Shown in pieces: positions 1 through 61,357 of a DNA stretch of 61,357 nt. How positions within the stretch are numbered: position 1 is the first letter of the stretch; every line of letters begins with the position of its first letter. The translations under genes and the position numbers were made by a program. A model generated the notes under the pieces. It saw only the letters and a program-made list of their open reading frames with translations. It was not told the origin of the DNA and made no database searches. Source of the DNA: Alphaproteobacteria bacterium (GTDB lineage Bacteria > Pseudomonadota > Alphaproteobacteria > Caulobacterales > Hyphomonadaceae); assembly GCA_018969425.1 (NCBI GenBank), contig JAGWYJ010000018.1:1-61357 (forward strand), read 5' to 3'.

Positions 1-2
1 TG

Positions 3-41
3 ACTTGGTATGGCGAAACGCGCAAAGCGGCGCCAGAATAA
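3..41 (+). CDS. possible 3' end of an upstream gene (partial)
   Basis: The third plus-strand frame is open from the window edge to a TAA at 39-41 and would give the tail TWYGETRKAAPE. Its composition is protein-like, and the following gene starts 58 bases later, so it may be the end of a gene that lies outside the window. Twelve residues are too few for an assignment. Confidence 0.25.
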   Translation, partial: TWYGETRKAAPE

Positions 42-99
42 CCATTAAACAGCGTCGGAGATCGCAGGGTTGCGGCCGACGGCAAGGACCCCAAGACCA

Positions 100-1053
100 A
101 TGACCGTTCCGGATCGCCCTTTCGAACCCATCAGCTTCGCCCTTGCCGCGCAGGATCCGAACGACTTCTCGCACCGTCTTGGCGCGTCGTTTCGCAGTAC
201 GGGATTCGCCGTCATCAGCGATCACGGTATCGATGACGGCGTGCTGGACCGCGGCCTGGAGGCCGCCAAGGCCTTCTTCGCCCTGCCGGAGGAGATCAAG
301 AGATCCTACATCCTTCCCAATGGCGGCGGCCAAAGGGGCTACACCGCCTTCGGCGTCGAAATCGCCAAAGGCGCCAAGGCGCGTGATCTCAAGGAATTCT
401 GGCATGTCGGCCGCGAACTTCCTCCGGGCCATCCTCACGCAGCGATCATGCCGGACAATCTGGTCGTGGCGGAAATCGAAAACTGGAGAGAGGCGACACA
501 GGCGATGTTCCTCGCTCTGGACGCCATGGGAGCCGAAATCCTCAGAGCGATCGCCCGCGACCTCCGCCTCGATCCCGAATTCTTCGCCGATCCCGTCCGG
601 GACGGAAATTCAATCCTGCGCATGCTTCACTACCCGCCCCAGACCTCAGCCCCTCCCGAAGGATCCGTTCGCGCCGGGGCCCATGAGGACATCAATGTCA
701 TCACCCTGCTGCTCGGCGCCGAAGAAGGCGGGCTGGAGGTCCTTCACAGGACGCTCGGCTGGCTCCCGGTCAATCCGCCCGCGGGATCGCTGGTGGTCAA
801 TATCGGCGATATGCTCCAGCGCCTGACCAACCATGTCCTGCCATCGACATCGCATCGCGTCGTGAACCCCGCGCCCGAACGCGCAGCCTTTCCCCGCTAC
901 TCCACCCCGTACTTTCTCCATTTCCGGCCGGATTACATGATCCGGACCCTCCCGTCCTGCATTACCGAGGACAGGCCGAACCGGTACCCGGATCCCCTGA
1001 TGTCGCAGGATTTTCTCGTGGAGCGCCTGCGGGAAATCGGCCTCAAGACATGA
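100..1053 (+). CDS. 2-oxoglutarate/Fe(II)-dependent dioxygenase, isopenicillin N synthase family
   Basis: A 317-residue cytosolic non-heme iron oxygenase. The iron triad is visible as H195 and D197 (AHEDIN) and H252 (TSHRVVN), and the 2-oxoglutarate-binding RxS is R266/S268 in FPRYSTPYF. The N-terminal DIOX_N-like half carries the FAVISDHGI segment typical of the isopenicillin N synthase/ACC oxidase fold. The ATG at 100 is preferred over an in-frame TTG at 70 because an AAGGA box precedes it. Bacterial members oxidise varied small molecules, so the substrate cannot be told from sequence. It stands alone and converges on arfB. Family certain, substrate unknown. Confidence 0.9.
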   Translation: MTVPDRPFEPISFALAAQDPNDFSHRLGASFRSTGFAVISDHGIDDGVLDRGLEAAKAFFALPEEIKRSYILPNGGGQRGYTAFGVEIAKGAKARDLKEFWHVGRELPPGHPHAAIMPDNLVVAEIENWREATQAMFLALDAMGAEILRAIARDLRLDPEFFADPVRDGNSILRMLHYPPQTSAPPEGSVRAGAHEDINVITLLLGAEEGGLEVLHRTLGWLPVNPPAGSLVVNIGDMLQRLTNHVLPSTSHRVVNPAPERAAFPRYSTPYFLHFRPDYMIRTLPSCITEDRPNRYPDPLMSQDFLVERLREIGLKT

Positions 1054-1070
1054 AGGACACGGGCAGAACG

Positions 1071-1481
1071 TCAGTCGTCCGCCACACGGCCTCGACCCTT
1101 CTTGACCTCTGAGCGTCGGGTCTTGCCCTGAAGACGCCGTTCTCGAGAGGCCCGGGTAGGCTTCGTCGCCACTCTCTTGCGACGACGGACCAGAGCCGCT
1201 TCAAGAAGCCCCTTGAGACGCTCGCGGGCCTCCTCCCGGTTTCGCTGCTGGGAGCGATGAGTCTGAACGAAAATCACCAGCTCGCCGGCCGCTGTCAGTC
1301 TGGACGCCAGAGCCCTGATCAGACGCTCGCGATCGTCCTCGCTGAAGGCTTCCGAGCGCGAAAGATTAAAACGAAGCTGAACCGCCGTCGCGACCTTATT
1401 GACATTCTGCCCGCCCGGACCGCCTGCGGTGAGAAACTTCTCCTCAAGCTCGCCCTCAATCCGCTCCATGAGGCTGGACAC
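1071..1481 (-). CDS. arfB: alternative ribosome-rescue factor ArfB (peptidyl-tRNA hydrolase, YaeJ type)
   Basis: A 136-residue release-factor-like protein that frees ribosomes stalled without a stop codon by hydrolysing peptidyl-tRNA. The catalytic GGQ is at residues 23-25 within AGGPGGQNVNKVAT, the family signature. There is no codon-recognition domain, and the C-terminal third (about residues 95-136) is a Lys/Arg-rich tail of the kind that inserts into the empty mRNA channel. Length matches ArfB (about 140) rather than RF1/RF2 (about 360). It is the last gene of a minus-strand run, four bases after the dehydrogenase stop, so co-transcription is likely. Confidence 0.93.
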   Translation of the reverse strand: MSSLMERIEGELEEKFLTAGGPGGQNVNKVATAVQLRFNLSRSEAFSEDDRERLIRALASRLTAAGELVIFVQTHRSQQRNREEARERLKGLLEAALVRRRKRVATKPTRASRERRLQGKTRRSEVKKGRGRVADD

Positions 1482-1485
1482 GACG

Positions 1486-2382
1486 CTAGTCTCCGCGATT
1501 GAGGCGCGAGATAAGGCTGGACGTGTCCCATCGCCCGCCGCCCTGGGCCTGCACGTCGGCGTAGAACTGATCGATCAGCGCCGTAAGCGGAGCCGACGCG
1601 CCTGTCGCGCGGGCCGCCTCAAGGGCGATCCGAAGGTCCTTCCTCATCCAGTCCACGGCGAAGCCGAACTCGAACTCTCCTGCAACCATCGTCTTCCAGC
1701 GATTCTCCATCTGCCAGCTCTGCGCTGCGCCCTTTGAAATCGCCTCGATCACGCGGGCCTCATCGAGGCCCGCCTTGCGGGCGAAATGGAGCCCTTCAGC
1801 CAGACCCTGCACAACTCCTGCGATACAGATCTGATTGACAGACTTGGCCAGCTGTCCGGCGCCCGCATCGCCGATCCGGGTGATGGACCGGGCATAGGCG
1901 CTCATCACCGGCTCCGCTCTGAGAAAGACGCTCTCCTCTCCCCCGCACATTGCAGTCAGGCGCCCTGCCTCGGCGCCCGCCTGACCGCCTGAGACCGGAG
2001 CGTCGATAAAGCCCGCTCCCCGACGGGCGCAACGGAGCTCAAGTCGTCTCGCCAGCCCGGCCGACCCCGTCGTATGGTCGACGACGACGGCGCCCTCTGA
2101 AAGATCAGCCTCGATGAGAGAAAAAACCTCTTCCACATCGGGATCATCGCCCAGGCAGAAGAAAACAAATTCAGCCCCTCGGACAGCCTCGCTCAGCGAC
2201 ACCGCCTTCCCCGCTCCGCCGGCGGCCGCCCAGGCCTCAGCGCGCGCCGGAGACCGGTTCCAGACCCTCAACTCATGACCCGCTGCGCCCAGATGACGGG
2301 CCATGGGACCGCCCATCACTCCAAGCCCCAGAAAAGCGCAAATCTGTCCAGCCAAGTCAGGCTCCTGAAGCGAGTGTGACAT
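1486..2382 (-). CDS. NAD(P)-dependent beta-hydroxyacid dehydrogenase (3-hydroxyisobutyrate dehydrogenase family)
   Basis: About 298 residues. The N-terminal Rossmann motif is FLGLGVMGGPMARH, followed by the substrate-binding DAPVSGGQAGAE segment and the catalytic lysine in QLAKSVNQICIAG. This is the order seen in 3-hydroxyisobutyrate, tartronate semialdehyde and glyoxylate/succinic semialdehyde reductases. The start is taken at MSHSLQEP, which overlaps the flavin reductase stop by 26 bases; an upstream ATG at 2448 would add 22 unrelated residues. The exact substrate is undetermined. Valine catabolism is possible, but no other valine genes adjoin it. Confidence 0.88.
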   Translation of the reverse strand: MSHSLQEPDLAGQICAFLGLGVMGGPMARHLGAAGHELRVWNRSPARAEAWAAAGGAGKAVSLSEAVRGAEFVFFCLGDDPDVEEVFSLIEADLSEGAVVVDHTTGSAGLARRLELRCARRGAGFIDAPVSGGQAGAEAGRLTAMCGGEESVFLRAEPVMSAYARSITRIGDAGAGQLAKSVNQICIAGVVQGLAEGLHFARKAGLDEARVIEAISKGAAQSWQMENRWKTMVAGEFEFGFAVDWMRKDLRIALEAARATGASAPLTALIDQFYADVQAQGGGRWDTSSLISRLNRGD

Positions 2383-2857
2383 ACCCTCCGCGAAAATACC
2401 CCAGAGCGTCGCCGGCGCCCATCGCCCGAAACGACGCCACATCGCCATAAATCACTTCATGATCTCCGACAGGGCCGCGCGAACGCATCCGACAATCAAG
2501 GCTGGCGAGGGCGCCGGCCAGAACCGGCGCACCGGTCTCCATCCCGGTCAGACGATCATCAGGCAGCAGCCGCTCCCCGCGCCGCGAGAACTGCCGCGCG
2601 AGAGCCAAATCCCCCGAGCCGAGAATGTTAACGGAAAACGACCGGCAGGAGGTGAACACCTCGAACGCGGCGCACCCTGCCCCCAGGCACCACAGAATAA
2701 CAGGCGGAGCCAGGGAGACCGAAGTCAGGGAGTTCACGATCACCCCATGGGCCCGCCCCTGGACGTCATGGGCCGCGATCAGCGCCACGCCTGTGCCAAA
2801 ACCGCCCAGCGCCCGCCGGTAGGCCAGCTCGTCAAACGCAATATCGTTCCCGATCAT
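2357..2857 (-). CDS. flavin reductase domain protein (FMN-binding split barrel)
   Basis: A 166-residue protein of the HpaC/DIM6/NTAB flavin reductase family, which uses NAD(P)H to reduce FMN or FAD for a partner monooxygenase. Visible marks are the N-terminal RRALGGFGTGVALI segment, VNSLTSVSLAPPVILWCL in the flavin-binding region, a SFSVNILG strand, and GDHEVIYGDV near the C-terminus. It is the first gene of a minus-strand operon with the dehydrogenase and arfB. No flavin-dependent monooxygenase lies nearby, so its partner is unknown. Confidence 0.88.
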   Translation of the reverse strand: MIGNDIAFDELAYRRALGGFGTGVALIAAHDVQGRAHGVIVNSLTSVSLAPPVILWCLGAGCAAFEVFTSCRSFSVNILGSGDLALARQFSRRGERLLPDDRLTGMETGAPVLAGALASLDCRMRSRGPVGDHEVIYGDVASFRAMGAGDALGYFRGGYVTLASGA

Positions 2858-2948
2858 GCACCGGCCCTTAACTCAACCTGCGGTATGGACTGCGTCTCAT
2901 ACGCCGGAACGAGCCCCTCCGGACCGCCTGACAGGGTCGATCATCACG

Positions 2949-3833
2949 ATGAACAGCAATAAATCGGTGATCATCAAGAAAATCAAAAAGGTCAGCGGCG
3001 GCGGTCACCACGGCGGCGCCTGGAAAGTCGCCTATGCGGACTTTGTGACCGCAATGATGGCGTTCTTTCTTCTTATGTGGCTGATCAACACCACCTCGCC
3101 CGAGCAAAAGCGAGGGATCGCCGATTATTTCGCCCCGGCAAGCGTTTCGCGCAGCTCGCAGGGAGCTGACGGACTTCTGGGCGGAACGGCCTTTCAGACC
3201 GATGGAGCCCGCGCCTCCGGATCCAACCAGGAAAGCGCTCGCCTGCAGGCGGACAGCAGAGAACAGATCACCATCGCTGAAGAATCGGAACAGGATAGCG
3301 AGGACGCGACCGCGAGAGCGCTCGCGGCGCGCGTCGAAGGCGCCGAGTTCGACAGCGCCGAGGCGTCCCTTCGTCAGGCCCTCGAGGACATGCCCGATCT
3401 GGCCGAGCTGTCACGTCACCTGATCGTCGATCAGACCCCGGAGGGCCTCAGGATCCAGTTGATCGACCAGGAGGGGCGCGCCATGTTTTCAGGGGCGTCG
3501 GCGGACCCCCTGCCGCGCACGCAGCGCCTGCTCGAAGCTGTGGCCAAGGTGATCGAACGCCTGCCTAACCGGATCTCGATTTCGGGACACACCGACCCCA
3601 ACGGACCTGAAAAGCCCGGTTACAACAACTGGAACCTGTCGGCGGATCGGGCGAACGCAGCCCTCCGCATTCTGCAGGCCAACGGGGTTGAGGACGATCG
3701 GGTCGTTCAGGTCAGCGGAAAAGGCTCCAGCGATCCTCTCTATCCGGACGATCCGAGCCTTCCTGCAAACCGCCGGGTGAGCATCGTTCTGATGCGGGAA
3801 GCGCCTGTGCTTCCCCGGGATCACGATCTCTGA
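2949..3833 (+). CDS. motB: flagellar motor stator protein MotB
   Basis: A 294-residue stator subunit that anchors MotA to peptidoglycan and carries protons. A basic N-terminal tail (KKIKKVSGGGHHGGAWKVAY) leads to one membrane helix with the proton-binding aspartate D31 in YADFVTAMMAFFLLMWL. The C-terminal OmpA-like domain contains ISGHTDP, LSADRANAALRIL and NRRVSIVLM. The ATG at 2949 is chosen because this frame's first 31 upstream residues are unlike MotB. No motA lies beside it, as in other alphaproteobacteria where motA and motB are separated. It implies a motile cell. Confidence 0.93.
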   Translation: MNSNKSVIIKKIKKVSGGGHHGGAWKVAYADFVTAMMAFFLLMWLINTTSPEQKRGIADYFAPASVSRSSQGADGLLGGTAFQTDGARASGSNQESARLQADSREQITIAEESEQDSEDATARALAARVEGAEFDSAEASLRQALEDMPDLAELSRHLIVDQTPEGLRIQLIDQEGRAMFSGASADPLPRTQRLLEAVAKVIERLPNRISISGHTDPNGPEKPGYNNWNLSADRANAALRILQANGVEDDRVVQVSGKGSSDPLYPDDPSLPANRRVSIVLMREAPVLPRDHDL

Positions 3834-3984
3834 TTGAGCTTCAGCCCGTTCCAGCGGGCGACCCGCGCAGATCAGTTTAAGGGCCTGCAGGGCGGCATGC
3901 GATATGCTCCTGATGCGGCGCCGCGGGGCGGCTCAGGATTTCCTCTGGCGCTGAGGCGGTCGCCGCGGTTAGTCTTCTAGCCGC

Positions 3985-4764
3985 ATGAAGGAAAGTGAGC
4001 CCCGAACAACCCTGCCTTCAGACTTCATCCGTCGGATGAAGTTTTACGTCACGACGCCTCAGCCCTGCCCCTATCTGCCGGATCGAACGGAACGCAAGGT
4101 GTTCGCGAATCTGGCGGTCGAGGATGCGGTCAATCTGCATGACAGCCTGACCAGATCGGGATTTCGACGGTCTCAGTCCATCGCCTATCGACCTGCCTGC
4201 GCAGCCTGCCAGGCCTGTCGGTCCGTCCGCATCGACGTGCGCAACTTCGAGTTCACGCGCCGGAGGCGGCGGATACTGTCAGCCAACACGGACCTCCGTC
4301 GTTCGCCGCGCGAGGCGGAGGCCACGCGCGAACAGTTTCGCCTGCTGAAGCGCTACCTGGACACGCGACACTCCGAAGGCGGCATGGCGGACATGACCTT
4401 TCGCGATTATGTGAGCATGGTCGCGACAAGCCCGGTCCGAACAGTGATCTTCGAATATCGCTCGGACCAGACGGCGTCAGGATCCGAACGACCCCTTGAG
4501 GCGGCCGCCCTGACGGACGTTCTTCGGGATGGACTGTCCATGGTCTACAGCTTCTTCAATCCGGACCGCAGCCGCCGCAGCCCCGGCGCCTATCTGATCC
4601 TGGACCACGTCCTCCTCGCAGCAGAACTCGGCCTGCCTTATGTCTACCTGGGGTACTGGGTCCGGGGATCGGCGAAGATGAATTACAAGACGGATTACCG
4701 CCCCCTCGAAATGCTCGATGGAGACGACTGGAGACAGGTCACAGACGAAGACCTGATCGCGTGA
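3985..4764 (+). CDS. bpt: aspartate/glutamate leucyltransferase Bpt (bacterial R-transferase homolog)
   Basis: A 259-residue leucyl-tRNA-protein transferase that adds Leu to proteins with N-terminal Asp or Glu, marking them for ClpS/ClpAP under the N-end rule. Diagnostic segments are FYVTTPQPCPYLPDRTERK near the start, the cysteine pair region ACAACQACRSVRI, SMVYSFFNPD, and LPYVYLGYWV with KMNYK near the end. Length matches Bpt (about 250). It appears to be monocistronic, with 151 bases before it. Confidence 0.95.
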   Translation: MKESEPRTTLPSDFIRRMKFYVTTPQPCPYLPDRTERKVFANLAVEDAVNLHDSLTRSGFRRSQSIAYRPACAACQACRSVRIDVRNFEFTRRRRRILSANTDLRRSPREAEATREQFRLLKRYLDTRHSEGGMADMTFRDYVSMVATSPVRTVIFEYRSDQTASGSERPLEAAALTDVLRDGLSMVYSFFNPDRSRRSPGAYLILDHVLLAAELGLPYVYLGYWVRGSAKMNYKTDYRPLEMLDGDDWRQVTDEDLIA

Positions 4765-4871
4765 GCGTCGCGCAATCGTCTATCGGATCCCTCTGAGGGA
4801 CGATCAGAGGAACAGCTGGCGAAGACAGATCTTCCGGAGACCGTAAAACGGAGCCGGGATCGTCTGTCAGA

Positions 4872-5435
4872 TCAGAAACGCACCTCCGGCGCCGTATTGA
4901 GCTCAGCCCGGGCTGCAGCGCCGACATCAAAGAATTCCCGGGCCTCAAAACGACCGAGCCCCGTGAGCAGGGAGCCGGGAAACTGCTCGATCGCCGTGTT
5001 ATAATCCCCGGTGGCGGAATTATAGAAACGCCGGGCGGCGGCGACCTTGTCCTCAATGATTGCGAGTTCGGACTGAAGCTGCACGAAATTCTGGCTCGCC
5101 TTGAGATCAGGATAGGCCTCCGCAAGCGCAAAGATGCGACCAAGAGCCGAGGTCAGCGCGCCTTCGGCCGCGCCCAGAGCGGAGGGGCCCGCGGCCTGAC
5201 TGGCGGCGTTCCTCGCCTGAATGACCGCATCAAGCGTAGCCGACTCATGCGCGGCATAGCCTTTGACCGTCTCCACCAGATTGGGCACGAGCTCGCGGCG
5301 CAGCTTGAGCTGCACATCGATCCCCGAAAACGCTTCATTCACTCGCTGCCGCTTTGCGACCAGATCATTGTAAATGAGGACAACCGCGATCAGAACAATC
5401 GCCACCGCGACGAGCGCAATCAACGCAACAGACAT
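4872..5435 (-). CDS. lemA: LemA family protein
   Basis: A 187-residue protein with an N-terminal membrane helix (about residues 3-23, IALVAVAIVLIAVVLIYNDL) followed by the helical LemA bundle. Family marks are NDLVAKRQRVNEAFSGIDVQLK with RRELVPNLVETVKGYA, and later ARRFYNSATGDYN with PGSLL. LemA proteins are membrane-anchored, with the bundle exposed outside the cytoplasm; their role is unclear, though they often neighbour TPM-domain or M48 protease genes. Neither is present here: the gene is alone between bpt and parC. Confidence 0.92.
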   Translation of the reverse strand: MSVALIALVAVAIVLIAVVLIYNDLVAKRQRVNEAFSGIDVQLKLRRELVPNLVETVKGYAAHESATLDAVIQARNAASQAAGPSALGAAEGALTSALGRIFALAEAYPDLKASQNFVQLQSELAIIEDKVAAARRFYNSATGDYNTAIEQFPGSLLTGLGRFEAREFFDVGAAARAELNTAPEVRF

Positions 5436-5522
5436 GTCCGCCCTCCCTGCTCACGCCCCTTGGTCAGGCGACGCTGACTTAGGAGACTATATCAACACGT
5501 CGCCACATCCAACGTCGGGGGA

Positions 5523-7775
5523 TCAACCCGTGAAACGGCCGTTGCGATTGAACCCTTTAGGCGCAATCCGTCCGGACTGGGCGCGTCGACCCACCCAATC
5601 CTTCCAGTCTGCATGCTGCATCTGCCGTCCGGACCCGTCTCTCCAGGAAAAACCGTCAGCCTTTGCAAAGGTCGCCGCATCGGCGAGCCCCCCATCCTTG
5701 AAGGACTGGAGGCGAACCCCCTTGCCCCGGTTCATTTCGGGAACCTCAGTCATCCGGAAGAAAAGAAGTTTCCGATTATCGCCGATGACCGCGACATACT
5801 CCCCCGTGGCCCGGACGCAGACTGCAAGCTGCCCGTCAGCTCCCGGCGTCATGATGATCTTCCCCTTGCGGGTTGAAGACAAAAGCTCCTCATCCGGAAC
5901 GATGAACCCGTAGCCGGTCGAGGATGCGAGAAGCCTGCGGGCGCCCTCTTCGGGCGTGAACATCTCGACGATGGTCTCTTCCTCGGGCAGATCAAGGGTC
6001 AACCGGATCGGTTCGCCATGACCGCGTCCTCCCGGAAGCTTATCGGCGCCGAGCGTGAAGGCGCGCCCTCCTGAAGCCATGAGAATGATCCGATCACTGG
6101 TCTGGCACTCGAGGGCGAACAGGAACTCATCTCCCTCCTTGAATTTCAGTCCGTCCAGCTTCTGATTGTGGCCCTTGAGAGCCCGGATCCAGCCCATTCT
6201 GGAGAGCACCACTGTGACCGGCTCACGAACGACGAGCGCTTCGAGTGCGGCGTCTTCATCTACCTCGGCGGCCGTCTCGAATTTGGAGCGACGCGGCCCC
6301 AGTTTTGTGTCGGAGCCGAACACGTCGCGCGCCGCCTTCAGCTGACGCTTGACTTCCGTCCACTGCCGCCCCGTCGAATTGAGGAGAGCCAGAAGGGTCT
6401 CACGCTCCTGAGCAAGCTCGGCATGCTCACGTCGGATCTCGATCTCCTCAAGCTTCCGCAGGGCTCGAAGACGCATGTTGAGGATCGCCTCGACCTGCAC
6501 TTCAGACAGCCCGAACCGACGCATCAGCTCCGCTTTAGGATCGTCCTCGTAGCGAATGATCCGGATCACTTCATCAATGTTCAGATAGGCCTTGAGAAGG
6601 CCATCGAGGATCTCGAGACGACGCTCGATCTTACCCAGCCGGTGACGCGCGCGGCGGGTGATGACCTCCCGACGATGATCGAGATAGGCCCGTAGAACAT
6701 CCTTCAGCCCCATGACTTTGGGAACGCCGTGATCAAGCACGTTGATGTTGATCGGGAAGCGGGTCTCGAGCTCGCAGGCGCGGAACAGGCTCGCCATGAG
6801 AACCTCAGGATCCACAGTGCGGGACTTCGGCGTGAGGACCACGCGCACATCCTCCGCACTCTCGTCCATCGCATCCTCAAGAAGCGGCGCCTTGCGCGTC
6901 TCAATCAGCTCGGCGAGGCGCTCCATCAGCTTGGACTTCTGCACCTGATACGGAATCTCGGTCACGACGATCCGCCAGACCCCGCGCCCCATATCCTCCT
7001 TGCGCCAGCGTGCGCGGATCCGCACCCCTCCGCGACCTGTCGCATAGGCCTCCCGAAGGCTCTCAGGCGGCTCGACAATCACCCCGCCCGTGGGAAAATC
7101 CGGTCCTGGAACGATCTTCAGAAGATCGTCCAGGGTGGCTTTCGGATTTTCGAGAAGATGGATCGCCGCATCGATGCATTCGGCGGCGTTATGCGGCGGA
7201 ATCGAGCACGCCATGCCGACGGCGATCCCCGACGCGCCGTTGGCGAGCAGGTTGGGGAAGCCGGCCGCGAGCACCACGGGTTCGCGATTTTCGCCGTCAT
7301 AGGTATCGCGAAAATCGACCGCATCCTCCTCAAGCCCCTCAAGAAGAAGCATCGCAGCGGCGGTCAGGCGGCTTTCCGTGTAACGAAAGGCCGCCGGAGA
7401 ATCTCCATCGATATTCCCGAAGTTGCCCTGACCGTCGATTAGCGGATGGCGAACGTTGAAATCCTGCGCCAGCCTCACGAGGGCGTCGTAGATCGACTGG
7501 TCTCCGTGAGGATGAAAGCGGCCGATCACGTCACCGACGACCCGCGCGCATTTCTTGAAGGCATCCTGCGGCGACAGTTTGAGATCGTTCATTGAGTAGA
7601 GAAGCCGCCGGTGAACCGGCTTCAGGCCGTCCCGCACATCCGGCAGCGCGCGCGAGGTGATGGTCGAGAGCGCGTAAGCGAGATAACGGCGCGACAGAGC
7701 CTCCGCCATCGGTTCGTCGATAACGTGCCCGGAACCGCCGCGACCCGATCCTCCGGTCAGGATTTCATCGCTCAT
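5523..7775 (-). CDS. parC: DNA topoisomerase IV subunit A
   Basis: A 750-residue type IIA topoisomerase subunit that cuts and rejoins DNA during decatenation. It begins with the winged-helix/tower segment around RALPDVRDGLKPVHRRLLYSM, contains GRFHPHGDQSIYDALVRLAQ (the quinolone-resistance-determining region), and has its catalytic tyrosine in FRYTESRLT. The coiled-coil region follows (YEDDPKAELMRRF), then a short C-terminal beta-pinwheel. The length is ParC-like (GyrA is about 870-920) and no GyrA box is evident. No parE adjoins it. Confidence 0.95.
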   Translation of the reverse strand: MSDEILTGGSGRGGSGHVIDEPMAEALSRRYLAYALSTITSRALPDVRDGLKPVHRRLLYSMNDLKLSPQDAFKKCARVVGDVIGRFHPHGDQSIYDALVRLAQDFNVRHPLIDGQGNFGNIDGDSPAAFRYTESRLTAAAMLLLEGLEEDAVDFRDTYDGENREPVVLAAGFPNLLANGASGIAVGMACSIPPHNAAECIDAAIHLLENPKATLDDLLKIVPGPDFPTGGVIVEPPESLREAYATGRGGVRIRARWRKEDMGRGVWRIVVTEIPYQVQKSKLMERLAELIETRKAPLLEDAMDESAEDVRVVLTPKSRTVDPEVLMASLFRACELETRFPININVLDHGVPKVMGLKDVLRAYLDHRREVITRRARHRLGKIERRLEILDGLLKAYLNIDEVIRIIRYEDDPKAELMRRFGLSEVQVEAILNMRLRALRKLEEIEIRREHAELAQERETLLALLNSTGRQWTEVKRQLKAARDVFGSDTKLGPRRSKFETAAEVDEDAALEALVVREPVTVVLSRMGWIRALKGHNQKLDGLKFKEGDEFLFALECQTSDRIILMASGGRAFTLGADKLPGGRGHGEPIRLTLDLPEEETIVEMFTPEEGARRLLASSTGYGFIVPDEELLSSTRKGKIIMTPGADGQLAVCVRATGEYVAVIGDNRKLLFFRMTEVPEMNRGKGVRLQSFKDGGLADAATFAKADGFSWRDGSGRQMQHADWKDWVGRRAQSGRIAPKGFNRNGRFTG

Positions 7776-7838
7776 CTCGAGGCCTTCCCATCAATGGACA
7801 GATCGCCAAAGAGGCGACCACGGGACAGACAGGGCGAA

Positions 7839-8591
7839 TCACGCCCTGTCCGCGGAGACTCTCCCCGCCCGTTCCAGTCGGTCAATCATCAGATATCTGG
7901 CTTCAGGCAACCCCCGATTGAGATCCCCAAGAAGACGCGTCCCGAGAAAATGCCCCGTCAGCCTCAGCCCAGCCCGGATATCCACAGGCCCTGCGGGAGC
8001 GCGCGGATCGAGAAGAAAGGCCGGCAGAGCCAGGAGCCGATCAAGATAAGGCCCCGCTTCGCTTCCGCGAACCGCCCGCCCTGTGCGAGGACTCACATGG
8101 GTCAGGCCGTCATTGGCGCCGCTGATCGCGCAAATCGACAGGTCGACGCCGTATCCCAGGACGGAGAGCAGACCCAACTCCCACCGGACGAAAAGAGCCG
8201 GCCATACGCCTGGATCGCCCAGCGCATCGAGCAGGGTTTCCGTCGCGTCGAACAACCCTGGCCACGCCTCGCCCTCTGGAGTGCAGGACGTGAGCATATC
8301 GGCGACCGCCGACAGCGCGCTGAGCTCGCACGGATCGGAAAGGTGCCGCGCCGCGCGTTCAGCCTCCGGCTCGGTCAGCGCGAAATGACCCAGGCTTTCC
8401 TCCATCCGCGCGCGCCAGGTCACGGCGACGGTGTTCCCAGGCTGGAGGGCGGCCCGCTTTCGGCGACCGGCGCCCCCATAAACAAGCCCCCTTACACGTC
8501 CCCGCGTTCGTCCGAATACTTCGAGGATCGCCCCCGTTTCCCCAAACGGACGCAGACCGAGACATAAGGCGCGATCGGTCCACTCAACCAT
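7839..8591 (-). CDS. recO: DNA repair protein RecO
   Basis: A 250-residue recombination mediator that works with RecR and RecF to load RecA. The N-terminal OB-fold includes MVEWTDRALCLGLRPFGETGAILEVFGRTRG and RVRGLVYGG; the C-terminal helical domain includes RWELGLLSVLGYGVDLSICAI. The start is set at MVEW (8591), the usual RecO beginning, rather than an ATG 66 bases upstream that would add a non-homologous leader. It lies upstream of parC on the same strand with about 60 bases between them. Confidence 0.93.
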   Translation of the reverse strand: MVEWTDRALCLGLRPFGETGAILEVFGRTRGRVRGLVYGGAGRRKRAALQPGNTVAVTWRARMEESLGHFALTEPEAERAARHLSDPCELSALSAVADMLTSCTPEGEAWPGLFDATETLLDALGDPGVWPALFVRWELGLLSVLGYGVDLSICAISGANDGLTHVSPRTGRAVRGSEAGPYLDRLLALPAFLLDPRAPAGPVDIRAGLRLTGHFLGTRLLGDLNRGLPEARYLMIDRLERAGRVSADRA

Positions 8592-8877
8592 GGACTGAGC
8601 GCCTGACGGGAAATGACCCGCAGACTGCCGCCCAGGACGCAGGACAGGATCGGGCATCCGAACGCATGTCGACCATACCGCACCCTCCCTGATCCCCTGC
8701 GGACCCTATCACCCCGCTGCGGGTGAAAAGTCATCGCACGCCGCCTGCGACTATGGATCGCCCGAAGTCGGCGTCAATGACCCGAGACACCGCTCTGAAA
8801 ACCAGTCATACCCGATCCCGGTCGATCCCGATCGGAAGTCCGCCAGAGGTCCTCTGAGGTCGAAACGCGAGCGTCCC

Positions 8878-9810
8878 ATGTCGCTGCCGGTGGTTCATCA
8901 TCCTGATTATCACCCTGAGACCCCCGTCGACGAGCGACGTTTCCCCATGGACAAATATGCTCATCTCGCGCGACGCCTCCGCGATCCGCGATTCAGCGGG
9001 CGCCTTGAGTGGAAGTCCCCCGCCCCGGTCACGCGCGAGCAGCTCCTGAGAGCCCATGATGAGGCCTACGTGGATGCCGTCCTGTCTCTGAGCCTTGATG
9101 CGCGCTCCGTCCGCCGGATCGGTCTTCCGCTGACGGAGTCCATCGTTCGGCGGGCGCTGACGTCCTGCGGCGGCACCATTCTGACGGCGCACCTTGCCCT
9201 GGAGCGGGGACTGAGCGTCAATCTCGCGGGAGGGTCTCACCACGCCGCACGCGCGCAGGGAGCAGGCTTCTGCCTGTTCAACGACGTCGCCGTCGCGGCG
9301 CTCGACCTGCTGGCCTCCGGGGCCGCCCGCCGCATTCTGGTGCTCGACTGCGACGTTCATCAGGGCGATGGAACAGCGCTCATCTTCGCCGACGACCCAA
9401 GGGTCTTCACCGTCTCGATCCACTGTCGGGCGAACTGGCCGCTGGAGAAGCCGCCGAGCGATCTTGATGTCGAGCTTGAACCGGGATCGGGCGATGAGGT
9501 CTACCTGTCTGCGCTCGAGGAGGCTCTGGAACAAACCCTGCCTCAGGCGCGTCCCGATCTGGTCATCTTCAATGCCGGGGTGGACCCCCACATCGAGGAT
9601 CGCCTGGGCCGGCTTTCTCTGAGCGATCAGGGGCTCAGAAAGCGCGAAAATCTGGTCCTCGAAACGTGCGCCCGAAATAGCCTGCCGCTGGCCGCGGTTC
9701 TGGGCGGCGGCTACGGTCCCGATCCTGACGCCATCGCCCAGCGACACCTGATTGTCTTTGAGACTTTCTCCCGGATATCGTCTCCGGGAGCGACGCCTGC
9801 GCACGGCTAG
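8878..9810 (+). CDS. histone deacetylase family protein (zinc amidohydrolase)
   Basis: A 310-residue arginase/deacetylase-fold enzyme. The active site is complete: tandem histidines H121/H122 in AGGSHHAARAQGAGFCLFND, zinc ligands D159 and H161 in LDCDVHQGDGT, a third ligand D236 in FNAGVDPH, and a tyrosine in GGGYGPD. Bacterial relatives remove acetyl groups from polyamines, lysines or small substrates such as acetoin-pathway AcuC targets. The length is that of the short bacterial class (about 300) related to class IV HDACs. It is monocistronic, with 286 featureless bases before it. Substrate unknown. Confidence 0.92.
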   Translation: MSLPVVHHPDYHPETPVDERRFPMDKYAHLARRLRDPRFSGRLEWKSPAPVTREQLLRAHDEAYVDAVLSLSLDARSVRRIGLPLTESIVRRALTSCGGTILTAHLALERGLSVNLAGGSHHAARAQGAGFCLFNDVAVAALDLLASGAARRILVLDCDVHQGDGTALIFADDPRVFTVSIHCRANWPLEKPPSDLDVELEPGSGDEVYLSALEEALEQTLPQARPDLVIFNAGVDPHIEDRLGRLSLSDQGLRKRENLVLETCARNSLPLAAVLGGGYGPDPDAIAQRHLIVFETFSRISSPGATPAHG

Positions 9811-10598
9811 CGGCTGTCAGGAGGTCGGTTCCAGCCGGTCTGGGCGCGCACGAGAGGCAGATAGACGAACTTGGGGAGCGCATAGATCGCCTTGAGCGGC
9901 CAGGTGAAGCGCCGCGGGAAACTGGTCTCAAAACCGCCTCGCATCACCGCATCAGCGATCCGCCGGGCGGCCTCCGACGGCTGAATCATGAACGGCTTCG
10001 GAAACGCATTGTGGTCCTGCGCCGGAGTTTCGACAAATCCGGGGGTCGAGACCGAAACGCCCACACGATAGCGCTCAACTTCAATCTTCAGACACTCGGC
10101 CATGTTGATCAGCGCCGCCTTGGTCGCGCCATACGCTGAGGCCGTCGGCATTCCGCCGAACCCCGTCGCCGATGAAACGAAGTGGATATGACCTTCCTGA
10201 CGGGAACAGAAATCAGGAAGCACCGCGCCCGTGACATGTGAGGCCCCAAGGAGGTTCGCCCGAACCGTACGTTCAAACAGCTCAATGGAAAAGGACGGCC
10301 CCTCAAACGGCAGATAGACGCCGGCGTTCGAGATGGCGAGACCGATCGGCCCAAAGGCGGAGCGCGCAAGACTGGCGGCCGCCTCGACCTCGGAGGCGAT
10401 CCCCACATCGCAGGGCGCAGCGACGACCCGTCCCGGAAAGGCCTCCGCAAGCCTCGCAAGAGCCGCCTCGCTGCGGGCGCTGGCGGCGACCCGCCAGCCC
10501 CTTCGAACCAGCTCTCCGACGAGCTCATAGCCTATCCCTGAGCTTGCGCCGGTGACCCATGCGCAACCGTGAGAGGGAGATGCGGGACGTCTGGCCAT
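9807..10598 (-). CDS. short-chain dehydrogenase/reductase in the chrR-like operon
   Basis: A 263-residue NAD(P)-dependent SDR. The cofactor motif TGASSGIG is at residues 16-23, SNAG lies mid-protein, the catalytic serine is in VSSATGFGG and the YxxxK is in SAYGATKAAL. The C-terminal extension with FTWPLKAIYALPKFVYLPL suggests membrane association. The ATG at 10598 overlaps the upstream stop as TGATG, so translation is probably coupled to the DUF6134 gene. SDR genes commonly accompany the RpoE-ChrR photo-oxidative stress operon; that the same applies here is inference. Confidence 0.88.
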   Translation of the reverse strand: MARRPASPSHGCAWVTGASSGIGYELVGELVRRGWRVAASARSEAALARLAEAFPGRVVAAPCDVGIASEVEAAASLARSAFGPIGLAISNAGVYLPFEGPSFSIELFERTVRANLLGASHVTGAVLPDFCSRQEGHIHFVSSATGFGGMPTASAYGATKAALINMAECLKIEVERYRVGVSVSTPGFVETPAQDHNAFPKPFMIQPSEAARRIADAVMRGGFETSFPRRFTWPLKAIYALPKFVYLPLVRAQTGWNRPPDSR

Positions 10599-11329
10599 CA
10601 GGCTGGAAGCTCGCGCAGAACATATTCCACGCGCGAGCCCTCTGCAGTAAAGGCGCACTTCACCCAGCGGCCCCGGGCGTCATACCAGAATTCGGCATCC
10701 AGATCGGACTTCATCAGATAGCGACGGGCCTGGATCTCCCCCGTTCCAATCCGGACGGTCTCAAGCCCCCTGTCGACCACGGTCATCCTGAGCATCTCGC
10801 CAGTCTCGGTCGACAGCATAGCCGCCTGGCTCATCTGGTCGATATTCCAATGCGTCGAAGGAATCAGAGGCTTGTCCAGAACGCCGCGGAAGGCGGCCCC
10901 CGCAACATCAAGACCGCCCTGTACCGCTTTGACCGCCAATTGCCGCCAACGGCCGTCCTTTTTCGTCCTGGCTTCAACGCGCTCAAGGGATCCGCCGATC
11001 CACGTCTCAGTCGCATCATGAACATAATGGTAGACCGTCAGCGGTCCGATCATCACCTTGAGATCAATATCCGTCTCAACGCTCAAGGTGTCGCCCTTTC
11101 GGCGAAACGACACCACGTGCCGTCCGAAGGGTTGGCCGTTCCGAAGAACGTCAAACTCGAGCCTCGAGCCGTCTGCAGGTTTCCAGCGACCGACCCCCCC
11201 GCCGGCGAGCGAGGCGGACGCAGACGCGCTGGGACCCTGCGTGACCGCCAGGGCCGGATCTATGGCCGCAACCGACAGCGTTCCAACGATTGTAAGCATC
11301 ACAACGCAGGTTCGGACAAGCGACCTCAT
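10598..11329 (-). CDS. DUF6134 family exported protein
   Basis: A 243-residue protein with a Sec signal peptide (VVMLTIVGTLSVAAIDPALA) and a beta-rich mature part that reads like the DUF6134 family: FDVLRNGQPFGRHVVSF, then ETDIDLKVMIGPLTVYHY, PSTHWNIDQM, and a C-terminal AEFWYDARGRWVKCAF. The family looks like a lipid-binding periplasmic beta-fold, but its function is not established. Its ATG overlaps the upstream stop as ATGA and its own stop overlaps the SDR start as TGATG, so the three genes form one tightly coupled operon. Confidence 0.8.
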   Translation of the reverse strand: MRSLVRTCVVMLTIVGTLSVAAIDPALAVTQGPSASASASLAGGGVGRWKPADGSRLEFDVLRNGQPFGRHVVSFRRKGDTLSVETDIDLKVMIGPLTVYHYVHDATETWIGGSLERVEARTKKDGRWRQLAVKAVQGGLDVAGAAFRGVLDKPLIPSTHWNIDQMSQAAMLSTETGEMLRMTVVDRGLETVRIGTGEIQARRYLMKSDLDAEFWYDARGRWVKCAFTAEGSRVEYVLRELPA

Positions 11330-11967
11330 CGGCCGACTGCTCCCGGGCTTGAATAGAGACCGGCCGGAAGAAAGGGTTGGAGAGCGGACGTCCAGCCCGA
11401 CCAGCGCTCTGTCGCAATCAGACAGATGCAGGGCGTATGTCCGACTGCTCTCGGCTCATGTTTCATTCCGGGCTCTGCGAACGCCAGGTCCCCTCGCTCA
11501 TAAACGCCGAACTCATCTGCAAACGACCCCTGAATCACAACGGTGACGTCCCGACGATGATGACCATGCTGCGGGGCCCTCTGCCTCGGGTCAAGCCTCA
11601 GCAGCCGGGCGTTCGGAAGCCCGACCGGCAGAGACCCTACCCCGAACCATCCACGCTTCCAGGACAAGGATGTCAGATCCGAACTCAACAAACGATTTTT
11701 TAGGCCCTGAACCTCTCCTGGACAAACCGAGGACGCCGCAGACCGCCCCGGGACATCTTCCAGAGAAGCCGCACCCCGGGAGGCCACCTCAACCGGGTCC
11801 TGCGCCTCCAGCATCCGGCCCCCGATGGCCTCAAGAACAGACAAGGAGCGACGCCCTTCAGCCGACAGGGTCGCATGGAGGTCAGCCGCCAGACGCTCCG
11901 CCGGCGGCAGCGCCCCTGCAGCGTAATCCAGCATGAACGCCGCATAGGCGTTATCGTGGAGGGTCAT
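11326..11967 (-). CDS. ChrR-like cupin/anti-sigma-type protein lacking zinc-finger cysteines
   Basis: A 213-residue protein with ChrR architecture: an N-terminal anti-sigma-like helical region (AYAAFMLDYAAGALPPAERL) and a C-terminal cupin. In ChrR the first domain binds zinc with an HxxxCxxC motif; here the equivalent stretch reads LHATLSAEGRR, with no cysteine. The cupin keeps likely metal ligands in QHGHHRRDVTVVIQG (His, His and Asp where ChrR has Glu) and MKHEPRA. No ECF sigma factor gene adjoins it. The ATG at 11967 gives a ChrR-like N-terminus. It may bind a sigma factor elsewhere or act only as a cupin sensor. Confidence 0.78.
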   Translation of the reverse strand: MTLHDNAYAAFMLDYAAGALPPAERLAADLHATLSAEGRRSLSVLEAIGGRMLEAQDPVEVASRGAASLEDVPGRSAASSVCPGEVQGLKNRLLSSDLTSLSWKRGWFGVGSLPVGLPNARLLRLDPRQRAPQHGHHRRDVTVVIQGSFADEFGVYERGDLAFAEPGMKHEPRAVGHTPCICLIATERWSGWTSALQPFLPAGLYSSPGAVGR

Positions 11968-12101
11968 GACAGGCCCGCTTTGCAACCTTGACGAACACAG
12001 CCTACGCACCGTCAACCCGGACGGATCAGCCCGCTATGCGATTGATGAAAGGGGGAGACTTCCCGTATGCAGGGAAGCAAGACAAGGAGCGACGCCTCTA
12101 C

Positions 12102-13100
12102 ATGGTCCTGAACTCGGTCATTGACGCCATAGGGAATACGCCTCTGATCCGCCTGAAAGCCGCCTCCGAAGCGACCGGGGCGACCATTCTGGGCAAGGCG
12201 GAGTTCCTCAATCCGGGACAATCCGTCAAGGACAGAGCCGCCCTCGGAATTATCCGGGACGCCGAAAAGCGCGGTGCGCTCAGACCTGGCGGCCTGATTG
12301 TGGAGGGAACTGCGGGCAACACGGGCATCGGCCTCGCAGTGGTTGGCAACGCGCTGGGCTACCGCACCCTGATCGTGATGCCGAGAACCCAGTCTCAGGA
12401 GAAAAAGGACGCCATCCGTAGTCTGGGCGCGCGTCTGGTTGAGGTCGATGCGGTTCCCTACGCCAATCCTAATCATTACGTGAAGTATTCTCGCCGGCTC
12501 GCGGAAGAGCTGGCGGTATCCGAACCTGGCGGGGCGATTTGGGCCAATCAGTTCGACAACGTCGCCAATCGTCAGGCGCATTACGAAACGACCGGTCCGG
12601 AAATCTGGCGTCAGACAGACGGCAGAATCGACGGTTTTGTCTGCGCCGTCGGGTCAGGCGGAACACTGGGAGGCGTCTCCCTTGCGCTCAAGGAGCGCAA
12701 TCCCGCCATCAGGATCGGCCTTGCGGACCCTCATGGAGCGGCGCTCTATTCGTGGGCTGTCACCGGAGAGCTGAAGTCCGAAGGATCCTCAATCATGGAA
12801 GGCATTGGTCAATCTCGCATCACGGCCAATCTTGAGGGGGTGATAATAGACGACGCCTTCCGGATCAGCGACCAGGAAGCCCTCAGCGTCATGTTCGACC
12901 TGACGAAAAACGAAGGCATGTGTCTCGGCGGTTCGTCGGGGATCAATGTCGCAGGCGCCATGGCTCTCGCCCGGACGCTCGGGCCCGGGACGACGATTGT
13001 CACCATCCTGTGCGATTATGGATCCCGGTACGTTTCCAAGCTCTACAATCGGGCCTTCCTGACCGAAAAAGGCTTGCCGGTTCCCGACTGGCTCAGCTGA
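12102..13100 (+). CDS. cysteine synthase A (O-acetylserine sulfhydrylase)
   Basis: A 332-residue PLP enzyme that makes L-cysteine from O-acetylserine and sulfide. The N-terminus IDAIGNTPLIRL, the PLP lysine K43 in PGQSVKDRAA, the substrate loop GTAGNTGIGLAV, and the phosphate-binding GSGGTLGG are all present. A C-terminal part longer than E. coli CysK (about 323) ends PVPDWLS. The ATG at 12102 has an AAGGAG box 12 bases upstream; an earlier in-frame ATG at 11988 would add 38 unrelated residues. It diverges from the chrR-like operon across a 134-base gap that must hold both promoters. Confidence 0.92.
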   Translation: MVLNSVIDAIGNTPLIRLKAASEATGATILGKAEFLNPGQSVKDRAALGIIRDAEKRGALRPGGLIVEGTAGNTGIGLAVVGNALGYRTLIVMPRTQSQEKKDAIRSLGARLVEVDAVPYANPNHYVKYSRRLAEELAVSEPGGAIWANQFDNVANRQAHYETTGPEIWRQTDGRIDGFVCAVGSGGTLGGVSLALKERNPAIRIGLADPHGAALYSWAVTGELKSEGSSIMEGIGQSRITANLEGVIIDDAFRISDQEALSVMFDLTKNEGMCLGGSSGINVAGAMALARTLGPGTTIVTILCDYGSRYVSKLYNRAFLTEKGLPVPDWLS

Positions 13101-13175
13101 CGGCTACGCCGCGGGCCGAAGCAGACCAACCTGAGCCGCATTCGGGAGAGATCACGGGGCGCGGCGGACGGGCGC

Positions 13176-13397
13176 TCAGCCGGCGATGGTCGTCACCGCA
13201 TAAGCGACGCCGCCCCAGAAGGCGCAGCAGAAGACGGTTACGAAAACCGTGACTTTCCAGGCGGGCCACCGGGCCTCGCTCGCAGTCATATCTGCGCGTC
13301 CAGGAAGGCCCAGAAGAACCTCGGGCGCCGGGCCGGAGACGCGGGCGCGTTCGACAGCGGCCTTGGCCGATAGGGAGGAGAGTTTTTGCGTTTGCAC
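13176..13397 (-). CDS. small membrane protein, unknown
   Basis: A 73-residue protein beginning with GTG, preceded at eight bases by a near-perfect AGGAGG ribosome-binding site, which makes it a credible gene. The first 45 residues are soluble and weakly charged; the C-terminus is one membrane helix (about residues 47-70, WKVTVFVTVFCCAFWGGVAYAV). I do not recognise a family. It lies between the cysteine synthase (converging) and the exopolysaccharide sugar transferase (same direction but upstream). Confidence 0.65.
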   Translation of the reverse strand: MQTQKLSSLSAKAAVERARVSGPAPEVLLGLPGRADMTASEARWPAWKVTVFVTVFCCAFWGGVAYAVTTIAG

Positions 13398-13451
13398 GAA
13401 AGGAACCTCCTGCTGAGCGCTCGGAATGAACGGAGGCGGACCTCAATCCCC

Positions 13452-13468
13452 GGACCTTCGAAAGGTCC
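13452..13468. repeat. inverted repeat upstream of the small membrane gene
   Basis: GGACCTT and AAGGTCC form a perfect 7-bp stem with a 3-base loop, about 55 bases upstream of the GTG of the 73-residue gene. It could be a leader hairpin or an operator; there is no T-run to make it a terminator. Confidence 0.35.
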
Positions 13469-13591
13469 CCCAACCCCTTTAAGATCGGGTCAACAAACTG
13501 CCGGGAATTTACAACTATCGGGACGAAACCGTCCCTGAGGCAAGCCCGCAAGGCAGTCCTGTCTGCAGAGCGTTCCAACCTGACCGGCGCT

Positions 13592-14287
13592 CTAATAGGC
13601 GTCGGAGCCGAACATAACGGCGGGAACGGCCTTCACGAGGATCCGGAGATCCTTCCCCATCGACCAGGTGCGAACATATTCGACATCCATCCGGACGCGC
13701 TGGTCATAGGTGAGCGAATTACGGCCATTGACCTGCCATAGCCCGAGAACACCGGGACGAACCGAGGTATAGTAACCGAAATCCGCTCCATATCGGAAAA
13801 TCTCGCCCGAAGTGATCGGCCGGGGTCCGATAATCGACATCTCACCCCGGAGAATGTTAATCAGCTGAGGGAGCTCGTCGAGGCTCGTACGCCGCAGAAA
13901 ACGACCGATCGGAGTGATCCGAGGATCCGACCTGAGCTTCTGGTAGAGCGCCCACTCCGCCGCTGCGGCCTGATCCGACGAAAGCAGAGCCTCAAGCCGC
14001 GCAGCAGCGTCGGGCCGCATCGTCCGAAACTTGTAACAGTTGAAAAAACGCCCGTTCGCTCCGCAGCGCTTCTGAGTGAAGATCACAGGCCCGGGTCCGC
14101 TCAATCGGATCGCGAGGCAAATGAAAGCCAGAAGAGGCAGGAGAAAGACGAAAGCCAGAGACGCCAGACCGAGATCCAGGGTCCGCTTCGCAATGCTCGA
14201 ATAAACGGGCGAAGACAATGCGGCCTCAAGACTCAATCCGGACGTAGAGGCGATCCTTTCAGCCTCGACGCCTTGACCGTTCTTCAT
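13592..14287 (-). CDS. exopolysaccharide initiating sugar transferase (undecaprenyl-phosphate sugar-1-phosphate transferase)
   Basis: A 231-residue monotopic phosphoglycosyl transferase that puts the first sugar-phosphate on undecaprenyl phosphate at the inner membrane. After a short leader there is one hydrophobic re-entrant helix (LASLAFVFLLPLLAFICLAI), then the catalytic domain with KRCGANGRFFNCYKFRTM, TSLDELPQLINILRGEMS, IGPRP and the C-terminal RPGVLGLWQVNGRN. The short form lacks the N-terminal CoA-binding-like domain of WbaP/HfsE. ATG 14287 is chosen for its GAGAAAGG box. It is the first step of the polysaccharide made by genes up to 30.5 kb. Confidence 0.92.
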   Translation of the reverse strand: MKNGQGVEAERIASTSGLSLEAALSSPVYSSIAKRTLDLGLASLAFVFLLPLLAFICLAIRLSGPGPVIFTQKRCGANGRFFNCYKFRTMRPDAAARLEALLSSDQAAAAEWALYQKLRSDPRITPIGRFLRRTSLDELPQLINILRGEMSIIGPRPITSGEIFRYGADFGYYTSVRPGVLGLWQVNGRNSLTYDQRVRMDVEYVRTWSMGKDLRILVKAVPAVMFGSDAY

Positions 14288-14640
14288 GCGATAGCCTTTC
14301 TCGCCCGAAGCTCGCGCAGACAAGCAGCAACTACCATGCCAGCGACGTAAGCCTCCCCCTTCCATCGGCTCTGGAAAAACCCTCAGCTCACCACGGTAAT
14401 TATGTGGACGAATGAACCAGGGTCCGCTCTGAGTCGACACTAACTTGGATCATTTTGAGACACCGGCGGTCATCGCTCAATGTGTTTCCCGAGGCGCGCG
14501 AAATCGGAGCGTCAACCCGCCCAAACTTCAACCAGCAGGCGAAGGTCCCGGTCTCTCCTTGCGTCTTGGGCCAGGGTTTGGCTAGGTGAACCCTGCCGGG
14601 TCGCCAGCCCGACTCACTCCCCCGGAAGGATGAAAAGGCC
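14288..14640. other. 353-base intergenic region, divergent promoters expected
   Basis: This lies between the divergently transcribed sugar transferase and sseA. I find no convincing gene, repeat or terminator; open frames here lack a ribosome-binding site and family resemblance. Promoters for both directions are expected but no clear -35/-10 pair stands out. Confidence 0.4.
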
Positions 14641-15513
14641 ATGGTCGCCCGCCTGACTCCCGAAAGCCCGCTCGTATCGGCTGAGTGGCTCAAGTCGCAT
14701 CTGAGCGCCCCTGATGTTCGGGTTCTGGACGCCACCTACATCACAACCTTCAGACCTGGCGAAGCGCAGACCGGCGGCGAGGCTTACGCAGCTCATCACA
14801 TTCCCGGCGCCCGCTTCTTCGACATCGACGATATCGCGGATACGTCGAGCCCGTTTCCCCACATGCTTCCCTCCCCTGAAAAGTTCGCATCCCGGGCGAG
14901 ACGCCTGGGGCTGGGCGATGGACATCGGATCATATGTTACGACCAGAACAGCTATATGGCGTCCGCGAGAGCCTGGTGGATGTTCCGAACGATGGGACAT
15001 GACGACGTGGCGGTTCTGGACGGAGGTTTTGAGGCCTGGAAGGCGGTCGGCGGGGACATTGAAGATCTTCCCCCCCCCCCGCAGTCGGATCGTCATTTCA
15101 CAGTGCGCACGCGCTCTGATCTGATCCGGAATCTGGAACAGGTCCAGAAAGCTCTCGAGACCGGCTCAGCGCAGGTCATAGATGCGAGATCCGCTCCTCG
15201 TTTCACAGGAGCCGCGGATGAGCCGCGGCCGGGACTTCGCAAGGGTCACATGCCGGGCGCCCTCAACCTGCCCTATACCCGCCTGCTGGCCCCGGACGGT
15301 CGTTTCCTTCCCGTCGAGGAGCTGCGTGCTCAGTTCGCTTCCTGCGGCGCCGACCTCAGCCGCCCGATTGTGAACACCTGCGGTTCAGGCGTCACAGCCG
15401 CCGTGCTCGCCCTGGCCGAGGCGATCTGCGGCTGTGAGACGGCGGCAGTCTATGACGGCTCCTGGTGCGAATGGGGCGATCCGGCCAGTGGCGCGCCGGT
15501 GGCGTCGCTCTGA
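14641..15513 (+). CDS. sseA: 3-mercaptopyruvate sulfurtransferase (tandem rhodanese)
   Basis: A 290-residue enzyme that transfers sulfur from 3-mercaptopyruvate to thiols or cyanide. Two rhodanese domains are seen; the N-terminal one (HHIPGARFFDIDDIAD, ICYDQNSYMASARAWWMFR) is inactive and the second holds the catalytic C247 in NTCGSGVTAA, where CG[S/T]G[V/T] marks mercaptopyruvate rather than thiosulfate transferases. An 11-base run of C (15070-15080) encodes part of a Pro-Pro-Pro-Pro linker between the domains, a possible slippage site. It lies three bases before metC, so they form an operon of cysteine/sulfur metabolism inside the polysaccharide locus. Confidence 0.93.
   Translation: MVARLTPESPLVSAEWLKSHLSAPDVRVLDATYITTFRPGEAQTGGEAYAAHHIPGARFFDIDDIADTSSPFPHMLPSPEKFASRARRLGLGDGHRIICYDQNSYMASARAWWMFRTMGHDDVAVLDGGFEAWKAVGGDIEDLPPPPQSDRHFTVRTRSDLIRNLEQVQKALETGSAQVIDARSAPRFTGAADEPRPGLRKGHMPGALNLPYTRLLAPDGRFLPVEELRAQFASCGADLSRPIVNTCGSGVTAAVLALAEAICGCETAAVYDGSWCEWGDPASGAPVASL
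15070..15080. repeat. poly-C tract inside sseA
   Basis: Eleven consecutive cytosines (C11) lie in the linker between the rhodanese domains. In the present reading the frame is intact (four proline codons, CCC CCC CCC CCG). A one-base slip would frameshift sseA before its catalytic cysteine. Confidence 0.8.
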
Positions 15514-15516
15514 GAC

Positions 15517-16686
15517 ATGGCGGAGAAGCCTGATCACCTGGCGACGCGTCTGTCGCACGCCGCACGGGACGAGGCCCTCACTCATGGAGGCGTAAACCCG
15601 GTCCTGCAGCGTGCGTCCACGGTCCTGGTGGCGTCCGCAGACGACTTGTACGCCCCGGACGCATGGACCTACGGACGTCACGGCACAGCCACCCATAAGG
15701 CTCTGAAGGAGGGGCTGTCAGAACTGGAGAACGCACCCTGCTGCGCAGTCGTCAGCTCTGGTCTTCTGGCATGCACTCTGCCCTTCACGGCGTTCGCCGA
15801 ACCAGGCGATCATGTGCTGGTGAGCGACAACGTGTATGGACCGACAAGACGTTTCTGCGATCGGTTTCTTCGAAGATGGGGCTGCGAGGTCGAATACTTC
15901 AACCCGACCATCGGCGGCGGGATTGAGACGCGCATCCGCGCCAACACACGGCTGATCTTTCTCGAAAGTCCCGGTTCGCTCACTTTCGAAATCGCCGATG
16001 TGCCCGCGATCGCAGCCGTCTGCCGCAGGATGGGCGTCATCTCGGTCATCGACAACACCTGGAGTGCAGGCGTTTTTCTCAAACCGATCGACCTCGGTGT
16101 CGATGTGTCTGTGCAGTCGACGAGCAAGTATGTCAGCGGGTCGGCTGACACGCTTGGCGGTGCGCTGTTCACGCGCGATGATCGCCTCGCTGCAAAGCTC
16201 AGGGATGCCGCCAGCGATCTTGGCCTCAGCGTGTCTCCGGACGACGCTTATCTGATCCTGCGGGGATTGAGGACCCTGCCCTTGCGCCTCGAAAGGCACA
16301 GCTCATCAGGCCTCAAGGTGGCTCGATGGCTTCAGACGCGGGCTGAGGTTGCAAAACTGCTGTACCCAGCCCTCGAAACAGACGTCTATCACGACTTGTG
16401 GAAGCGGGACTTTAAAGGAGCCGCCGGCCTCTTCGGCTGCTGTTTGAGACCCGACCTGGTCGGACAGACGTCTCAGTTTCTCGACGAGCTGAAACTGTTC
16501 GGCCTCGGATTCTCATGGGGAGGATTCGAAAGCCTGGTCATTCACTGCGACCCGCAGCTGAAGAGAACCGCCGCGGGGTCGACCCGCCTCGAAGGCCCGC
16601 TTCTGCGTTTCAGCATCGGTCTCGAGGACCCGGATGACCTGATCGCCGACCTCGATCAGGCGTTCGACAGGCTGACACGCCGCTAG
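15517..16686 (+). CDS. metC: cystathionine beta-lyase (Cys/Met metabolism PLP enzyme)
   Basis: A 389-residue PLP enzyme cleaving cystathionine to homocysteine, pyruvate and ammonia. Landmarks are GGVNPVLQRASTVL, YGRHGTATHKALKEGL, SSGLLACTLPF, IDNTWSAGVFLKPIDLG and the Schiff-base lysine K204 in QSTSKYVSGSAD. The C-terminus has GFSWGGFESL and RFSIGLEDPDDL. The sequence is closer to MetC than to cystathionine gamma-synthase, though the families are hard to separate by eye. It follows sseA by three bases and converges on the tyrosine kinase gene with an 11-base gap. Confidence 0.9.
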   Translation: MAEKPDHLATRLSHAARDEALTHGGVNPVLQRASTVLVASADDLYAPDAWTYGRHGTATHKALKEGLSELENAPCCAVVSSGLLACTLPFTAFAEPGDHVLVSDNVYGPTRRFCDRFLRRWGCEVEYFNPTIGGGIETRIRANTRLIFLESPGSLTFEIADVPAIAAVCRRMGVISVIDNTWSAGVFLKPIDLGVDVSVQSTSKYVSGSADTLGGALFTRDDRLAAKLRDAASDLGLSVSPDDAYLILRGLRTLPLRLERHSSSGLKVARWLQTRAEVAKLLYPALETDVYHDLWKRDFKGAAGLFGCCLRPDLVGQTSQFLDELKLFGLGFSWGGFESLVIHCDPQLKRTAAGSTRLEGPLLRFSIGLEDPDDLIADLDQAFDRLTRR

Positions 16687-16697
16687 ATGAGGCGAGC

Positions 16698-18974
16698 TTA
16701 GTCGTCCGTGTAGTATTTCCGGTAGGATTTGTAGTCGGCAGCGGTATAGGCGTACTGGCCTCGCCGGCGCAGATCCACAAAGGTAAGCGCTACGCCCGCC
16801 ACATTAGCCTTGAACTCGCGCAGGATCTTTAGCGTTTCCCGGAGCGTCGCCCGGTTCGTCTTGCGCCAGCGAGCGGCGACGACAACCTGATCAACCTTTC
16901 GCGTCACAACACGGGTCTCAGCCATAAGCAGAACAGGCCCTGTGTCGATAATGATGAGATCATAGGTCTGCTTGAGCATCGTCATCAGCGCATCAAACGC
17001 TCGGCTGCCGAAGACATCTCTCGGCGTGTGCTTGCGTTCAGCGAGCGGGAGAATATGTAGTCCCGTCGTCTCGTCCGTCACAATCACATCCGACAGCCGG
17101 CTCTCTCCGAAAAGATACTCGAGAAGACCGGCCTCAGCGGGAACGCCGGACACCTCGGTAAGCTGGCGTCGACGGATGTCTCCATCGATCACGATCGTTT
17201 TAGTCCCCGACATCGCAGCCATGCGGCCAAGACAAAAAGTCATGCTCGTCTTGCCCTCATCCGGCAACGAGGAGACGATTGCGACCGTCTTCGCAGGACG
17301 ATCGACATCCGAAAAAAGGATGGAGGCCCTGAGGTTTCGGAAAGCTTCCGCAAAGCCCGAATGAGGCTTTTCGAGGAGATAATCCGCAGGCTTGATCCGC
17401 GCCTTCGCGAAGGTCCCGGAAGGCGCCAGCAACGGAACAGAAACAAGGTAGGGGGCGCCGGTATAATGCTCAACGTCCTCCGGAGATGAAAAGAAGCTGT
17501 CCATCAGCTCGACAATCAGCCCGGCCAGACCCGCGAGTGCGGCCCCGAGAATGAAACCCAGAGCAAGATTGAGCGTCGTGTTGGGAAAGCTCGGCCCTGT
17601 GGGGGTCGCCGCATAAGCGTTGATGAGAGCATCCGCCTCCGTGATGCCGTCAAGCTCGCTGGTCTCCTTGAAGCGATTGAGGAACTCCTCATAAAGCGCT
17701 CGGCTGGCGTCAGCATCACGCTGAAGTTCGTTGAGCACGACGCTCGCGCGATTATTGACCGCAAGCTCGCCCTTCTGCGAATTCAGACGCGCCTGGAGCG
17801 CATTCACCCGCTCGCGGGAAACCAGCACATCCTGTTCAAGGGCCGACACGATCCTTTGCAGTTCCGCGCTGATCTGGCGCTCAACGTCACGCTCCTCGCT
17901 GAGCACGCGGATCACATCGGGATGACCGTCCAGATAGCGCGCTCTCAGATCCGCCTTCCGGCGGAGGATCTCAGCCTGCTGCACACGGAGGGCGCTGATG
18001 TTTCCCGATGCCAGGGCCTCGGAAATCGTATCAACTCCGCCTCCAGCTGCGAGCTGATTCTGAACATTCTGAAGTCTGGCACGCTTTTCGGCCAGATCGG
18101 CCTGCTGGACGGTCAGCTGCGCATTGAGATCCCGAATGGCTTGCTCAGTGAGAGTTGAGCCTTCTGCTGACAGAAGACCCGTACGCGCGCGATGAGCCTC
18201 AACCTTGCTCTCCGCCTCGCGTACCTCGTCGCGCAAGGCGGCCACTCGATCATCCAGCCACGACTTGGCCCGACGGGTCGCGTCGAACTTCATCTCAAGC
18301 TGATTGTCGAGATAAACGTCCGCCACGGTATTGGCGAGCAAAGCCGCCATGTCTGGGGTCGAGCTCGTCGCGTTGATTTCAATAATATAGGTCGGCCCCA
18401 GCCGATTGATCGTGATCGCCCCCTGTACGGATGCGATGACGCCATCAAGTTCAGCCTGTTCCGCCTTCAGGATTTCCTCTTCGCTCAATGACTTGGTCGA
18501 CGCGTCATCGGCAGCTCCTCCGGGCAGAGCCGACTTGATGAAAGATTTGAGACCGCTCTTGAACTGATCCAGCCCGGAAGGCGGAACCCGAGCCGGGTTG
18601 AATTCGGGATTCTCAACAAGGTCCAGCCGCTTGACAACTTTTGACAGAAGAGACCGGCTCTTGAGGATCTCCGCCTCGGTGTCGATCACAGCGCTGTTGG
18701 GCGCGAGGCCCTGCATCACTGCTCCGATGTCGATGACCTGGGAGCTTTGCGTGTTGACGATCACGCTGGAAGTCGCGGTGTAACGCGGTTGCAGGGTCAG
18801 CGTGAACAGCGTCGCGAGGGCGAAGACGCACAGAAATACGCCCGCCATCAGATTGAGGCGACGACGGATCGCCCGGATGACCCCCTGCAGGTCAAGACCG
18901 CCCAGGGAAGCCGAGGGGGCGAGTCCCCCCGCCGGATAAACCGAAGCGCCGTCCGGTGAGTAGGGCATGTTCAC
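16698..18974 (-). CDS. polysaccharide co-polymerase with tyrosine autokinase domain (Wzc/ExoP type)
   Basis: A 758-residue inner-membrane protein controlling chain length and export. The Wzz region has a membrane helix at about 42-62, long coiled-coil stretches (about 200-420), and a second helix near 465-490 after a proline-rich YAATPTGPSFPN. The C-terminal BY-kinase has Walker A SSLPDEGKTS (about 568-577), Walker A' TIVIDGD (593-599) and Walker B IIIDTGP (674-680). The tail is a tyrosine cluster (YAYTAADYKSYRKYY) for autophosphorylation. Downstream of wza and the beta-barrel gene on the same strand. Confidence 0.94.
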   Translation of the reverse strand: MNMPYSPDGASVYPAGGLAPSASLGGLDLQGVIRAIRRRLNLMAGVFLCVFALATLFTLTLQPRYTATSSVIVNTQSSQVIDIGAVMQGLAPNSAVIDTEAEILKSRSLLSKVVKRLDLVENPEFNPARVPPSGLDQFKSGLKSFIKSALPGGAADDASTKSLSEEEILKAEQAELDGVIASVQGAITINRLGPTYIIEINATSSTPDMAALLANTVADVYLDNQLEMKFDATRRAKSWLDDRVAALRDEVREAESKVEAHRARTGLLSAEGSTLTEQAIRDLNAQLTVQQADLAEKRARLQNVQNQLAAGGGVDTISEALASGNISALRVQQAEILRRKADLRARYLDGHPDVIRVLSEERDVERQISAELQRIVSALEQDVLVSRERVNALQARLNSQKGELAVNNRASVVLNELQRDADASRALYEEFLNRFKETSELDGITEADALINAYAATPTGPSFPNTTLNLALGFILGAALAGLAGLIVELMDSFFSSPEDVEHYTGAPYLVSVPLLAPSGTFAKARIKPADYLLEKPHSGFAEAFRNLRASILFSDVDRPAKTVAIVSSLPDEGKTSMTFCLGRMAAMSGTKTIVIDGDIRRRQLTEVSGVPAEAGLLEYLFGESRLSDVIVTDETTGLHILPLAERKHTPRDVFGSRAFDALMTMLKQTYDLIIIDTGPVLLMAETRVVTRKVDQVVVAARWRKTNRATLRETLKILREFKANVAGVALTFVDLRRRGQYAYTAADYKSYRKYYTDD

Positions 18975-19046
18975 GTCGACAATCTCCGATCCTCGGCAGG
19001 GATGGTCGGGCCAGGACCCACAACACCAAAGCCCGGCGACGATCCC

Positions 19047-20291
19047 TTAAGGATAGATCACGAGAGCGGCGCTGAGAATGTTCTGATCGAAGTCTCTTTC
19101 CGACTGAGCGCCGCTCGAATCCTGCGTCCTCATCATGTAGGACAGATCGAGGCGAGCGCGACGGTTGAGTTTATAGCCCAGTCCGATCCCGAATTCACCC
19201 TGATCATCGGTACGATCGATATCCTGGAAATCAATGCTGCGGGAGCGCGCCTCCCCGAACAGCAGGACATTGCGTCGAAGCTCATGATCGATCCGCACGC
19301 CGAACGCCGTATTGTAGGCGGTGCTCGAATTGACCAGACCCGGGTCGAAAATGTCGCGCTGGCCTGTAAACGTCACGGTCGTCAGCTCTGTCGGAAACCA
19401 TTCAAGGCGACCGTCGACCGACATACCGTCCGTGTCGGGACGCGAGAGTGCGTCCTTCTCATCCTTTACGTACCCAACCGCAATATCCCCTCGGAACGGG
19501 GCGGCCAGTTCAAAGTTGAGACCAATCTGACCCGTTGTGCGGCGACCGTCGCGACTGGGATTGAGAGACGTCCCGACGAAGTCATAGTCCTGATCCGCCA
19601 CTCGTCCCTGGACATAAACGGCGACATCAGGGGAGATCGCGTAGGAAGCCCGTCCCGCGGCATAGGTCTCGGTCACATCCCGGAAATTCTGGGCGGTGTT
19701 GAAATCGCTGGACGCGGAACCCACGCGTCCCTCAACCTGAAAACGATCCCGACGAAAGGCAGCCAGCAGGGCGGTGTCTGCACGATCGTACTCAGTCAGT
19801 CCCGCTCCTGTTCGCGCAGCCGGCTCATAGCGCTGCTCGGTGATGCGCCCGCCGTCAATCGACCCGCCCACCCAGAACTCGCGGGTCACATCAAGCCGAC
19901 CGCGCAGGAAGCCCGTGAAGTCGGTCGAGGACTCTTCGCCCTGATCCAGATACTCGCGATGATCCGCGCGGACGCCGGCGGAAATTTCATGAACCGACCA
20001 TGTGCTCTTGAGCTCAAGCTCAGGGGTCGCCCCGATGATCACATCATCGGTCGCGTTGGACGCCTCCGCATAGATATTGTCGTTGGATCGGACGGCGAGC
20101 CCCAGACGCGACCGTATCTCGAAAGCTCCCGCCCGAAGCGGAAGCGGATCAAACTCGGGTTGAGGGCGCTCTGCCGCGGAAACATAACGATTGCGGTCGA
20201 ACTGACCAGGGGCCTTTTGAGCGATGGCCGGAGCCGCCGCGAACCCGGCGAGGGCCAACGCCAGCGCCAGAGAAGAAACAACGGATTTCAT
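19047..20291 (-). CDS. exopolysaccharide-locus outer-membrane beta-barrel protein
   Basis: A 414-residue protein with a clear signal peptide (LALALALAGFAAAPAIAQ) and repeated amphipathic strands ending in the aromatic-poor terminus SAALVIYP. It reads like the BBP2 beta-barrel family (PF10082) found in many alphaproteobacterial polysaccharide loci: LGLAVRSNDNIYAE, LRGRLDVTREFWVGG, FGIGLGYKLNRRARLDLSYM. It may act as an outer-membrane pore or anchor working with the Wza-type lipoprotein, which is inference from position. It lies 72 bases upstream of the autokinase gene in one minus-strand operon. Confidence 0.85.
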   Translation of the reverse strand: MKSVVSSLALALALAGFAAAPAIAQKAPGQFDRNRYVSAAERPQPEFDPLPLRAGAFEIRSRLGLAVRSNDNIYAEASNATDDVIIGATPELELKSTWSVHEISAGVRADHREYLDQGEESSTDFTGFLRGRLDVTREFWVGGSIDGGRITEQRYEPAARTGAGLTEYDRADTALLAAFRRDRFQVEGRVGSASSDFNTAQNFRDVTETYAAGRASYAISPDVAVYVQGRVADQDYDFVGTSLNPSRDGRRTTGQIGLNFELAAPFRGDIAVGYVKDEKDALSRPDTDGMSVDGRLEWFPTELTTVTFTGQRDIFDPGLVNSSTAYNTAFGVRIDHELRRNVLLFGEARSRSIDFQDIDRTDDQGEFGIGLGYKLNRRARLDLSYMMRTQDSSGAQSERDFDQNILSAALVIYP

Positions 20292-20431
20292 GAACCTTCA
20301 CCCCTGTCCGTCCGGGCTGTGACGACCCGGCTTAGCATGACGACCAATCATATTTAACGCTCGAAGCAGCAAGTTCCGGGCCGCCCCACCCTTCCGTGAT
20401 CACAGTTGCCGCGGTCAGCGATTGCGGCGCG

Positions 20432-20779
20432 TCAAGTCCCCGCCCCCTCCGCCCGGGTGAGGCGTCTGGGCGGGGGCGCAACCTTGAAGCTGCGGCCCTC
20501 CGCGCGGCTCGTCGCCTCAGCCATGACCTCCCGAAGAATTTCCTCAGCTCCAGCCTGCGGCCTCACCCCGATTTTCGACGCTCCGTCCCGTTCTACGGCG
20601 GCGCAGGCGTCAGTCGCCGACACAACCGTGTTATCCGGGCATCTCTCAAGGACCGGAGCGGCCTGTGCCACCGCGGGACACAGGCTGCCCCCAAGAACCG
20701 CAAAAACCCCGCCCAATACAGGGAAAACCGACACGGATCGCGCCCAGGCCGGCCAAACCGCTTCGAAACGCCGCCCCAT
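20432..20779 (-). CDS. hypothetical secreted protein
   Basis: About 115 residues. A hydrophobic stretch near residues 16-40 (VSVFPVLGGVFAVLGG) ends in AVAQAAP, a good signal-peptidase site. The mature part has two cysteines (ERCPDNT, TDACAAV) and a proline/arginine-rich tail, with no family I recognise. It sits in the polysaccharide operon between wza and the beta-barrel gene, in the same direction. The ribosome-binding site is weak, so the start or even the gene is uncertain. Confidence 0.5.
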   Translation of the reverse strand: MGRRFEAVWPAWARSVSVFPVLGGVFAVLGGSLCPAVAQAAPVLERCPDNTVVSATDACAAVERDGASKIGVRPQAGAEEILREVMAEATSRAEGRSFKVAPPPRRLTRAEGAGT

Positions 20780-20882
20780 CCCAAACCGTCCCGAAACCCG
20801 TCGCTGGAATATGAACGTCGCAATGACCTCGCAGGAACGGCTGCGTCAAAGGGATTCGCTCTTCAGGAGATGATACGGCGCG

Positions 20883-21515
20883 TCAGAAAAAGCGCTCCCG
20901 AATGCGGATCGTATCCCCAGGCTTGACGAGCGTCGAAGGTGTCAGCGTCACTTCCCGCTCATCGGGACTGTTCGTGCTCTTGATAAAGATACGCCGCTTG
21001 TCGGCGCGATAGGTGAAATCCCCCGCGCTGGCGATCGCGTTCATGACAGTAAGACCTGAAATATAGGGATATTCCCCAGGTTTGTTGATTTCGCCGAGGA
21101 TATAGTACGGGCGGTAATTCATCACCTCGGCGCTGACCTGCGGCTCGCGAACGAAGCCATTCTTCAGCTTGACCTCGATCAGGCGCTGGAGCTCGCGCAG
21201 GGTCAGATCCTTGGCCGTGACCTCGCCGATCAGCGACATCGAGATCACACCCTGCCCGTCGACGATGAAGTTGCCCGAAAGCTCAGGCTCGCCGAAGACG
21301 GTGATCCTGAGCTGATCGCCGCTGTCGAGACGATATTCGGCAAGACCCGCCGGGGCTGTCGGGGTTGCGATCGCCTGACCGAGCGACCCGGTCTGAGGTG
21401 CGGCGGAAACCTGTTCGGGGGCTCTTGGCGCCGGATCGGCAGGAGCGGGGGACGCGCAGGCCCACAAACCGACTACGCTGGCGAACGCCAGAACGGCTTT
21501 TCTGATACTGATCAT
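20883..21515 (-). CDS. polysaccharide export lipoprotein (Wza/GumB family)
   Basis: A 210-residue outer-membrane export protein. The lipobox GLWAC puts lipid on C20. The PES domain follows (YRLDSGDQLRITVFGEPELSG, IDGQGVISMSLIGEVTA-like) and then a SLBB domain (YYILGEINKPGEYPYISGLTVMNAIASAGD). At 210 residues it is shorter than Wza (about 380), so it lacks extra SLBB repeats and the C-terminal outer-membrane helix; the nearby beta-barrel protein could supply the pore. Its ATG overlaps the phosphatase stop as ATGA, so the two are translationally coupled. Confidence 0.94.
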   Translation of the reverse strand: MISIRKAVLAFASVVGLWACASPAPADPAPRAPEQVSAAPQTGSLGQAIATPTAPAGLAEYRLDSGDQLRITVFGEPELSGNFIVDGQGVISMSLIGEVTAKDLTLRELQRLIEVKLKNGFVREPQVSAEVMNYRPYYILGEINKPGEYPYISGLTVMNAIASAGDFTYRADKRRIFIKSTNSPDEREVTLTPSTLVKPGDTIRIRERFF

Positions 21516-22432
21516 CCTCGTCCCCCGGACTGTCCCTGGGCCGCCGGCCCTGTCTCAACGCGTGATCCTGTCATGAAAAACTCCACACTCTCTCCCTGAA
21601 AGCGCACAGCCGTCAGACGGCCGCTGAGATAAGCCCCCGTGTCGATACCGATGCGACGGGAATCCCGATAGGGCCTTGCAGCAGGCGTATGCCCGTGAAC
21701 GATGACAGCCTCGAGGGGTTGCCGGTCTTCGAGAAACTCGTTTCGGATCCACAGAAGGTCCCGTTCGGTCTGCGCCTCCAGCGAAATACCCGGCTTCACG
21801 CCGGCATGAACGAACAGATAATCCCCTATCCTCACGCTCAGGTGAAGACCTCTCAGAAACTCCAGATGGGCGGGTGGAGCGAGAGCCGCCAGCTCCTCGC
21901 GCACTCTCTCCCACTCCTCAGGACTCGTCCGGTTACGCGGAGGCCGCACTCCGTACGACACCAATGTTTCGACCCCTCCGAACTCCGCCCATCTGGGACC
22001 GACCCGGGCATCCTCGAGAAACTGCAGCATAGCCGCCTCATGGTTTCCCTTCAGAAAATAGGTCTCATAGCGGCCCATGTCGCGCGCCATGAGCACATCC
22101 AGCACATCTCGCGATTGAAATCCCCTATCGACGTAGTCTCCAAGAAAGACCAGAACCGGCTTTCCTGAAAATCCGCCCTGGCTGACATCCTCATCAATGA
22201 CCTTGAGCAACCGGAACAGGAGATCAGCCCGTCCATGGATATCGCCGACGGCGTAAACCCTTCGTCCCTCAGGAATGGAGGCGGTCCGACCCGGCGTCCA
22301 GACCGGACGGCGCTCTGGAGGGGGACGCGCCATGCGACGGGCCAGCTCGTCCACCCACGCTCCGAAATCCTCAAGAAGGGACCGGATGGCGTCGGCGGCC
22401 GCTTCCCGAAGACGAGACAGACCGATGGTCAC
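21512..22432 (-). CDS. PPP-type metallophosphoesterase (serine/threonine phosphatase family)
   Basis: A 306-residue phosphatase. The full PPP signature is visible: GDIHG at 63-67, GDYVDRG at 98-104, GNHE at 129-132, then HAGV and VHGHTP, giving the two-metal centre. GDYVDRG marks the phosphoprotein phosphatase branch rather than general calcineurin-like esterases. A 50-residue N-terminal region with Arg/Pro-rich sequence has no match. It is the first gene of the minus-strand export operon and is coupled to wza by ATGA, which suggests a role in controlling the polysaccharide machine, perhaps opposing the tyrosine kinase. That role is inference. Confidence 0.9.
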   Translation of the reverse strand: MTIGLSRLREAAADAIRSLLEDFGAWVDELARRMARPPPERRPVWTPGRTASIPEGRRVYAVGDIHGRADLLFRLLKVIDEDVSQGGFSGKPVLVFLGDYVDRGFQSRDVLDVLMARDMGRYETYFLKGNHEAAMLQFLEDARVGPRWAEFGGVETLVSYGVRPPRNRTSPEEWERVREELAALAPPAHLEFLRGLHLSVRIGDYLFVHAGVKPGISLEAQTERDLLWIRNEFLEDRQPLEAVIVHGHTPAARPYRDSRRIGIDTGAYLSGRLTAVRFQGESVEFFMTGSRVETGPAAQGQSGGRG

Positions 22433-22682
22433 CCGATCACCCTTTGACGTCGCTGGCCGGCGAGGACCGCCCCCCGAGAGCGGCTTTCGCCCCCTTACCC
22501 TCGGAGATGATACCGGTCCAGCATGGCGAACAGGTCATTCTGCGTCAAACGCTCGGAAAAGAAAAAAGCCTTCAACCCGAAAGAGAAAGACGGTTACAGC
22601 AGGCCCCGGGGGCAGGCATAACCCGTCACGAATCCCTAAACGCCTCCTGAAACAGGGCGTGGCTTTTGCAGATCCGCAGGTG

Positions 22683-23861
22683 ATGATGCGTATCGCCTTT
22701 TTCGGACATGATGCAGGCGACGCCGCAGTGCGCCGGCGCGTTGAGGGGTTCCGACGGGACGGCCTCGAGGTGATGAGGTTCATGATGCGCCGGAGCGATG
22801 CCACGCGCGAGGATGACGCAGACATCGACCTTGGACGAACCTTCGACGCCGACTACCTTCAGAGACTGACCCGCATAGCCTCAGGGGCTCGCATCGCAGC
22901 CTCTCAGAGGGCGCTTCTGGCGAGTTCAGACGTCATCTATGCGCGCAATCTCGACATGCTTGCGACAGCCTTTCTTGCGAAGTCGTGGACCGGATTATCC
23001 ACACCGGTGGTGTACGAATGCCTGGACGTTCACCGCCTTCTGACGCGCTCCGACATGATCGGATCAGCGATGAGACGTGTTGAGGGATCGCTCCTGAGGA
23101 AGTGTCGGCGCCTTGTTGTCTCATCGGACGCCTTCATCCTTCGCCATTTCGAGCCGCGTTACGGGAACCTGTGTCCAGCGGTCCTGATCGAGAACCGGAT
23201 GGCGCCAGGATCCGCCTATGGCCCTCGCCCGGGACAAGAGCCCGGACGCACCGGGCCCCTTCGCATCGGCTGGGTCGGTGTGCTCCGCTGCGCACGCAGC
23301 CTCGATTTGATGAGATCTCTCGTCCGTGAGTTTGGGGAGGCGATCCGCGTCGATCTCCACGGCACGCCCGCGCTGACGGAGATCCCTGATTTTCATGAGC
23401 GCGTCGCTGAGACGCCAGGCTTGATGTTTCACGGCCGTTACAAGGCGCCGGAAGATCTGAGACGGATCTACGCCGATCTCGACGTTGTCTGGGCGGGAGA
23501 TTTCATGGAAGCAGGCTTCAATTCGCTCTGGCTTCTTCCTAACCGCCTGTACGAAGGCGGATATTACGGTGTTCCGCCCATAGCGCCGAAGGGTACGCGG
23601 ACCGCGGAATGGATCGACAGGGTCGGGGCCGGCTTCACCCTCCCGGAGGATCTCTCCCGATCCCTTCCCCAACTCATCGGGCGGATGATTGAATCGCGCA
23701 CAGAGATCGCCGCGCGGCGAGAGCGACTGCTGTCGCTGCCCGACACCGCATTCATTCAGCCGGAGGGCGAGCTTCGGACCCTGATTGAAGAGGCGCTCAA
23801 TCCGGCGACGCGATCGGCGCGGACGGCGTCCATGCTCACGGCTGCAGAATGCGCCCGGTGA
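22683..23861 (+). CDS. glycosyltransferase (GT4-like, exopolysaccharide)
   Basis: A 392-residue GT-B enzyme. It starts MMRIAFFGHDAGDAAVRRRV at 22683 (a second ATG follows at 22686), and the long open frame upstream is arginine-rich and not protein-like. The N-terminal domain has VIYARNLDMLATAF and PVVYECLDVHRLL; the C-terminal domain starts LRIGWVGVLRCARSLDLM and has ADLDVVWAGDFMEAGFNS, LLPNRLYEGGYYGVPPIA, the usual acceptor and nucleotide-sugar region. Donor and acceptor are unknown. The last 13 bases overlap the next gene, so the two are co-translated. Confidence 0.88.
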   Translation: MMRIAFFGHDAGDAAVRRRVEGFRRDGLEVMRFMMRRSDATREDDADIDLGRTFDADYLQRLTRIASGARIAASQRALLASSDVIYARNLDMLATAFLAKSWTGLSTPVVYECLDVHRLLTRSDMIGSAMRRVEGSLLRKCRRLVVSSDAFILRHFEPRYGNLCPAVLIENRMAPGSAYGPRPGQEPGRTGPLRIGWVGVLRCARSLDLMRSLVREFGEAIRVDLHGTPALTEIPDFHERVAETPGLMFHGRYKAPEDLRRIYADLDVVWAGDFMEAGFNSLWLLPNRLYEGGYYGVPPIAPKGTRTAEWIDRVGAGFTLPEDLSRSLPQLIGRMIESRTEIAARRERLLSLPDTAFIQPEGELRTLIEEALNPATRSARTASMLTAAECAR

Positions 23862-25213
23862 AGGCAAAGGAGTCCTCTCGCCTGAGGCGGCGAATCGCCG
23901 GTCCGGTTCTTGGCGTGGCGGTTCTGCTTCTGGCGGCAGAGCTCCTGGGAGGCGCAACCTCCCCACTCGTCAGTCTTTCAATATCAGGCGGCTGTCTCGC
24001 CCTGACACTGCTCGCAGCGGCGCTCGCAGGTCCCTCCTTCATCACTCCGGGACTGACCCTCGCCGCCGTCCTTGCGACGGTGGCGGCGACCCTTCTGATC
24101 ATCATCCACGGAGAGGCGGCTGCGCCGGCGGCGACCGCGAGTCTGGCGGGCGGCGGACTCTGGCTGATCGGCGCGCTCGCAGGCCGCCGACCCGCTGACG
24201 CCGACTTTGCGGTCGACGCGGTTATCTGGACCTCATTCCTGTTCTGCTGCGCTCTCCTTGTTCTCGCCTCGAACGGGCCACTGCGTCTGGGGGCCTCACT
24301 ACTGGAGGCGCTGCCCTCTCCAGCCGACATTCCTCTTCTCTTCACGGTGTTCCTGATCATGGCGGCCGGACGCCTCGTTCAGATCCATGGACGGGCGCCG
24401 AGGATCGACCTTGCCCCCGTAATCTGGACCGAGGAGCTCATTCACCGCGGCGTTGGAGCGCTTCTTCTCGCTGGCGTCTCGGCGACAGGACTTTTTCTGT
24501 GCGCATCCGCACAGGGAGCGCTTACGGCGCTGGCGGGAATTTGTCTGATCGTGTGCTTGCGACCGACGGAACAGGACAACGATCGAAGACGAGTTCAGGG
24601 TCTGACCCTCGCGGGGCTTCTTGGCCTTGCAGGCCTCGTGGCGCCATTCGTTGATGCGAAGACCTTTGGAACAGAACCTTTCAGCCTTGTCGCCCGTTCA
24701 GGTGAACGCTGGAGCGTCTATGTGCGGACCGTCCCGGAAGCGCTGATCACTGGTCATGGCCCCGGAGCCATAAGAGAAATCGCGGATAGGTCGGCAACCC
24801 TCAGCAATGCATCGCTTCTCGCGGCTCCCGGCGGTGCGCGGAATGCCGTCATCCACTACCTTGTCCAGTGGGGAATAACAGGCGCGATCATGATGACGGC
24901 GGGACTTGTGTTCGTTCACCGGCCGATCACTGGGAACCAGGCATCCCCTCGCTTCGCCCGCAGCGCGTCACGAACAGCTCTGGCGACGGGCTCTGCGATT
25001 CTCTTGTGGGGGGTGACCTCCTCTTCCCTCGAGACGCCGGTGATCGGGTGGCTTTATGTCTTTCTTTTGGGACTCGCCGCAGGATCTGACGTCCCGCAGC
25101 GTGCAGGCAGCCGCACCATGGCTGGATCTCCCGTCCGAACGTTGCCATCATCGGGGCCCGAAGCCGGTTTTCCTGCGGTTCCGGGCCCACCCCGCAGCGG
25201 AGTCGACCCATGA
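23849..25213 (+). CDS. O-antigen ligase/polymerase-like membrane protein
   Basis: A 454-residue protein with about ten hydrophobic segments and a periplasmic-type loop (about 275-330, TEPFSLVARSGERWSVYVRTVPEALITGHGPGAI). The pattern fits Wzy polymerases and WaaL ligases: GHGPGA and a following conserved histidine region (NAVIHYLVQWG) match the ligase domain. It would polymerise repeat units on the periplasmic face. Between glycosyltransferase and parA genes, it overlaps the first by 13 bases and the second by 4. The proline-rich tail after the last helix (about 410-454) is unusual for the family. Confidence 0.8.
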   Translation: MRPVKAKESSRLRRRIAGPVLGVAVLLLAAELLGGATSPLVSLSISGGCLALTLLAAALAGPSFITPGLTLAAVLATVAATLLIIIHGEAAAPAATASLAGGGLWLIGALAGRRPADADFAVDAVIWTSFLFCCALLVLASNGPLRLGASLLEALPSPADIPLLFTVFLIMAAGRLVQIHGRAPRIDLAPVIWTEELIHRGVGALLLAGVSATGLFLCASAQGALTALAGICLIVCLRPTEQDNDRRRVQGLTLAGLLGLAGLVAPFVDAKTFGTEPFSLVARSGERWSVYVRTVPEALITGHGPGAIREIADRSATLSNASLLAAPGGARNAVIHYLVQWGITGAIMMTAGLVFVHRPITGNQASPRFARSASRTALATGSAILLWGVTSSSLETPVIGWLYVFLLGLAAGSDVPQRAGSRTMAGSPVRTLPSSGPEAGFPAVPGPPRSGVDP

Positions 25214-26130
25214 CAGCCATCACCGCAGCGATCGCCAACCTGAAAGGAGGCGTGGGAAAGTCGACAACGACCGTCATGCTGGCCGACGGCCTCGCCTATT
25301 TCTACGGGATGCATGTTCTTGTGATCGATCTCGATCCTCAGGCCAACTCAAGCCAGATGCTCCTGACGGAAGAAGGCGTTCAGGAAGCCTCGGAACAGGG
25401 AAAGGGAGGCCACCACCTTCTCGCCCAGTTCATGGCGGGATCTCCCCCATCCGCGTCGCCGTTCATCATGCCCAATGCAGTGACTCTGGAAGAGCTCCGC
25501 ATCGCCGAAGAGCAGGACGAACGCAGGGGATGGATTTCTATTCTGCCGTCGCATCCGAAGCTGCGCATGTCGGAACTGACCCTGGAAGAGGAGTGGTACG
25601 GGAGATCCGGAACGCCTACGACCTTGTCCGAAGCGCTGGCGAAACATTTTCGGATCGCATTCGAACCGCTTCTGCCCCTCTACGACGTCATTCTTCTGGA
25701 TTGCCCCCCTCACCTGTCGCCTCTTGCGCGCGCCGGCCTGTCGATAGCCGACGTGTTCCTGACGCCGACCATCGCCGATAGCGTTTCGACATGGGGAACC
25801 AAACAGTTTTCAGAGTGGGTCGGGCGCTTCATCGCGCCCGACCTGCCGTCCCGAAACTTTATCCTGATCACCCGTTTCCGGGACACGCGCTATTCGCGTC
25901 AGATTGTTGCGGATCTGCGCGATATCTATCTGAAAGATCGCTGGTTCGGACCCGTGATTCCAGAGTCGGTGCACGTCCTCAACGCGATGGACCGGGCGGC
26001 CCCCGACAGCTACAACACGTTCAAGGGAAAGTATGGCGGTGTCCGGACGGACGTCCGACGGCTTGCAGAACGCTTCACCGACTTTCTTGGCCAGAGAACA
26101 GGCGCGACATGGCAGAAGATACGAGACTGA
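25210..26130 (+). CDS. ParA family ATPase within the polysaccharide operon
   Basis: A 306-residue deviant-Walker ATPase. The P-loop LKGGVGKSTT carries the ParA-type first lysine (K12), Walker A' is VLVIDLDPQANSS, and Walker B is VILLDCPPHLSP. This is the ParA/Soj branch that dimerises on DNA and positions cargo, not the BY-kinase branch, since no tyrosine tail is present. It overlaps the polymerase-like gene as ATGA and is overlapped by 22 bases by a small partner gene, so it is translated with polysaccharide genes, not with parB. Suggested job: spatial placement of the synthesis or export machine (inference). Confidence 0.92.
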   Translation: MTAITAAIANLKGGVGKSTTTVMLADGLAYFYGMHVLVIDLDPQANSSQMLLTEEGVQEASEQGKGGHHLLAQFMAGSPPSASPFIMPNAVTLEELRIAEEQDERRGWISILPSHPKLRMSELTLEEEWYGRSGTPTTLSEALAKHFRIAFEPLLPLYDVILLDCPPHLSPLARAGLSIADVFLTPTIADSVSTWGTKQFSEWVGRFIAPDLPSRNFILITRFRDTRYSRQIVADLRDIYLKDRWFGPVIPESVHVLNAMDRAAPDSYNTFKGKYGGVRTDVRRLAERFTDFLGQRTGATWQKIRD

Positions 26131-26477
26131 CCCCCGCGGAGTATCTCGACCGCTTCTTTGACGAGCTCCGCGCGGAAGTGCGGTCAAACCCGAAGCTGGC
26201 GGCGCGCCTGACGCGCGCCCTGGGGGGAGAAGTGGTGTTCGAAGACGAACACAAAGCGGACCTCGCGAACCCATATCTGCTCGCCGCATCCGGATCGAAG
26301 TCGAAGTTCTACTCGGTGTTCTCCGGACTGAAGCCAAACGAGATCCGGCGCGTTCTGCGCGACAACAATCTGGCGACATCGGTCGATGTCAGGGGAAAGA
26401 CCGCCGAAGAGCTGGTGGACATGCTCTTTCGCAGAGCCTCGTCAAAGATCAGCGAACGTAAATCAACGTTCTTCTGA
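26109..26477 (+). CDS. small partner protein of the polysaccharide-locus ParA, unknown
   Basis: A 122-residue soluble protein. It begins with an acidic helical part (TPAEYLDRFFDELRAEVRSNPKLA), has a central SGSKSKFYSVFSGLKPNEIRRVLRDNNLATSV segment resembling a helix-extended-loop-helix (SAP-like) DNA-binding unit, and ends with a basic tail (RRASSKISERKSTFF). The gene starts inside parA and ends in a 15-base tail-to-tail overlap with the acetyltransferase gene. By position it fills the place of ParB or McdB in ParA systems. I know no assigned function; the SAP-like reading is tentative. Confidence 0.8.
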   Translation: MAEDTRLTPAEYLDRFFDELRAEVRSNPKLAARLTRALGGEVVFEDEHKADLANPYLLAASGSKSKFYSVFSGLKPNEIRRVLRDNNLATSVDVRGKTAEELVDMLFRRASSKISERKSTFF

Positions 26478-27149
26478 CCGGCCGGCGCGCTCGCGCCAGC
26501 TCTCCCGGGTCATCTCCCAGTAACGCGACCGACGCTCAGAACCGTCGGGCCGAATGCTGCTTCGCTCGCCCATGGGGGAAAAGCCGGCGGCCTCAATCAC
26601 CCGCGCGGACCGTATGTTATCCAGCGACGCCGTGAGACCGATCAGACGCACCCCGAGATGCTCAAACATCCACCCAAAGCTTCGCGCAGCTCCTCGCCCC
26701 CCCTCGCCGCTGTTCTGAAGATCGGCCCTTCGCGCTCCCGCAATTTCAGCCGCAGACAGCTCAGGCCAGATCGTGAAATAGGAATAGCCCGCCACCTGGC
26801 CCGCCTCATCAAGACTGACAGCCAGCAATGCCTCGCCGGCTTCCCTGCGCGCGCGGGCCTCATCCACCCAGCCCTGTATGACAGGGATAGTGAAGGGTCG
26901 CGGCAAATCATAAATGGGGTCGGAAACACCCCGGTCGGCGAAAAGAGCGATCAGACCCTCCACGTGCTCGTGCCCGGCGAGCACCTGGCGGGCCCCAAGC
27001 AGTGTCAAATCCGCCGAGCGAACCGCAGCACGGATCCGGTCGGCCTCTTCGGCCGGGACATCAAGACGGGAAAGAGGCGGAGCGCTCAGACTGACCCCCT
27101 GTCGCAGGTTCGCAGCCGCAGAGAACGCCAGGTCAGGCCCGCAAGGCAA
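26463..27149 (-). CDS. GNAT family N-acetyltransferase
   Basis: About 228 residues. The acetyl-CoA-binding fold is recognisable at the C-terminus: LLAVSLDEAGQVAGYSYFTIWPE, ARSFGWMFEHLGVRLIGLTASLDNIRSARVIEAAGFSPMGERSS (split here for length) and RSRYWEMTRESW. The ARRADLQNSG pyrophosphate loop is weaker than usual. The start is uncertain: the best in-frame codon is TTG at 27149 with a poor ribosome-binding site. It is downstream of the ExoA-like gene in one operon, so it may acetylate a sugar nucleotide or other precursor, but a non-sugar substrate is equally possible. Confidence 0.78.
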   Translation of the reverse strand: MPCGPDLAFSAAANLRQGVSLSAPPLSRLDVPAEEADRIRAAVRSADLTLLGARQVLAGHEHVEGLIALFADRGVSDPIYDLPRPFTIPVIQGWVDEARARREAGEALLAVSLDEAGQVAGYSYFTIWPELSAAEIAGARRADLQNSGEGGRGAARSFGWMFEHLGVRLIGLTASLDNIRSARVIEAAGFSPMGERSSIRPDGSERRSRYWEMTRESWRERAGRSEER

Positions 27150-27174
27150 GAGCGCCGATGAGTCACCAGTTCTG

Positions 27175-28260
27175 TCAGCGAAAAACCGGTGGGGCCGCAG
27201 CGACGCGAGACCGCCCAGGTCGCGCCCCCAGAAGCGCCGCCTGACGGAAAAAGCCCGCCGCCCAGGCCATATGCATGATCCCGGAGGCGGGCCCGGCGAA
27301 CAATCCGCACGGCGAACCCAGCTTCAGCGCGCCCCAGATCGAGGCGCACAAGAGTGCGAAGAGATAAAACGCCGGAGCCGCAAGGCTCCACGGCCATAGC
27401 GGTGAAATCGCCAGACTGAGACAGCAGACAAGAAGGACGGCAGGCGGGATCATCTGGCGGGCGCGCGGGACATCCCTGTGTTTCAGAAGAGTGCGCGCAC
27501 GCCCTCGGCCGTAATTGTAGTACTGACGCGCAAGCGCCCTGGCGCTCGAACGGGGAAGGTACTGAAGGCGGATCTCCGCATCGAGAAAGATGCGTCCGGA
27601 CGCGGCTCGCAGCCGACGGTCAAACTCCGCATCCTCATTATGCGAAAAGGTCTCATCATATCCGCCGACCTGGAGAAACGAAGCAAGATCAAAACCAGCA
27701 TGATGACCCGTATCGACAAAGCCCGATCGCCGTCCCCCGCGATGGGCCGAACCGCCGGATCCGAGAGGCGTGTCGACGATGAGCGCATTCGCCCTCTGGA
27801 AACATGTCCGACCAATCGCATCCATGGGCGTGACGAGGGATTCCACTCCATTCCTGACGAGACTATCAGCGACATCCGTCACATAGCCGGGCGGATATAG
27901 AGCATGCGCATCACAGCGGATCAGAACACGTCGATTTTCGGAAAACCGACGGGCGACGAGATTGACCGCAGCGGACTGTAACCGAGCGGGATTCTCCACA
28001 AGACGCAGATTGGCATGAACGTTCATCATCGCGCGCACGATGTCGGGCGTGCCGTCATCGCTGCCGCCGTCAGCCACAACGAACAGAGCATCGGCCAGAC
28101 GATCATCGCCAGTCAGAAGATCACGAAGGCATGTCTCGATATGAGACGCCTCGTTCAGAACAGGAATGGCCACCAGCACATCACATCCCTGGACCGCTCG
28201 CCGTGCAGATCCGGAAGGGTCATCCGCCGCACCATTCGACTTTCCCTGCGTGACCTCCAT
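27175..28260 (-). CDS. glycosyltransferase family 2, ExoA-like (exopolysaccharide)
   Basis: A 361-residue GT-A transferase like ExoA of succinoglycan synthesis, which adds a beta-1,3 glucose. Motifs in order are LVAIPVLNEASHIETCL, ADGGSDDGTPDIV, the metal site region RCDAHALYPPGY, HNEDAEFDRRLR (ED) and QYYNYGRGRARTLLK. The C-terminus has about three hydrophobic segments (LLVCCLSLAISPLWPWSL onwards) anchoring it to the membrane. It follows the 254-residue membrane protein gene by 60 bases and precedes the GNAT gene by 25, all minus strand. Confidence 0.9.
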   Translation of the reverse strand: MEVTQGKSNGAADDPSGSARRAVQGCDVLVAIPVLNEASHIETCLRDLLTGDDRLADALFVVADGGSDDGTPDIVRAMMNVHANLRLVENPARLQSAAVNLVARRFSENRRVLIRCDAHALYPPGYVTDVADSLVRNGVESLVTPMDAIGRTCFQRANALIVDTPLGSGGSAHRGGRRSGFVDTGHHAGFDLASFLQVGGYDETFSHNEDAEFDRRLRAASGRIFLDAEIRLQYLPRSSARALARQYYNYGRGRARTLLKHRDVPRARQMIPPAVLLVCCLSLAISPLWPWSLAAPAFYLFALLCASIWGALKLGSPCGLFAGPASGIMHMAWAAGFFRQAALLGARPGRSRVAAAPPVFR

Positions 28261-28320
28261 GATCCTCTCGCTCTTCCCGAACAGTCCTTCGATTCGTCGT
28301 GACGTTTCCGGCTATGGCGC

Positions 28321-29085
28321 CTAACCGGGAGCGACAGCCTGAGGCGGATCAGACACTTGCCGGCGCCCGGCGGACGCGCGAGCCGCATCTTCGCGATAGG
28401 CGTCGAACGGGATGCCCTCGCGCCGGGCCATCGCCCTCAGATCGGCGAAGAACTCAGCATCCTCCCCGCTTCGCCGAAGAAGCTCGGAGTCGCGAAAGGC
28501 CTGCCGTCTGAGACTGTCCGGAATATCGGACCAGTGAGCCAGAACAAAACTGAACCGCCATCGGACAAGATCCGGGCTGCAGACAGGACACAGCTCCATG
28601 GACCGGCCCAGAGCCTCGACCGCGCGATCTGGCAAGGGCTCGCCGCCTGCTGTCGCCGACTGAGAGAGACTGTAAGCCAGGCGGGCCCAGACGAAGGGAC
28701 GGGCGCTATCACGCTCAAGAACCTGCTCGCTCGCCAGGGCGGCAAGGTCTGTAGCCAGAGGATCGGCCGCCAGAACAAGCTCGGAATACGCCTCATATGC
28801 ATCCGCAGAAGCGCCTCGGGGCATGGGACGAGACAGAATATCAAGCGCCGATCGGCCCTCGGCGGTGACGATCTTATGCGTGGCGAAGGCGCGTCCTGTC
28901 GCAGCAAGGTTCCCCAATAAGGCGATAAAGAGCATCACGAGAAGAACAGCCCAGCCGCCGATTGCGCCGAGTCGGCGCCTTTGGTCTCCGGCTCGCTCGG
29001 ACCGACCGCCATCGACCTCAGGGACGGCGTCTGCGCCCCGGTCTCGTGTCTCCTCGCTGACCTGCGTCCAACCCTGTTTGATCAT
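28321..29085 (-). CDS. membrane-anchored protein of the polysaccharide locus, unknown
   Basis: A 254-residue protein starting MIKQGWTQVSEE at 29085. An acidic/basic N-terminal cytoplasmic segment of about 40 residues precedes one membrane helix (about 43-62, GWAVLLVMLFIALLGNLAAT). The remainder, probably periplasmic, is helical with TPR-like spacing (AYEAYSELVLAADPLATDLA, VWARLAYSLSQSATAGG, a CPVC pair, VRWRFSFVLAHW). No family is recognised. It leads the ExoA-like/GNAT operon and diverges from the third glycosyltransferase, so a scaffold role in the export complex is possible. Confidence 0.75.
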   Translation of the reverse strand: MIKQGWTQVSEETRDRGADAVPEVDGGRSERAGDQRRRLGAIGGWAVLLVMLFIALLGNLAATGRAFATHKIVTAEGRSALDILSRPMPRGASADAYEAYSELVLAADPLATDLAALASEQVLERDSARPFVWARLAYSLSQSATAGGEPLPDRAVEALGRSMELCPVCSPDLVRWRFSFVLAHWSDIPDSLRRQAFRDSELLRRSGEDAEFFADLRAMARREGIPFDAYREDAARASAGRRQVSDPPQAVAPG

Positions 29086-29178
29086 TTCGGTGTTCAGAAA
29101 CCCTGCATCAAGGATAGATCGGTGGGGCAAGCGGCGTCGCGGCCATGGTCTTGCATGGTCCGGACCACAGGGGAAGAC

Positions 29179-30507
29179 ATGCGCCGAGGCCGTGGAACAT
29201 CTCTTGCGGGGATTATCGCCGACATGACCGTCAGACAGAAGCAGCCTCAGGAGGCGAGCGGAACGCATCCTGTCAATGCCCCCTCAGCGAACCGGAGATG
29301 GGCGAACATGATCGTCGCTCGCCAGCTCGATGACATGAACGCCGGCAACACCGCCTACCTCCTGGTTCTTCTCAAAACCATGAGACGCGGCGGCCTGTCT
29401 GTCCGCATCGTGTTCGCTCCGCGCAGATCCTTCGGCAACCGGCCTTTCATGCGCATCCACCCTCAGGTTGAGGCGGAAATTGAAGATGTCGTATGTCCGC
29501 AAAGCGTGCGGATCGCCGGGACCTACATCTCACTCTCTCCGACGGTATGGGGACGGTTCATTATCCGGCTGATCCGCGAAGCGCGAAGACGGACAGGAGG
29601 ACACGTCGCGATACGAAGCCTCCTGTCAGCGCCTCTCGACCCGACCGAAGCCTCGGCGACCGCCTCGGCTTCGGATCGCCATGCGTGCGCGCTGGTCGTT
29701 GCGGAGTATTCCAACCTCGCCCCTACTCTGAAGCTGATGAAGACGCGAGCCGTGAAGTCTGTTTTCCTGCATGATCTGTTCTCCCTGCGGGCCCAGGCCT
29801 TCAGGTCGCGCGGAGAAGTTCCGGACCACGCCGATATCTCGCTGGAGGAGGAGGCCGCCTGGGTTCGGCCGGCCGAGCTGCAGATCTATGCCTCCGCAAA
29901 TGAGCTGGCGACGCTTGCTCCCATGACACCCGGCGCCAGAGGCGTCTGGATGAGACCGGACGTGCCGGACTATCCGGATGTTCGGACCGATGACGGTCCT
30001 GCGCGGGCCGTCTTTCTGGGAACGCGTCACGCGGGCAATACAGACGCGCTGCGTCATCTCCTTGACGACATCTGGCCTCGGGTTCTGGCCCGAAGCCCCG
30101 ATGCCCAGCTCTGGATAGCAGGCTCGACCTGCTCAGTTCTGACCCCGGAGGATCATGCCCGACCAGGCGTACGGGCGCTCGGCCGGGTCGGAGACCTGGC
30201 CTCGATCGGCGGTCCCGCCTCAGTTGGACTTGCGCCGACCCGGATCGCCAGCGGAGTCAGCATCAAGGTCGCAGAGTACCTTCGCCTGGGTATGCCCTGC
30301 ATCACCTATCCTGTAGCCCTGGAAGGGTTTGGACAGGCCCTGGACGACCTGGCGGATAGGGTCGAGGATACGGACGCCTTTGCTGCGCGTCTGGCCGATC
30401 TGCTGGAGGACGAAACCGGTCGCTCGAAACGCAGCCGAAAGGCCCGTGACGAGATCGGCGCGCGCCTCGACAACGAAGAGCTGACAGCCGTCTTCCGGGC
30501 CCTGTGA
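29179..30507 (+). CDS. glycosyltransferase (GT1/GT4-like, exopolysaccharide)
   Basis: A 442-residue GT-B enzyme. The ATG at 29179 has an AGGGGA box five bases upstream; the frame open before it is a poor match. The N-terminal half has WANMIVARQLDDMNAGNTAY and SVFLHDLFSLRAQAF. The C-terminal half has AVFLGTRHAGNTDALRHLL, SPDAQLWIAGSTC, LAPTRIASGVSIKVAEYLRLG and GMPCITYPVALEGFG, the typical donor-binding region. Sugar specificity is unknown. It diverges from the 254-residue membrane protein across a 93-base promoter gap and ends the polysaccharide locus on this side. Confidence 0.87.
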   Translation: MRRGRGTSLAGIIADMTVRQKQPQEASGTHPVNAPSANRRWANMIVARQLDDMNAGNTAYLLVLLKTMRRGGLSVRIVFAPRRSFGNRPFMRIHPQVEAEIEDVVCPQSVRIAGTYISLSPTVWGRFIIRLIREARRRTGGHVAIRSLLSAPLDPTEASATASASDRHACALVVAEYSNLAPTLKLMKTRAVKSVFLHDLFSLRAQAFRSRGEVPDHADISLEEEAAWVRPAELQIYASANELATLAPMTPGARGVWMRPDVPDYPDVRTDDGPARAVFLGTRHAGNTDALRHLLDDIWPRVLARSPDAQLWIAGSTCSVLTPEDHARPGVRALGRVGDLASIGGPASVGLAPTRIASGVSIKVAEYLRLGMPCITYPVALEGFGQALDDLADRVEDTDAFAARLADLLEDETGRSKRSRKARDEIGARLDNEELTAVFRAL

Positions 30508-30624
30508 CAGGGACTTTCGCCTTTAACGCCCAAAATCCCTCTGATGAGACGGAAGACGGCTTCCTACGATCCGAAAAAAAACGCTAGCCTGAAGCCTTCC
30601 TCGGGACCCGGACCGGAGCAGGCC

Positions 30625-31515
30625 ATGTCGAGATCGTTCGAGCATATCATCTATACCGTCGAAGCCGGCGTCGCGCAGATCACGTTGAACCGCCCCGATC
30701 GTCTGAACGCTTTTACGCAGACCATGCAGGATGAACTGATCGAGGCCTTTGACCGAATCGACGCGGACGATGAGGTGCGATGCGTTATCGTCACCGGCGC
30801 CGGACGCGGATTCTGCGCAGGAGCAGACCTCTCCGGAGGCGCAGAGACCTTCAATTTCAGCAAGTCCGCGACCGGCGAACAGACCGGATCCCAGCCCGAC
30901 GGATCAGATCCGCGCATTCGGGACGGCGGCGGTAAGGTCTCGCTTCGCATTTTCGAATGCCTCAAGCCTGTGATCGCCGCAGTGAACGGTCCGGCCGTCG
31001 GCGTGGGGGCGACGATGCAGCTTCCGATGGACATCCGAATCGCCTCCGATGCGGCCCGCTTTGGTTTCGTGTTCACCCGGCGCGGGGTCGTCCCTGAAGC
31101 CTGCTCGAGCTGGTTTCTTCCCAGAATCGTCGGTATTTCCACTGCGGCCGAATGGTGTTTCACCGGTCGGGTGTTCGACGCCGCTGAAGCGCTCTCGCGC
31201 GGCCTCGTTTCGCGTGTGGTAAGCCCCGACGAGCTCCTGCCGACCGCCCGAGCCCTGGCGCGCGAAATCGCTGATAACACAGCCCCGGTCTCGGTCGCGC
31301 TGTCCCGACAGATGCTCTGGAGAATGCTTGGCGCGGACCACCCGATGGAGGCCCACAAAATCGACAGTCGGGGGATCTTCGCGCGAGGCCAGCAGGCGGA
31401 CGCTCGCGAAGGGGTCACATCATTCCTCGAAAAACGCCGACCGAGCTATCCTGACAAGGTGTCGAGCGACATGCCGGCCTTCTTCCCCTGGTGGCCGGAA
31501 CGGCCCTACTCCTGA
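30625..31515 (+). CDS. enoyl-CoA hydratase/isomerase family protein (crotonase)
   Basis: A 296-residue crotonase-fold protein. It has ITLNRPDRLNAFTQTMQDEL, the oxyanion-hole segment GAGRGFCAGADLSGG, a variable loop (SKSATGEQTGSQPDG), CLKPVIAAVNGPAVGVG, and FVFTRRGVVPEACSSWFLPR, where the glutamate of VPEA is the likely acid/base. The first catalytic glutamate of classical enoyl-CoA hydratase is not evident, so it could be an isomerase, thioesterase or hydratase of a specific CoA ester. ATG 30625 is chosen over 30544, which would add a non-homologous leader. It converges on the DUF6491 gene. Confidence 0.9.
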   Translation: MSRSFEHIIYTVEAGVAQITLNRPDRLNAFTQTMQDELIEAFDRIDADDEVRCVIVTGAGRGFCAGADLSGGAETFNFSKSATGEQTGSQPDGSDPRIRDGGGKVSLRIFECLKPVIAAVNGPAVGVGATMQLPMDIRIASDAARFGFVFTRRGVVPEACSSWFLPRIVGISTAAEWCFTGRVFDAAEALSRGLVSRVVSPDELLPTARALAREIADNTAPVSVALSRQMLWRMLGADHPMEAHKIDSRGIFARGQQADAREGVTSFLEKRRPSYPDKVSSDMPAFFPWWPERPYS

Positions 31516-31519
31516 GACA

Positions 31520-31936
31520 TCACGTCTTGGGCGCCGAACCGTCCTTGGCGACCGGCTTGGCCGCATCCGGGTTCCACTCATAGATCTTGATGATCGAACA
31601 CGGTCCTCCCGTGTATCGCGTGTCCGTCACCAGACTGTCCCCTCGCGTCAGGCAGGAACCGCCGCCCCGGGAAATCAATCCTATGGAGGTGAACGCGTCG
31701 TCAGGCTGGCAGGCGCCGATCAGCTCAAGCCTGTACTTCTTGTCGCGTCCCGCTTCCACGATCACCGAGTCTCTGTCGAGGCTCTCCCAGCTCCGAATCT
31801 GGCTTGCAAAGCAGATCCGGGAAACCTCAGCGCCCTGACGCGGATCCGGCGGAGACGGTGGCTTATCGCTTTCGGGAATCTGGCAGGCGCCCAATAGGGC
31901 CAGACCCAGCATGGAGACTGCAATCGGATGCCTCAT
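31520..31936 (-). CDS. DUF6491 family lipoprotein
   Basis: A 138-residue protein with a lipoprotein signal peptide: VSMLGLALLGAC gives lipidated C18. The mature domain matches the look of DUF6491, with paired cysteines and a small beta-fold: SRICFASQIRSWESLDRDSVIV, KKYRLELIGACQ, and GGPCSIIKIYEW near the end. The function is unknown. It is alone on the minus strand, four bases from the crotonase stop, and separated from the TonB receptor by a strong terminator. Confidence 0.75.
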   Translation of the reverse strand: MRHPIAVSMLGLALLGACQIPESDKPPSPPDPRQGAEVSRICFASQIRSWESLDRDSVIVEAGRDKKYRLELIGACQPDDAFTSIGLISRGGGSCLTRGDSLVTDTRYTGGPCSIIKIYEWNPDAAKPVAKDGSAPKT

Positions 31937-32058
31937 CTTTCACTCCCTGAGCATATTTCCCAAGATCATCGGATTCCATCTGAACGGTCGCTGAACAGGC
32001 GGCGTCGGTCAGACTGTCTGCGAATGCAGGTCACGACAAGAAGCTGAATCAAATCGGC

Positions 32059-32094
32059 AAAAAAGAGAGCGCGCGCAGCAGGCTGCGCGCGCTC
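32059..32094 (-). terminator. Rho-independent terminator of the TonB receptor gene
   Basis: A perfect 12-bp stem (arms 32067-32078 and 32083-32094, GAGCGCGCGCAG/CTGCGCGCGCTC) with a 4-base loop is followed on the minus strand by a run of six T (32059-32064 read as A on the plus strand). It lies 50 bases beyond the receptor stop and isolates it from the DUF6491 lipoprotein gene. Confidence 0.88.
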
Positions 32095-32105
32095 GGTACC
32101 TTTTG

Positions 32106-32139
32106 CCAGGGCTCTCGGAAAATCCCCGAGAGCCTCTGG
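32106..32139. repeat. second hairpin between receptor gene and terminator
   Basis: GGCTCTCGG (32110-32118) and CCGAGAGCC (32126-32134) form a 9-bp stem with a 7-base loop, extendable by CCAG/CTGG with one bulged T. No T-run follows in either direction, so it is not a terminator on its own, but it lies directly before one and may protect the mRNA 3' end. Confidence 0.55.
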
Positions 32140-32146
32140 GTTGATC

Positions 32147-34633
<2,487 letters not shown>

Positions 34634-34776
34634 GAAACCATCCCCTGGTTCGTTTGCGCGCTCGTCCAAGAGCGCCTGCACCATCGCAGATGCGAAGAAC
34701 AATGGGCGGGCCTCAGACGAGGTTCAAACAGAATAAGCGGTTTTCGCTCGGGAAGAGACGAGTTTACCCTGTCGTG

Positions 34777-34792
34777 TGTCAGAAGAGTGACA
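34777..34792. repeat. inverted repeat upstream of the TonB receptor gene
   Basis: TGTCA and TGACA flank six bases, about 145 bases before the receptor ATG. It could be an operator for the receptor promoter or part of the region after fbp. It has no known regulator match. Confidence 0.35.
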
Positions 34793-34811
34793 GACTCACC
34801 GGAAAACGCCC

Positions 34812-34851
34812 CAAAAACAGGCGACCCTGACCGACCGACGACCGACAGGGT
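34812..34851 (-). terminator. candidate terminator of fbp
   Basis: On the minus strand ACCCTG and CAGGGT (34846-34851 and 34824-34829) enclose a repetitive CGGTCGTCGGTCGG loop and are followed after a few bases by TTTTT. The stem is only 6 bp, so the call is moderate. It lies 18 bases after the fbp stop. Confidence 0.45.
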
Positions 34852-34869
34852 TAACGTTCCCGACGCCCG

Positions 34870-35883
34870 TCACGATCGTGGAGCCGCCTGAGAGCGATGC
34901 AACGCCTGGAGCCGATCGACCTCTTCCCTTGCCCCCAGCATGACAGACGTTCTCTGATGAAGGCCCGTGGGAACAGCGTCGAGAATATCCCCGCAACCGT
35001 CGAAAGCCCGGCCGCCCGCCTGCTCGAGGAGAAAGCTCATCGGATTGCCCTCGTACATCAGCCGGAGTTTTCCGGGCTTTCCAGGCTCCCTCCGATCCCA
35101 GGGATAGAGAAAAACCCCGCCCCTGCAGAGAATGCGATGCACATCCGCCACCATGGAAGCGATCCAACGCATGTTGAAATCCTTCCCCCGTACCCCCGTG
35201 CTTCCTGCGAGGCACTCGGCGACATAGTCCCGAACAGGTTGGTCCCAGTGGCGCATGTTCGACATGTTGATGGCGAACTCCCGGGTCGCCTCCGGCACGC
35301 GCGCCGGACCCGCAGTGCGGATCCACTGCCCCGTCGGCGGATCAAGAGTGAATGTCACAACGCCCGACCCGAGGGACAGGACGAGCAGACTCTGGGGCCC
35401 GTAGAGGGCGTACCCGGCCGCGATCTGTCGCCTCCCGGGCTGGAGAAAGACCGCGTCGGTATTCGCCTTCGTCACCTCGCCCGGGGACGGGAGTATGGAG
35501 AAGATCGTCCCGATTGAGACATTCACATCCACATTGCTGGATCCGTCGAGCGGATCAAAGAGGAGCAGATAGGGCGCCGCAGGGGAAAGAAGCACGGCAT
35601 GCTCTTCTTCCTCGGACGCGGCTGCAGCGACGACGCCGGAAGCTCTGGCCATGGCGACCATTTCCTCGTTCGCGAGGACATCGAGCTTCTTTTGCTCCTC
35701 ACCCTGAATATTGCCTGTCCCTGCGGCGCCCAGAACGTCGGCAAGGGCGCCCCGTGACACGAGATAGCTGATCGTCCGACACGAATCCGAGATCGCCTCG
35801 ATCAGTTTGGCCAGAGACGGATCCGCTGGCCGCCCGTCGCCTGCGGGATCAGCCAGAAACTCTCTCAAACCGCTCGCTGTCAT
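34870..35883 (-). CDS. fbp: fructose-1,6-bisphosphatase class I
   Basis: A 337-residue gluconeogenic enzyme removing phosphate from fructose 1,6-bisphosphate. The metal site is complete: [21 protein letters not shown], with GTIFSI, then MNLSMSN-like [26 protein letters not shown] and [17 protein letters not shown]. The length and motifs fit class I (plant/E. coli Fbp) rather than GlpX. The ATG at 35883 has a GGAGAGG box. A short open frame overlaps its start upstream on the same strand. It marks growth on acids or lipids, fitting the acyl-CoA genes at 50-61 kb. Confidence 0.95.
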
Positions 35884-36013
35884 CGACCTCTCCGCCTGTC
35901 CGGGAAACGTACCGGACCTGATCGACGGAGATAGCGATGTTCCGGCCCGACGCCCATAGCCTCCCGCGAACGATTTCCAGGCATGCCGGCGAAGGATCCC
36001 TTCGCTCGCGCAT
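35849..36013 (-). CDS. possible small leader ORF overlapping the fbp start
   Basis: A 54-residue frame ([20 protein letters not shown] onward) ends 35 bases inside fbp. Its middle, [18 protein letters not shown], reads like a real strand-rich protein and about two thirds of third-codon positions are G or C, but no ribosome-binding site precedes it. It could be a coupled leader peptide or chance. Confidence 0.25.
35990..36004. repeat. 15-bp palindrome between fbp and the desaturase gene
   Basis: CGAAGG and CCTTCG separated by ATC form a perfect 6+3+6 inverted repeat in the divergent fbp/desaturase promoter region. It could be an operator; regulator unknown. Confidence 0.4.
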
Positions 36014-36023
36014 GGAATTAATG

Positions 36024-36036
36024 TAGAACCATTCTA
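36024..36036. promoter_or_regulatory. candidate TetR operator at the desaturase start
   Basis: TAGAA-CCA-TTCTA is a perfect 5+3+5 palindrome touching the A of the desaturase ATG. A TAATGT -10-like hexamer begins six bases before it, so transcription may start almost at the ATG (leaderless or nearly so), with the palindrome over +1. The outer half-sites TAGA/TCTA also occur in the palindrome at 37660-37673 beyond tetR, hinting at one regulator. Confidence 0.45.
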
Positions 36037-36995
36037 TGGCAGCTGTCGCTCGCATAGACCCGAAGACAATCTTCACGCCGGAAGAGTGGAGTCGCTTGTC
36101 CGCCCCCTCATTCTGGCGCGGCCCCGCGCTTGTTCTCGGCGCCTGGGCGGTGATCATCGGCGCAGGCGGCCTGTTCGTCCTGTGGCCGAACGTCCTGACC
36201 TATGGTCTGGCCGTGGTTCTGATCGGGGCGAGACAGCTGGGCCTCGGCATTCTCGAACATGAGGCGGCCCATGGAGGGCTTCACCCCAACCGCAGGTTCA
36301 ATGACTGGATGGCGGAATGGCTGTGCGGGGGGCCCGTCGGAGGAAGCCTCAGGCGATATCGCCCCTATCATCTCGCACACCACAAATATACTGAGCAGGA
36401 GGAGGATCCCGACCGATCCCTCTCGGCTCCCTTTCCAACAACGAGACGATCTCTGGCGCGCAAGGCGATCAGGGATCTGACCGGACAGACTTTTTTCAAG
36501 CAACGCATTCGTCCGGCTCTCCAGAGGATGGGCGCCCGGATCCGCGGCGAGACCCTCAAGCCTCCCCGCGTGGCTGACCGGCCTGGCCTGCGATTCTGGA
36601 TCGTGAACGGAGCGGCTATTGTCGTTCTGTCCGCAGCTGGCCTTTGGTGGGTCTGGCCCGCGCTTTGGATCGTCCCGATGGCGACCTGGCTGCCGCTGGT
36701 CACCCGTATCCGCAATATCGCCGAACATGCCGTGGTTCAGGGCGACGCAGATCCCTTCACCCATGCCCGCACGACGCTCGCCAATCCTCTGGAGCGTCTG
36801 CTGATCGCTCCTTACTGGGTGCATTTTCATGCAGAGCACCATCTGTTCATGTATCTGCCCTGCTACAGACTGGAGCAGACCCATCGCCTGCTGATCAGGA
36901 AGGGTTACGGTCCCCGTCTGACGCTGGCGCGCTCCTACCGGGATGTCCTGGAGCTCGCCGCTTCTCGGCCCCCTGCAATGGAGGCGGCGTCATGA
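36036..36995 (+). CDS. fatty acid desaturase (membrane di-iron)
   Basis: A 319-residue integral-membrane desaturase. The three histidine boxes are present: HEAAH (75-79), HLAHH (112-116) and HAEHH (265-269), plus RNIAEHA before the last. Hydrophobic segments lie at about 33-70 and 187-222. The boxes match the DesA/fatty-acyl desaturase superfamily, which also includes sphingolipid, beta-carotene and alkane hydroxylases, so the substrate is inferred. No ribosome-binding site precedes the ATG, in agreement with a leaderless mRNA. It is coupled to a TetR gene by ATGA, which suggests lipid-responsive regulation. Confidence 0.88.
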   Translation: MAAVARIDPKTIFTPEEWSRLSAPSFWRGPALVLGAWAVIIGAGGLFVLWPNVLTYGLAVVLIGARQLGLGILEHEAAHGGLHPNRRFNDWMAEWLCGGPVGGSLRRYRPYHLAHHKYTEQEEDPDRSLSAPFPTTRRSLARKAIRDLTGQTFFKQRIRPALQRMGARIRGETLKPPRVADRPGLRFWIVNGAAIVVLSAAGLWWVWPALWIVPMATWLPLVTRIRNIAEHAVVQGDADPFTHARTTLANPLERLLIAPYWVHFHAEHHLFMYLPCYRLEQTHRLLIRKGYGPRLTLARSYRDVLELAASRPPAMEAAS

Positions 36996-37639
36996 GGCCG
37001 CCCCTGCCGCCATCGCCCTCCCGACGATCATCGGGTCCGTCAGGAGACGCATCGCGCCTGGCCATTCTCGACGCAGCCCGGGATCTGTTTTCGGCTCAGG
37101 GGCTTCACGCCACCTCGATGAACGACATCGCGGCACGCGCCCACGTCTCACGCGCGACGGTGTTCAATCAGTTCGGCTCCAAGCAGCTTATTCTCGATGC
37201 GATCATGGCCGGCAGCCTCACCGTCTACCGGAACCTTCTGGCCGAGGGCCTCGCAGATGGAACGACCCCCACAATCGACCTCCTGAAGCGGCTCTTCAGC
37301 AACATGGGCCACGGGGTCGAAAGAAACCAGCCCATGCACAAGGAGATCTTCGGAGAAATCCGCAGAGTCCCCATGTCTCTCGACGCGCCAGGGCTGTCGC
37401 CCGTCATCCGAAAAGAGGCCTTCGATCTGCTGACCGAGATCATTTCGCGAGGTCAGAAACGCGGCGAGCTTTCGACGCGCTTTCCTCCTGAAACAGTGGC
37501 GCTAGCCCTCGACAGTCTTCTCAGCGGAGCGATCCTGCACTGGCTTCATCGGGCAGGCGACGCTGCGCTCGCCGCCTTACTTGTTGAAGTGTCCGAGGTG
37601 CTTCTTGAGGGCGCAGCAACCCGCCCTCATCCCCGGTAG
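36992..37639 (+). CDS. TetR family transcriptional regulator
   Basis: A 215-residue repressor. After an arginine/proline-rich leader, the helix-turn-helix is ILDAARDLFSAQGLHATSMNDIAARAHVSRATVFNQFGSKQLIL (given in pieces: ARDLFSAQGLHATSMNDIAA, HVSRATVFNQFGSK). The C-terminal ligand domain is helical with no recognised ligand. It overlaps the desaturase gene by ATGA and is followed by a receptor-like gene; palindromes flank the pair. The simplest reading is that it controls the desaturase and the downstream receptor in response to a fatty acid or similar ligand. Confidence 0.9.
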   Translation: MRPPLPPSPSRRSSGPSGDASRLAILDAARDLFSAQGLHATSMNDIAARAHVSRATVFNQFGSKQLILDAIMAGSLTVYRNLLAEGLADGTTPTIDLLKRLFSNMGHGVERNQPMHKEIFGEIRRVPMSLDAPGLSPVIRKEAFDLLTEIISRGQKRGELSTRFPPETVALALDSLLSGAILHWLHRAGDAALAALLVEVSEVLLEGAATRPHPR

Positions 37640-37642
37640 GGC

Positions 37643-37656
37643 TTGATCCAGATCAA
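37643..37656. promoter_or_regulatory. perfect FNR/FixK (anaerobox) site
   Basis: TTGATCCAGATCAA is an exact match to the TTGAT-N4-ATCAA consensus of the Crp/FNR/FixK family, starting four bases after the tetR stop and about 98 bases before the receptor ATG (37748). Oxygen-limited activation by FixK or FnrL is the usual meaning, so the downstream outer-membrane protein is probably induced at low oxygen. Confidence 0.78.
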
Positions 37657-37659
37657 TTC

Positions 37660-37673
37660 TAGACTACGGTCTA
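37660..37673. promoter_or_regulatory. candidate TetR operator upstream of the receptor-like gene
   Basis: TAGAC-TACG-GTCTA is a perfect 5+4+5 palindrome four bases downstream of the FNR/FixK box. With the box placed near -41, this site would lie between the -35 and -10 regions, a position suited to repression. It shares TAGA/TCTA outer arms with the palindrome at 36024. Confidence 0.45.
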
Positions 37674-37747
37674 ACAAATCGCCGGTCGCAAACCCGGACC
37701 CGAACGCCGGATGTTCGACCCGCGGAGACAGACAGGATCCCGAAGCC

Positions 37748-39856
37748 ATGCATCAACGACCCGCTCAGAGACTGCGCCTTCACAGAACGGTTGGCCCGAT
37801 CGTGGCGGCGCTATGCATGTCCGTTGCGGCAGCGGCCCAGACGCCCTCAGCATCCGCACAGGCCAACCCCTCTGCGAAGACGTTCCCAGCTGACTTCTTC
37901 ACGGCGTTCAACCCGATCACCGCGGAAGATATGGTGCGGCGCATACCGGGCTTCACTCTTGAGAACGGCGAGGACAGGCGCGGTTTCGCCGGCGCCGCAG
38001 GAAACGTCCTCATCAACGGCGAACGACCCAGTTCGAAGACCCCACTGGCTGAGCAGCTCTCCAGGATCTCGGCCCGGGACGTCCTGCGGATAGACATCTA
38101 TTCCGGCGGCTCGGGCGGCGCCGATCTCCGGGGCCAGACGCTGCTGGCGGACGTTCGCCTTCGCCCTCGGGACAGCGGCGCGACCAACACCCTCACCGCT
38201 CAGGTCAGTCAGCTGGATCCGTCAGGCAGCCTCAATCCGCTGATCGTCGCGACCAGCGCCTTTCGGGCCGGCCCAGGCCAGATCAGCCTGTCGCTTCAGG
38301 CTCAGCCCTCCCGTCGCGGACGGATTGATTTCGAAAAGGACCTGAAAACCGCCTCCGGAGCCCTGATCGAACAGGGCGACGAGTTCCTGCAGGGACGATA
38401 TTTCGAATACAAACTCAGCGCCCGAGGCGCCTACAAACCTTCGGAACGCGACAGCCTGAATTTCAACATTCAGGCGACCCCGTCCCGGGACGGTCGCCAT
38501 ACCTTTTCCAGAACTTTCTCCCCATCCGGCGCTCTCATCCGGACTGACGACAGCGACGTGCGCGGCCAGGATGTGTGGTCCGGAGAGCTGGGCGTCGACT
38601 GGGAGAGGAAACTCGGGCCGGGCTCCTCATTCAAGCTGATTGGGCTCTCCAGCCGGAAGACAACAGGATCAGACGAAGTCTACACGACCCGCCAGTCGAC
38701 AGGCGCGCTGCGGCGAACCCTGATTGGCCGAGCCGCAGAGAGCGGCGAGACCCTTGGCCGGGGCGTCTTCTCATGGCGTCCGGAAGAGGAGCATACGCTC
38801 GAATTCGGTGGCGAAGCGGCGTTCAATTATCTCGACAGCAATCTGGATATTTCCGTCGATACGGGCTCAGGCCCGGTCCCGGCCAATATTCCGGTGGCGG
38901 ACACCCGCATTGAGGAGCTGCGCGGAGAAATCTATGTGTCGGATTTCTGGAACGTCACCTCCGAGCTGAAAGTGGAAACATCGCTCACCGTGGAGGCGTC
39001 ACGCATCACGCAGTCTGGAGACGCCCGTCAGGAACGTGACTTCACTTATGTGAAGCCCAGGATCAACGCGACCTGGGATCCGGGCGGACCAGACCAGTTC
39101 CGGGCCCTCCTTGAGCGCGACGTCGCGCAGCTCGACTTCACGGAGTTCGCAAGCGCCGTATCCCTGTTCGACGGAACGGTAGACCTCGGAAACCCCAACC
39201 TCGAACCCGAACAGACCTGGAAAGCGCGCATAGACTGGGAAAGACGCTTCGGCGCCAAGGGCGTCCTCACCCTCTCGGTCTTTCACGATGCCGTAGAGTC
39301 GGTTCAGGATCAGATACCCATCGCCGGCCAGTTCGACGGCCCGGGAAATCTGGGCGATGGCGCGCGAACCGGAATCAGGATCGATGCGACCGCTCCTCTT
39401 GATGCGATAGGCCTGAAGAAGGGCGAACTGCGCGTGACCGGTCTCGCACAGGATACGCGGGTGGATGATCCGGTGACAGGCGAATCCAGGCGGTTTTCAG
39501 GAGAGCCTGAATGGTCGTATTCAATCGACCTGAGACAGCCGCTCCCGGAATACAAGCTTCTCTTCGGGGCCCTTTATGAACGCGCCGACGAGATTCGGCT
39601 TTATAGGCTGAAGGAAGTCCGAACGACGCAGTGGGCGGACGCGAATGTCGACCTGTTCGCCGAGACAACCGTCATCCCGGGGTGGGTAATCCGTTTCTCC
39701 GTCTCCGAAATCCTGAGGCCGGTCGACATCCGGGAGCGGGCCTTCTTCACGCCGGACAGAACAACGGCTGCGAACCTGTCCCGCGTTGAGACCCGCCGCG
39801 CAACGGGGGGCTACGGCACCCGCTCTTATGCAATCCGGGTCTCCGGGCGGTTCTGA
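37748..39856 (+). CDS. TonB-dependent receptor-like outer-membrane protein
   Basis: A 702-residue protein starting MHQRPAQRLR at 37748, with a signal peptide (VAALCMSVAAAAQTPSASAQ). The plug carries FNPITAEDMVRRIPGFTLENG, RGFAGAAGNVLINGERPSSK and a short GQTLLADVRLR. The remaining 550 residues are amphipathic strands ending SYAIRVSGRF, consistent with a barrel that closes on an aromatic residue. No clear TonB box was seen before the plug, so energy coupling is uncertain. Its promoter holds the FNR/FixK box and a TetR-like palindrome. Ligand unknown. Confidence 0.85.
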   Translation: MHQRPAQRLRLHRTVGPIVAALCMSVAAAAQTPSASAQANPSAKTFPADFFTAFNPITAEDMVRRIPGFTLENGEDRRGFAGAAGNVLINGERPSSKTPLAEQLSRISARDVLRIDIYSGGSGGADLRGQTLLADVRLRPRDSGATNTLTAQVSQLDPSGSLNPLIVATSAFRAGPGQISLSLQAQPSRRGRIDFEKDLKTASGALIEQGDEFLQGRYFEYKLSARGAYKPSERDSLNFNIQATPSRDGRHTFSRTFSPSGALIRTDDSDVRGQDVWSGELGVDWERKLGPGSSFKLIGLSSRKTTGSDEVYTTRQSTGALRRTLIGRAAESGETLGRGVFSWRPEEEHTLEFGGEAAFNYLDSNLDISVDTGSGPVPANIPVADTRIEELRGEIYVSDFWNVTSELKVETSLTVEASRITQSGDARQERDFTYVKPRINATWDPGGPDQFRALLERDVAQLDFTEFASAVSLFDGTVDLGNPNLEPEQTWKARIDWERRFGAKGVLTLSVFHDAVESVQDQIPIAGQFDGPGNLGDGARTGIRIDATAPLDAIGLKKGELRVTGLAQDTRVDDPVTGESRRFSGEPEWSYSIDLRQPLPEYKLLFGALYERADEIRLYRLKEVRTTQWADANVDLFAETTVIPGWVIRFSVSEILRPVDIRERAFFTPDRTTAANLSRVETRRATGGYGTRSYAIRVSGRF

Positions 39857-39965
39857 GAGAGGGCGACCTCTGTCCGGCGGAATCGCGCTCATGTCTTGCA
39901 CCCCGCCGCAGGAGAGCGGACAAACGCGCCCTCGCCCGGGTGATCTCCGGGAGATGATTCGTCCA

Positions 39966-40364
39966 ATGGAGTCGAAGTCCGTCATGCTCGTTCTCAGGCC
40001 CTCGCCCAAATCCGGTTGCGGCATCTTCACCACCCGCCCCATCGCGAAGGGCGAACATGTCCGGCTTTGGCAGAAGGAGGACGAACGGTTCATCTCCAAC
40101 GAAGAAGCGAACGCGGATCCGGATCTGAGAGCCGCATGCGATGTCCACTGCGTGATCGTCGAAGGCGGGTTCACGTGCCCGTCGGATTTTCACCGCATGT
40201 CCATCGGGTGGTATATGAACCACTCGTTCAATCCCAACATCGCCTCCTCAGCCGAACTGGACTGGGAATTCTACGCCGTTCGCGACATCGCGGCAGACGA
40301 GGAGCTGTGCTGCGACTACAGAACGCTATCGCCCTTCGAAACGGTTCCGGACCATTACACCTGA
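39966..40364 (+). CDS. small SET-domain protein (putative lysine methyltransferase)
   Basis: A 132-residue protein that is almost entirely a SET domain. The SAM-binding SGCGIFTTRPI (16-26), MNHSFNPNI (84-92, with the NHS motif) and ELCCDYRT (113-120, the catalytic tyrosine Y118) are in family order. It lacks pre- and post-SET cysteine clusters. ATG 39966 has a GGGAG box ten bases upstream; ATG 39954 is too close to it. Bacterial SET proteins are scattered and mostly uncharacterised. It follows the receptor-like gene by 109 bases in the same direction. Confidence 0.85.
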   Translation: MESKSVMLVLRPSPKSGCGIFTTRPIAKGEHVRLWQKEDERFISNEEANADPDLRAACDVHCVIVEGGFTCPSDFHRMSIGWYMNHSFNPNIASSAELDWEFYAVRDIAADEELCCDYRTLSPFETVPDHYT

Positions 40365-40720
40365 AGGTCTGCAACCGGGCCTCGACGCTTGTTCAAAGAT
40401 AGGCCCCGGCGTCCCCCGCAGGCATAAAGACGGCCCCCTCAGGAACGACGCAGTCACCGTAAGCTCCTGAGCCAGGCTGACTGCTCCCGGGCGGAGACAC
40501 GATGCGCAAAACCTTCCGCGCCGGCTTTCCTGTTCGATCACCTGCGAGACAAGGCGTTCGAAGAGGAGCCATACGCTGCAATCCCTTCAGCTCGGATATG
40601 CGGCTATCGCATCCCAGTCACATGGAAGCGTCGAGGGATCTCGACCGGGGCTCCCGGGCGCCCTCACGACGCCCTCGCCCCAACAACCGGAAACAAGGGC
40701 GGGATCAGGCTCTGACGCCC
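40365..40720. other. 356-base region without a supported gene
   Basis: It lies between the SET gene and the stop of a minus-strand secreted protein gene. One minus-strand frame (40393-40581) encodes a 62-residue chain ending YGDCVVPEGAVFMPAGDAGA that looks protein-like, but there is no start signal or family. I see no hairpin with a T-run. Confidence 0.4.
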
Positions 40721-41545
40721 TTATTGCAACGGACGGACGGATGCGCCCAAAGCCGCCCCGCTGTCAGAAAATCGCTCCTCGCTCAAAGGGGCCAGGCTGG
40801 CGGGACTGAGGGCGCGCCAGAGGCCGTCCGCATCACGGCCAGCGAGACGATCATCGACCGTACTCTGACACGAGCGCTCAGCGCCGTCAGCAGAGGCGCG
40901 GCGAACCAGCGATGACCATAGGGAGTTTGGAAGCCGCTCGACGCCAATCGCAGCCAGAACCCCTTCCATCCGACAATTATAAGATGGATGGATCGTCAGA
41001 AGCCGCATGTCTGACCCGGGAACAGAGGGACCGATCTCTCCATCTTCCCCAAGAACAAACGCCGGAACCGATCCATCTGCCGTCTCGTCGGATCTCCAGA
41101 CGATCACCCGGAACCCCAGTCCGCCGACCTTGGAGAGATCCTCCATGTCCCTGTACGGAAGCGGGCGCCGGAAACCGGAAGGCAGATCGACAATATCCAG
41201 ATATGCTCCGCGAAACAGAGCGCGCGTCTCTGAGAGAAAAACCCAGCGGGCGTCCTCCCGCAGATAACCTGATTTCGGATACAGCAGCTTTCCATTCGAG
41301 GCGTGAAGACGCCACCCCAGACCTGGCGCACAATCCAGAATCGCTCCCGGGCTCGCCGGGCGCCCAGCCGAACGAATTGTACAATCCTGCGTCAACCTCA
41401 GCTCGTAACCATCGGGAATGTAGGGAGCCCGCAGAACACGCGTAATCTTCGGCTCAGCTCCAGCGGTGTCCGCGAGAACCATGACGCCGACGAGGAGGCT
41501 CAGGACCCCAACAGCGCGGCGACGAAAGCCAGTCATGAGACCCAT
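40721..41545 (-). CDS. hypothetical exported protein
   Basis: About 274 residues from MGLMTGFRRR, with a signal peptide (AVGVLSLLVGVMVLADTAGA) and a mature domain containing four spaced cysteines (TQDCTIRS, AILDCAPG, SYNCRMEG, ERSCQST). Segments such as PYIPDGYELRLTQDCTIRSA and GWRLHASNGKLLYPKSGYLR suggest a beta-rich fold; no family is recognised. A frame upstream of this start is open, but its sequence is not protein-like. It follows the exonuclease gene by about 30 bases, so they may be co-transcribed. Confidence 0.7.
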   Translation of the reverse strand: MGLMTGFRRRAVGVLSLLVGVMVLADTAGAEPKITRVLRAPYIPDGYELRLTQDCTIRSAGRPASPGAILDCAPGLGWRLHASNGKLLYPKSGYLREDARWVFLSETRALFRGAYLDIVDLPSGFRRPLPYRDMEDLSKVGGLGFRVIVWRSDETADGSVPAFVLGEDGEIGPSVPGSDMRLLTIHPSYNCRMEGVLAAIGVERLPNSLWSSLVRRASADGAERSCQSTVDDRLAGRDADGLWRALSPASLAPLSEERFSDSGAALGASVRPLQ

Positions 41546-41576
41546 CCATCGACGACAAGGCAAGTCACACCTCCCC

Positions 41577-42479
41577 TCAGACGCGATCGGAGTAACGATC
41601 AAAGGCTGTGATGCGCCGCACTTCGGGTCCTGGACGACGCGGACATCCGGCCTCCACAAGCCAGGCGGTCTCCGCAGAGACTTCATCTTCCTCAACATCC
41701 CGGTACCACACACGAGGACGGCGACCCCCATCCCCGCTCCATCGATACCCTCTCGACTTAAGGCGGTCCTTGAGGCCAAAGGGCGCCCCGTCAGCAAATA
41801 CGCGGACTGTCGCCTTGCGGGCGGCTTCAAGCACGAATGCGAAAGCAGGACGCCCACTCTTCGGCAAAGGCCGAGCCAGGATCTCAATCGCAAGCTCGCA
41901 ATCGTTTAAGGCGCGGTGCGCGTCGTGAAACAGACCGAAACCAGCTGCGATGACCGACAGGCGAACCCCTTCAAAACCCTCATCCGCCCAGGGCGCCTGC
42001 GACATGGAACACGCCCAGGGCTTTGCCGACGCGGCCGAACAGAAACGCTCAAGGAAAACCCTGTCGAATGACGCATTATGAGCGACGATGAGGTCAGCCG
42101 GCTCGAGGAAGGCGGCGACCTCCGAGGGATCGAGACGATGTCCGGAGACGGCGGCGTCGTCCAGACCCGTCAATCGCGTTATCTCCGGCGGGATGGAAAC
42201 AGACGGCTCGCGCAGACGGTGAAACGACGGATGAACCTCGAATATCCGGCCGTCAGGCGAATAGGTGAAAGGACAAATGCCGATCTCGATGATCTCATCC
42301 TCGGAAGGATTGAGACCGGTTGTCTCAAGGTCCAGCATCATCGCGGTTCGCAGAACCGATCCGTCATCCTCCCGAAATCGCCGTCGGGGAGAAAAACGCC
42401 GAAGAACGCGATAGTCTCCGCTCGCCTCAAGGCGACGGACCATATCGTCGAGATCGTCGTCAGCCTGAGATCCCGTCAT
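41577..42479 (-). CDS. DEDDh 3'-5' exonuclease domain protein (DnaQ-like)
   Basis: A 300-residue protein with an exonuclease domain at about residues 45-205. Exo I is MLDLETTGLNP, exo II is VAHNASFDRVF and exo III is HDAHRALND, the DEDDh set of the DnaQ/DNA polymerase III epsilon family. About 40 residues precede the domain and about 95 follow it, the latter with a PFGLKDRLKSRGYRWSGDG segment typical of a larger exonuclease subfamily with a C-terminal substrate-binding part. A role in DNA repair beside uvrB is plausible; uvrB is 29 bases upstream on the same strand. Confidence 0.9.
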   Translation of the reverse strand: MTGSQADDDLDDMVRRLEASGDYRVLRRFSPRRRFREDDGSVLRTAMMLDLETTGLNPSEDEIIEIGICPFTYSPDGRIFEVHPSFHRLREPSVSIPPEITRLTGLDDAAVSGHRLDPSEVAAFLEPADLIVAHNASFDRVFLERFCSAASAKPWACSMSQAPWADEGFEGVRLSVIAAGFGLFHDAHRALNDCELAIEILARPLPKSGRPAFAFVLEAARKATVRVFADGAPFGLKDRLKSRGYRWSGDGGRRPRVWYRDVEEDEVSAETAWLVEAGCPRRPGPEVRRITAFDRYSDRV

Positions 42480-42508
42480 CCCCTCTTCCCCATCGCAGAC
42501 CCGACACC

Positions 42509-44713
42509 TCAGGACGCAACCGCATCTGACAGTCCAAGATCGAGCTCACGCAGTCGCCGGGCTTCATCGCGAAGCCTTGCGGCGGTCTCGAACTCAAGAT
42601 TAGCGGCCGCCTCCCGCATGTCCCGCTCAAGGGCGGCGATAGCCGCCTTCAGATTATGACCCGCCGCCGGAACGTCCGCGACGCCCCGGGCCTCATCCCT
42701 TGACCGTCGGCCCGCATCGCGACCTTTAGGCGTCGTCCCCTGCCTTATTTTTTCGGCTTCTGAGACCACCCCCTCGAGCACGTCCTTCACGCCGGACATG
42801 ACAGTGGTTGGGGTGAGTCCATGAAGCGCATTATGGGCCAGCTGTCTCTCGCGCCGCCGGGCGGTCTCCGCCATCGCCCGTTCCATTGAACCGGTGATCT
42901 GATCAGCATAGAGGACGACCCTGGCCTGAGAATTTCGGGCCGCTCTCCCAATCGTCTGGATGAGGGACGTTTCCGACCGAAGGAAGCCTTCCTTGTCAGC
43001 GTCAAGAATGCCGACAAATGCGCACTCGGGGATGTCCAGCCCCTCCCGCAAAAGGTTGATTCCAATCAGAACGTCGAACACTCCAAGCCTCAGATCGCGA
43101 ATGATCTCAATACGCTCAATCGTATCGACGTCTGAATGCATGTAGCGGACCCTCACGCCCTGCTCATGCATATGCTCGGTGAGCTGCTCCGCCATCTTCT
43201 TGGTCAGCGTGGTGATCAGGGAGCGATAGCCCTGGGCGGCTGTCGCCTTGGCCTCAGCGATCACATCATCAACCTGGTTGGCTCCGTCCCTGAAAACAGG
43301 ACGGATCTCGACTGGAGGATCTACGAGAGCCGTAGGCCGAATGATCTGCTCCGTGAAGACACCGCCCGTCTGGGTGAGCTCCCAGGGCCCGGGAGTCGCC
43401 GAGACATGAATGGTCTGCGGGCGCATCTTCTCCCATTCCTCGAACTTGAGGGGCCGGTTGTCGAGGCAGGAAGGAAGGCGGAAGCCGTACTCCGACAGAG
43501 TATGCTTGCGGCTGTAATCGCCCCGATACATCGCTCCGAGCTGAGGAACCGTCTGGTGGCTCTCGTCAACAAAGAGCAATGCGTTATCGGGGAGATATTC
43601 AAACAGCGTCGGCGGCGGCTCGCCGGGGCGTCGACCCGTGAGATATCGGGAATAGTTCTCGATCCCGGCGCACGATCCCGTGGCGAGCATCATCTCCATG
43701 TCGAACTCGGTGCGCTGCTCAAGCCTCTGGGCCTCCAGAAGCTTTCCCTGCGAAATGAGATCGTTCAGTCGGCCCCGCAGCTCCTCTTTGATGAGCTGCA
43801 CGGCCTGATTGAGGGTCGGCCGGGGCGTGACGTAGTGAGAGTTGGCGTAAACCTTTATTCGACCGAGCCGCTGGGAGGCCTTGCCGGTTAGCGGGTCGAA
43901 CTCGCTGATCGTCTCGACATCCTCGCCGAAGAACGAAATGCGCCACGCCCTGTCCTCCTGATGGGTGGGCCAGATGTCGAGCACATCTCCCTTGACCCGG
44001 AACGTCCCGCGCCCGAAGGACTGATCATTCCGTTTGTAGTGAAGCGCAGTCAGATCGGCCGCGACATCCCTCGGACTGCGGACATCGCCTTCCCTGAGCT
44101 CGAACGTCATCGCGGAATAGGTCTCGACAGAACCGATGCCGTAAATGCACGAAACGGATGCGACAATGATCACGTCATCCCGCTCCAGAATCGCCCGGGT
44201 CGCGGAATGACGCATACGATCTATAGCTTCGTTGATGGAGCTTTCTTTCTCAATGTAGGTATCGGTCCGGGGCACATAGGCCTCAGGCATGTAGTAATCA
44301 TAATACGAGACAAAGTACTCGACCGCATTCTCGGGAAAGAAGCTGCGGAACTCTCCGTAAAGCTGCGCAGCCAGCGTCTTATTGTGGGCCAGAATCAGAG
44401 CCGGGCGCTGGACCGCCTCGATCACCTTCGCCATCGTGAACGTCTTTCCGGACCCGGTTACCCCGAGCAGAACCTGATCCATCTCGGTCGCCTCAACCCC
44501 GGACACCAGATCAGCGATCGCCTGAGGCTGATCGCCGGCCGGCTCATAATCCGAGGCCACGCGAAAGCGCCTCCCGCCGTCAAATTTGGTCCAGGTCCGC
44601 TCCGGCCTGTGGGGAACCCAAAGGTTTGCGTCTCCCGAAGGAGATGTCTGCACCTTGCGCGACGTCTTAGACGTCTGGGGAAGGGACGAACGGGCCATGA
44701 ACGAGCTATGCAA
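42509..44713 (-). CDS. uvrB: excinuclease ABC subunit B
   Basis: A 734-residue helicase-like damage-verification protein of nucleotide excision repair. Walker A is [14 protein letters not shown], the beta-hairpin region is [12 protein letters not shown], helicase motifs include [11 protein letters not shown] and the tail has the UVR domain ([20 protein letters not shown]). The start is given at 44713; an internal ATG (MARSSLPQ, 44698) is an equal candidate. It precedes the exonuclease gene and diverges from the MORN gene. Confidence 0.96.
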
Positions 44714-44722
44714 TCACAGAGG

Positions 44723-44753
44723 GCCTCCGGCTAGCCCGGAAGGCGCCTTTTTT
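44723..44753 (+). terminator. candidate terminator-like hairpin in the uvrB/MORN intergenic region
   Basis: GCCTCCGG (44723-44730) and CCGGAAGGC (44736-44744) pair with one bulged A and are followed by GCC and six T (44748-44753) on the plus strand. It lies just before the uvrB start, antisense to it, so it could limit antisense or read-through transcripts into the MORN gene, or act as a leader hairpin of uvrB. Confidence 0.4.
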
Positions 44754-44898
44754 GAATAACCCCTTCCTGGAGCTCAGGGAGGCCTCAACCTCGCCGGACG
44801 CGGGCCTCAGCCTCGCCACAATCGGGGTTAGTCTGGGCCTGCTTCGTCGCCGGCCTAGCCGGGGGCGACCCCGAATGATCGAAGGACCAATTCGCACC

Positions 44899-46176
44899 AT
44901 GCGCGCCTCCCCTGCCTTTCTAGCCGCGGCTCTCTCTGTCCTGGCCCTGTCTCCGGCTCCGCTCCTGGCCCAGGAAGCGTCCACCTGGTCATCCTCCATG
45001 CGGTGGGCCGACGGATCCCGCCTGGAATGGAGCGCTGCGGAAGCGCCCGGATGCTTTGGCTCAGGCGTTCAGCTGCGGTTCTTTAATGGGTCGGCAAGTT
45101 CAGGTCTCTCGCAGCTTCGAAAGCCCACCTTCACCTGTCGTTCCGGGGGCGAGTTTGTCAGTCCTGACCGGAACTTCGGCGTCGTGACTGCAGGCGGAAC
45201 AGCAAGCGCAGCTCCCCTGTCCTGCGTCTGCGCTGAAAAAGGCGGCGTCCTCGACCTCAAGGACTACGAACTCCAGTTCACGCGCGAAGGGCCTGGAGAA
45301 GAGATCAATGCGAACGGCTGCGTTTATCGCGGATCGTTCTCCGCGGGTCGCCGCAACGGCAAGGGGGTCTATTCGTGCCCAACCGGACAAAAGCTGGAGG
45401 GCGTCTTCAGAAACGGATCCCTGCAGGGGCGAGGTACCGAAACTCTTCCGTCAGGTCAGACCTATACCGGAGACTTCGAAGCCGGCGTCAGGCACGGACA
45501 GGGTCGCCTCGTCTATGTGGACCGCTCGGTTTATGAAGGCGACTTCAGGCAGGGGCTCAGAGAGGGAACAGGATCCCTGCGCTATCCGGATGGGGCCGAA
45601 TATGTCGGGGAATGGAAAGCGGATCGCCGGGTCGGACGCGGAACCTATGTCGCTGGCGACAGATCGTGGACCTATGACGGGGAGTGGGCGGCCGATCTGC
45701 GCTCAGGCCTCGGTAAGCTGAAATACGCCGATGGGTCCTATTCCTATGAGGGTCCCTTTCGCAACGACCTCAGAGACGGCGAAGGAGAAGCCGAATTCTC
45801 CGACGGACGGAGCTTCAAGGGGCGCTATGCGGCCGGCGAACAGATCGGATCGGGGGTCATGACCTTCCCGGACGGTCGAACGGTCACCGGTGAATTCCGG
45901 AACCATCAGCCCGAAGGTCGGGCGGTCGATCGCGGGGCGACGGCGACGTTTGACGGCGTCTGGAAAAACGGCGTCCTGAACGGTCCGGCGACAGTCACAT
46001 CCTCGGACGGACGTCGATACGAAGGAACGTTCGTCGGGGGCCTGCGCGAAGGCGCCGGCGTCGAGTGGTTTCCCGACGGATCGCGTCTGGAATGCCGTTA
46101 CGTCGCCGACAGGGCGCAGAAGCCCTGCAACAAGGTTCTCCCGAACGGCAGACGAATAGAATACCGCGGCCGCTGA
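44899..46176 (+). CDS. exported MORN-repeat protein
   Basis: A 425-residue protein with a signal peptide (SPAFLAAALSVLALSPAPLLAQ). About 130 residues with five cysteines precede eleven or so MORN units of the form YEGDFRQGLREGTGSLRYPDG, for example YTGDFEAGVRHGQGRLVY and FKGRYAAGEQIGSGVMTF. The last ends ECRYVADRAQKPCNKVL. MORN arrays often bind lipids or scaffold membrane proteins; the periplasmic role here is unknown. ATG 44899 is chosen for an AAGGA box. It converges on the GADEF-EAL gene with a 6-base gap. Confidence 0.88.
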   Translation: MRASPAFLAAALSVLALSPAPLLAQEASTWSSSMRWADGSRLEWSAAEAPGCFGSGVQLRFFNGSASSGLSQLRKPTFTCRSGGEFVSPDRNFGVVTAGGTASAAPLSCVCAEKGGVLDLKDYELQFTREGPGEEINANGCVYRGSFSAGRRNGKGVYSCPTGQKLEGVFRNGSLQGRGTETLPSGQTYTGDFEAGVRHGQGRLVYVDRSVYEGDFRQGLREGTGSLRYPDGAEYVGEWKADRRVGRGTYVAGDRSWTYDGEWAADLRSGLGKLKYADGSYSYEGPFRNDLRDGEGEAEFSDGRSFKGRYAAGEQIGSGVMTFPDGRTVTGEFRNHQPEGRAVDRGATATFDGVWKNGVLNGPATVTSSDGRRYEGTFVGGLREGAGVEWFPDGSRLECRYVADRAQKPCNKVLPNGRRIEYRGR

Positions 46177-46182
46177 CAGACG

Positions 46183-48492
46183 TCACCCGGTCTGGCTGGC
46201 CAAGGCCCTGGGGAGCGGGGTCTCATTCCTGTCGGCGTCTCGAGGATGAGGGGTCACGCGTTTGGGAATGCCGGAGCCAGGGGCCGGCCGTGCGTAATAA
46301 TAGCCCTGAAGATCATCGCACCCCAGTTCGGAAAGGATCTGAACCTGAGACAGGTCCTCCACGCCCTCTGCAGTCACACGCATACCAAGGTCTCTCGCCA
46401 TCGTGACGACGGCGCGGATCACGGCTTTCGCCTCGCGGCTCGTCTCGATGTCCAGAACGAACGACCTGTCGATCTTGAGCTTATCGAACGGGAAAGCCCG
46501 AAGATAGGAAAGGGACGAGAAACCCGTTCCGAAGTCGTCTAGAGCGATCTTGATTCCCAGCCCCTTGATCGCATGGAGAGTGCGGAAGGTCTGCTCTGTC
46601 TCCTGCATAAGGACGCTTTCGGTAATCTCCACCTCAAGTCGGGACGGCTCCAGTCCGGCGCTCGCAAGCGCAGAAACGATTGTTGTAAGAAGCGCCGGAT
46701 CCTTCATCTGAGTGGGGGAAAGATTGACCGCAACGCCAACCTCATCCCGCCATTGCGCCGCTTCCATAACAGCCCGTCGGATCACCCACTCGCCCAGCGG
46801 AACGATCACTCCCGTTTCCTCGGCGCACTCGATGAACTCTCCGGGAGAGACAGGCCCCTTCCCCGGGCGGTTCCAGCGCATCAGGGCCTCATAACTGTTG
46901 ATATGGCCTGTGTGCGGATTCACCAGAGGCTGGAAGTAGACCTCCATCGCCTCATCGCGAAGCGCTGTACGAAGTTCTGCAGCCAGATCCGCACGCCGAC
47001 GCGCATAGGCGGCCATTCCATCCTCGAACATCCGGGCGCAACCCTTGCCGTCCTGCTTGGCGCGACTGAGAGCGAGCTCGGCGTTCTTCATGAGATCGTC
47101 CGGGTTGTCTCCATGACGCGGCCCGATGGCGAAGCCGACGCTTCCGCCGGCCAGGATCGAACGTCCGCCGACGAACACCGGCGCAAGAAGCGCATCGACT
47201 ATCAGTTCAGAGGCGTCTCCAGCCTCCTCGTCGGAAAGCCCCGCGACAATGACGGCGAACTCATCGGCGCCCGTGCGGGCGAGAAAACCGCGACCATCGA
47301 CCGCGTCAGCGATCCTGTCAGCCGCAATCTTCAGGAATTCATCACCAAGCGCATGGCCGAGCGAATCGTTGATGGCCTTGAATCCGTCGATATCGACACA
47401 GAACAGCGCGAAGGAGCTATCTGACGCCCGCGCCTCTTCAAGGCGCTTCATGAGACTCACCCGATTGGGCAGTCCGGTCAGCGCATCGATTCCGGTGATA
47501 TGAGCCACCCGCACCCCGCGCTCCTCCGAGGCGGAGAGATCCGAGCACACGCCGCGAAACCGTCCGGTCGACTCTGGACGGCCGCTGACGAGCCACCAGC
47601 GCGTCCGGCCGCCCGCAATGACCTCCATTGGGAGATCGCGGAAGGCCTGTCCTTTCGCGAGCAGAGGCTTCAGACGGGCCACGGAAGTTGCCGAAAACAG
47701 AGAGAGAAAAAGCTCCCCCTCAAGGTCTTGCTTCGGAAGCTCGGCAGCTTCTGCGAACCGCTCGCTGACATGGGTCAGCAAGCCATCCTCGGACACCTGC
47801 CACAGCCAGTCAGACATTCCAGGCTCAATATCGTGAAGCACCACGCCGATCGTGTCGGATGCCTCCTCCAAGGCCTGAGCGGCCAATTCTCTCCGGATCA
47901 ACAGATCCGACGCCATTGCGCCAAGACGCTGAACAAGCACGGCGACGGCGATCGCCGCGAGGATCGGCCCCGGCCCGACACCGTCCTGAGAACCCGCAGC
48001 AGCGAGACCGATCCCGAACATCGGACCGATCGCATAGGCGAACTGGGCGCGTGAGGAGGCCGGATACATAGCCGCCCCCATGACGAACATTCCCGCCGCA
48101 AGAACTCCCAGGAGCAGACCTTCGGAGGCGTTCGCTCCGGTCAGCAGAAGGGCGAACAGAGCGCCCCAGAGGATACCTGCGGCCAGGGCGCCGCCAAGGA
48201 CGGCTCCGCCCGGCGTGTTTCGGCCTTCGACTGCCGGAGCCCCCGCGCGCCCTGTGAAACGCCTTGAGAGCGCGAGCCCGGCGCCGGCAAGACTCCACGC
48301 AGTTATGGGAAGAACGGACGTTTCAAGAGGAAGAACGGCGAGGAGCGCAATGGCGGAAAGACCGGTAAACACCGCCACAGCAGGCGAAAGACGCCTCGCA
48401 AGCCCCTCCCTCGCCAACCAGATACGGTCGGCATGGAGGTCAGGAAGACTCTCAGCGCCGAACAACATCGTCTTCAGCCAGGGTGCAGTCAC
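46183..48492 (-). CDS. membrane GGDEF-EAL protein with degenerate GADEF, likely c-di-GMP phosphodiesterase
   Basis: About 769 residues if begun at the GTG 48492, which has a GGAG box seven bases upstream; an ATG at 48561 would add 23 residues. About five hydrophobic segments (roughly residues 35-190) are followed by a PAS-like domain (VSEDGLLTHVSERFAEAA), GGDEF (VDIDGFKAINDSLGHALGDEF; motif RTGADEF) and EAL (SYEALMRW, NLSPTQ, EITESVLM, LDDFGTGFSSLSYL, KIDRSFV, AEGVED). The EAL set is complete, so hydrolysis is expected, while the GADEF motif argues against cyclase activity and may sense GTP. Confidence 0.92.
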   Translation of the reverse strand: MTAPWLKTMLFGAESLPDLHADRIWLAREGLARRLSPAVAVFTGLSAIALLAVLPLETSVLPITAWSLAGAGLALSRRFTGRAGAPAVEGRNTPGGAVLGGALAAGILWGALFALLLTGANASEGLLLGVLAAGMFVMGAAMYPASSRAQFAYAIGPMFGIGLAAAGSQDGVGPGPILAAIAVAVLVQRLGAMASDLLIRRELAAQALEEASDTIGVVLHDIEPGMSDWLWQVSEDGLLTHVSERFAEAAELPKQDLEGELFLSLFSATSVARLKPLLAKGQAFRDLPMEVIAGGRTRWWLVSGRPESTGRFRGVCSDLSASEERGVRVAHITGIDALTGLPNRVSLMKRLEEARASDSSFALFCVDIDGFKAINDSLGHALGDEFLKIAADRIADAVDGRGFLARTGADEFAVIVAGLSDEEAGDASELIVDALLAPVFVGGRSILAGGSVGFAIGPRHGDNPDDLMKNAELALSRAKQDGKGCARMFEDGMAAYARRRADLAAELRTALRDEAMEVYFQPLVNPHTGHINSYEALMRWNRPGKGPVSPGEFIECAEETGVIVPLGEWVIRRAVMEAAQWRDEVGVAVNLSPTQMKDPALLTTIVSALASAGLEPSRLEVEITESVLMQETEQTFRTLHAIKGLGIKIALDDFGTGFSSLSYLRAFPFDKLKIDRSFVLDIETSREAKAVIRAVVTMARDLGMRVTAEGVEDLSQVQILSELGCDDLQGYYYARPAPGSGIPKRVTPHPRDADRNETPLPRALASQTG

Positions 48493-48687
48493 TGCGAAGC
48501 TCCGAAAGGCGTAGTCTCTCCGCGAGGCGGTCCGCCCTTGGTGGGATGGACCGACCCTCATGATCGCGTCTTACCCGACCAAGGTCGATTATTGGCTAAA
48601 TCGGTCCCTGAAATTCCAGCGCGCCATTAAGGGATTAGCGAGAAATGGGATCGACCTCGAAGGTCGCGCCGAACCGTCTGAGATCTC

Positions 48688-49725
48688 TCAGTCGGCCTCG
48701 CGAAGGGCGCTGGCGATAGCCCTTACAGCCTCGATTTCGTCGGGGCGGGTCGCCCATGAACAGACAAACCGGAATGCGCCGTCAGGCCATGGATAAAAAC
48801 GCGCCCCGGCGGCGGACAGACAGTCAACCGCCGCGTGGGGAAGACGAACGAAAACCTCATTGCCATCGACCGAATGGGCCAGTTCGGCCCCCGGGATCTC
48901 GAGAAGAGCGCCCGACAGAGACAGCGCTGAAACGTTGGCCCGACGGGCAAGATCCAGCCAGAGACCGTCACGCAGATAAGCCAGCATCTGACCTGCAAAG
49001 AACCGCATTTTCGGAGGCATGTGTCCTGACCGTTTAGCACGCGTCAGAAGGTCTCCCTTGAGAGAGCGCGCCTCGCCGAAAAGAAGGATCGCCTCGCAGC
49101 CTGTGGCGCCGTTCTTGCCGGCTCCGAAGCTCATCACGTCCACTCCGGCTCGCCAGGTCAGGTCCGCCGGGGTGCAGTCGGCAGTCACAAGAGCGTTCGC
49201 GAAACGCGCGCCATCCAGATGCACCCGCAGCCCCGCCTTGTGAGCCAGGTCTGCAAGGGCTCGAACCTCATGAGGTCGATAGAGCGTGCCGCATTCCGTG
49301 AGATTGGAGATCGACAGGACAGCGGCAGGTGTCTCGTGAACAAACTCGGGTCGATTAAGCCGAAGACGAGCTTCGAGGGTCGCCTCTCCGATCCGCCCAT
49401 GAGCGCCTGGAAGAAGGGACAATCGTCCGCCGCCGGTGAAAAACTCAGGGGCACCCCGTTCGTCCCGTTCGATATGAGCCTCCTCATGACAGAGAATGAG
49501 GGACGTCGAAGGGCAGAGACATGACAGGCCAAGCGCGTTGGCGGCGGTGCCTGACGAGGTCATCCAGACCTCAAGATCGGTTTCAAAAACGTCCCGGAGC
49601 GCTTCCCGGGCGTCAGACGACCAACGGTCGGCCCCATAGCTCGGGGCGGCGCCATGATTAGCCTCCAGAAGGCCGTTCACGATCGCCGGATGGGCAGGTG
49701 CGGAGGTGTCGGAGGAAAAATCCAT
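48688..49725 (-). CDS. low-specificity L-threonine aldolase
   Basis: A 345-residue PLP enzyme cleaving L-threonine or beta-hydroxy amino acids to glycine and an aldehyde. The start is MDFSSDTSAPAHP. Family segments include GAAPSYGADRWSSDAREALRDVF, SGTAANALGLSCL, the aspartate of HLDGARFANALV, and the PLP lysine in MSFGAGKNGATGCEAILL. The length matches bacterial threonine aldolases of about 345. It is separated from the GADEF-EAL gene on the same strand by about 195 bases and diverges from the small membrane gene. Confidence 0.92.
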   Translation of the reverse strand: MDFSSDTSAPAHPAIVNGLLEANHGAAPSYGADRWSSDAREALRDVFETDLEVWMTSSGTAANALGLSCLCPSTSLILCHEEAHIERDERGAPEFFTGGGRLSLLPGAHGRIGEATLEARLRLNRPEFVHETPAAVLSISNLTECGTLYRPHEVRALADLAHKAGLRVHLDGARFANALVTADCTPADLTWRAGVDVMSFGAGKNGATGCEAILLFGEARSLKGDLLTRAKRSGHMPPKMRFFAGQMLAYLRDGLWLDLARRANVSALSLSGALLEIPGAELAHSVDGNEVFVRLPHAAVDCLSAAGARFYPWPDGAFRFVCSWATRPDEIEAVRAIASALREAD

Positions 49726-49858
49726 GCCGGATGGTCTGCCGCCGAACGGAGGAACCTTCAAGTCCCGCGCGGGGTGGGCTTGCGAAGAAGCGGCCTCCCG
49801 TCAGAGAAGATTGTACGGCTCCCTCTGGATCCAGACACAAGGACGAAGGATATTCCCC

Positions 49859-50065
49859 ATGTCGACGGACTGGATCGCCACCCTTTCGGCGCTCGCCTTT
49901 CTGGGCGGATTGCTGGTCTTTTCCGCGTGGAAAGCCGGCCGACCGCGACCGGACAGCCTGAGGGCGAGATGGATTTCGTGGCGGTTTCTGGTGCTCCTGT
50001 CCGGGACTTGCGCGTTTCTGGTGCTGGTCCACGCGGTCAATTTGCTCGGCATCCATACCGGCTGA
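49859..50065 (+). CDS. small two-helix membrane protein, unknown
   Basis: A 68-residue protein starting MSTDWIATLS. A GAAGGA box lies eight bases before the ATG at 49859, and two hydrophobic helices (IATLSALAFLGGLLVFSAW; ISWRFLVLLSGTCAFLVLVHAV) flank a basic loop. It is 91 bases upstream of the acyl-CoA dehydrogenase gene in the same direction and diverges from threonine aldolase. I recognise no function. Confidence 0.7.
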   Translation: MSTDWIATLSALAFLGGLLVFSAWKAGRPRPDSLRARWISWRFLVLLSGTCAFLVLVHAVNLLGIHTG

Positions 50066-50156
50066 TCCCCGAGGGCGGTCTTGACCATACCCCGTCCCCA
50101 CGGCTAGCGGTCGAGATCGAAGCCCCGGGAACGCCCGACGCAGAAGGAGACCGTTC

Positions 50157-51347
50157 ATGGCCGACCTTGAAACCTTCCGGAAGGAAACACGCGCCTGGCT
50201 CGAAGAAAACTGCCCGGCCTCGATGCGTACCCCTATGCCCGAAGAGGAAATCATCTGGGGCGGTCGCAAGCAGGTCTACAAGAACCCCGACGCGAAGCTT
50301 TGGCTCGACCGTATGGCTGAACGCGGATGGACAGCGCCGACCTGGCCTCGGGAGTATGGCGGAGGCGGCCTGTCCAAGGCCGAGGCGGGCGTCCTCGCTC
50401 AGGAGCTCCGGTCGATCGGCGCTCGCGAAGCGCTCTCCTCTTTCGGGATCTGGATGCTGGGTCCGGTTCTCCTGGAGTACGCAAGCGAAGAGCAGAAGCG
50501 TGAGCACCTTCCGAAGATCGTGCGCGGGGAGATCCGATGGTGCCAGGGTTATTCCGAACCGGGAGCGGGCTCAGACCTTGCAGGGCTGCAGACGCGCTGC
50601 GAGGACAAGGGCGATCACTGGCTGATCAATGGATCAAAGATCTGGACGTCGTACGCCAATCACGCCGACTGGATCTTCTGCCTTGTGAGAACCGACACGA
50701 CGAAGAAACATGAAGGCATCTCCTTCGTGCTGTTCGATATGACCAGCCCCGGCGTAGAGACCCGCCCCATCCTGCTGATCTCCGGCTCGTCTCCCTTCTG
50801 CGAGACTTTCTTCACCGATGTGAAGGTGCCGAAGAATCAGCTCGTTGGCGTTCCGGGCAAGGGTTGGGATATCGCCAAAAGGCTTCTCCAGTACGAACGT
50901 ATGAATATCTCCGCGAGCGGCTTCGGCGGAGCCGACGCAGGTGCGTCCCTTGGCGAGATCGCGCGCACCTATGTCGGTCTGAAGAACGGAGTTCTGGCTG
51001 ACGCCGACCTGCGTTCCCGCATTACACGTCAGATGATGTATGAGCAGGCCTTCTCACTGACGATTCGCAGAAGCGCCGAACAGGCTAAAGCCGGGGCGGA
51101 CGTCGGGCCCGCGACCTCGATCGTCAAATACGCGGCCGCCAAACTCAATCAGACCCGGACCGAACTCCAGGTCGAGGCGATGGGCTGCCAGGGACTGGGA
51201 TGGGAGGGAGAGGGCTTCCGGAAATCCGAAATCATGTCGACCCGCGCCATGCTGCGAGCCAAGGGCAATTCGATCGAAGGGGGCACGTCAGAGGTCAACC
51301 TGAACGTCGTCGCCAAGCGAGTGCTGGGCCTGCGAGACCACCAGTAA
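50157..51347 (+). CDS. acyl-CoA dehydrogenase (large subunit-like)
   Basis: A 396-residue flavoenzyme oxidising an acyl-CoA to the enoyl-CoA. FAD-binding and family motifs include RWCQGYSEPGAGSDLAGLQTR, INGSKIWTSYANHADWIFCL, FTDVKVPKNQLVG, and GNSIEGGTSEVNLNVVAKRVLGL at the C-terminus. The N-terminal ETRAWLEENCPASMRTPMPEEE and ENPDA-type sequences resemble the larger partner in FadE heterotetramers of steroid or branched-chain degradation. The second acyl-CoA dehydrogenase at 53081 could be its partner; this is inference. Confidence 0.92.
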   Translation: MADLETFRKETRAWLEENCPASMRTPMPEEEIIWGGRKQVYKNPDAKLWLDRMAERGWTAPTWPREYGGGGLSKAEAGVLAQELRSIGAREALSSFGIWMLGPVLLEYASEEQKREHLPKIVRGEIRWCQGYSEPGAGSDLAGLQTRCEDKGDHWLINGSKIWTSYANHADWIFCLVRTDTTKKHEGISFVLFDMTSPGVETRPILLISGSSPFCETFFTDVKVPKNQLVGVPGKGWDIAKRLLQYERMNISASGFGGADAGASLGEIARTYVGLKNGVLADADLRSRITRQMMYEQAFSLTIRRSAEQAKAGADVGPATSIVKYAAAKLNQTRTELQVEAMGCQGLGWEGEGFRKSEIMSTRAMLRAKGNSIEGGTSEVNLNVVAKRVLGLRDHQ

Positions 51348-51380
51348 CCGCCAGGGTTCGCCCGTCGTCGGATCACCCGA

Positions 51381-52781
51381 CTAGCGGGTGAGAAACCGGG
51401 CGAGGCGCCGGGCGGTTGCGCCGTAGGGCGGCGAAATGAGCGCCGACGGGTTGAAAAAACCCGTTCGGAAGACGGCACGCGCATGGGTGAAGCGGTCGAA
51501 TCCGGCGCGACCATGATAGGCCCCCATCCCGCTCGCCCCGACACCCCCGAACGGCAGAGTGTCCTGGGCAATGTGCATCAGAGTTCCGTTGATCGTTACG
51601 CCTCCGGATTGGGTGCCGCCCAGAACCGAATCGACCTCCGCCTCATCCTGCGAAAAAACATAGAGAGCTAGAGGATGATCACCGCCCCGCACCCGTGAGA
51701 CAGCTTCGTGAAGACTGTCATAAGCCGCGATAGGGAGAATGGGCCCGAAGATCTCCTCCTGCATGAGCCGGCACGAATCCGGGGCGCCGACGACGATCGT
51801 CGGAGCGAAGACCCGTTTTGAGCGATCAGAGGGCGAGGAGTGGCGAAACACCTGCGCGCCCGCGTTCTCAGCTTCCTCAAGCGCCCCCTGAAGGCGATCG
51901 TAGGATCGATCATGAATCAACGAGGTGTAATCCTCTCCGAGCCCGGGATAGGCTCTCTCCGCCTCGGCAAGAACAGCCCGGGCCACTTCCTCGACCCTTG
52001 TGCGAGGCGCCAGAACATAATCGGGAGCGATACAGGTCTGGCCGGCGTTGACGAATTTTCCGTAAGCGATCGAGACAGCCGCCTTGGCGATGTCGGCCGA
52101 CGGACAGACCAGCGCCGGCGACTTGCCGCCAAGCTCCAGCGTGACGGGAACCAGACCCTCAGCCGCCGCCTGGGCCACTTTCCGTCCCACCGCCGTCGAC
52201 CCTGTGAACAGGAGATGATCGAAAGGCAGCCGCGAGAAGGCCTCCGCGACCTCGGGCCCTCCGGTGATGACCCCCGCCTCCTCTTCAGTGAAAACGTCCC
52301 GAACGACCTGTTCGAGGAGTGCTGAAAACGCCGGCGTATGTTCAGAAGGCTTGATCAGGGCTCGGTTGCCGCCGGCAAAAATGTCGACGAGCGGCGAGAA
52401 CACGAGCTGCAAGGGATAATTCCAGGGGGAAAGGACCCCTACGACGCCGAGAGGCTCGCGACGCACAAAGGCCGAACCCGGCCAGAAAGTCGGCTCCACA
52501 TCTCGACGCGAAGGGGCCATCCACCCAGCAAGACGGGCTCTCGTATGACGAATCGAGGAGAGCGTAACCCCCACCTCGAGCAGCGTCGTCTCGACGTGCG
52601 AACGGCGCCCGAAATCCGATGAGATGGCCGACGCGAAACGTTCCCCATGAGTTTTCAGAAGACCTGCAAGGCGAGCCAGGCGATCCCGCCTCAGGCGCGC
52701 ATCAGGGGCCCCGTCGCGCACATGAGCCCGTCTCTGAAGCTCCAGCAGTCGGACAGCTTCCTTAATCGAGGTCTCGCTCAT
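51381..52781 (-). CDS. aldehyde dehydrogenase (coniferyl aldehyde dehydrogenase-like)
   Basis: A 466-residue NAD(P)-dependent enzyme oxidising an aldehyde to an acid. The oxidation core has LSPWNYPLQLVFSPL, GSTAVGRKV, the general base E216 in VTLELGGKSP and the nucleophile C250 in NAGQTCIAPDY. The C-terminal FGGVGASGMGAYHGRAGF is of the class-3/coniferyl aldehyde type. ATG 52781 has an AAGGAG box nine bases upstream; a longer open frame lacks one. It lies between the two acyl-CoA dehydrogenases on the opposite strand, so the substrate may feed the same pathway. Confidence 0.92.
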   Translation of the reverse strand: MSETSIKEAVRLLELQRRAHVRDGAPDARLRRDRLARLAGLLKTHGERFASAISSDFGRRSHVETTLLEVGVTLSSIRHTRARLAGWMAPSRRDVEPTFWPGSAFVRREPLGVVGVLSPWNYPLQLVFSPLVDIFAGGNRALIKPSEHTPAFSALLEQVVRDVFTEEEAGVITGGPEVAEAFSRLPFDHLLFTGSTAVGRKVAQAAAEGLVPVTLELGGKSPALVCPSADIAKAAVSIAYGKFVNAGQTCIAPDYVLAPRTRVEEVARAVLAEAERAYPGLGEDYTSLIHDRSYDRLQGALEEAENAGAQVFRHSSPSDRSKRVFAPTIVVGAPDSCRLMQEEIFGPILPIAAYDSLHEAVSRVRGGDHPLALYVFSQDEAEVDSVLGGTQSGGVTINGTLMHIAQDTLPFGGVGASGMGAYHGRAGFDRFTHARAVFRTGFFNPSALISPPYGATARRLARFLTR

Positions 52782-53080
52782 CACTCTACGCTCCTTCGTC
52801 TGGACGTCATCCCCACCAGGCGACACGACATGTTGGACCGCCGGCCCCTCCGCGCCAAGGCCTTCCGACACCTCGCAGCCAGTCGCACCGAGCCTTGTCC
52901 TGACGCACCCGCCTGCCACATCGCCCGGACCTCAGCTCAGCGTGACGGCCCTCTGAACCGATTCCCGCTATCAAGAAATCCCCCGCCGTCAGGCGAGGAA
53001 GGAAGTCCTTGATCCATCCTCAAACAGAGCGCTAATAGCCTGTGGGTGACCAGCGCCATGCCACCGGTGAGGAGCAAAAA

Positions 53081-54220
53081 ATGGCCTTCGTGCTGACGGA
53101 AGAACAGCAGATGCTGCGAGACAGCGCGCTCGCTTTCGCGAAGGAAAAACTGCCGGTTTCGCAGCTGAGGGCGCTTCGCGCCTCAGGCGGCCCGGAAGGA
53201 TTTGACCGGCACGCCTGGCGAGACATGGCGGATCTCGGCTTCGCCGGGGTTCTCATCCCCGAGGTCTACGGCGGCTCAGGTTTCGGATATGTCGGACTGG
53301 GCCAGGTCCTGGAGGCTCAGGGACGCACGATCGCGGCGACACCGCTGCTGTCGACCGCCCTCATCGGAGCGTCCGCTCTGATCCTCGGCGGAAGCGATCA
53401 GCATAAATCAGATTACCTGCCTCAAATCGCTCAGGGCGAACTTCTCACGGCCCTGGCTGTCGATGAAGGGCCTCATCACGACCCGGCCGGAACCGCCCTC
53501 ACAGCGCGCCGCACGGGCTCAGGATACGAACTGTCAGGAGAGAAACGCTACGTCATCGACGGCGCCGGAGCGAACCTTCTGATTGTCTCCGCCCGCACCT
53601 CCGGCAAGCCGGGAGACACGCATGGAGTGAGCCTGTTCCTGGTGCCGGCGGACGCCCCTGGCGTGTCGCGCACTCCTCTCAAAACGCTCGACGCTCATCC
53701 CGCAGCCAACATCGCCTTCACCTCAGTGAGCGTTTCGGCAGATGCGGTGCTGGGCACAGCCGACGAGGGTCTGACGCTTCTTGAGGACATCCTCGATCGT
53801 GCGCGCATCGGTCTTTCAGCCGAAATGCTCGGAGCGAGCGACGCGGCGTTCGAAATGACCGCTGACTACCTGAAAGTCCGCAAGCAATTCGGCCAGCTGA
53901 TCGGCTCCTTCCAGGCGCTGCAGCACCGAGCGGCGATCATGTTCACAGAGCTCGAACTGACACGGTCGAGTGTTGCGGCGGCCCTCGAGGCGCTGGATTC
54001 GGGAGAGGGCGACATCGCAGAGCTCGCCTCACTCGCCAAGGCGCGGGCCGGCGAGACGATCCATCTGGTCTCGAACGAGGCGGTTCAGATGCATGGCGGC
54101 ATCGGGATGACCGACGTTCATGATAGCGGCCTTTACCTCAAGCGGGCTCGGGTCCTCGAGGCGCTCTATGGATCGGACAGCTATCATCGCGATCGGTACG
54201 CCTCGCTTCACGGGTTCTGA
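53081..54220 (+). CDS. acyl-CoA dehydrogenase (small subunit-like)
   Basis: A 379-residue flavoenzyme starting MAFVLTEEQQMLRDSALAFA, with a GAGGAG box six bases before the ATG at 53081. Typical segments are FAGVLIPEVYGGSGFGYVGL, RYVIDGAGANLLIVSAR, and the C-terminal YLKVRKQFGQLIGSFQALQH and EAVQMHGGIGMTDVHDSGLY. The FAD-binding core is intact. Together with the 396-residue paralog it resembles the paired FadE subunits of side-chain degradation. The next genes, an SDR and a methyltransferase, run in the same direction. Confidence 0.92.
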   Translation: MAFVLTEEQQMLRDSALAFAKEKLPVSQLRALRASGGPEGFDRHAWRDMADLGFAGVLIPEVYGGSGFGYVGLGQVLEAQGRTIAATPLLSTALIGASALILGGSDQHKSDYLPQIAQGELLTALAVDEGPHHDPAGTALTARRTGSGYELSGEKRYVIDGAGANLLIVSARTSGKPGDTHGVSLFLVPADAPGVSRTPLKTLDAHPAANIAFTSVSVSADAVLGTADEGLTLLEDILDRARIGLSAEMLGASDAAFEMTADYLKVRKQFGQLIGSFQALQHRAAIMFTELELTRSSVAAALEALDSGEGDIAELASLAKARAGETIHLVSNEAVQMHGGIGMTDVHDSGLYLKRARVLEALYGSDSYHRDRYASLHGF

Positions 54221-54276
54221 TCGCACCGCCTCTCAACCAAAACTGCACGCACATCCCCTCAGCGGAGCTGACCGCC

Positions 54277-55065
54277 ATGATTGAAAACCTGTTCTCGCTG
54301 GAAGGCCGCATAGCCCTTGTCACCGGCGGCTCAAGAGGGATCGGCAAGATGATAGCCCGCGGCTTTGTCGAGTCAGGGGCCAAGGTCTACATATCCTCTC
54401 GCAAAGCGGATGCATGCGACGAAACTGCGGCGGAATTATCCGCTTATGGCGCATGTCTGTCCCTGCCCCAGGACATCTCCACGGTGGCGGGATGTCGCCA
54501 GCTCGCAGACGAAATCTACGCGCGTGAAGGAAAGCTGGACATTCTCGTCAACAACGCGGGTGCGGCGTGGGCGGCTGATTTCGAGACTTTTCCGGAATCC
54601 GGCTGGGACAAGGTGATGAATCTGAATGTCAAATCACCCTTCTTTCTGACCCAGGCCCTTCACGCCGCTCTGGCGAAAGCAGCAAGCGACGAGCGGCCGG
54701 CCAAGGTGATCAACATCTGCTCCATCGACGGCATCACGCTGAACCCACTGGAGACCTATTCCTATCATGCCTCAAAGTCTTCACTGATCTATCTGACACG
54801 ACGAATGGCTGCACGCCTCGTCCGTGACCGGATCATCATGACGGGGATCGCACCGGGACCCTTCGCCTCCGAAATGAACCGGGCCGCCCGGGATCAGTCC
54901 GAGGCGGTCGCCGCGCGCACGCCGATGAAACGGATCGGCCGCGATGAAGACATGGCTGGAGCGGCGATCTATCTCGCCTCCCGGGCCGGGGACTATGTAG
55001 TCGGGGACACCATCGCCGTGGACGGGGGAATAGCCTACGCCAACCTCCCGGACAGGGACGCCTGA
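54277..55065 (+). CDS. short-chain dehydrogenase/reductase (FabG/RhlG type)
   Basis: A 262-residue NADP(H)-dependent SDR. It has TGGSRGIGK (residues 16-24), ILVNNAGAAW, the catalytic serine in INICSIDGI and the YHASK motif in SYHASKSSLIYL. The C-terminal TPMKRIGRDEDMAGAAIYLASRAGDYV and DGG loop is of the 3-oxoacyl-reductase kind. Like RhlG, it may reduce a beta-ketoacyl-CoA or -ACP. It lies 56 bases after the acyl-CoA dehydrogenase and 20 before the methyltransferase gene, in one operon. Confidence 0.9.
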   Translation: MIENLFSLEGRIALVTGGSRGIGKMIARGFVESGAKVYISSRKADACDETAAELSAYGACLSLPQDISTVAGCRQLADEIYAREGKLDILVNNAGAAWAADFETFPESGWDKVMNLNVKSPFFLTQALHAALAKAASDERPAKVINICSIDGITLNPLETYSYHASKSSLIYLTRRMAARLVRDRIIMTGIAPGPFASEMNRAARDQSEAVAARTPMKRIGRDEDMAGAAIYLASRAGDYVVGDTIAVDGGIAYANLPDRDA

Positions 55066-55085
55066 AGCACGGTCTGGACGGAGCC

Positions 55086-55682
55086 ATGGGGATCCCCGAA
55101 CCCTCACCCTGGCGGCGCGTCGCAGGACGGGGCGTTTACCCTGCCAGATACGCCTCCTGGCTTGTCTCACCGCTTCGTCGTCTTTTTCTGTCTCCGGAGA
55201 GCCTTATCCGACGGTTCAACGCCCCGAGAGACGGACGCATACTGGAGATCGGCTGCGGTCCGGGATACTTCTCGCCGGCCGCCTCGCGCGCAGTCCCGGA
55301 CGGCGGGCTGGTTATCCTCGATGCGCAGGAGGCCATGATCTCCCTGGCCCTTGAGCGACTTCGCAAGGCCGGGTGCGCCAACATCGCAGCCACAGTCGGG
55401 GATGCGGGACGTCTTCCCTTCAAGGACGGCGTCTTCGACATCGCGTTCATGGCGACAGTTCTGGGCGAAACGGGCGAACCGGCCTCAGCGATGAGAGAGG
55501 CGGCGCGCATTCTGCAGCCGGGAGGAAGATTGTTCGTCACCGAAGCTCTCGGAGACCCCGATCATATGCGCGCCAGGGACGTCCTCAGCCTTGCGGAGGC
55601 GGCGGGTCTCATCCATTCGGGATCATGGGCCAGCGTTATGATCCGGACAGACATGTTCACACGTCCTGATCATGATCGATGA
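55086..55682 (+). CDS. class I SAM-dependent methyltransferase
   Basis: A 198-residue Rossmann-fold methyltransferase. The SAM-binding motif I is GRILEIGCGPGYFS (residues 50-63), the acidic loop is VILDAQEAM, and AATVGDAGRLPFKDGVFDIAF plus AARILQPGGRLFVTEAL are the remaining Methyltransf_11 landmarks. An N-terminal 40-residue cap has ARYASWLVSPLRRLFLSPE. Substrate unknown; sterol-like lipids or small metabolites are possible. Last gene of the operon after the SDR, converging on the sulfatase. Confidence 0.88.
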   Translation: MGIPEPSPWRRVAGRGVYPARYASWLVSPLRRLFLSPESLIRRFNAPRDGRILEIGCGPGYFSPAASRAVPDGGLVILDAQEAMISLALERLRKAGCANIAATVGDAGRLPFKDGVFDIAFMATVLGETGEPASAMREAARILQPGGRLFVTEALGDPDHMRARDVLSLAEAAGLIHSGSWASVMIRTDMFTRPDHDR

Positions 55683-55726
55683 GGGATCAGCCATCGGATC
55701 TGTCAAATATCCTCGAGACTGGCGCC

Positions 55727-57166
55727 CTACTCGGGTCCGCCTCCGTAGAGGATGGGGCGCGGATCGACAGGCTTGCCGGCGACGTAGTCACGGATGAGTT
55801 GCGGGATGCCGGCTTCTCGGGTGAGACCGTCATCCAGGCGTCTGAGGTCCCACTCCCATCGGGCCGGACTCATAGACGATGACCACGCCTGATAGTCAGC
55901 CCGGAGACCAGCGAGCCGTTCGGGTTCCGACTGGGCGAGATCGCGTCGCTCTCCCGAATCTGAAGCAAGATCGAACAACAGCCAGTCGTCTCCAGCGAGG
56001 ATCGCCTTCCAGCGGCCCTTCCTGACCGCCCCCTGAGTCCCATTGCGCCAGAACAGGGCCCGCTCCTCAATTGCGCCCCCACCGCCCCGAAGGACGGGAA
56101 GGAGGTTGCGGCCGTCAAGATCAGGAACAGTCCCAAGGCCTGCTGCGGCAAGGGCTGTCGCAGTGATGTCCATCCCTATACCGGGCTGAGAAAGGACAAG
56201 GCCTGCAGGAATTCGACCGGTCCAGCGAAACAGGGTCGGAACCCGAATCCCACCCTCGAGAACCAGTCCCTTGACGCCGTTCAGAGGAAGATTTGAGGAG
56301 GTCGTCTGCCAGGTCGGCGCCCCGTTGTCCGACGTGAAAACGATGAGAGTCGTCTCGGCCAGACCGTTCGCCTCAACCTCCTGAACTATCCGTCCGACAG
56401 CATCATCGAGAGCCGCCATCATGGCAAGATATGCCCGCCGCCGGGGGTCAGGCTCTGACATGAACCGTTCCAGATAGGCCGCCGTCGACTGCATTGGCGC
56501 GTGGGGCGCATTGAAGGCCACATGCAGAAAGAACGGCTGATCTCGATGCGACCGGATGAAGCGAACCGCTTCATCAGCAAAGGCCTCAGTGGTGTGAGCG
56601 GCCATAGGCGCAGGCTGGGTACCTCGGATGAGGAGCTTCAGTCCGTTCGGCGCATCGGCTGTGTAGGCCATAGCGCCATCCAGAAAACCGTAGAACTCAT
56701 CGAACCCCTTGCCCGTAGGACGCATGTCTCCCTGATAACCGATATGCCACTTGCCGACGGCGCCGGTGGCGTAACCGGCTGCTTTGAGACGCTCGGAAAT
56801 CATGGGCGTGGAGGCGGGAACGCCGAATGACGGATCCGTCTTCTGAACCGGACCCGGATTATTCTCAAATCCGATGCGATGCTGATAACGACCCGTCAAC
56901 AACCCCACCCGGCTGGGTGCGCAGGAGGAGTGAGCAGCGTAAAAGTCCGTCATCCTGGCGCCGCTGCGGGCCAGCCGGTCGATATTGGGAGTGGGGGCTT
57001 CCCGCCACCCCTGAACTCCGAGATCCGCATAGCCGAGGTCGTCGGCAAGAAGGAAAATTATGTTCGGCCGTCCATCGAAGCTGCGCGGCGCAGGCTCAGA
57101 CGCCTGGCACGCCCCCAGCGCCGCCAGGACGGTCAGCGCCAGAAGCGCCTTGAACCATCGAGCCAT
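55727..57166 (-). CDS. lipoprotein sulfatase (formylglycine-dependent)
   Basis: A 479-residue sulfatase that hydrolyses sulfate esters. A lipobox (LAALGAC, C20) anchors it in the periplasm. The active-site cysteine to be converted to formylglycine is C82 in CAPSRVGLLTGRY, with metal residues in FLLADDLGYADLG and later FTSDNGAPTWQ. MARWFKALLA is the preferred start over an upstream ATG. Its divergent neighbour is a second sulfatase. The oxidising enzyme FGE is not in the window. The substrate may be a sulfated polysaccharide, steroid or choline ester. Confidence 0.93.
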   Translation of the reverse strand: MARWFKALLALTVLAALGACQASEPAPRSFDGRPNIIFLLADDLGYADLGVQGWREAPTPNIDRLARSGARMTDFYAAHSSCAPSRVGLLTGRYQHRIGFENNPGPVQKTDPSFGVPASTPMISERLKAAGYATGAVGKWHIGYQGDMRPTGKGFDEFYGFLDGAMAYTADAPNGLKLLIRGTQPAPMAAHTTEAFADEAVRFIRSHRDQPFFLHVAFNAPHAPMQSTAAYLERFMSEPDPRRRAYLAMMAALDDAVGRIVQEVEANGLAETTLIVFTSDNGAPTWQTTSSNLPLNGVKGLVLEGGIRVPTLFRWTGRIPAGLVLSQPGIGMDITATALAAAGLGTVPDLDGRNLLPVLRGGGGAIEERALFWRNGTQGAVRKGRWKAILAGDDWLLFDLASDSGERRDLAQSEPERLAGLRADYQAWSSSMSPARWEWDLRRLDDGLTREAGIPQLIRDYVAGKPVDPRPILYGGGPE

Positions 57167-57318
57167 CTTCGCCTCCCTGAGCCTTTCGACCCGCAAGCCC
57201 CGTTCACGAGGTCATCACTTGTTGCGGAAGAGTAACATCTCTACGCTGGAATGAAAAACAGGAAACGAGGACGAGTCACGAGGTTGCTCGCAGGACCGTC
57301 GCGCAGGAGGGATCAGAC

Positions 57319-58770
57319 ATGCCTATAAACCGTTCTGCCCTGATCTCGTTTCTCCTTCTCCCCGTTCTCGCCTCATGCGCCATGACCGGTCCAGGTTCTG
57401 AGACCCCGGAACCGCTGGTCGAAGGCCGACCTAATGTGGTGATCATTGTGGCGGACGATCTTGGGTCTGCGGACCTCTCGATTTACGGCTCGAGCTTCAG
57501 AACGCCTGAAATTGACGCCCTCGCACGGGAAGGAGTGGTGCTGACCTCAGCGTACGCGACGGCAGCTGTGTGCAGTCCGTCACGGGCTGCGCTCATGACA
57601 GGACGCTATCAGCAACGCTTCGGATTTGAGTATCAGCTCGAAGGCGAGACTCAGAAACGTTTCGGCATCGACACGTCTCAAAGAACTCTGGCGCAGGACC
57701 TCAAGGACGCGGGCTATCGAACAGCCCTGATCGGGAAATGGCATCTGGGTCTCTCTCCCGAGCGCCATCCAAACAGGATGGGCTTCGATGAATTTTACGG
57801 ATTTCGCGGAGGACAGGCGCTATTCGCGACCACCGATGATCCGGACATCGTCTCCTGGCCCCCGCCCGGCGAGAACGACCAGTACTGGAAAACCTACGCC
57901 GCCAGTGACGCGACAGCCTTCCTCGAGCAGGACCAGCCTATCCCCCCGCCTCATCACGCTACCGACGAATTCACCAGCCGGGCCGTGAAATTCATCCGCT
58001 CCGCAAAGGATGATCCGTTCCTTCTGGTCGTCACCTACAGCACGCCTCACGTTCCGCTTCAGGCGACCAGAGACCATCTCGCCCGCGTGTCGGACATTCA
58101 GGATCCGAACCAGCGCATCTACAGGGCCATGGTCAATGAACTTGACCGGGGGGTCGGGGCAATCAGACAGGCGCTGAACGACGCGGGCGTCTCGAAAAAC
58201 ACGCTTGTGATCTTCACGTCCGACAATGGCTGTCCCGACTATATCAACGGAGCATGCTCCAACCGTCCTCTCTCCGGCTGGAAACGCCACCTTCTCGAAG
58301 GCGGGATACGGGTTCCGTTCATCATGAACTGGCCTGACCGGATTTCGGCCGGTCAGGTTCGAGGCGGTCTTGTCAGTCTGCTGGATATCGCCGCCACAGC
58401 GCGCGCGGCAGCCGGGGTGAAAAACGCCAGGGGCGACGGAGAGGATCTTGCCCCGCGCCTTGAAAAGTCCGGGACCGCTCACGGCCATGATCGCCTGTAC
58501 TGGAAGTCCTGGCCGTCCTACGCCATACGCGATCCGAAATGGAAGCTCATGGGAAATGCCGACGCTGACGGCGTCATGGTTCGGATGCTTTTTGATCTCC
58601 AGAACGACCCAGAGGAACTGCACGACCTTATTGATAAGCACCCCGATGAGGCGGCGCGTCTTCAGGCCGAATGGGACGAATGGAACCGGTCTCTCGTTCC
58701 GGGTCTGTGGCCGACCAACAAGATTTTCGATGTGACCATCAACGGACGCGCCCTGAAGGCGGTCAACTGA
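57319..58770 (+). CDS. lipoprotein sulfatase (formylglycine-dependent)
   Basis: A 483-residue sulfatase. The lipobox LLPVLASC lipidates C20; the formylglycine site is C85 in VCSPSRAALMTGRYQQRFG. The metal-binding VIIVADDLGSADLSIYG and the later VIFTSDNGCPDY and IGKWHLG motifs are intact. It is about 30% alike to the divergent sulfatase by eye, with several different loops, so the pair probably acts on different sulfated residues of one substrate. A 150-base gap separates the two starts and should contain both promoters. Confidence 0.93.
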   Translation: MPINRSALISFLLLPVLASCAMTGPGSETPEPLVEGRPNVVIIVADDLGSADLSIYGSSFRTPEIDALAREGVVLTSAYATAAVCSPSRAALMTGRYQQRFGFEYQLEGETQKRFGIDTSQRTLAQDLKDAGYRTALIGKWHLGLSPERHPNRMGFDEFYGFRGGQALFATTDDPDIVSWPPPGENDQYWKTYAASDATAFLEQDQPIPPPHHATDEFTSRAVKFIRSAKDDPFLLVVTYSTPHVPLQATRDHLARVSDIQDPNQRIYRAMVNELDRGVGAIRQALNDAGVSKNTLVIFTSDNGCPDYINGACSNRPLSGWKRHLLEGGIRVPFIMNWPDRISAGQVRGGLVSLLDIAATARAAAGVKNARGDGEDLAPRLEKSGTAHGHDRLYWKSWPSYAIRDPKWKLMGNADADGVMVRMLFDLQNDPEELHDLIDKHPDEAARLQAEWDEWNRSLVPGLWPTNKIFDVTINGRALKAVN

Positions 58771-58819
58771 GCGGCAGCCTCCGTGGCGACCACGACAGGA
58801 AGAAGCAACCAGCTGAAGG

Positions 58820-59794
58820 TCAGATCAACGAAGAGATCCGTTCGAAAAGATCCCGTCGCCCTGAACGAAGACACAAGGTGAGCAGGACGCGAGCCTTCAG
58901 TCCCGACAGCGCCCCTGCGCTGATCAGGCCTCTGCCGAGAAGGTCCGTCTCAGAGCCGGGATACCCATAGGTGCGCTCACAGATACGCCCCGCCCCTACC
59001 CTGGATGAGAGAACAACGGGCATGCGCAGGCACAGATCCCCCAGGGCAGGGACGAGCCGAGCAGGAACATGGCCGGCCCCCATAGCCTCGATCACGCATC
59101 CTTCGTAACCTCCGGCGGCGACATGACGGATCAGGCCGTCGTCGTCATCCATCGAAATTCGAAGAAGAGCGACTCGCGGCCATGGCCCCTCCCCACCCCG
59201 TCCGAGAGAGCCGAAGGAGGGCAGCGTATCGACGCTCAGACGCAACCGCCCCTCATGAACGCGCCCGAGCAGCCCGTTGTCATGCGAACTGAACGCATCT
59301 GTCGCAGTCGTATGCGTTTTGGCGACATACCGGGCGGCATGAACTGCATCATTGATAACGACGCACACCCCCGTCGAGGGAGGCAGAGACGCGGCGGCCC
59401 GGATCGCAGCCGCCAGATTGGCGGGACCATCGGCCCCTGGCGCGCTCGCTCCCCGCATGGCGCCCGTCAGGCAGACGCTGTGACGGCCTTCAATCATAAG
59501 CTCAAGCGCGAAGGCCGTCTCTTCAAGAGTATCGGTTCCCTGCACAATCACAACGCCCCGAGCCCCTCGTCGCGTCTCCTGTTCCACGAGACCCGCAAGC
59601 GTCTCCAGGTGCTCAAAACCAAGATTGGCGCTTGGCGTCGCCATCGCGTCCAGAAGCGTCACCGAGATATCCGTGAGAGCGTCAGCAAGTCCCGCCACAA
59701 GGTCGCCAGCGGTCTGGGACGGTCGAAGCCCGGAAGGACCGGACGTCATCGCGACAGTCCCTCCGGTAGCGATCACGGTGATCCGCGTGGTCAT
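58820..59794 (-). CDS. asparaginase (type I/II L-asparaginase family)
   Basis: A 324-residue amidohydrolase converting L-asparagine to aspartate and ammonia. The two catalytic-threonine motifs are TGGTVAMT (T10-T13 region) and VQGTDTLEETAFAL; LTGAMRGASAPGADGPANL is a further family segment. No signal peptide, so it is cytosolic. It follows the dipeptide epimerase gene by 8 bases and lies in one operon with it, suggesting peptide or amino-acid salvage. Confidence 0.92.
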   Translation of the reverse strand: MTTRITVIATGGTVAMTSGPSGLRPSQTAGDLVAGLADALTDISVTLLDAMATPSANLGFEHLETLAGLVEQETRRGARGVVIVQGTDTLEETAFALELMIEGRHSVCLTGAMRGASAPGADGPANLAAAIRAAASLPPSTGVCVVINDAVHAARYVAKTHTTATDAFSSHDNGLLGRVHEGRLRLSVDTLPSFGSLGRGGEGPWPRVALLRISMDDDDGLIRHVAAGGYEGCVIEAMGAGHVPARLVPALGDLCLRMPVVLSSRVGAGRICERTYGYPGSETDLLGRGLISAGALSGLKARVLLTLCLRSGRRDLFERISSLI

Positions 59795-59802
59795 CTCGTG
59801 AT

Positions 59803-60792
59803 CTACCCGCCCCAGAGCTCAGAGCCGAAACAGAAAAGACGTCCATCCGCATAACGCATGGCGCCCGCGCGATCGTCGATCATCAGGGCCGGACCATCGA
59901 GATCCACAAAATCAGCCATTGTTGCGATGACGTACGCCGGCGCAACACCGAGGGATGTCGGCCCGCTGCATCCGATCATCAGCCCCATTCCACGGGCCTT
60001 CGCCGCACGGGCAAGCTCCAGGCCGGGAGTAAGCCCGCCCGCCTTGTCGAGCTTGATATTGATGGCCTGGTAGCGTTCAGCCAGTGTGTCCAGATCCTCA
60101 ATCCCGCGACAGCTTTCATCGGCGCACACCGGTATCGGCCCGCGATAACCCGCCAGCGCTTCGTCCCTCTTATGGTGCAGCGGCTGCTCGATCAGGACGA
60201 CCCCAAGCGAATGAAGCGCATCTGCAGATCTCTCCAGAGAGTGAAGGTCCCAGGCCTCATTCGCATCCACGATGAACTTCGCTCCCGGGACCGCCTCGGC
60301 GATTGCGCTCACTCGCTCGACAACCTGATCCTTGTCCGCTTTGAGCTTGAGAATGCGATAGCCCCGCTCGGCTGCATCACGGGCGTCCGCGCACATCTTG
60401 GGTATCGGGTTGACGCTGATGGTGAGGTCGACCTCGATGGACTCCTGCCGCGCGACACCCGACCGCTCCCAAACAGTTTGACCAGCCTTGCGACACTCGA
60501 GGTCCCACATGGCGCAGTCAATCGCGTTCCGAACGGAGGAATTCGGAATGAGGTTCGCAATATCCTCCCGGGACGGACTGTCTGAGAGAATGTCCCGCGC
60601 CGCCTCGAGACCTGCGAGGACGTCCTCTCGGGTATGACCGTATTGCTCAAGATAGCTGCACTCGCCCCGACCGATAAAATCACCATCCCGAACGATCGCC
60701 AGGAACAGCGATGAGTTGGCTCGTGAACTCCGTGAAATCCGGAATGTCTCGCGATAGGGCCATTCCTGGTAGGCGTAGAGCAGCTCCATCAT
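59803..60792 (-). CDS. dipeptide epimerase (L-Ala-D/L-Glu epimerase, enolase superfamily)
   Basis: A 329-residue enolase-superfamily enzyme that inverts the second residue of a dipeptide, such as L-Ala-D-Glu from murein recycling. The KxK pair is in YRILKLKADKD, metal ligands are in VDANEAWD, EQPLHH and ADESCRG, and the second lysine is NIKLDKAGG; CSGPTSLGVAP fits the specificity loop of dipeptide epimerases. The ATG overlaps the MaoC-like gene stop as TGATG. Its exact dipeptide cannot be read from sequence. Confidence 0.88.
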   Translation of the reverse strand: MMELLYAYQEWPYRETFRISRSSRANSSLFLAIVRDGDFIGRGECSYLEQYGHTREDVLAGLEAARDILSDSPSREDIANLIPNSSVRNAIDCAMWDLECRKAGQTVWERSGVARQESIEVDLTISVNPIPKMCADARDAAERGYRILKLKADKDQVVERVSAIAEAVPGAKFIVDANEAWDLHSLERSADALHSLGVVLIEQPLHHKRDEALAGYRGPIPVCADESCRGIEDLDTLAERYQAINIKLDKAGGLTPGLELARAAKARGMGLMIGCSGPTSLGVAPAYVIATMADFVDLDGPALMIDDRAGAMRYADGRLFCFGSELWGG

Positions 60793-61357
60793 CAGAAGTC
60801 CTCTTGTTCGAAGAACGCGAGCCCAGAGCTGACGGCGCGCTCACCCGCAGCATTCAGAAGCTCAAAAGCGAAACCCTCAGGCTGCGCATCCCAATGCCGG
60901 AGACAAACGCTGTGTCCGGGAATCGCCATGGCGGAAAAACGACCGGCAAGCCGGGTAAGACGCGTTTTGGGACGATCAAGCGAGAGGAAAGCAAAAGCCC
61001 AAAGGGCCGTGCCGTGAACGATAATGTCAGGAAGCCCCGCAGCCAGCGCTGCCCGTCGCTCTGTATGAATGGGATTCCAGATCGATGCGCACTCAGTGTA
61101 GACGTGCGGAAATCCTCTGGGAACCGGCAGAACCGTTTCCCTGGCCTCTCCGATCCGGATAGGTGCGCGATCCCCGGGGGAAGCAGGAGGCGCATCGGTC
61201 TCGACACCACGGAAAATTGTATCCACGCGGCTCTCGGTCACCACCTCCCCCGAGATCCGCTCCGAAACTCTGATCAGGCTGGTGAGGCGGGCGCCCGCGC
61301 GGGTAGAGTTCATCGCGATCACTTCCCCGGAGACGATGAGGGGAGCCCCCAGCGGCA
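60792..61357 (-). CDS. MaoC/FAS1-like dehydratase domain protein (5' end beyond window)
   Basis: At least 188 residues; the frame stays open to the window edge (reads ...PLGAPLIVSGEVIAMNSTRAG), so the gene begins outside. The segment GAPLIVSGEV...STRAG and TRLTRLAGRF resemble the N-terminal dehydratase/FAS1-like halves of hotdog-fold MaoC proteins, and PHVYTECASIWNPIHTERRAALAAGLPDIIVHGTALWAF holds the hydratase-like NPIH...HG signature. Hydration of an enoyl-CoA or use of a related thioester is likely. A GTG at 61322 is an internal valine, not the start. It is translationally coupled to the epimerase. Confidence 0.82.
   Translation of the reverse strand, partial: PLGAPLIVSGEVIAMNSTRAGARLTSLIRVSERISGEVVTESRVDTIFRGVETDAPPASPGDRAPIRIGEARETVLPVPRGFPHVYTECASIWNPIHTERRAALAAGLPDIIVHGTALWAFAFLSLDRPKTRLTRLAGRFSAMAIPGHSVCLRHWDAQPEGFAFELLNAAGERAVSSGLAFFEQEDF

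Follow-up and report, generated by a model that had tools for sequence, protein, structure and literature searches.

ATPases of the ParA/MinD type place plasmids, chromosomes, flagella, chemotaxis arrays and carboxysomes. In the excerpt of one review, cellulose is the sole polysaccharide named with an ATPase of this type (PMC9178275). The system concerned is BcsQ-BcsR, in which a SIMIBI ATPase and a short partner encoded in a polysaccharide locus are described as forming a 2:2 complex that is essential for secretion (PMC7439463), with BcsQ reported at the cell pole (PMC9178275). For ParA positioning systems generally, a small partner gene right downstream is described as the usual layout; among such partners, McdB is characterized by an invariant tryptophan at its C-terminus, by regions of disorder and by low hydrophobicity (PMC8262871), and known partners are described as acting through an N-terminus that is charged and positive (PMC10241942). 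Finally, pneumococcal CpsD is reported to bind ParB, which ties a ParA-like fold in a capsule locus to chromosome segregation (PMC4574921).

The stretch of DNA analysed here (the window, 61,357 nucleotides, from a Hyphomonadaceae-type genome) carries genes for a ParA and a small partner within a Wza/Wzc/Wzy exopolysaccharide (EPS) locus, whose features are as follows.

13592..14440, reverse strand: initiating sugar transferase (PF02397)
16698..18974, reverse strand: Wzc-type co-polymerase with a kinase-like AAA_31 domain (Wzz, GNVR, AAA_31; wzc census)
19047..20291, reverse strand: outer-membrane beta-barrel protein, BBP2_2 / EpsL-like (PF10082; TIGR03014 below cut-off)
20883..21515, reverse strand: Wza/OPX polysaccharide export protein (PF02563; wza census)
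21512..22432, reverse strand: calcineurin-like phosphoesterase, adjoining wza (PF00149; conserved in the locus)
22686..23861, forward strand: glycosyltransferase-like gene 5′ of the Wzy-like gene, start codon uncertain (conserved in the locus)
23849..25213, forward strand: Wzy/WaaL-like membrane protein, 454 aa (Wzy_C match in the L108 counterpart)
25210..25213, forward strand: ATGA overlap of the Wzy stop and the ParA start
25210..26130, forward strand: deviant Walker A ATPase of the ParA type, P0002, 306 aa (motifs, Pfam, alignment, AlphaFold model)
26109..26130, forward strand: ParA/partner overlap of 22 bases (present in 19 genomes)
26109..26477, forward strand: partner, 122 aa, P0001, with acidic N-terminal helices and a basic C-terminal helical half and tail
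27175..28260, reverse strand: family 2 glycosyltransferase (PF00535)
28981..30507, forward strand: group 1 glycosyltransferase (PF13692)

A sequence-only reading of the window had described a complete ParA without a tyrosine tail, coupled by ATGA to a Wzy-like gene 5′ of it and sharing 22 bases with a 122-residue gene, and these observations hold. Since the Wzy-like ORF ends at 25213 and ParA starts at 25210, the ATGA is common to both. An overlap of 22 bases is seen in 19 genomes, the window genome included (18 plus G690), which makes the arrangement more than chance; it is absent from G680 and G681, where the two genes abut, and in G100 the pair is broken. As to the Wzy label, the window protein's own Pfam scan was empty, but the gene in its place at L108 passes Wzy_C (34.6 bits, cut-off 31.7), and that at L102 falls narrowly under the cut-off (31.3 bits). 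The glycosyltransferase-like gene at 22686..23861 likewise had an empty Pfam scan, and its L108 relative has glycosyltransferase matches, all of them below cut-off.

The ParA protein matches Pfam AAA_31 with 93 bits (cut-off 27), and its Walker A reads N-L-K-G-G-V-G-K-S-T. It thereby has the KGGxxK[S/T] motif with the signature lysine, together with the Walker A′ and Walker B aspartates; N10, K12-T19, D40, D42 and D164 are invariant in an alignment of 35 rows, and the assignment of the three aspartates to the two motifs is our presumption. An AlphaFold model (pLDDT 92.6) has the Soj/ParA fold, with Soj, ParA and McdA as the nearest solved folds (best Foldseek E 4e-15). By inspection of the sequence, the C-terminal tail contains no tyrosine, and nothing apparent in the alignment and model corresponds to the C-terminal membrane helix of MinD. 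Two further Pfam families pass their cut-offs, though with matches confined to the P-loop region: MipZ (41.4 vs 20.7 bits, best stretch only residues 8-50) and CBP_BcsQ (25.9 vs 21.3 bits, only residues 7-44).

The pairing near wza and wzc, which the sequence-only reading had proposed to count, was surveyed in 105 genomes of the family. ParA was found in 37 and the partner in 38: both proteins in 36, ParA alone in one, the partner alone in two and neither in 66. In 31 of the 37, ParA shares a contig with wza or wzc and is no more than 20 kb away from it, a count made over related genomes and hence not independent evidence. Among the other six, four are cut by contig ends, and two (G279 and G712, of genus g8) are off the wza/wzc locus to the extent that their contigs show it; there the pair adjoins a single glycosyltransferase gene and is near ribosomal protein genes. 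In genus g3, where the ParA and partner genes have parted, the partner is present in 14 of 15 ParA-bearing genomes vs 0 of 14 without ParA, and wzc in 15 of 15 vs 3 of 14, respectively. In five of the 14 genomes the g3 partner match is no more than about 100 bp away from wzc, and in five more a phosphatase gene separates it from wza, at a distance of about 1.4 kb; in the remaining four it is 11-22 kb from wzc, and that of G056 sits among unrelated genes. Linkage to wza/wzc persists in three or more distinct layouts, those with the two genes apart among them. In G150, ParA is kept and no partner is detectable. A Wzc match at E 1e-60 is present in 87 genomes, and ParA is missing from 51 of these, among them 41 of genus g2 as well as G716, which belongs to the window's own genus. 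Evolutionary distances of ParA and partner correlate (r 0.86 over 20 pairs), a statistic that ignores species relatedness and that we do not count as evidence. In the class-wide searches no more than 11 or 12 candidates were scored for each genome, which makes an absence in them soft. At L115 in G362, the simple gene finder called no ParA.

The persistence of the pair with the EPS cluster in many relatives suggests, short of proof, a role in the organisation of the polymer machine within the cell. With its intact ATPase motifs, overlapping arrangement, co-occurrence and long-term linkage to the locus, the pair may be an ATP-driven system that serves and places the Wza-Wzc-Wzy exopolysaccharide machine, a proposal to which we give a little less than an even chance. 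Positioning of the export machine would be the likeliest mechanism. ParA would most likely dimerise on ATP, bind the nucleoid non-specifically and be let go when the partner, presumably in contact with it, stimulates its ATPase. The partner would most likely link ParA, by way of one of its two halves, to the export complex of the inner membrane (Wzc or its neighbours as putative cargo), and the machine would thereby be spread over, or held at, chosen places and passed on to both daughter cells. Positioning is supported by the co-occurrence of ParA and partner, their linkage to wza/wzc and the way in which ParA tracks wzc in genus g3, and also by the invariant ATPase residues, the predicted Soj/McdA-like fold, the apparent lack of a MinD-like helix and the usual layout with the partner directly 3′. 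Against it stand the 51 of 87 Wzc genomes in which the machine exists without the pair, the off-locus pair of g8, partnerless G150, the four distant g3 partners and a charge layout of the partner opposite to that of known partners. The sequence-only reading had further offered placement at a pole, for which no result here speaks.

The resemblance to BcsQ-BcsR, which likewise combines a ParA/MinD-type ATPase and a small partner within an exopolysaccharide locus, raises the alternative of an assembly or activation factor, whose complex would stabilise or recruit export parts at the membrane without placing them. The BcsRQ complex is a reported precedent (PMC7439463), and such a role would suit both the conserved 22-base overlap and the window's tight coupling of ParA with the Wzy-like gene. 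However, ParA is missing from so many family genomes with Wzc that machines of this kind do not, as a rule, require it, and the NCBIfam BcsQ models score far under their cut-offs (41.1 vs 157.85 and 17.4 vs 399 bits). We regard an assembly factor as unlikely. The BcsQ label itself was rejected on these scores and on the motif, which is KGGVGKS here and is given as RGGVGTT in BcsQ (PMC9178275). In addition, BcsR is put at 7 kDa, with its gene ahead of bcsQ (PMC7439463), whereas the partner here is 13.8 kDa and encoded after ParA, and BcsQ-BcsR is enterobacterial and serves cellulose secretion, whereas the present pair lies in a Wzc/Wza/Wzy-type locus.

Like McdA-McdB, the proposed positioning pair has a ParA-like ATPase whose gene is followed at once by that of a small partner, and the g3 partner resembles McdB, as described (PMC8262871), in that it can lie in a cargo operon without an adjoining ATPase gene. 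The McdB label was nevertheless rejected, as the partner is predicted to be helical and is tryptophan-free. With ParA-ParB-parS the pair shares the Soj/ParA fold and motifs; the ParB label was rejected, there being no ParB family match in Pfam and no relevant match in NCBIfam. CpsD and the Wzc BY-kinases also place a ParA-related fold inside a capsule locus, but ParA lacks a tyrosine tail or cluster and a Wzz part, scores 15.2 vs 108 bits with TIGR01007, and belongs to a locus that has its own Wzc, and we rejected this label too. On the features tested, the pair differs from BcsQ/BcsR, McdAB and ParABS.

As the sequence-only reading had stated, the partner has no recognised family: no match was found in Pfam at E 0.1, PHROGs at E 1 or PADLOC at E 0.01, and the single NCBIfam match is far under cut-off (17.9 vs 420 bits). 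Nor was there a match in a fold search at E <0.001, in a comparison of the partner profile with solved structures at E 1, or in a plasmid search with the partner itself at E 0.1. Phage origin was rejected (0 matches in 50,697 phage records), as was a defence system (nothing in PADLOC for the partner, and the P-loop region only for ParA). The structure model (mean pLDDT 78) is helical. The first 60 residues are acidic (charge -4.4, pI 4.78) and residues 61-122 basic (pI 10.35), and the basic tail noted earlier is confirmed (residues 105-122, charge +3.5); known partners, in contrast, have their positive part at the N-terminus, and a charged N-terminus would be expected of an McdB whose gene adjoins that of its ATPase. 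Among 25 family members scanned, SAP matched in seven, HeH in four and Rho_N in two (best E 0.0021); in a rescan of 10 relatives every such match was below cut-off, and all fell on the C-terminal half. The partner is a predicted helical, weakly SAP/HeH-like protein of no named family.

These matches, together with the basic C-terminal half and the occurrence of relatives of the module on plasmids, adjoining ParA, could instead point to a DNA-linked role, in which a SAP/HeH-like half binds DNA and a site on the chromosome, e.g. the EPS genes, is what the pair positions or regulates, rather than the machine. We consider this improbable: no parS-like repeat stands out in a repeat scan of 7.1 kb around the genes, ParB families are unmatched, and the pair is chromosomal in the single-contig genomes G190 and G065. 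It therefore does not serve plasmid maintenance there, and plasmid partition was rejected.

A different challenge to the positioning of the export machine is a second pair in the window genome, ParA2-partner2 (G000:C76, L092), at a housekeeping locus with glmU-, rpiA- and asd-like genes (labels by inspection). As in the EPS pair, a homologous small partner, also of 122 residues, directly follows ParA. ParA2 and the EPS ParA are only about 30-32% identical, and their rows are split with support 100/99 (trees with and without chromosomal ParA); the EPS ParA rows alone are separated from every other row with support of just 88/66 (tree without chromosomal ParA). Matches to the partner profile in G720 and G722, which adjoin ParA2 in both, were counted as the paralogue. 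The two partner groups are homologous (hhalign probability 98.3, E 1.3e-14), and this profile comparison indicates their common descent. Because of the second pair and this profile link, the EPS pair represents the EPS-linked branch within a wider, unnamed module of ParA and helical partner, and the partner as a superfamily is not EPS-specific. The sequence-only reading, which had proposed a two-protein system for the polysaccharide machine, had named a partner widespread beside unrelated ParA genes far from polysaccharide loci as evidence against itself. Since partner relatives do adjoin other ParA far from polysaccharide genes, even in the same genome, this objection applies in part to the superfamily but not to the EPS branch, for which the tie by co-occurrence and linkage stands. 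The paralogous pair, like the g8 pair near ribosomal protein genes, would also fit an ordinary orphan ParA pair that lies in the locus by chance and has a cargo unrelated to polysaccharide; this seems very doubtful, as the wza/wzc linkage persists across arrangements even with the two genes separated, and as most g3 genomes have either both ParA and wzc or neither.

Many relatives of the window's bacterium are stalked or budding, and the pair would offer a handle on the cell-surface site of the polymer in these bacteria. Such a pair, conserved in a locus of the Wzy type, would also add a new cargo class for ParA/MinD ATPases and give an unnamed partner family a testable function. Specifically, it is possible, though we hold it with some doubt, that a ParA-type nucleoid ratchet positions and shares out the Wzy-type export machine via a new two-part adaptor family, with an ancestry in common with an uncharacterised conserved alphaproteobacterial ParA-partner module. 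If so, the Wzc complex is predicted to carry the partner by itself, or even just a C-terminal module like that of 74 residues in G175 and G060.

The pair of genes lies on contig 78 of an assembly of 3.25 Mb in 91 contigs, and comprises the following features:

25210-26130, + strand, gene for the 306-residue ParA, with 4 bases (ATGA) in common with the upstream gene
26109-26477, + strand, gene for the 122-residue partner, with 22 bases in common with the ParA gene

The sequence-only reading had proposed these two frames, both overlaps and an exopolysaccharide (EPS) setting, and all of this was borne out: the neighbours form a Wza/Wzc/Wzy-type locus, which encodes an initiating sugar transferase, Wzc, a BBP2_2 barrel, Wza, a phosphoesterase, a Wzy-like protein and glycosyltransferases. 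At its 3′ end, the partner gene also overlaps tail-to-tail, by 15 bases (26463-26477), with a GNAT acetyltransferase gene on the opposite strand.

The two genes co-occur within the family. A ParA query at E 1e-45 matched 37 of 105 family genomes and a partner profile matched 40, or 38 once G720 and G722 are set aside, in which the match is a paralogous partner beside a second ParA type (ParA2, see below). Both genes are found in 36 genomes, ParA without the partner in one (G150), the partner without ParA in two (G115 and G125, where a different ParA, at 33-34% identity, adjoins it) and neither in 66. Fisher's exact test gives 1e-24 overall and 2e-7 within genus g3, both values being inflated by shared descent. 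More broadly, the partner query matched 26 of 299 genomes in an order-level sample, and the EPS-partner profile matched 2 of 385 in a class sample, namely the window's own genome and a doubtful one. All six ParA relatives in the named genome collection come from metagenome assemblies; four carry the title Hyphomonadaceae, and the other two are titled no more closely than alphaproteobacterial. In G100 (L060), both genes are disrupted by frame changes or stops, with wza, wzc and other locus genes present, which is possibly a loss or else an assembly error.

The proposed pairing near wza, wzc or wzy genes recurs across the family: 31 of the 37 genomes with ParA carry wza or wzc within 20 kb of it on one contig. 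In four others (G229, G680, G686, G284) contig ends curtail the ParA neighbourhood, and the fragments from G229 and G686 retain a Wzy-like gene plus a glycosyltransferase or sugar transferase. The exceptions are G279 and G712 of genus g8, in which the pair adjoins one glycosyltransferase, with ribosomal protein genes near (labels by inspection); G279 carries wza and wzc on a different contig, and no wza or wzc match was found in G712, which is 80% complete. The gene upstream of ParA, at the 10 informative of 17 loci, is Wzy-like on the same strand in seven and a transferase on the opposite strand in three. The 22-base overlap is exact in 19 genomes and missing in G680 and G681. We conclude that the association of the pair with the EPS locus is real, conserved and rather specific.

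The pair is, however, an accessory of some lineages of the locus and not a universal part, since wza and wzc also occur without it. Wzc is detected at E 1e-60 in 87 of the 105 genomes, and ParA is present in 36 of these 87 versus one (G712) of the 18 lacking Wzc. In genus g2, Wza matches 40 and Wzc 41 of 42 genomes, and EPS ParA none; in the window's own genus ParA is present in 11 of 15, and is missing from G716 despite the wza and wzc there.

By motif and predicted fold, the ATPase is a ParA. Its deviant Walker A motif is complete, and the Walker A residues and ATPase aspartates are invariant in an alignment of 35 ParA rows, 26 of which, including the query, belong to the EPS group. Its AlphaFold model is confident (pLDDT 92.6, pTM 0.92) and resembles the folds of Soj, ParA and McdA, with a BcsR-BcsQ entry as match no. 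49 in the fold search. Inspection of the alignment revealed no obvious amphipathic membrane helix at the C-terminus, and the g3 rows stop at most about 20 residues past the last helix; these properties fit an ATPase of the nucleoid type and not one of the MinD type.

The partner had been described as having no recognised family, and indeed it falls outside every named family in the libraries searched. It is predicted to be all-helical (pLDDT 78, pTM 0.53), with an acidic N-terminal and a basic C-terminal half. Across 23 aligned EPS partners, D14, R21, E23, P28, R33 and A37 are conserved in the acidic half; N54, L88, A89, D93 and R109 are likewise invariant, and P55 nearly so. SAP, HeH/LEM and Rho_N domains match the C-terminal half of several relatives weakly, with none above the cut-off in a rescan. 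The partner gene of G175 (L062) and G060 (L063) is a 74-residue frame directly beside wzc that encodes the C-terminal half alone, which makes this half a candidate minimal unit, unless the gene is decaying.

In g3, ParA and partner are separated by 6-39 kb (12 genomes with both on one contig). The partner match is about 100 bp or less from wzc in G140, G046, G145, G175 and G060, about 1.4 kb from wza with a phosphatase in between in G065, G085, G135, G269 and G685, and 11-22 kb from wzc in G026, G056, G684 and G686; in G056 it is surrounded by genes without a tie to polysaccharide. The best hint that the partner touches the export machine is that 10 of the 14 g3 genomes keep it next to wzc or phosphatase-wza although ParA lies elsewhere. 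This arrangement is like that of McdB, in that mcdB copies without an adjoining mcdA are located in carboxysome operons, according to PMC8262871, which treats McdAB.

The pair resembles a ParA positioning system, in which ParA would cycle on the nucleoid, driven by ATP, and contact the partner, and the pair would act on a putative cargo. Known partners use a positive N-terminus (PMC10241942), whereas the basic tail here is C-terminal; we guess that it may play the same part. That paper describes several ParA/MinD systems within one cell, and the text consulted contains the word "polysaccharide" 0 times. Other papers cover BcsQ, the ParA of cellulose (review PMC9178275), BcsRQ (PMC7439463), and CpsD and ParB (PMC4574921). 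None of the open-access titles and abstract openings listed concerns a Wzy-type locus with a stand-alone ParA and its small partner, which we regard as a soft negative.

The pair also belongs to a wider module. At a housekeeping locus on contig 76 of the same genome (L092:9140-10359), ParA2, at about 30-32% identity to the EPS ParA, is followed with a 4-base overlap by another 122-residue protein. ParA2-type genes are side by side with partners in all nine loci read from genera g1, g4 and g6 (L092-L095, L107, L100, L129-L131), and likewise in the two loci (L105, L106) read from a different family within the order. Comparison of the EPS-partner and other-partner alignments (probability 98.3, E 1.3e-14, 105 columns) demonstrates, at the profile level, their common descent. 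A combined partner profile found relatives in three further and one doubtful of 385 class genomes, adjoining a ParA in G570 and G674, and plasmid-borne relatives lie beside ParA on two Methylocystis plasmids and one Rhizobium plasmid. In a 40-row ParA tree, 23 EPS rows split from eight ParA2 rows with support 100/99, and the EPS group from all other rows with 88/66.

Further arrangements were seen. A third genome of that other family (G028) carries two ParA-partner pairs in tandem (L064:8400-11267). A third ParA type (L096-L099; G279, G284, G110, G165), at 37-39% identity to the EPS ParA, has no partner match in the surrounding 20 kb, and in L096 and L097 adjoins fabI-like and membrane glycosyltransferase-like genes. 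Another ParA clade, with an adjoining EPS-like partner, lies away from polysaccharide genes (L101 in G711, L103 in G712, L059 in G125), close to uvrB or to isoprenoid-type genes; the labels of the nearby genes, for this clade and for the third type, come from inspection.
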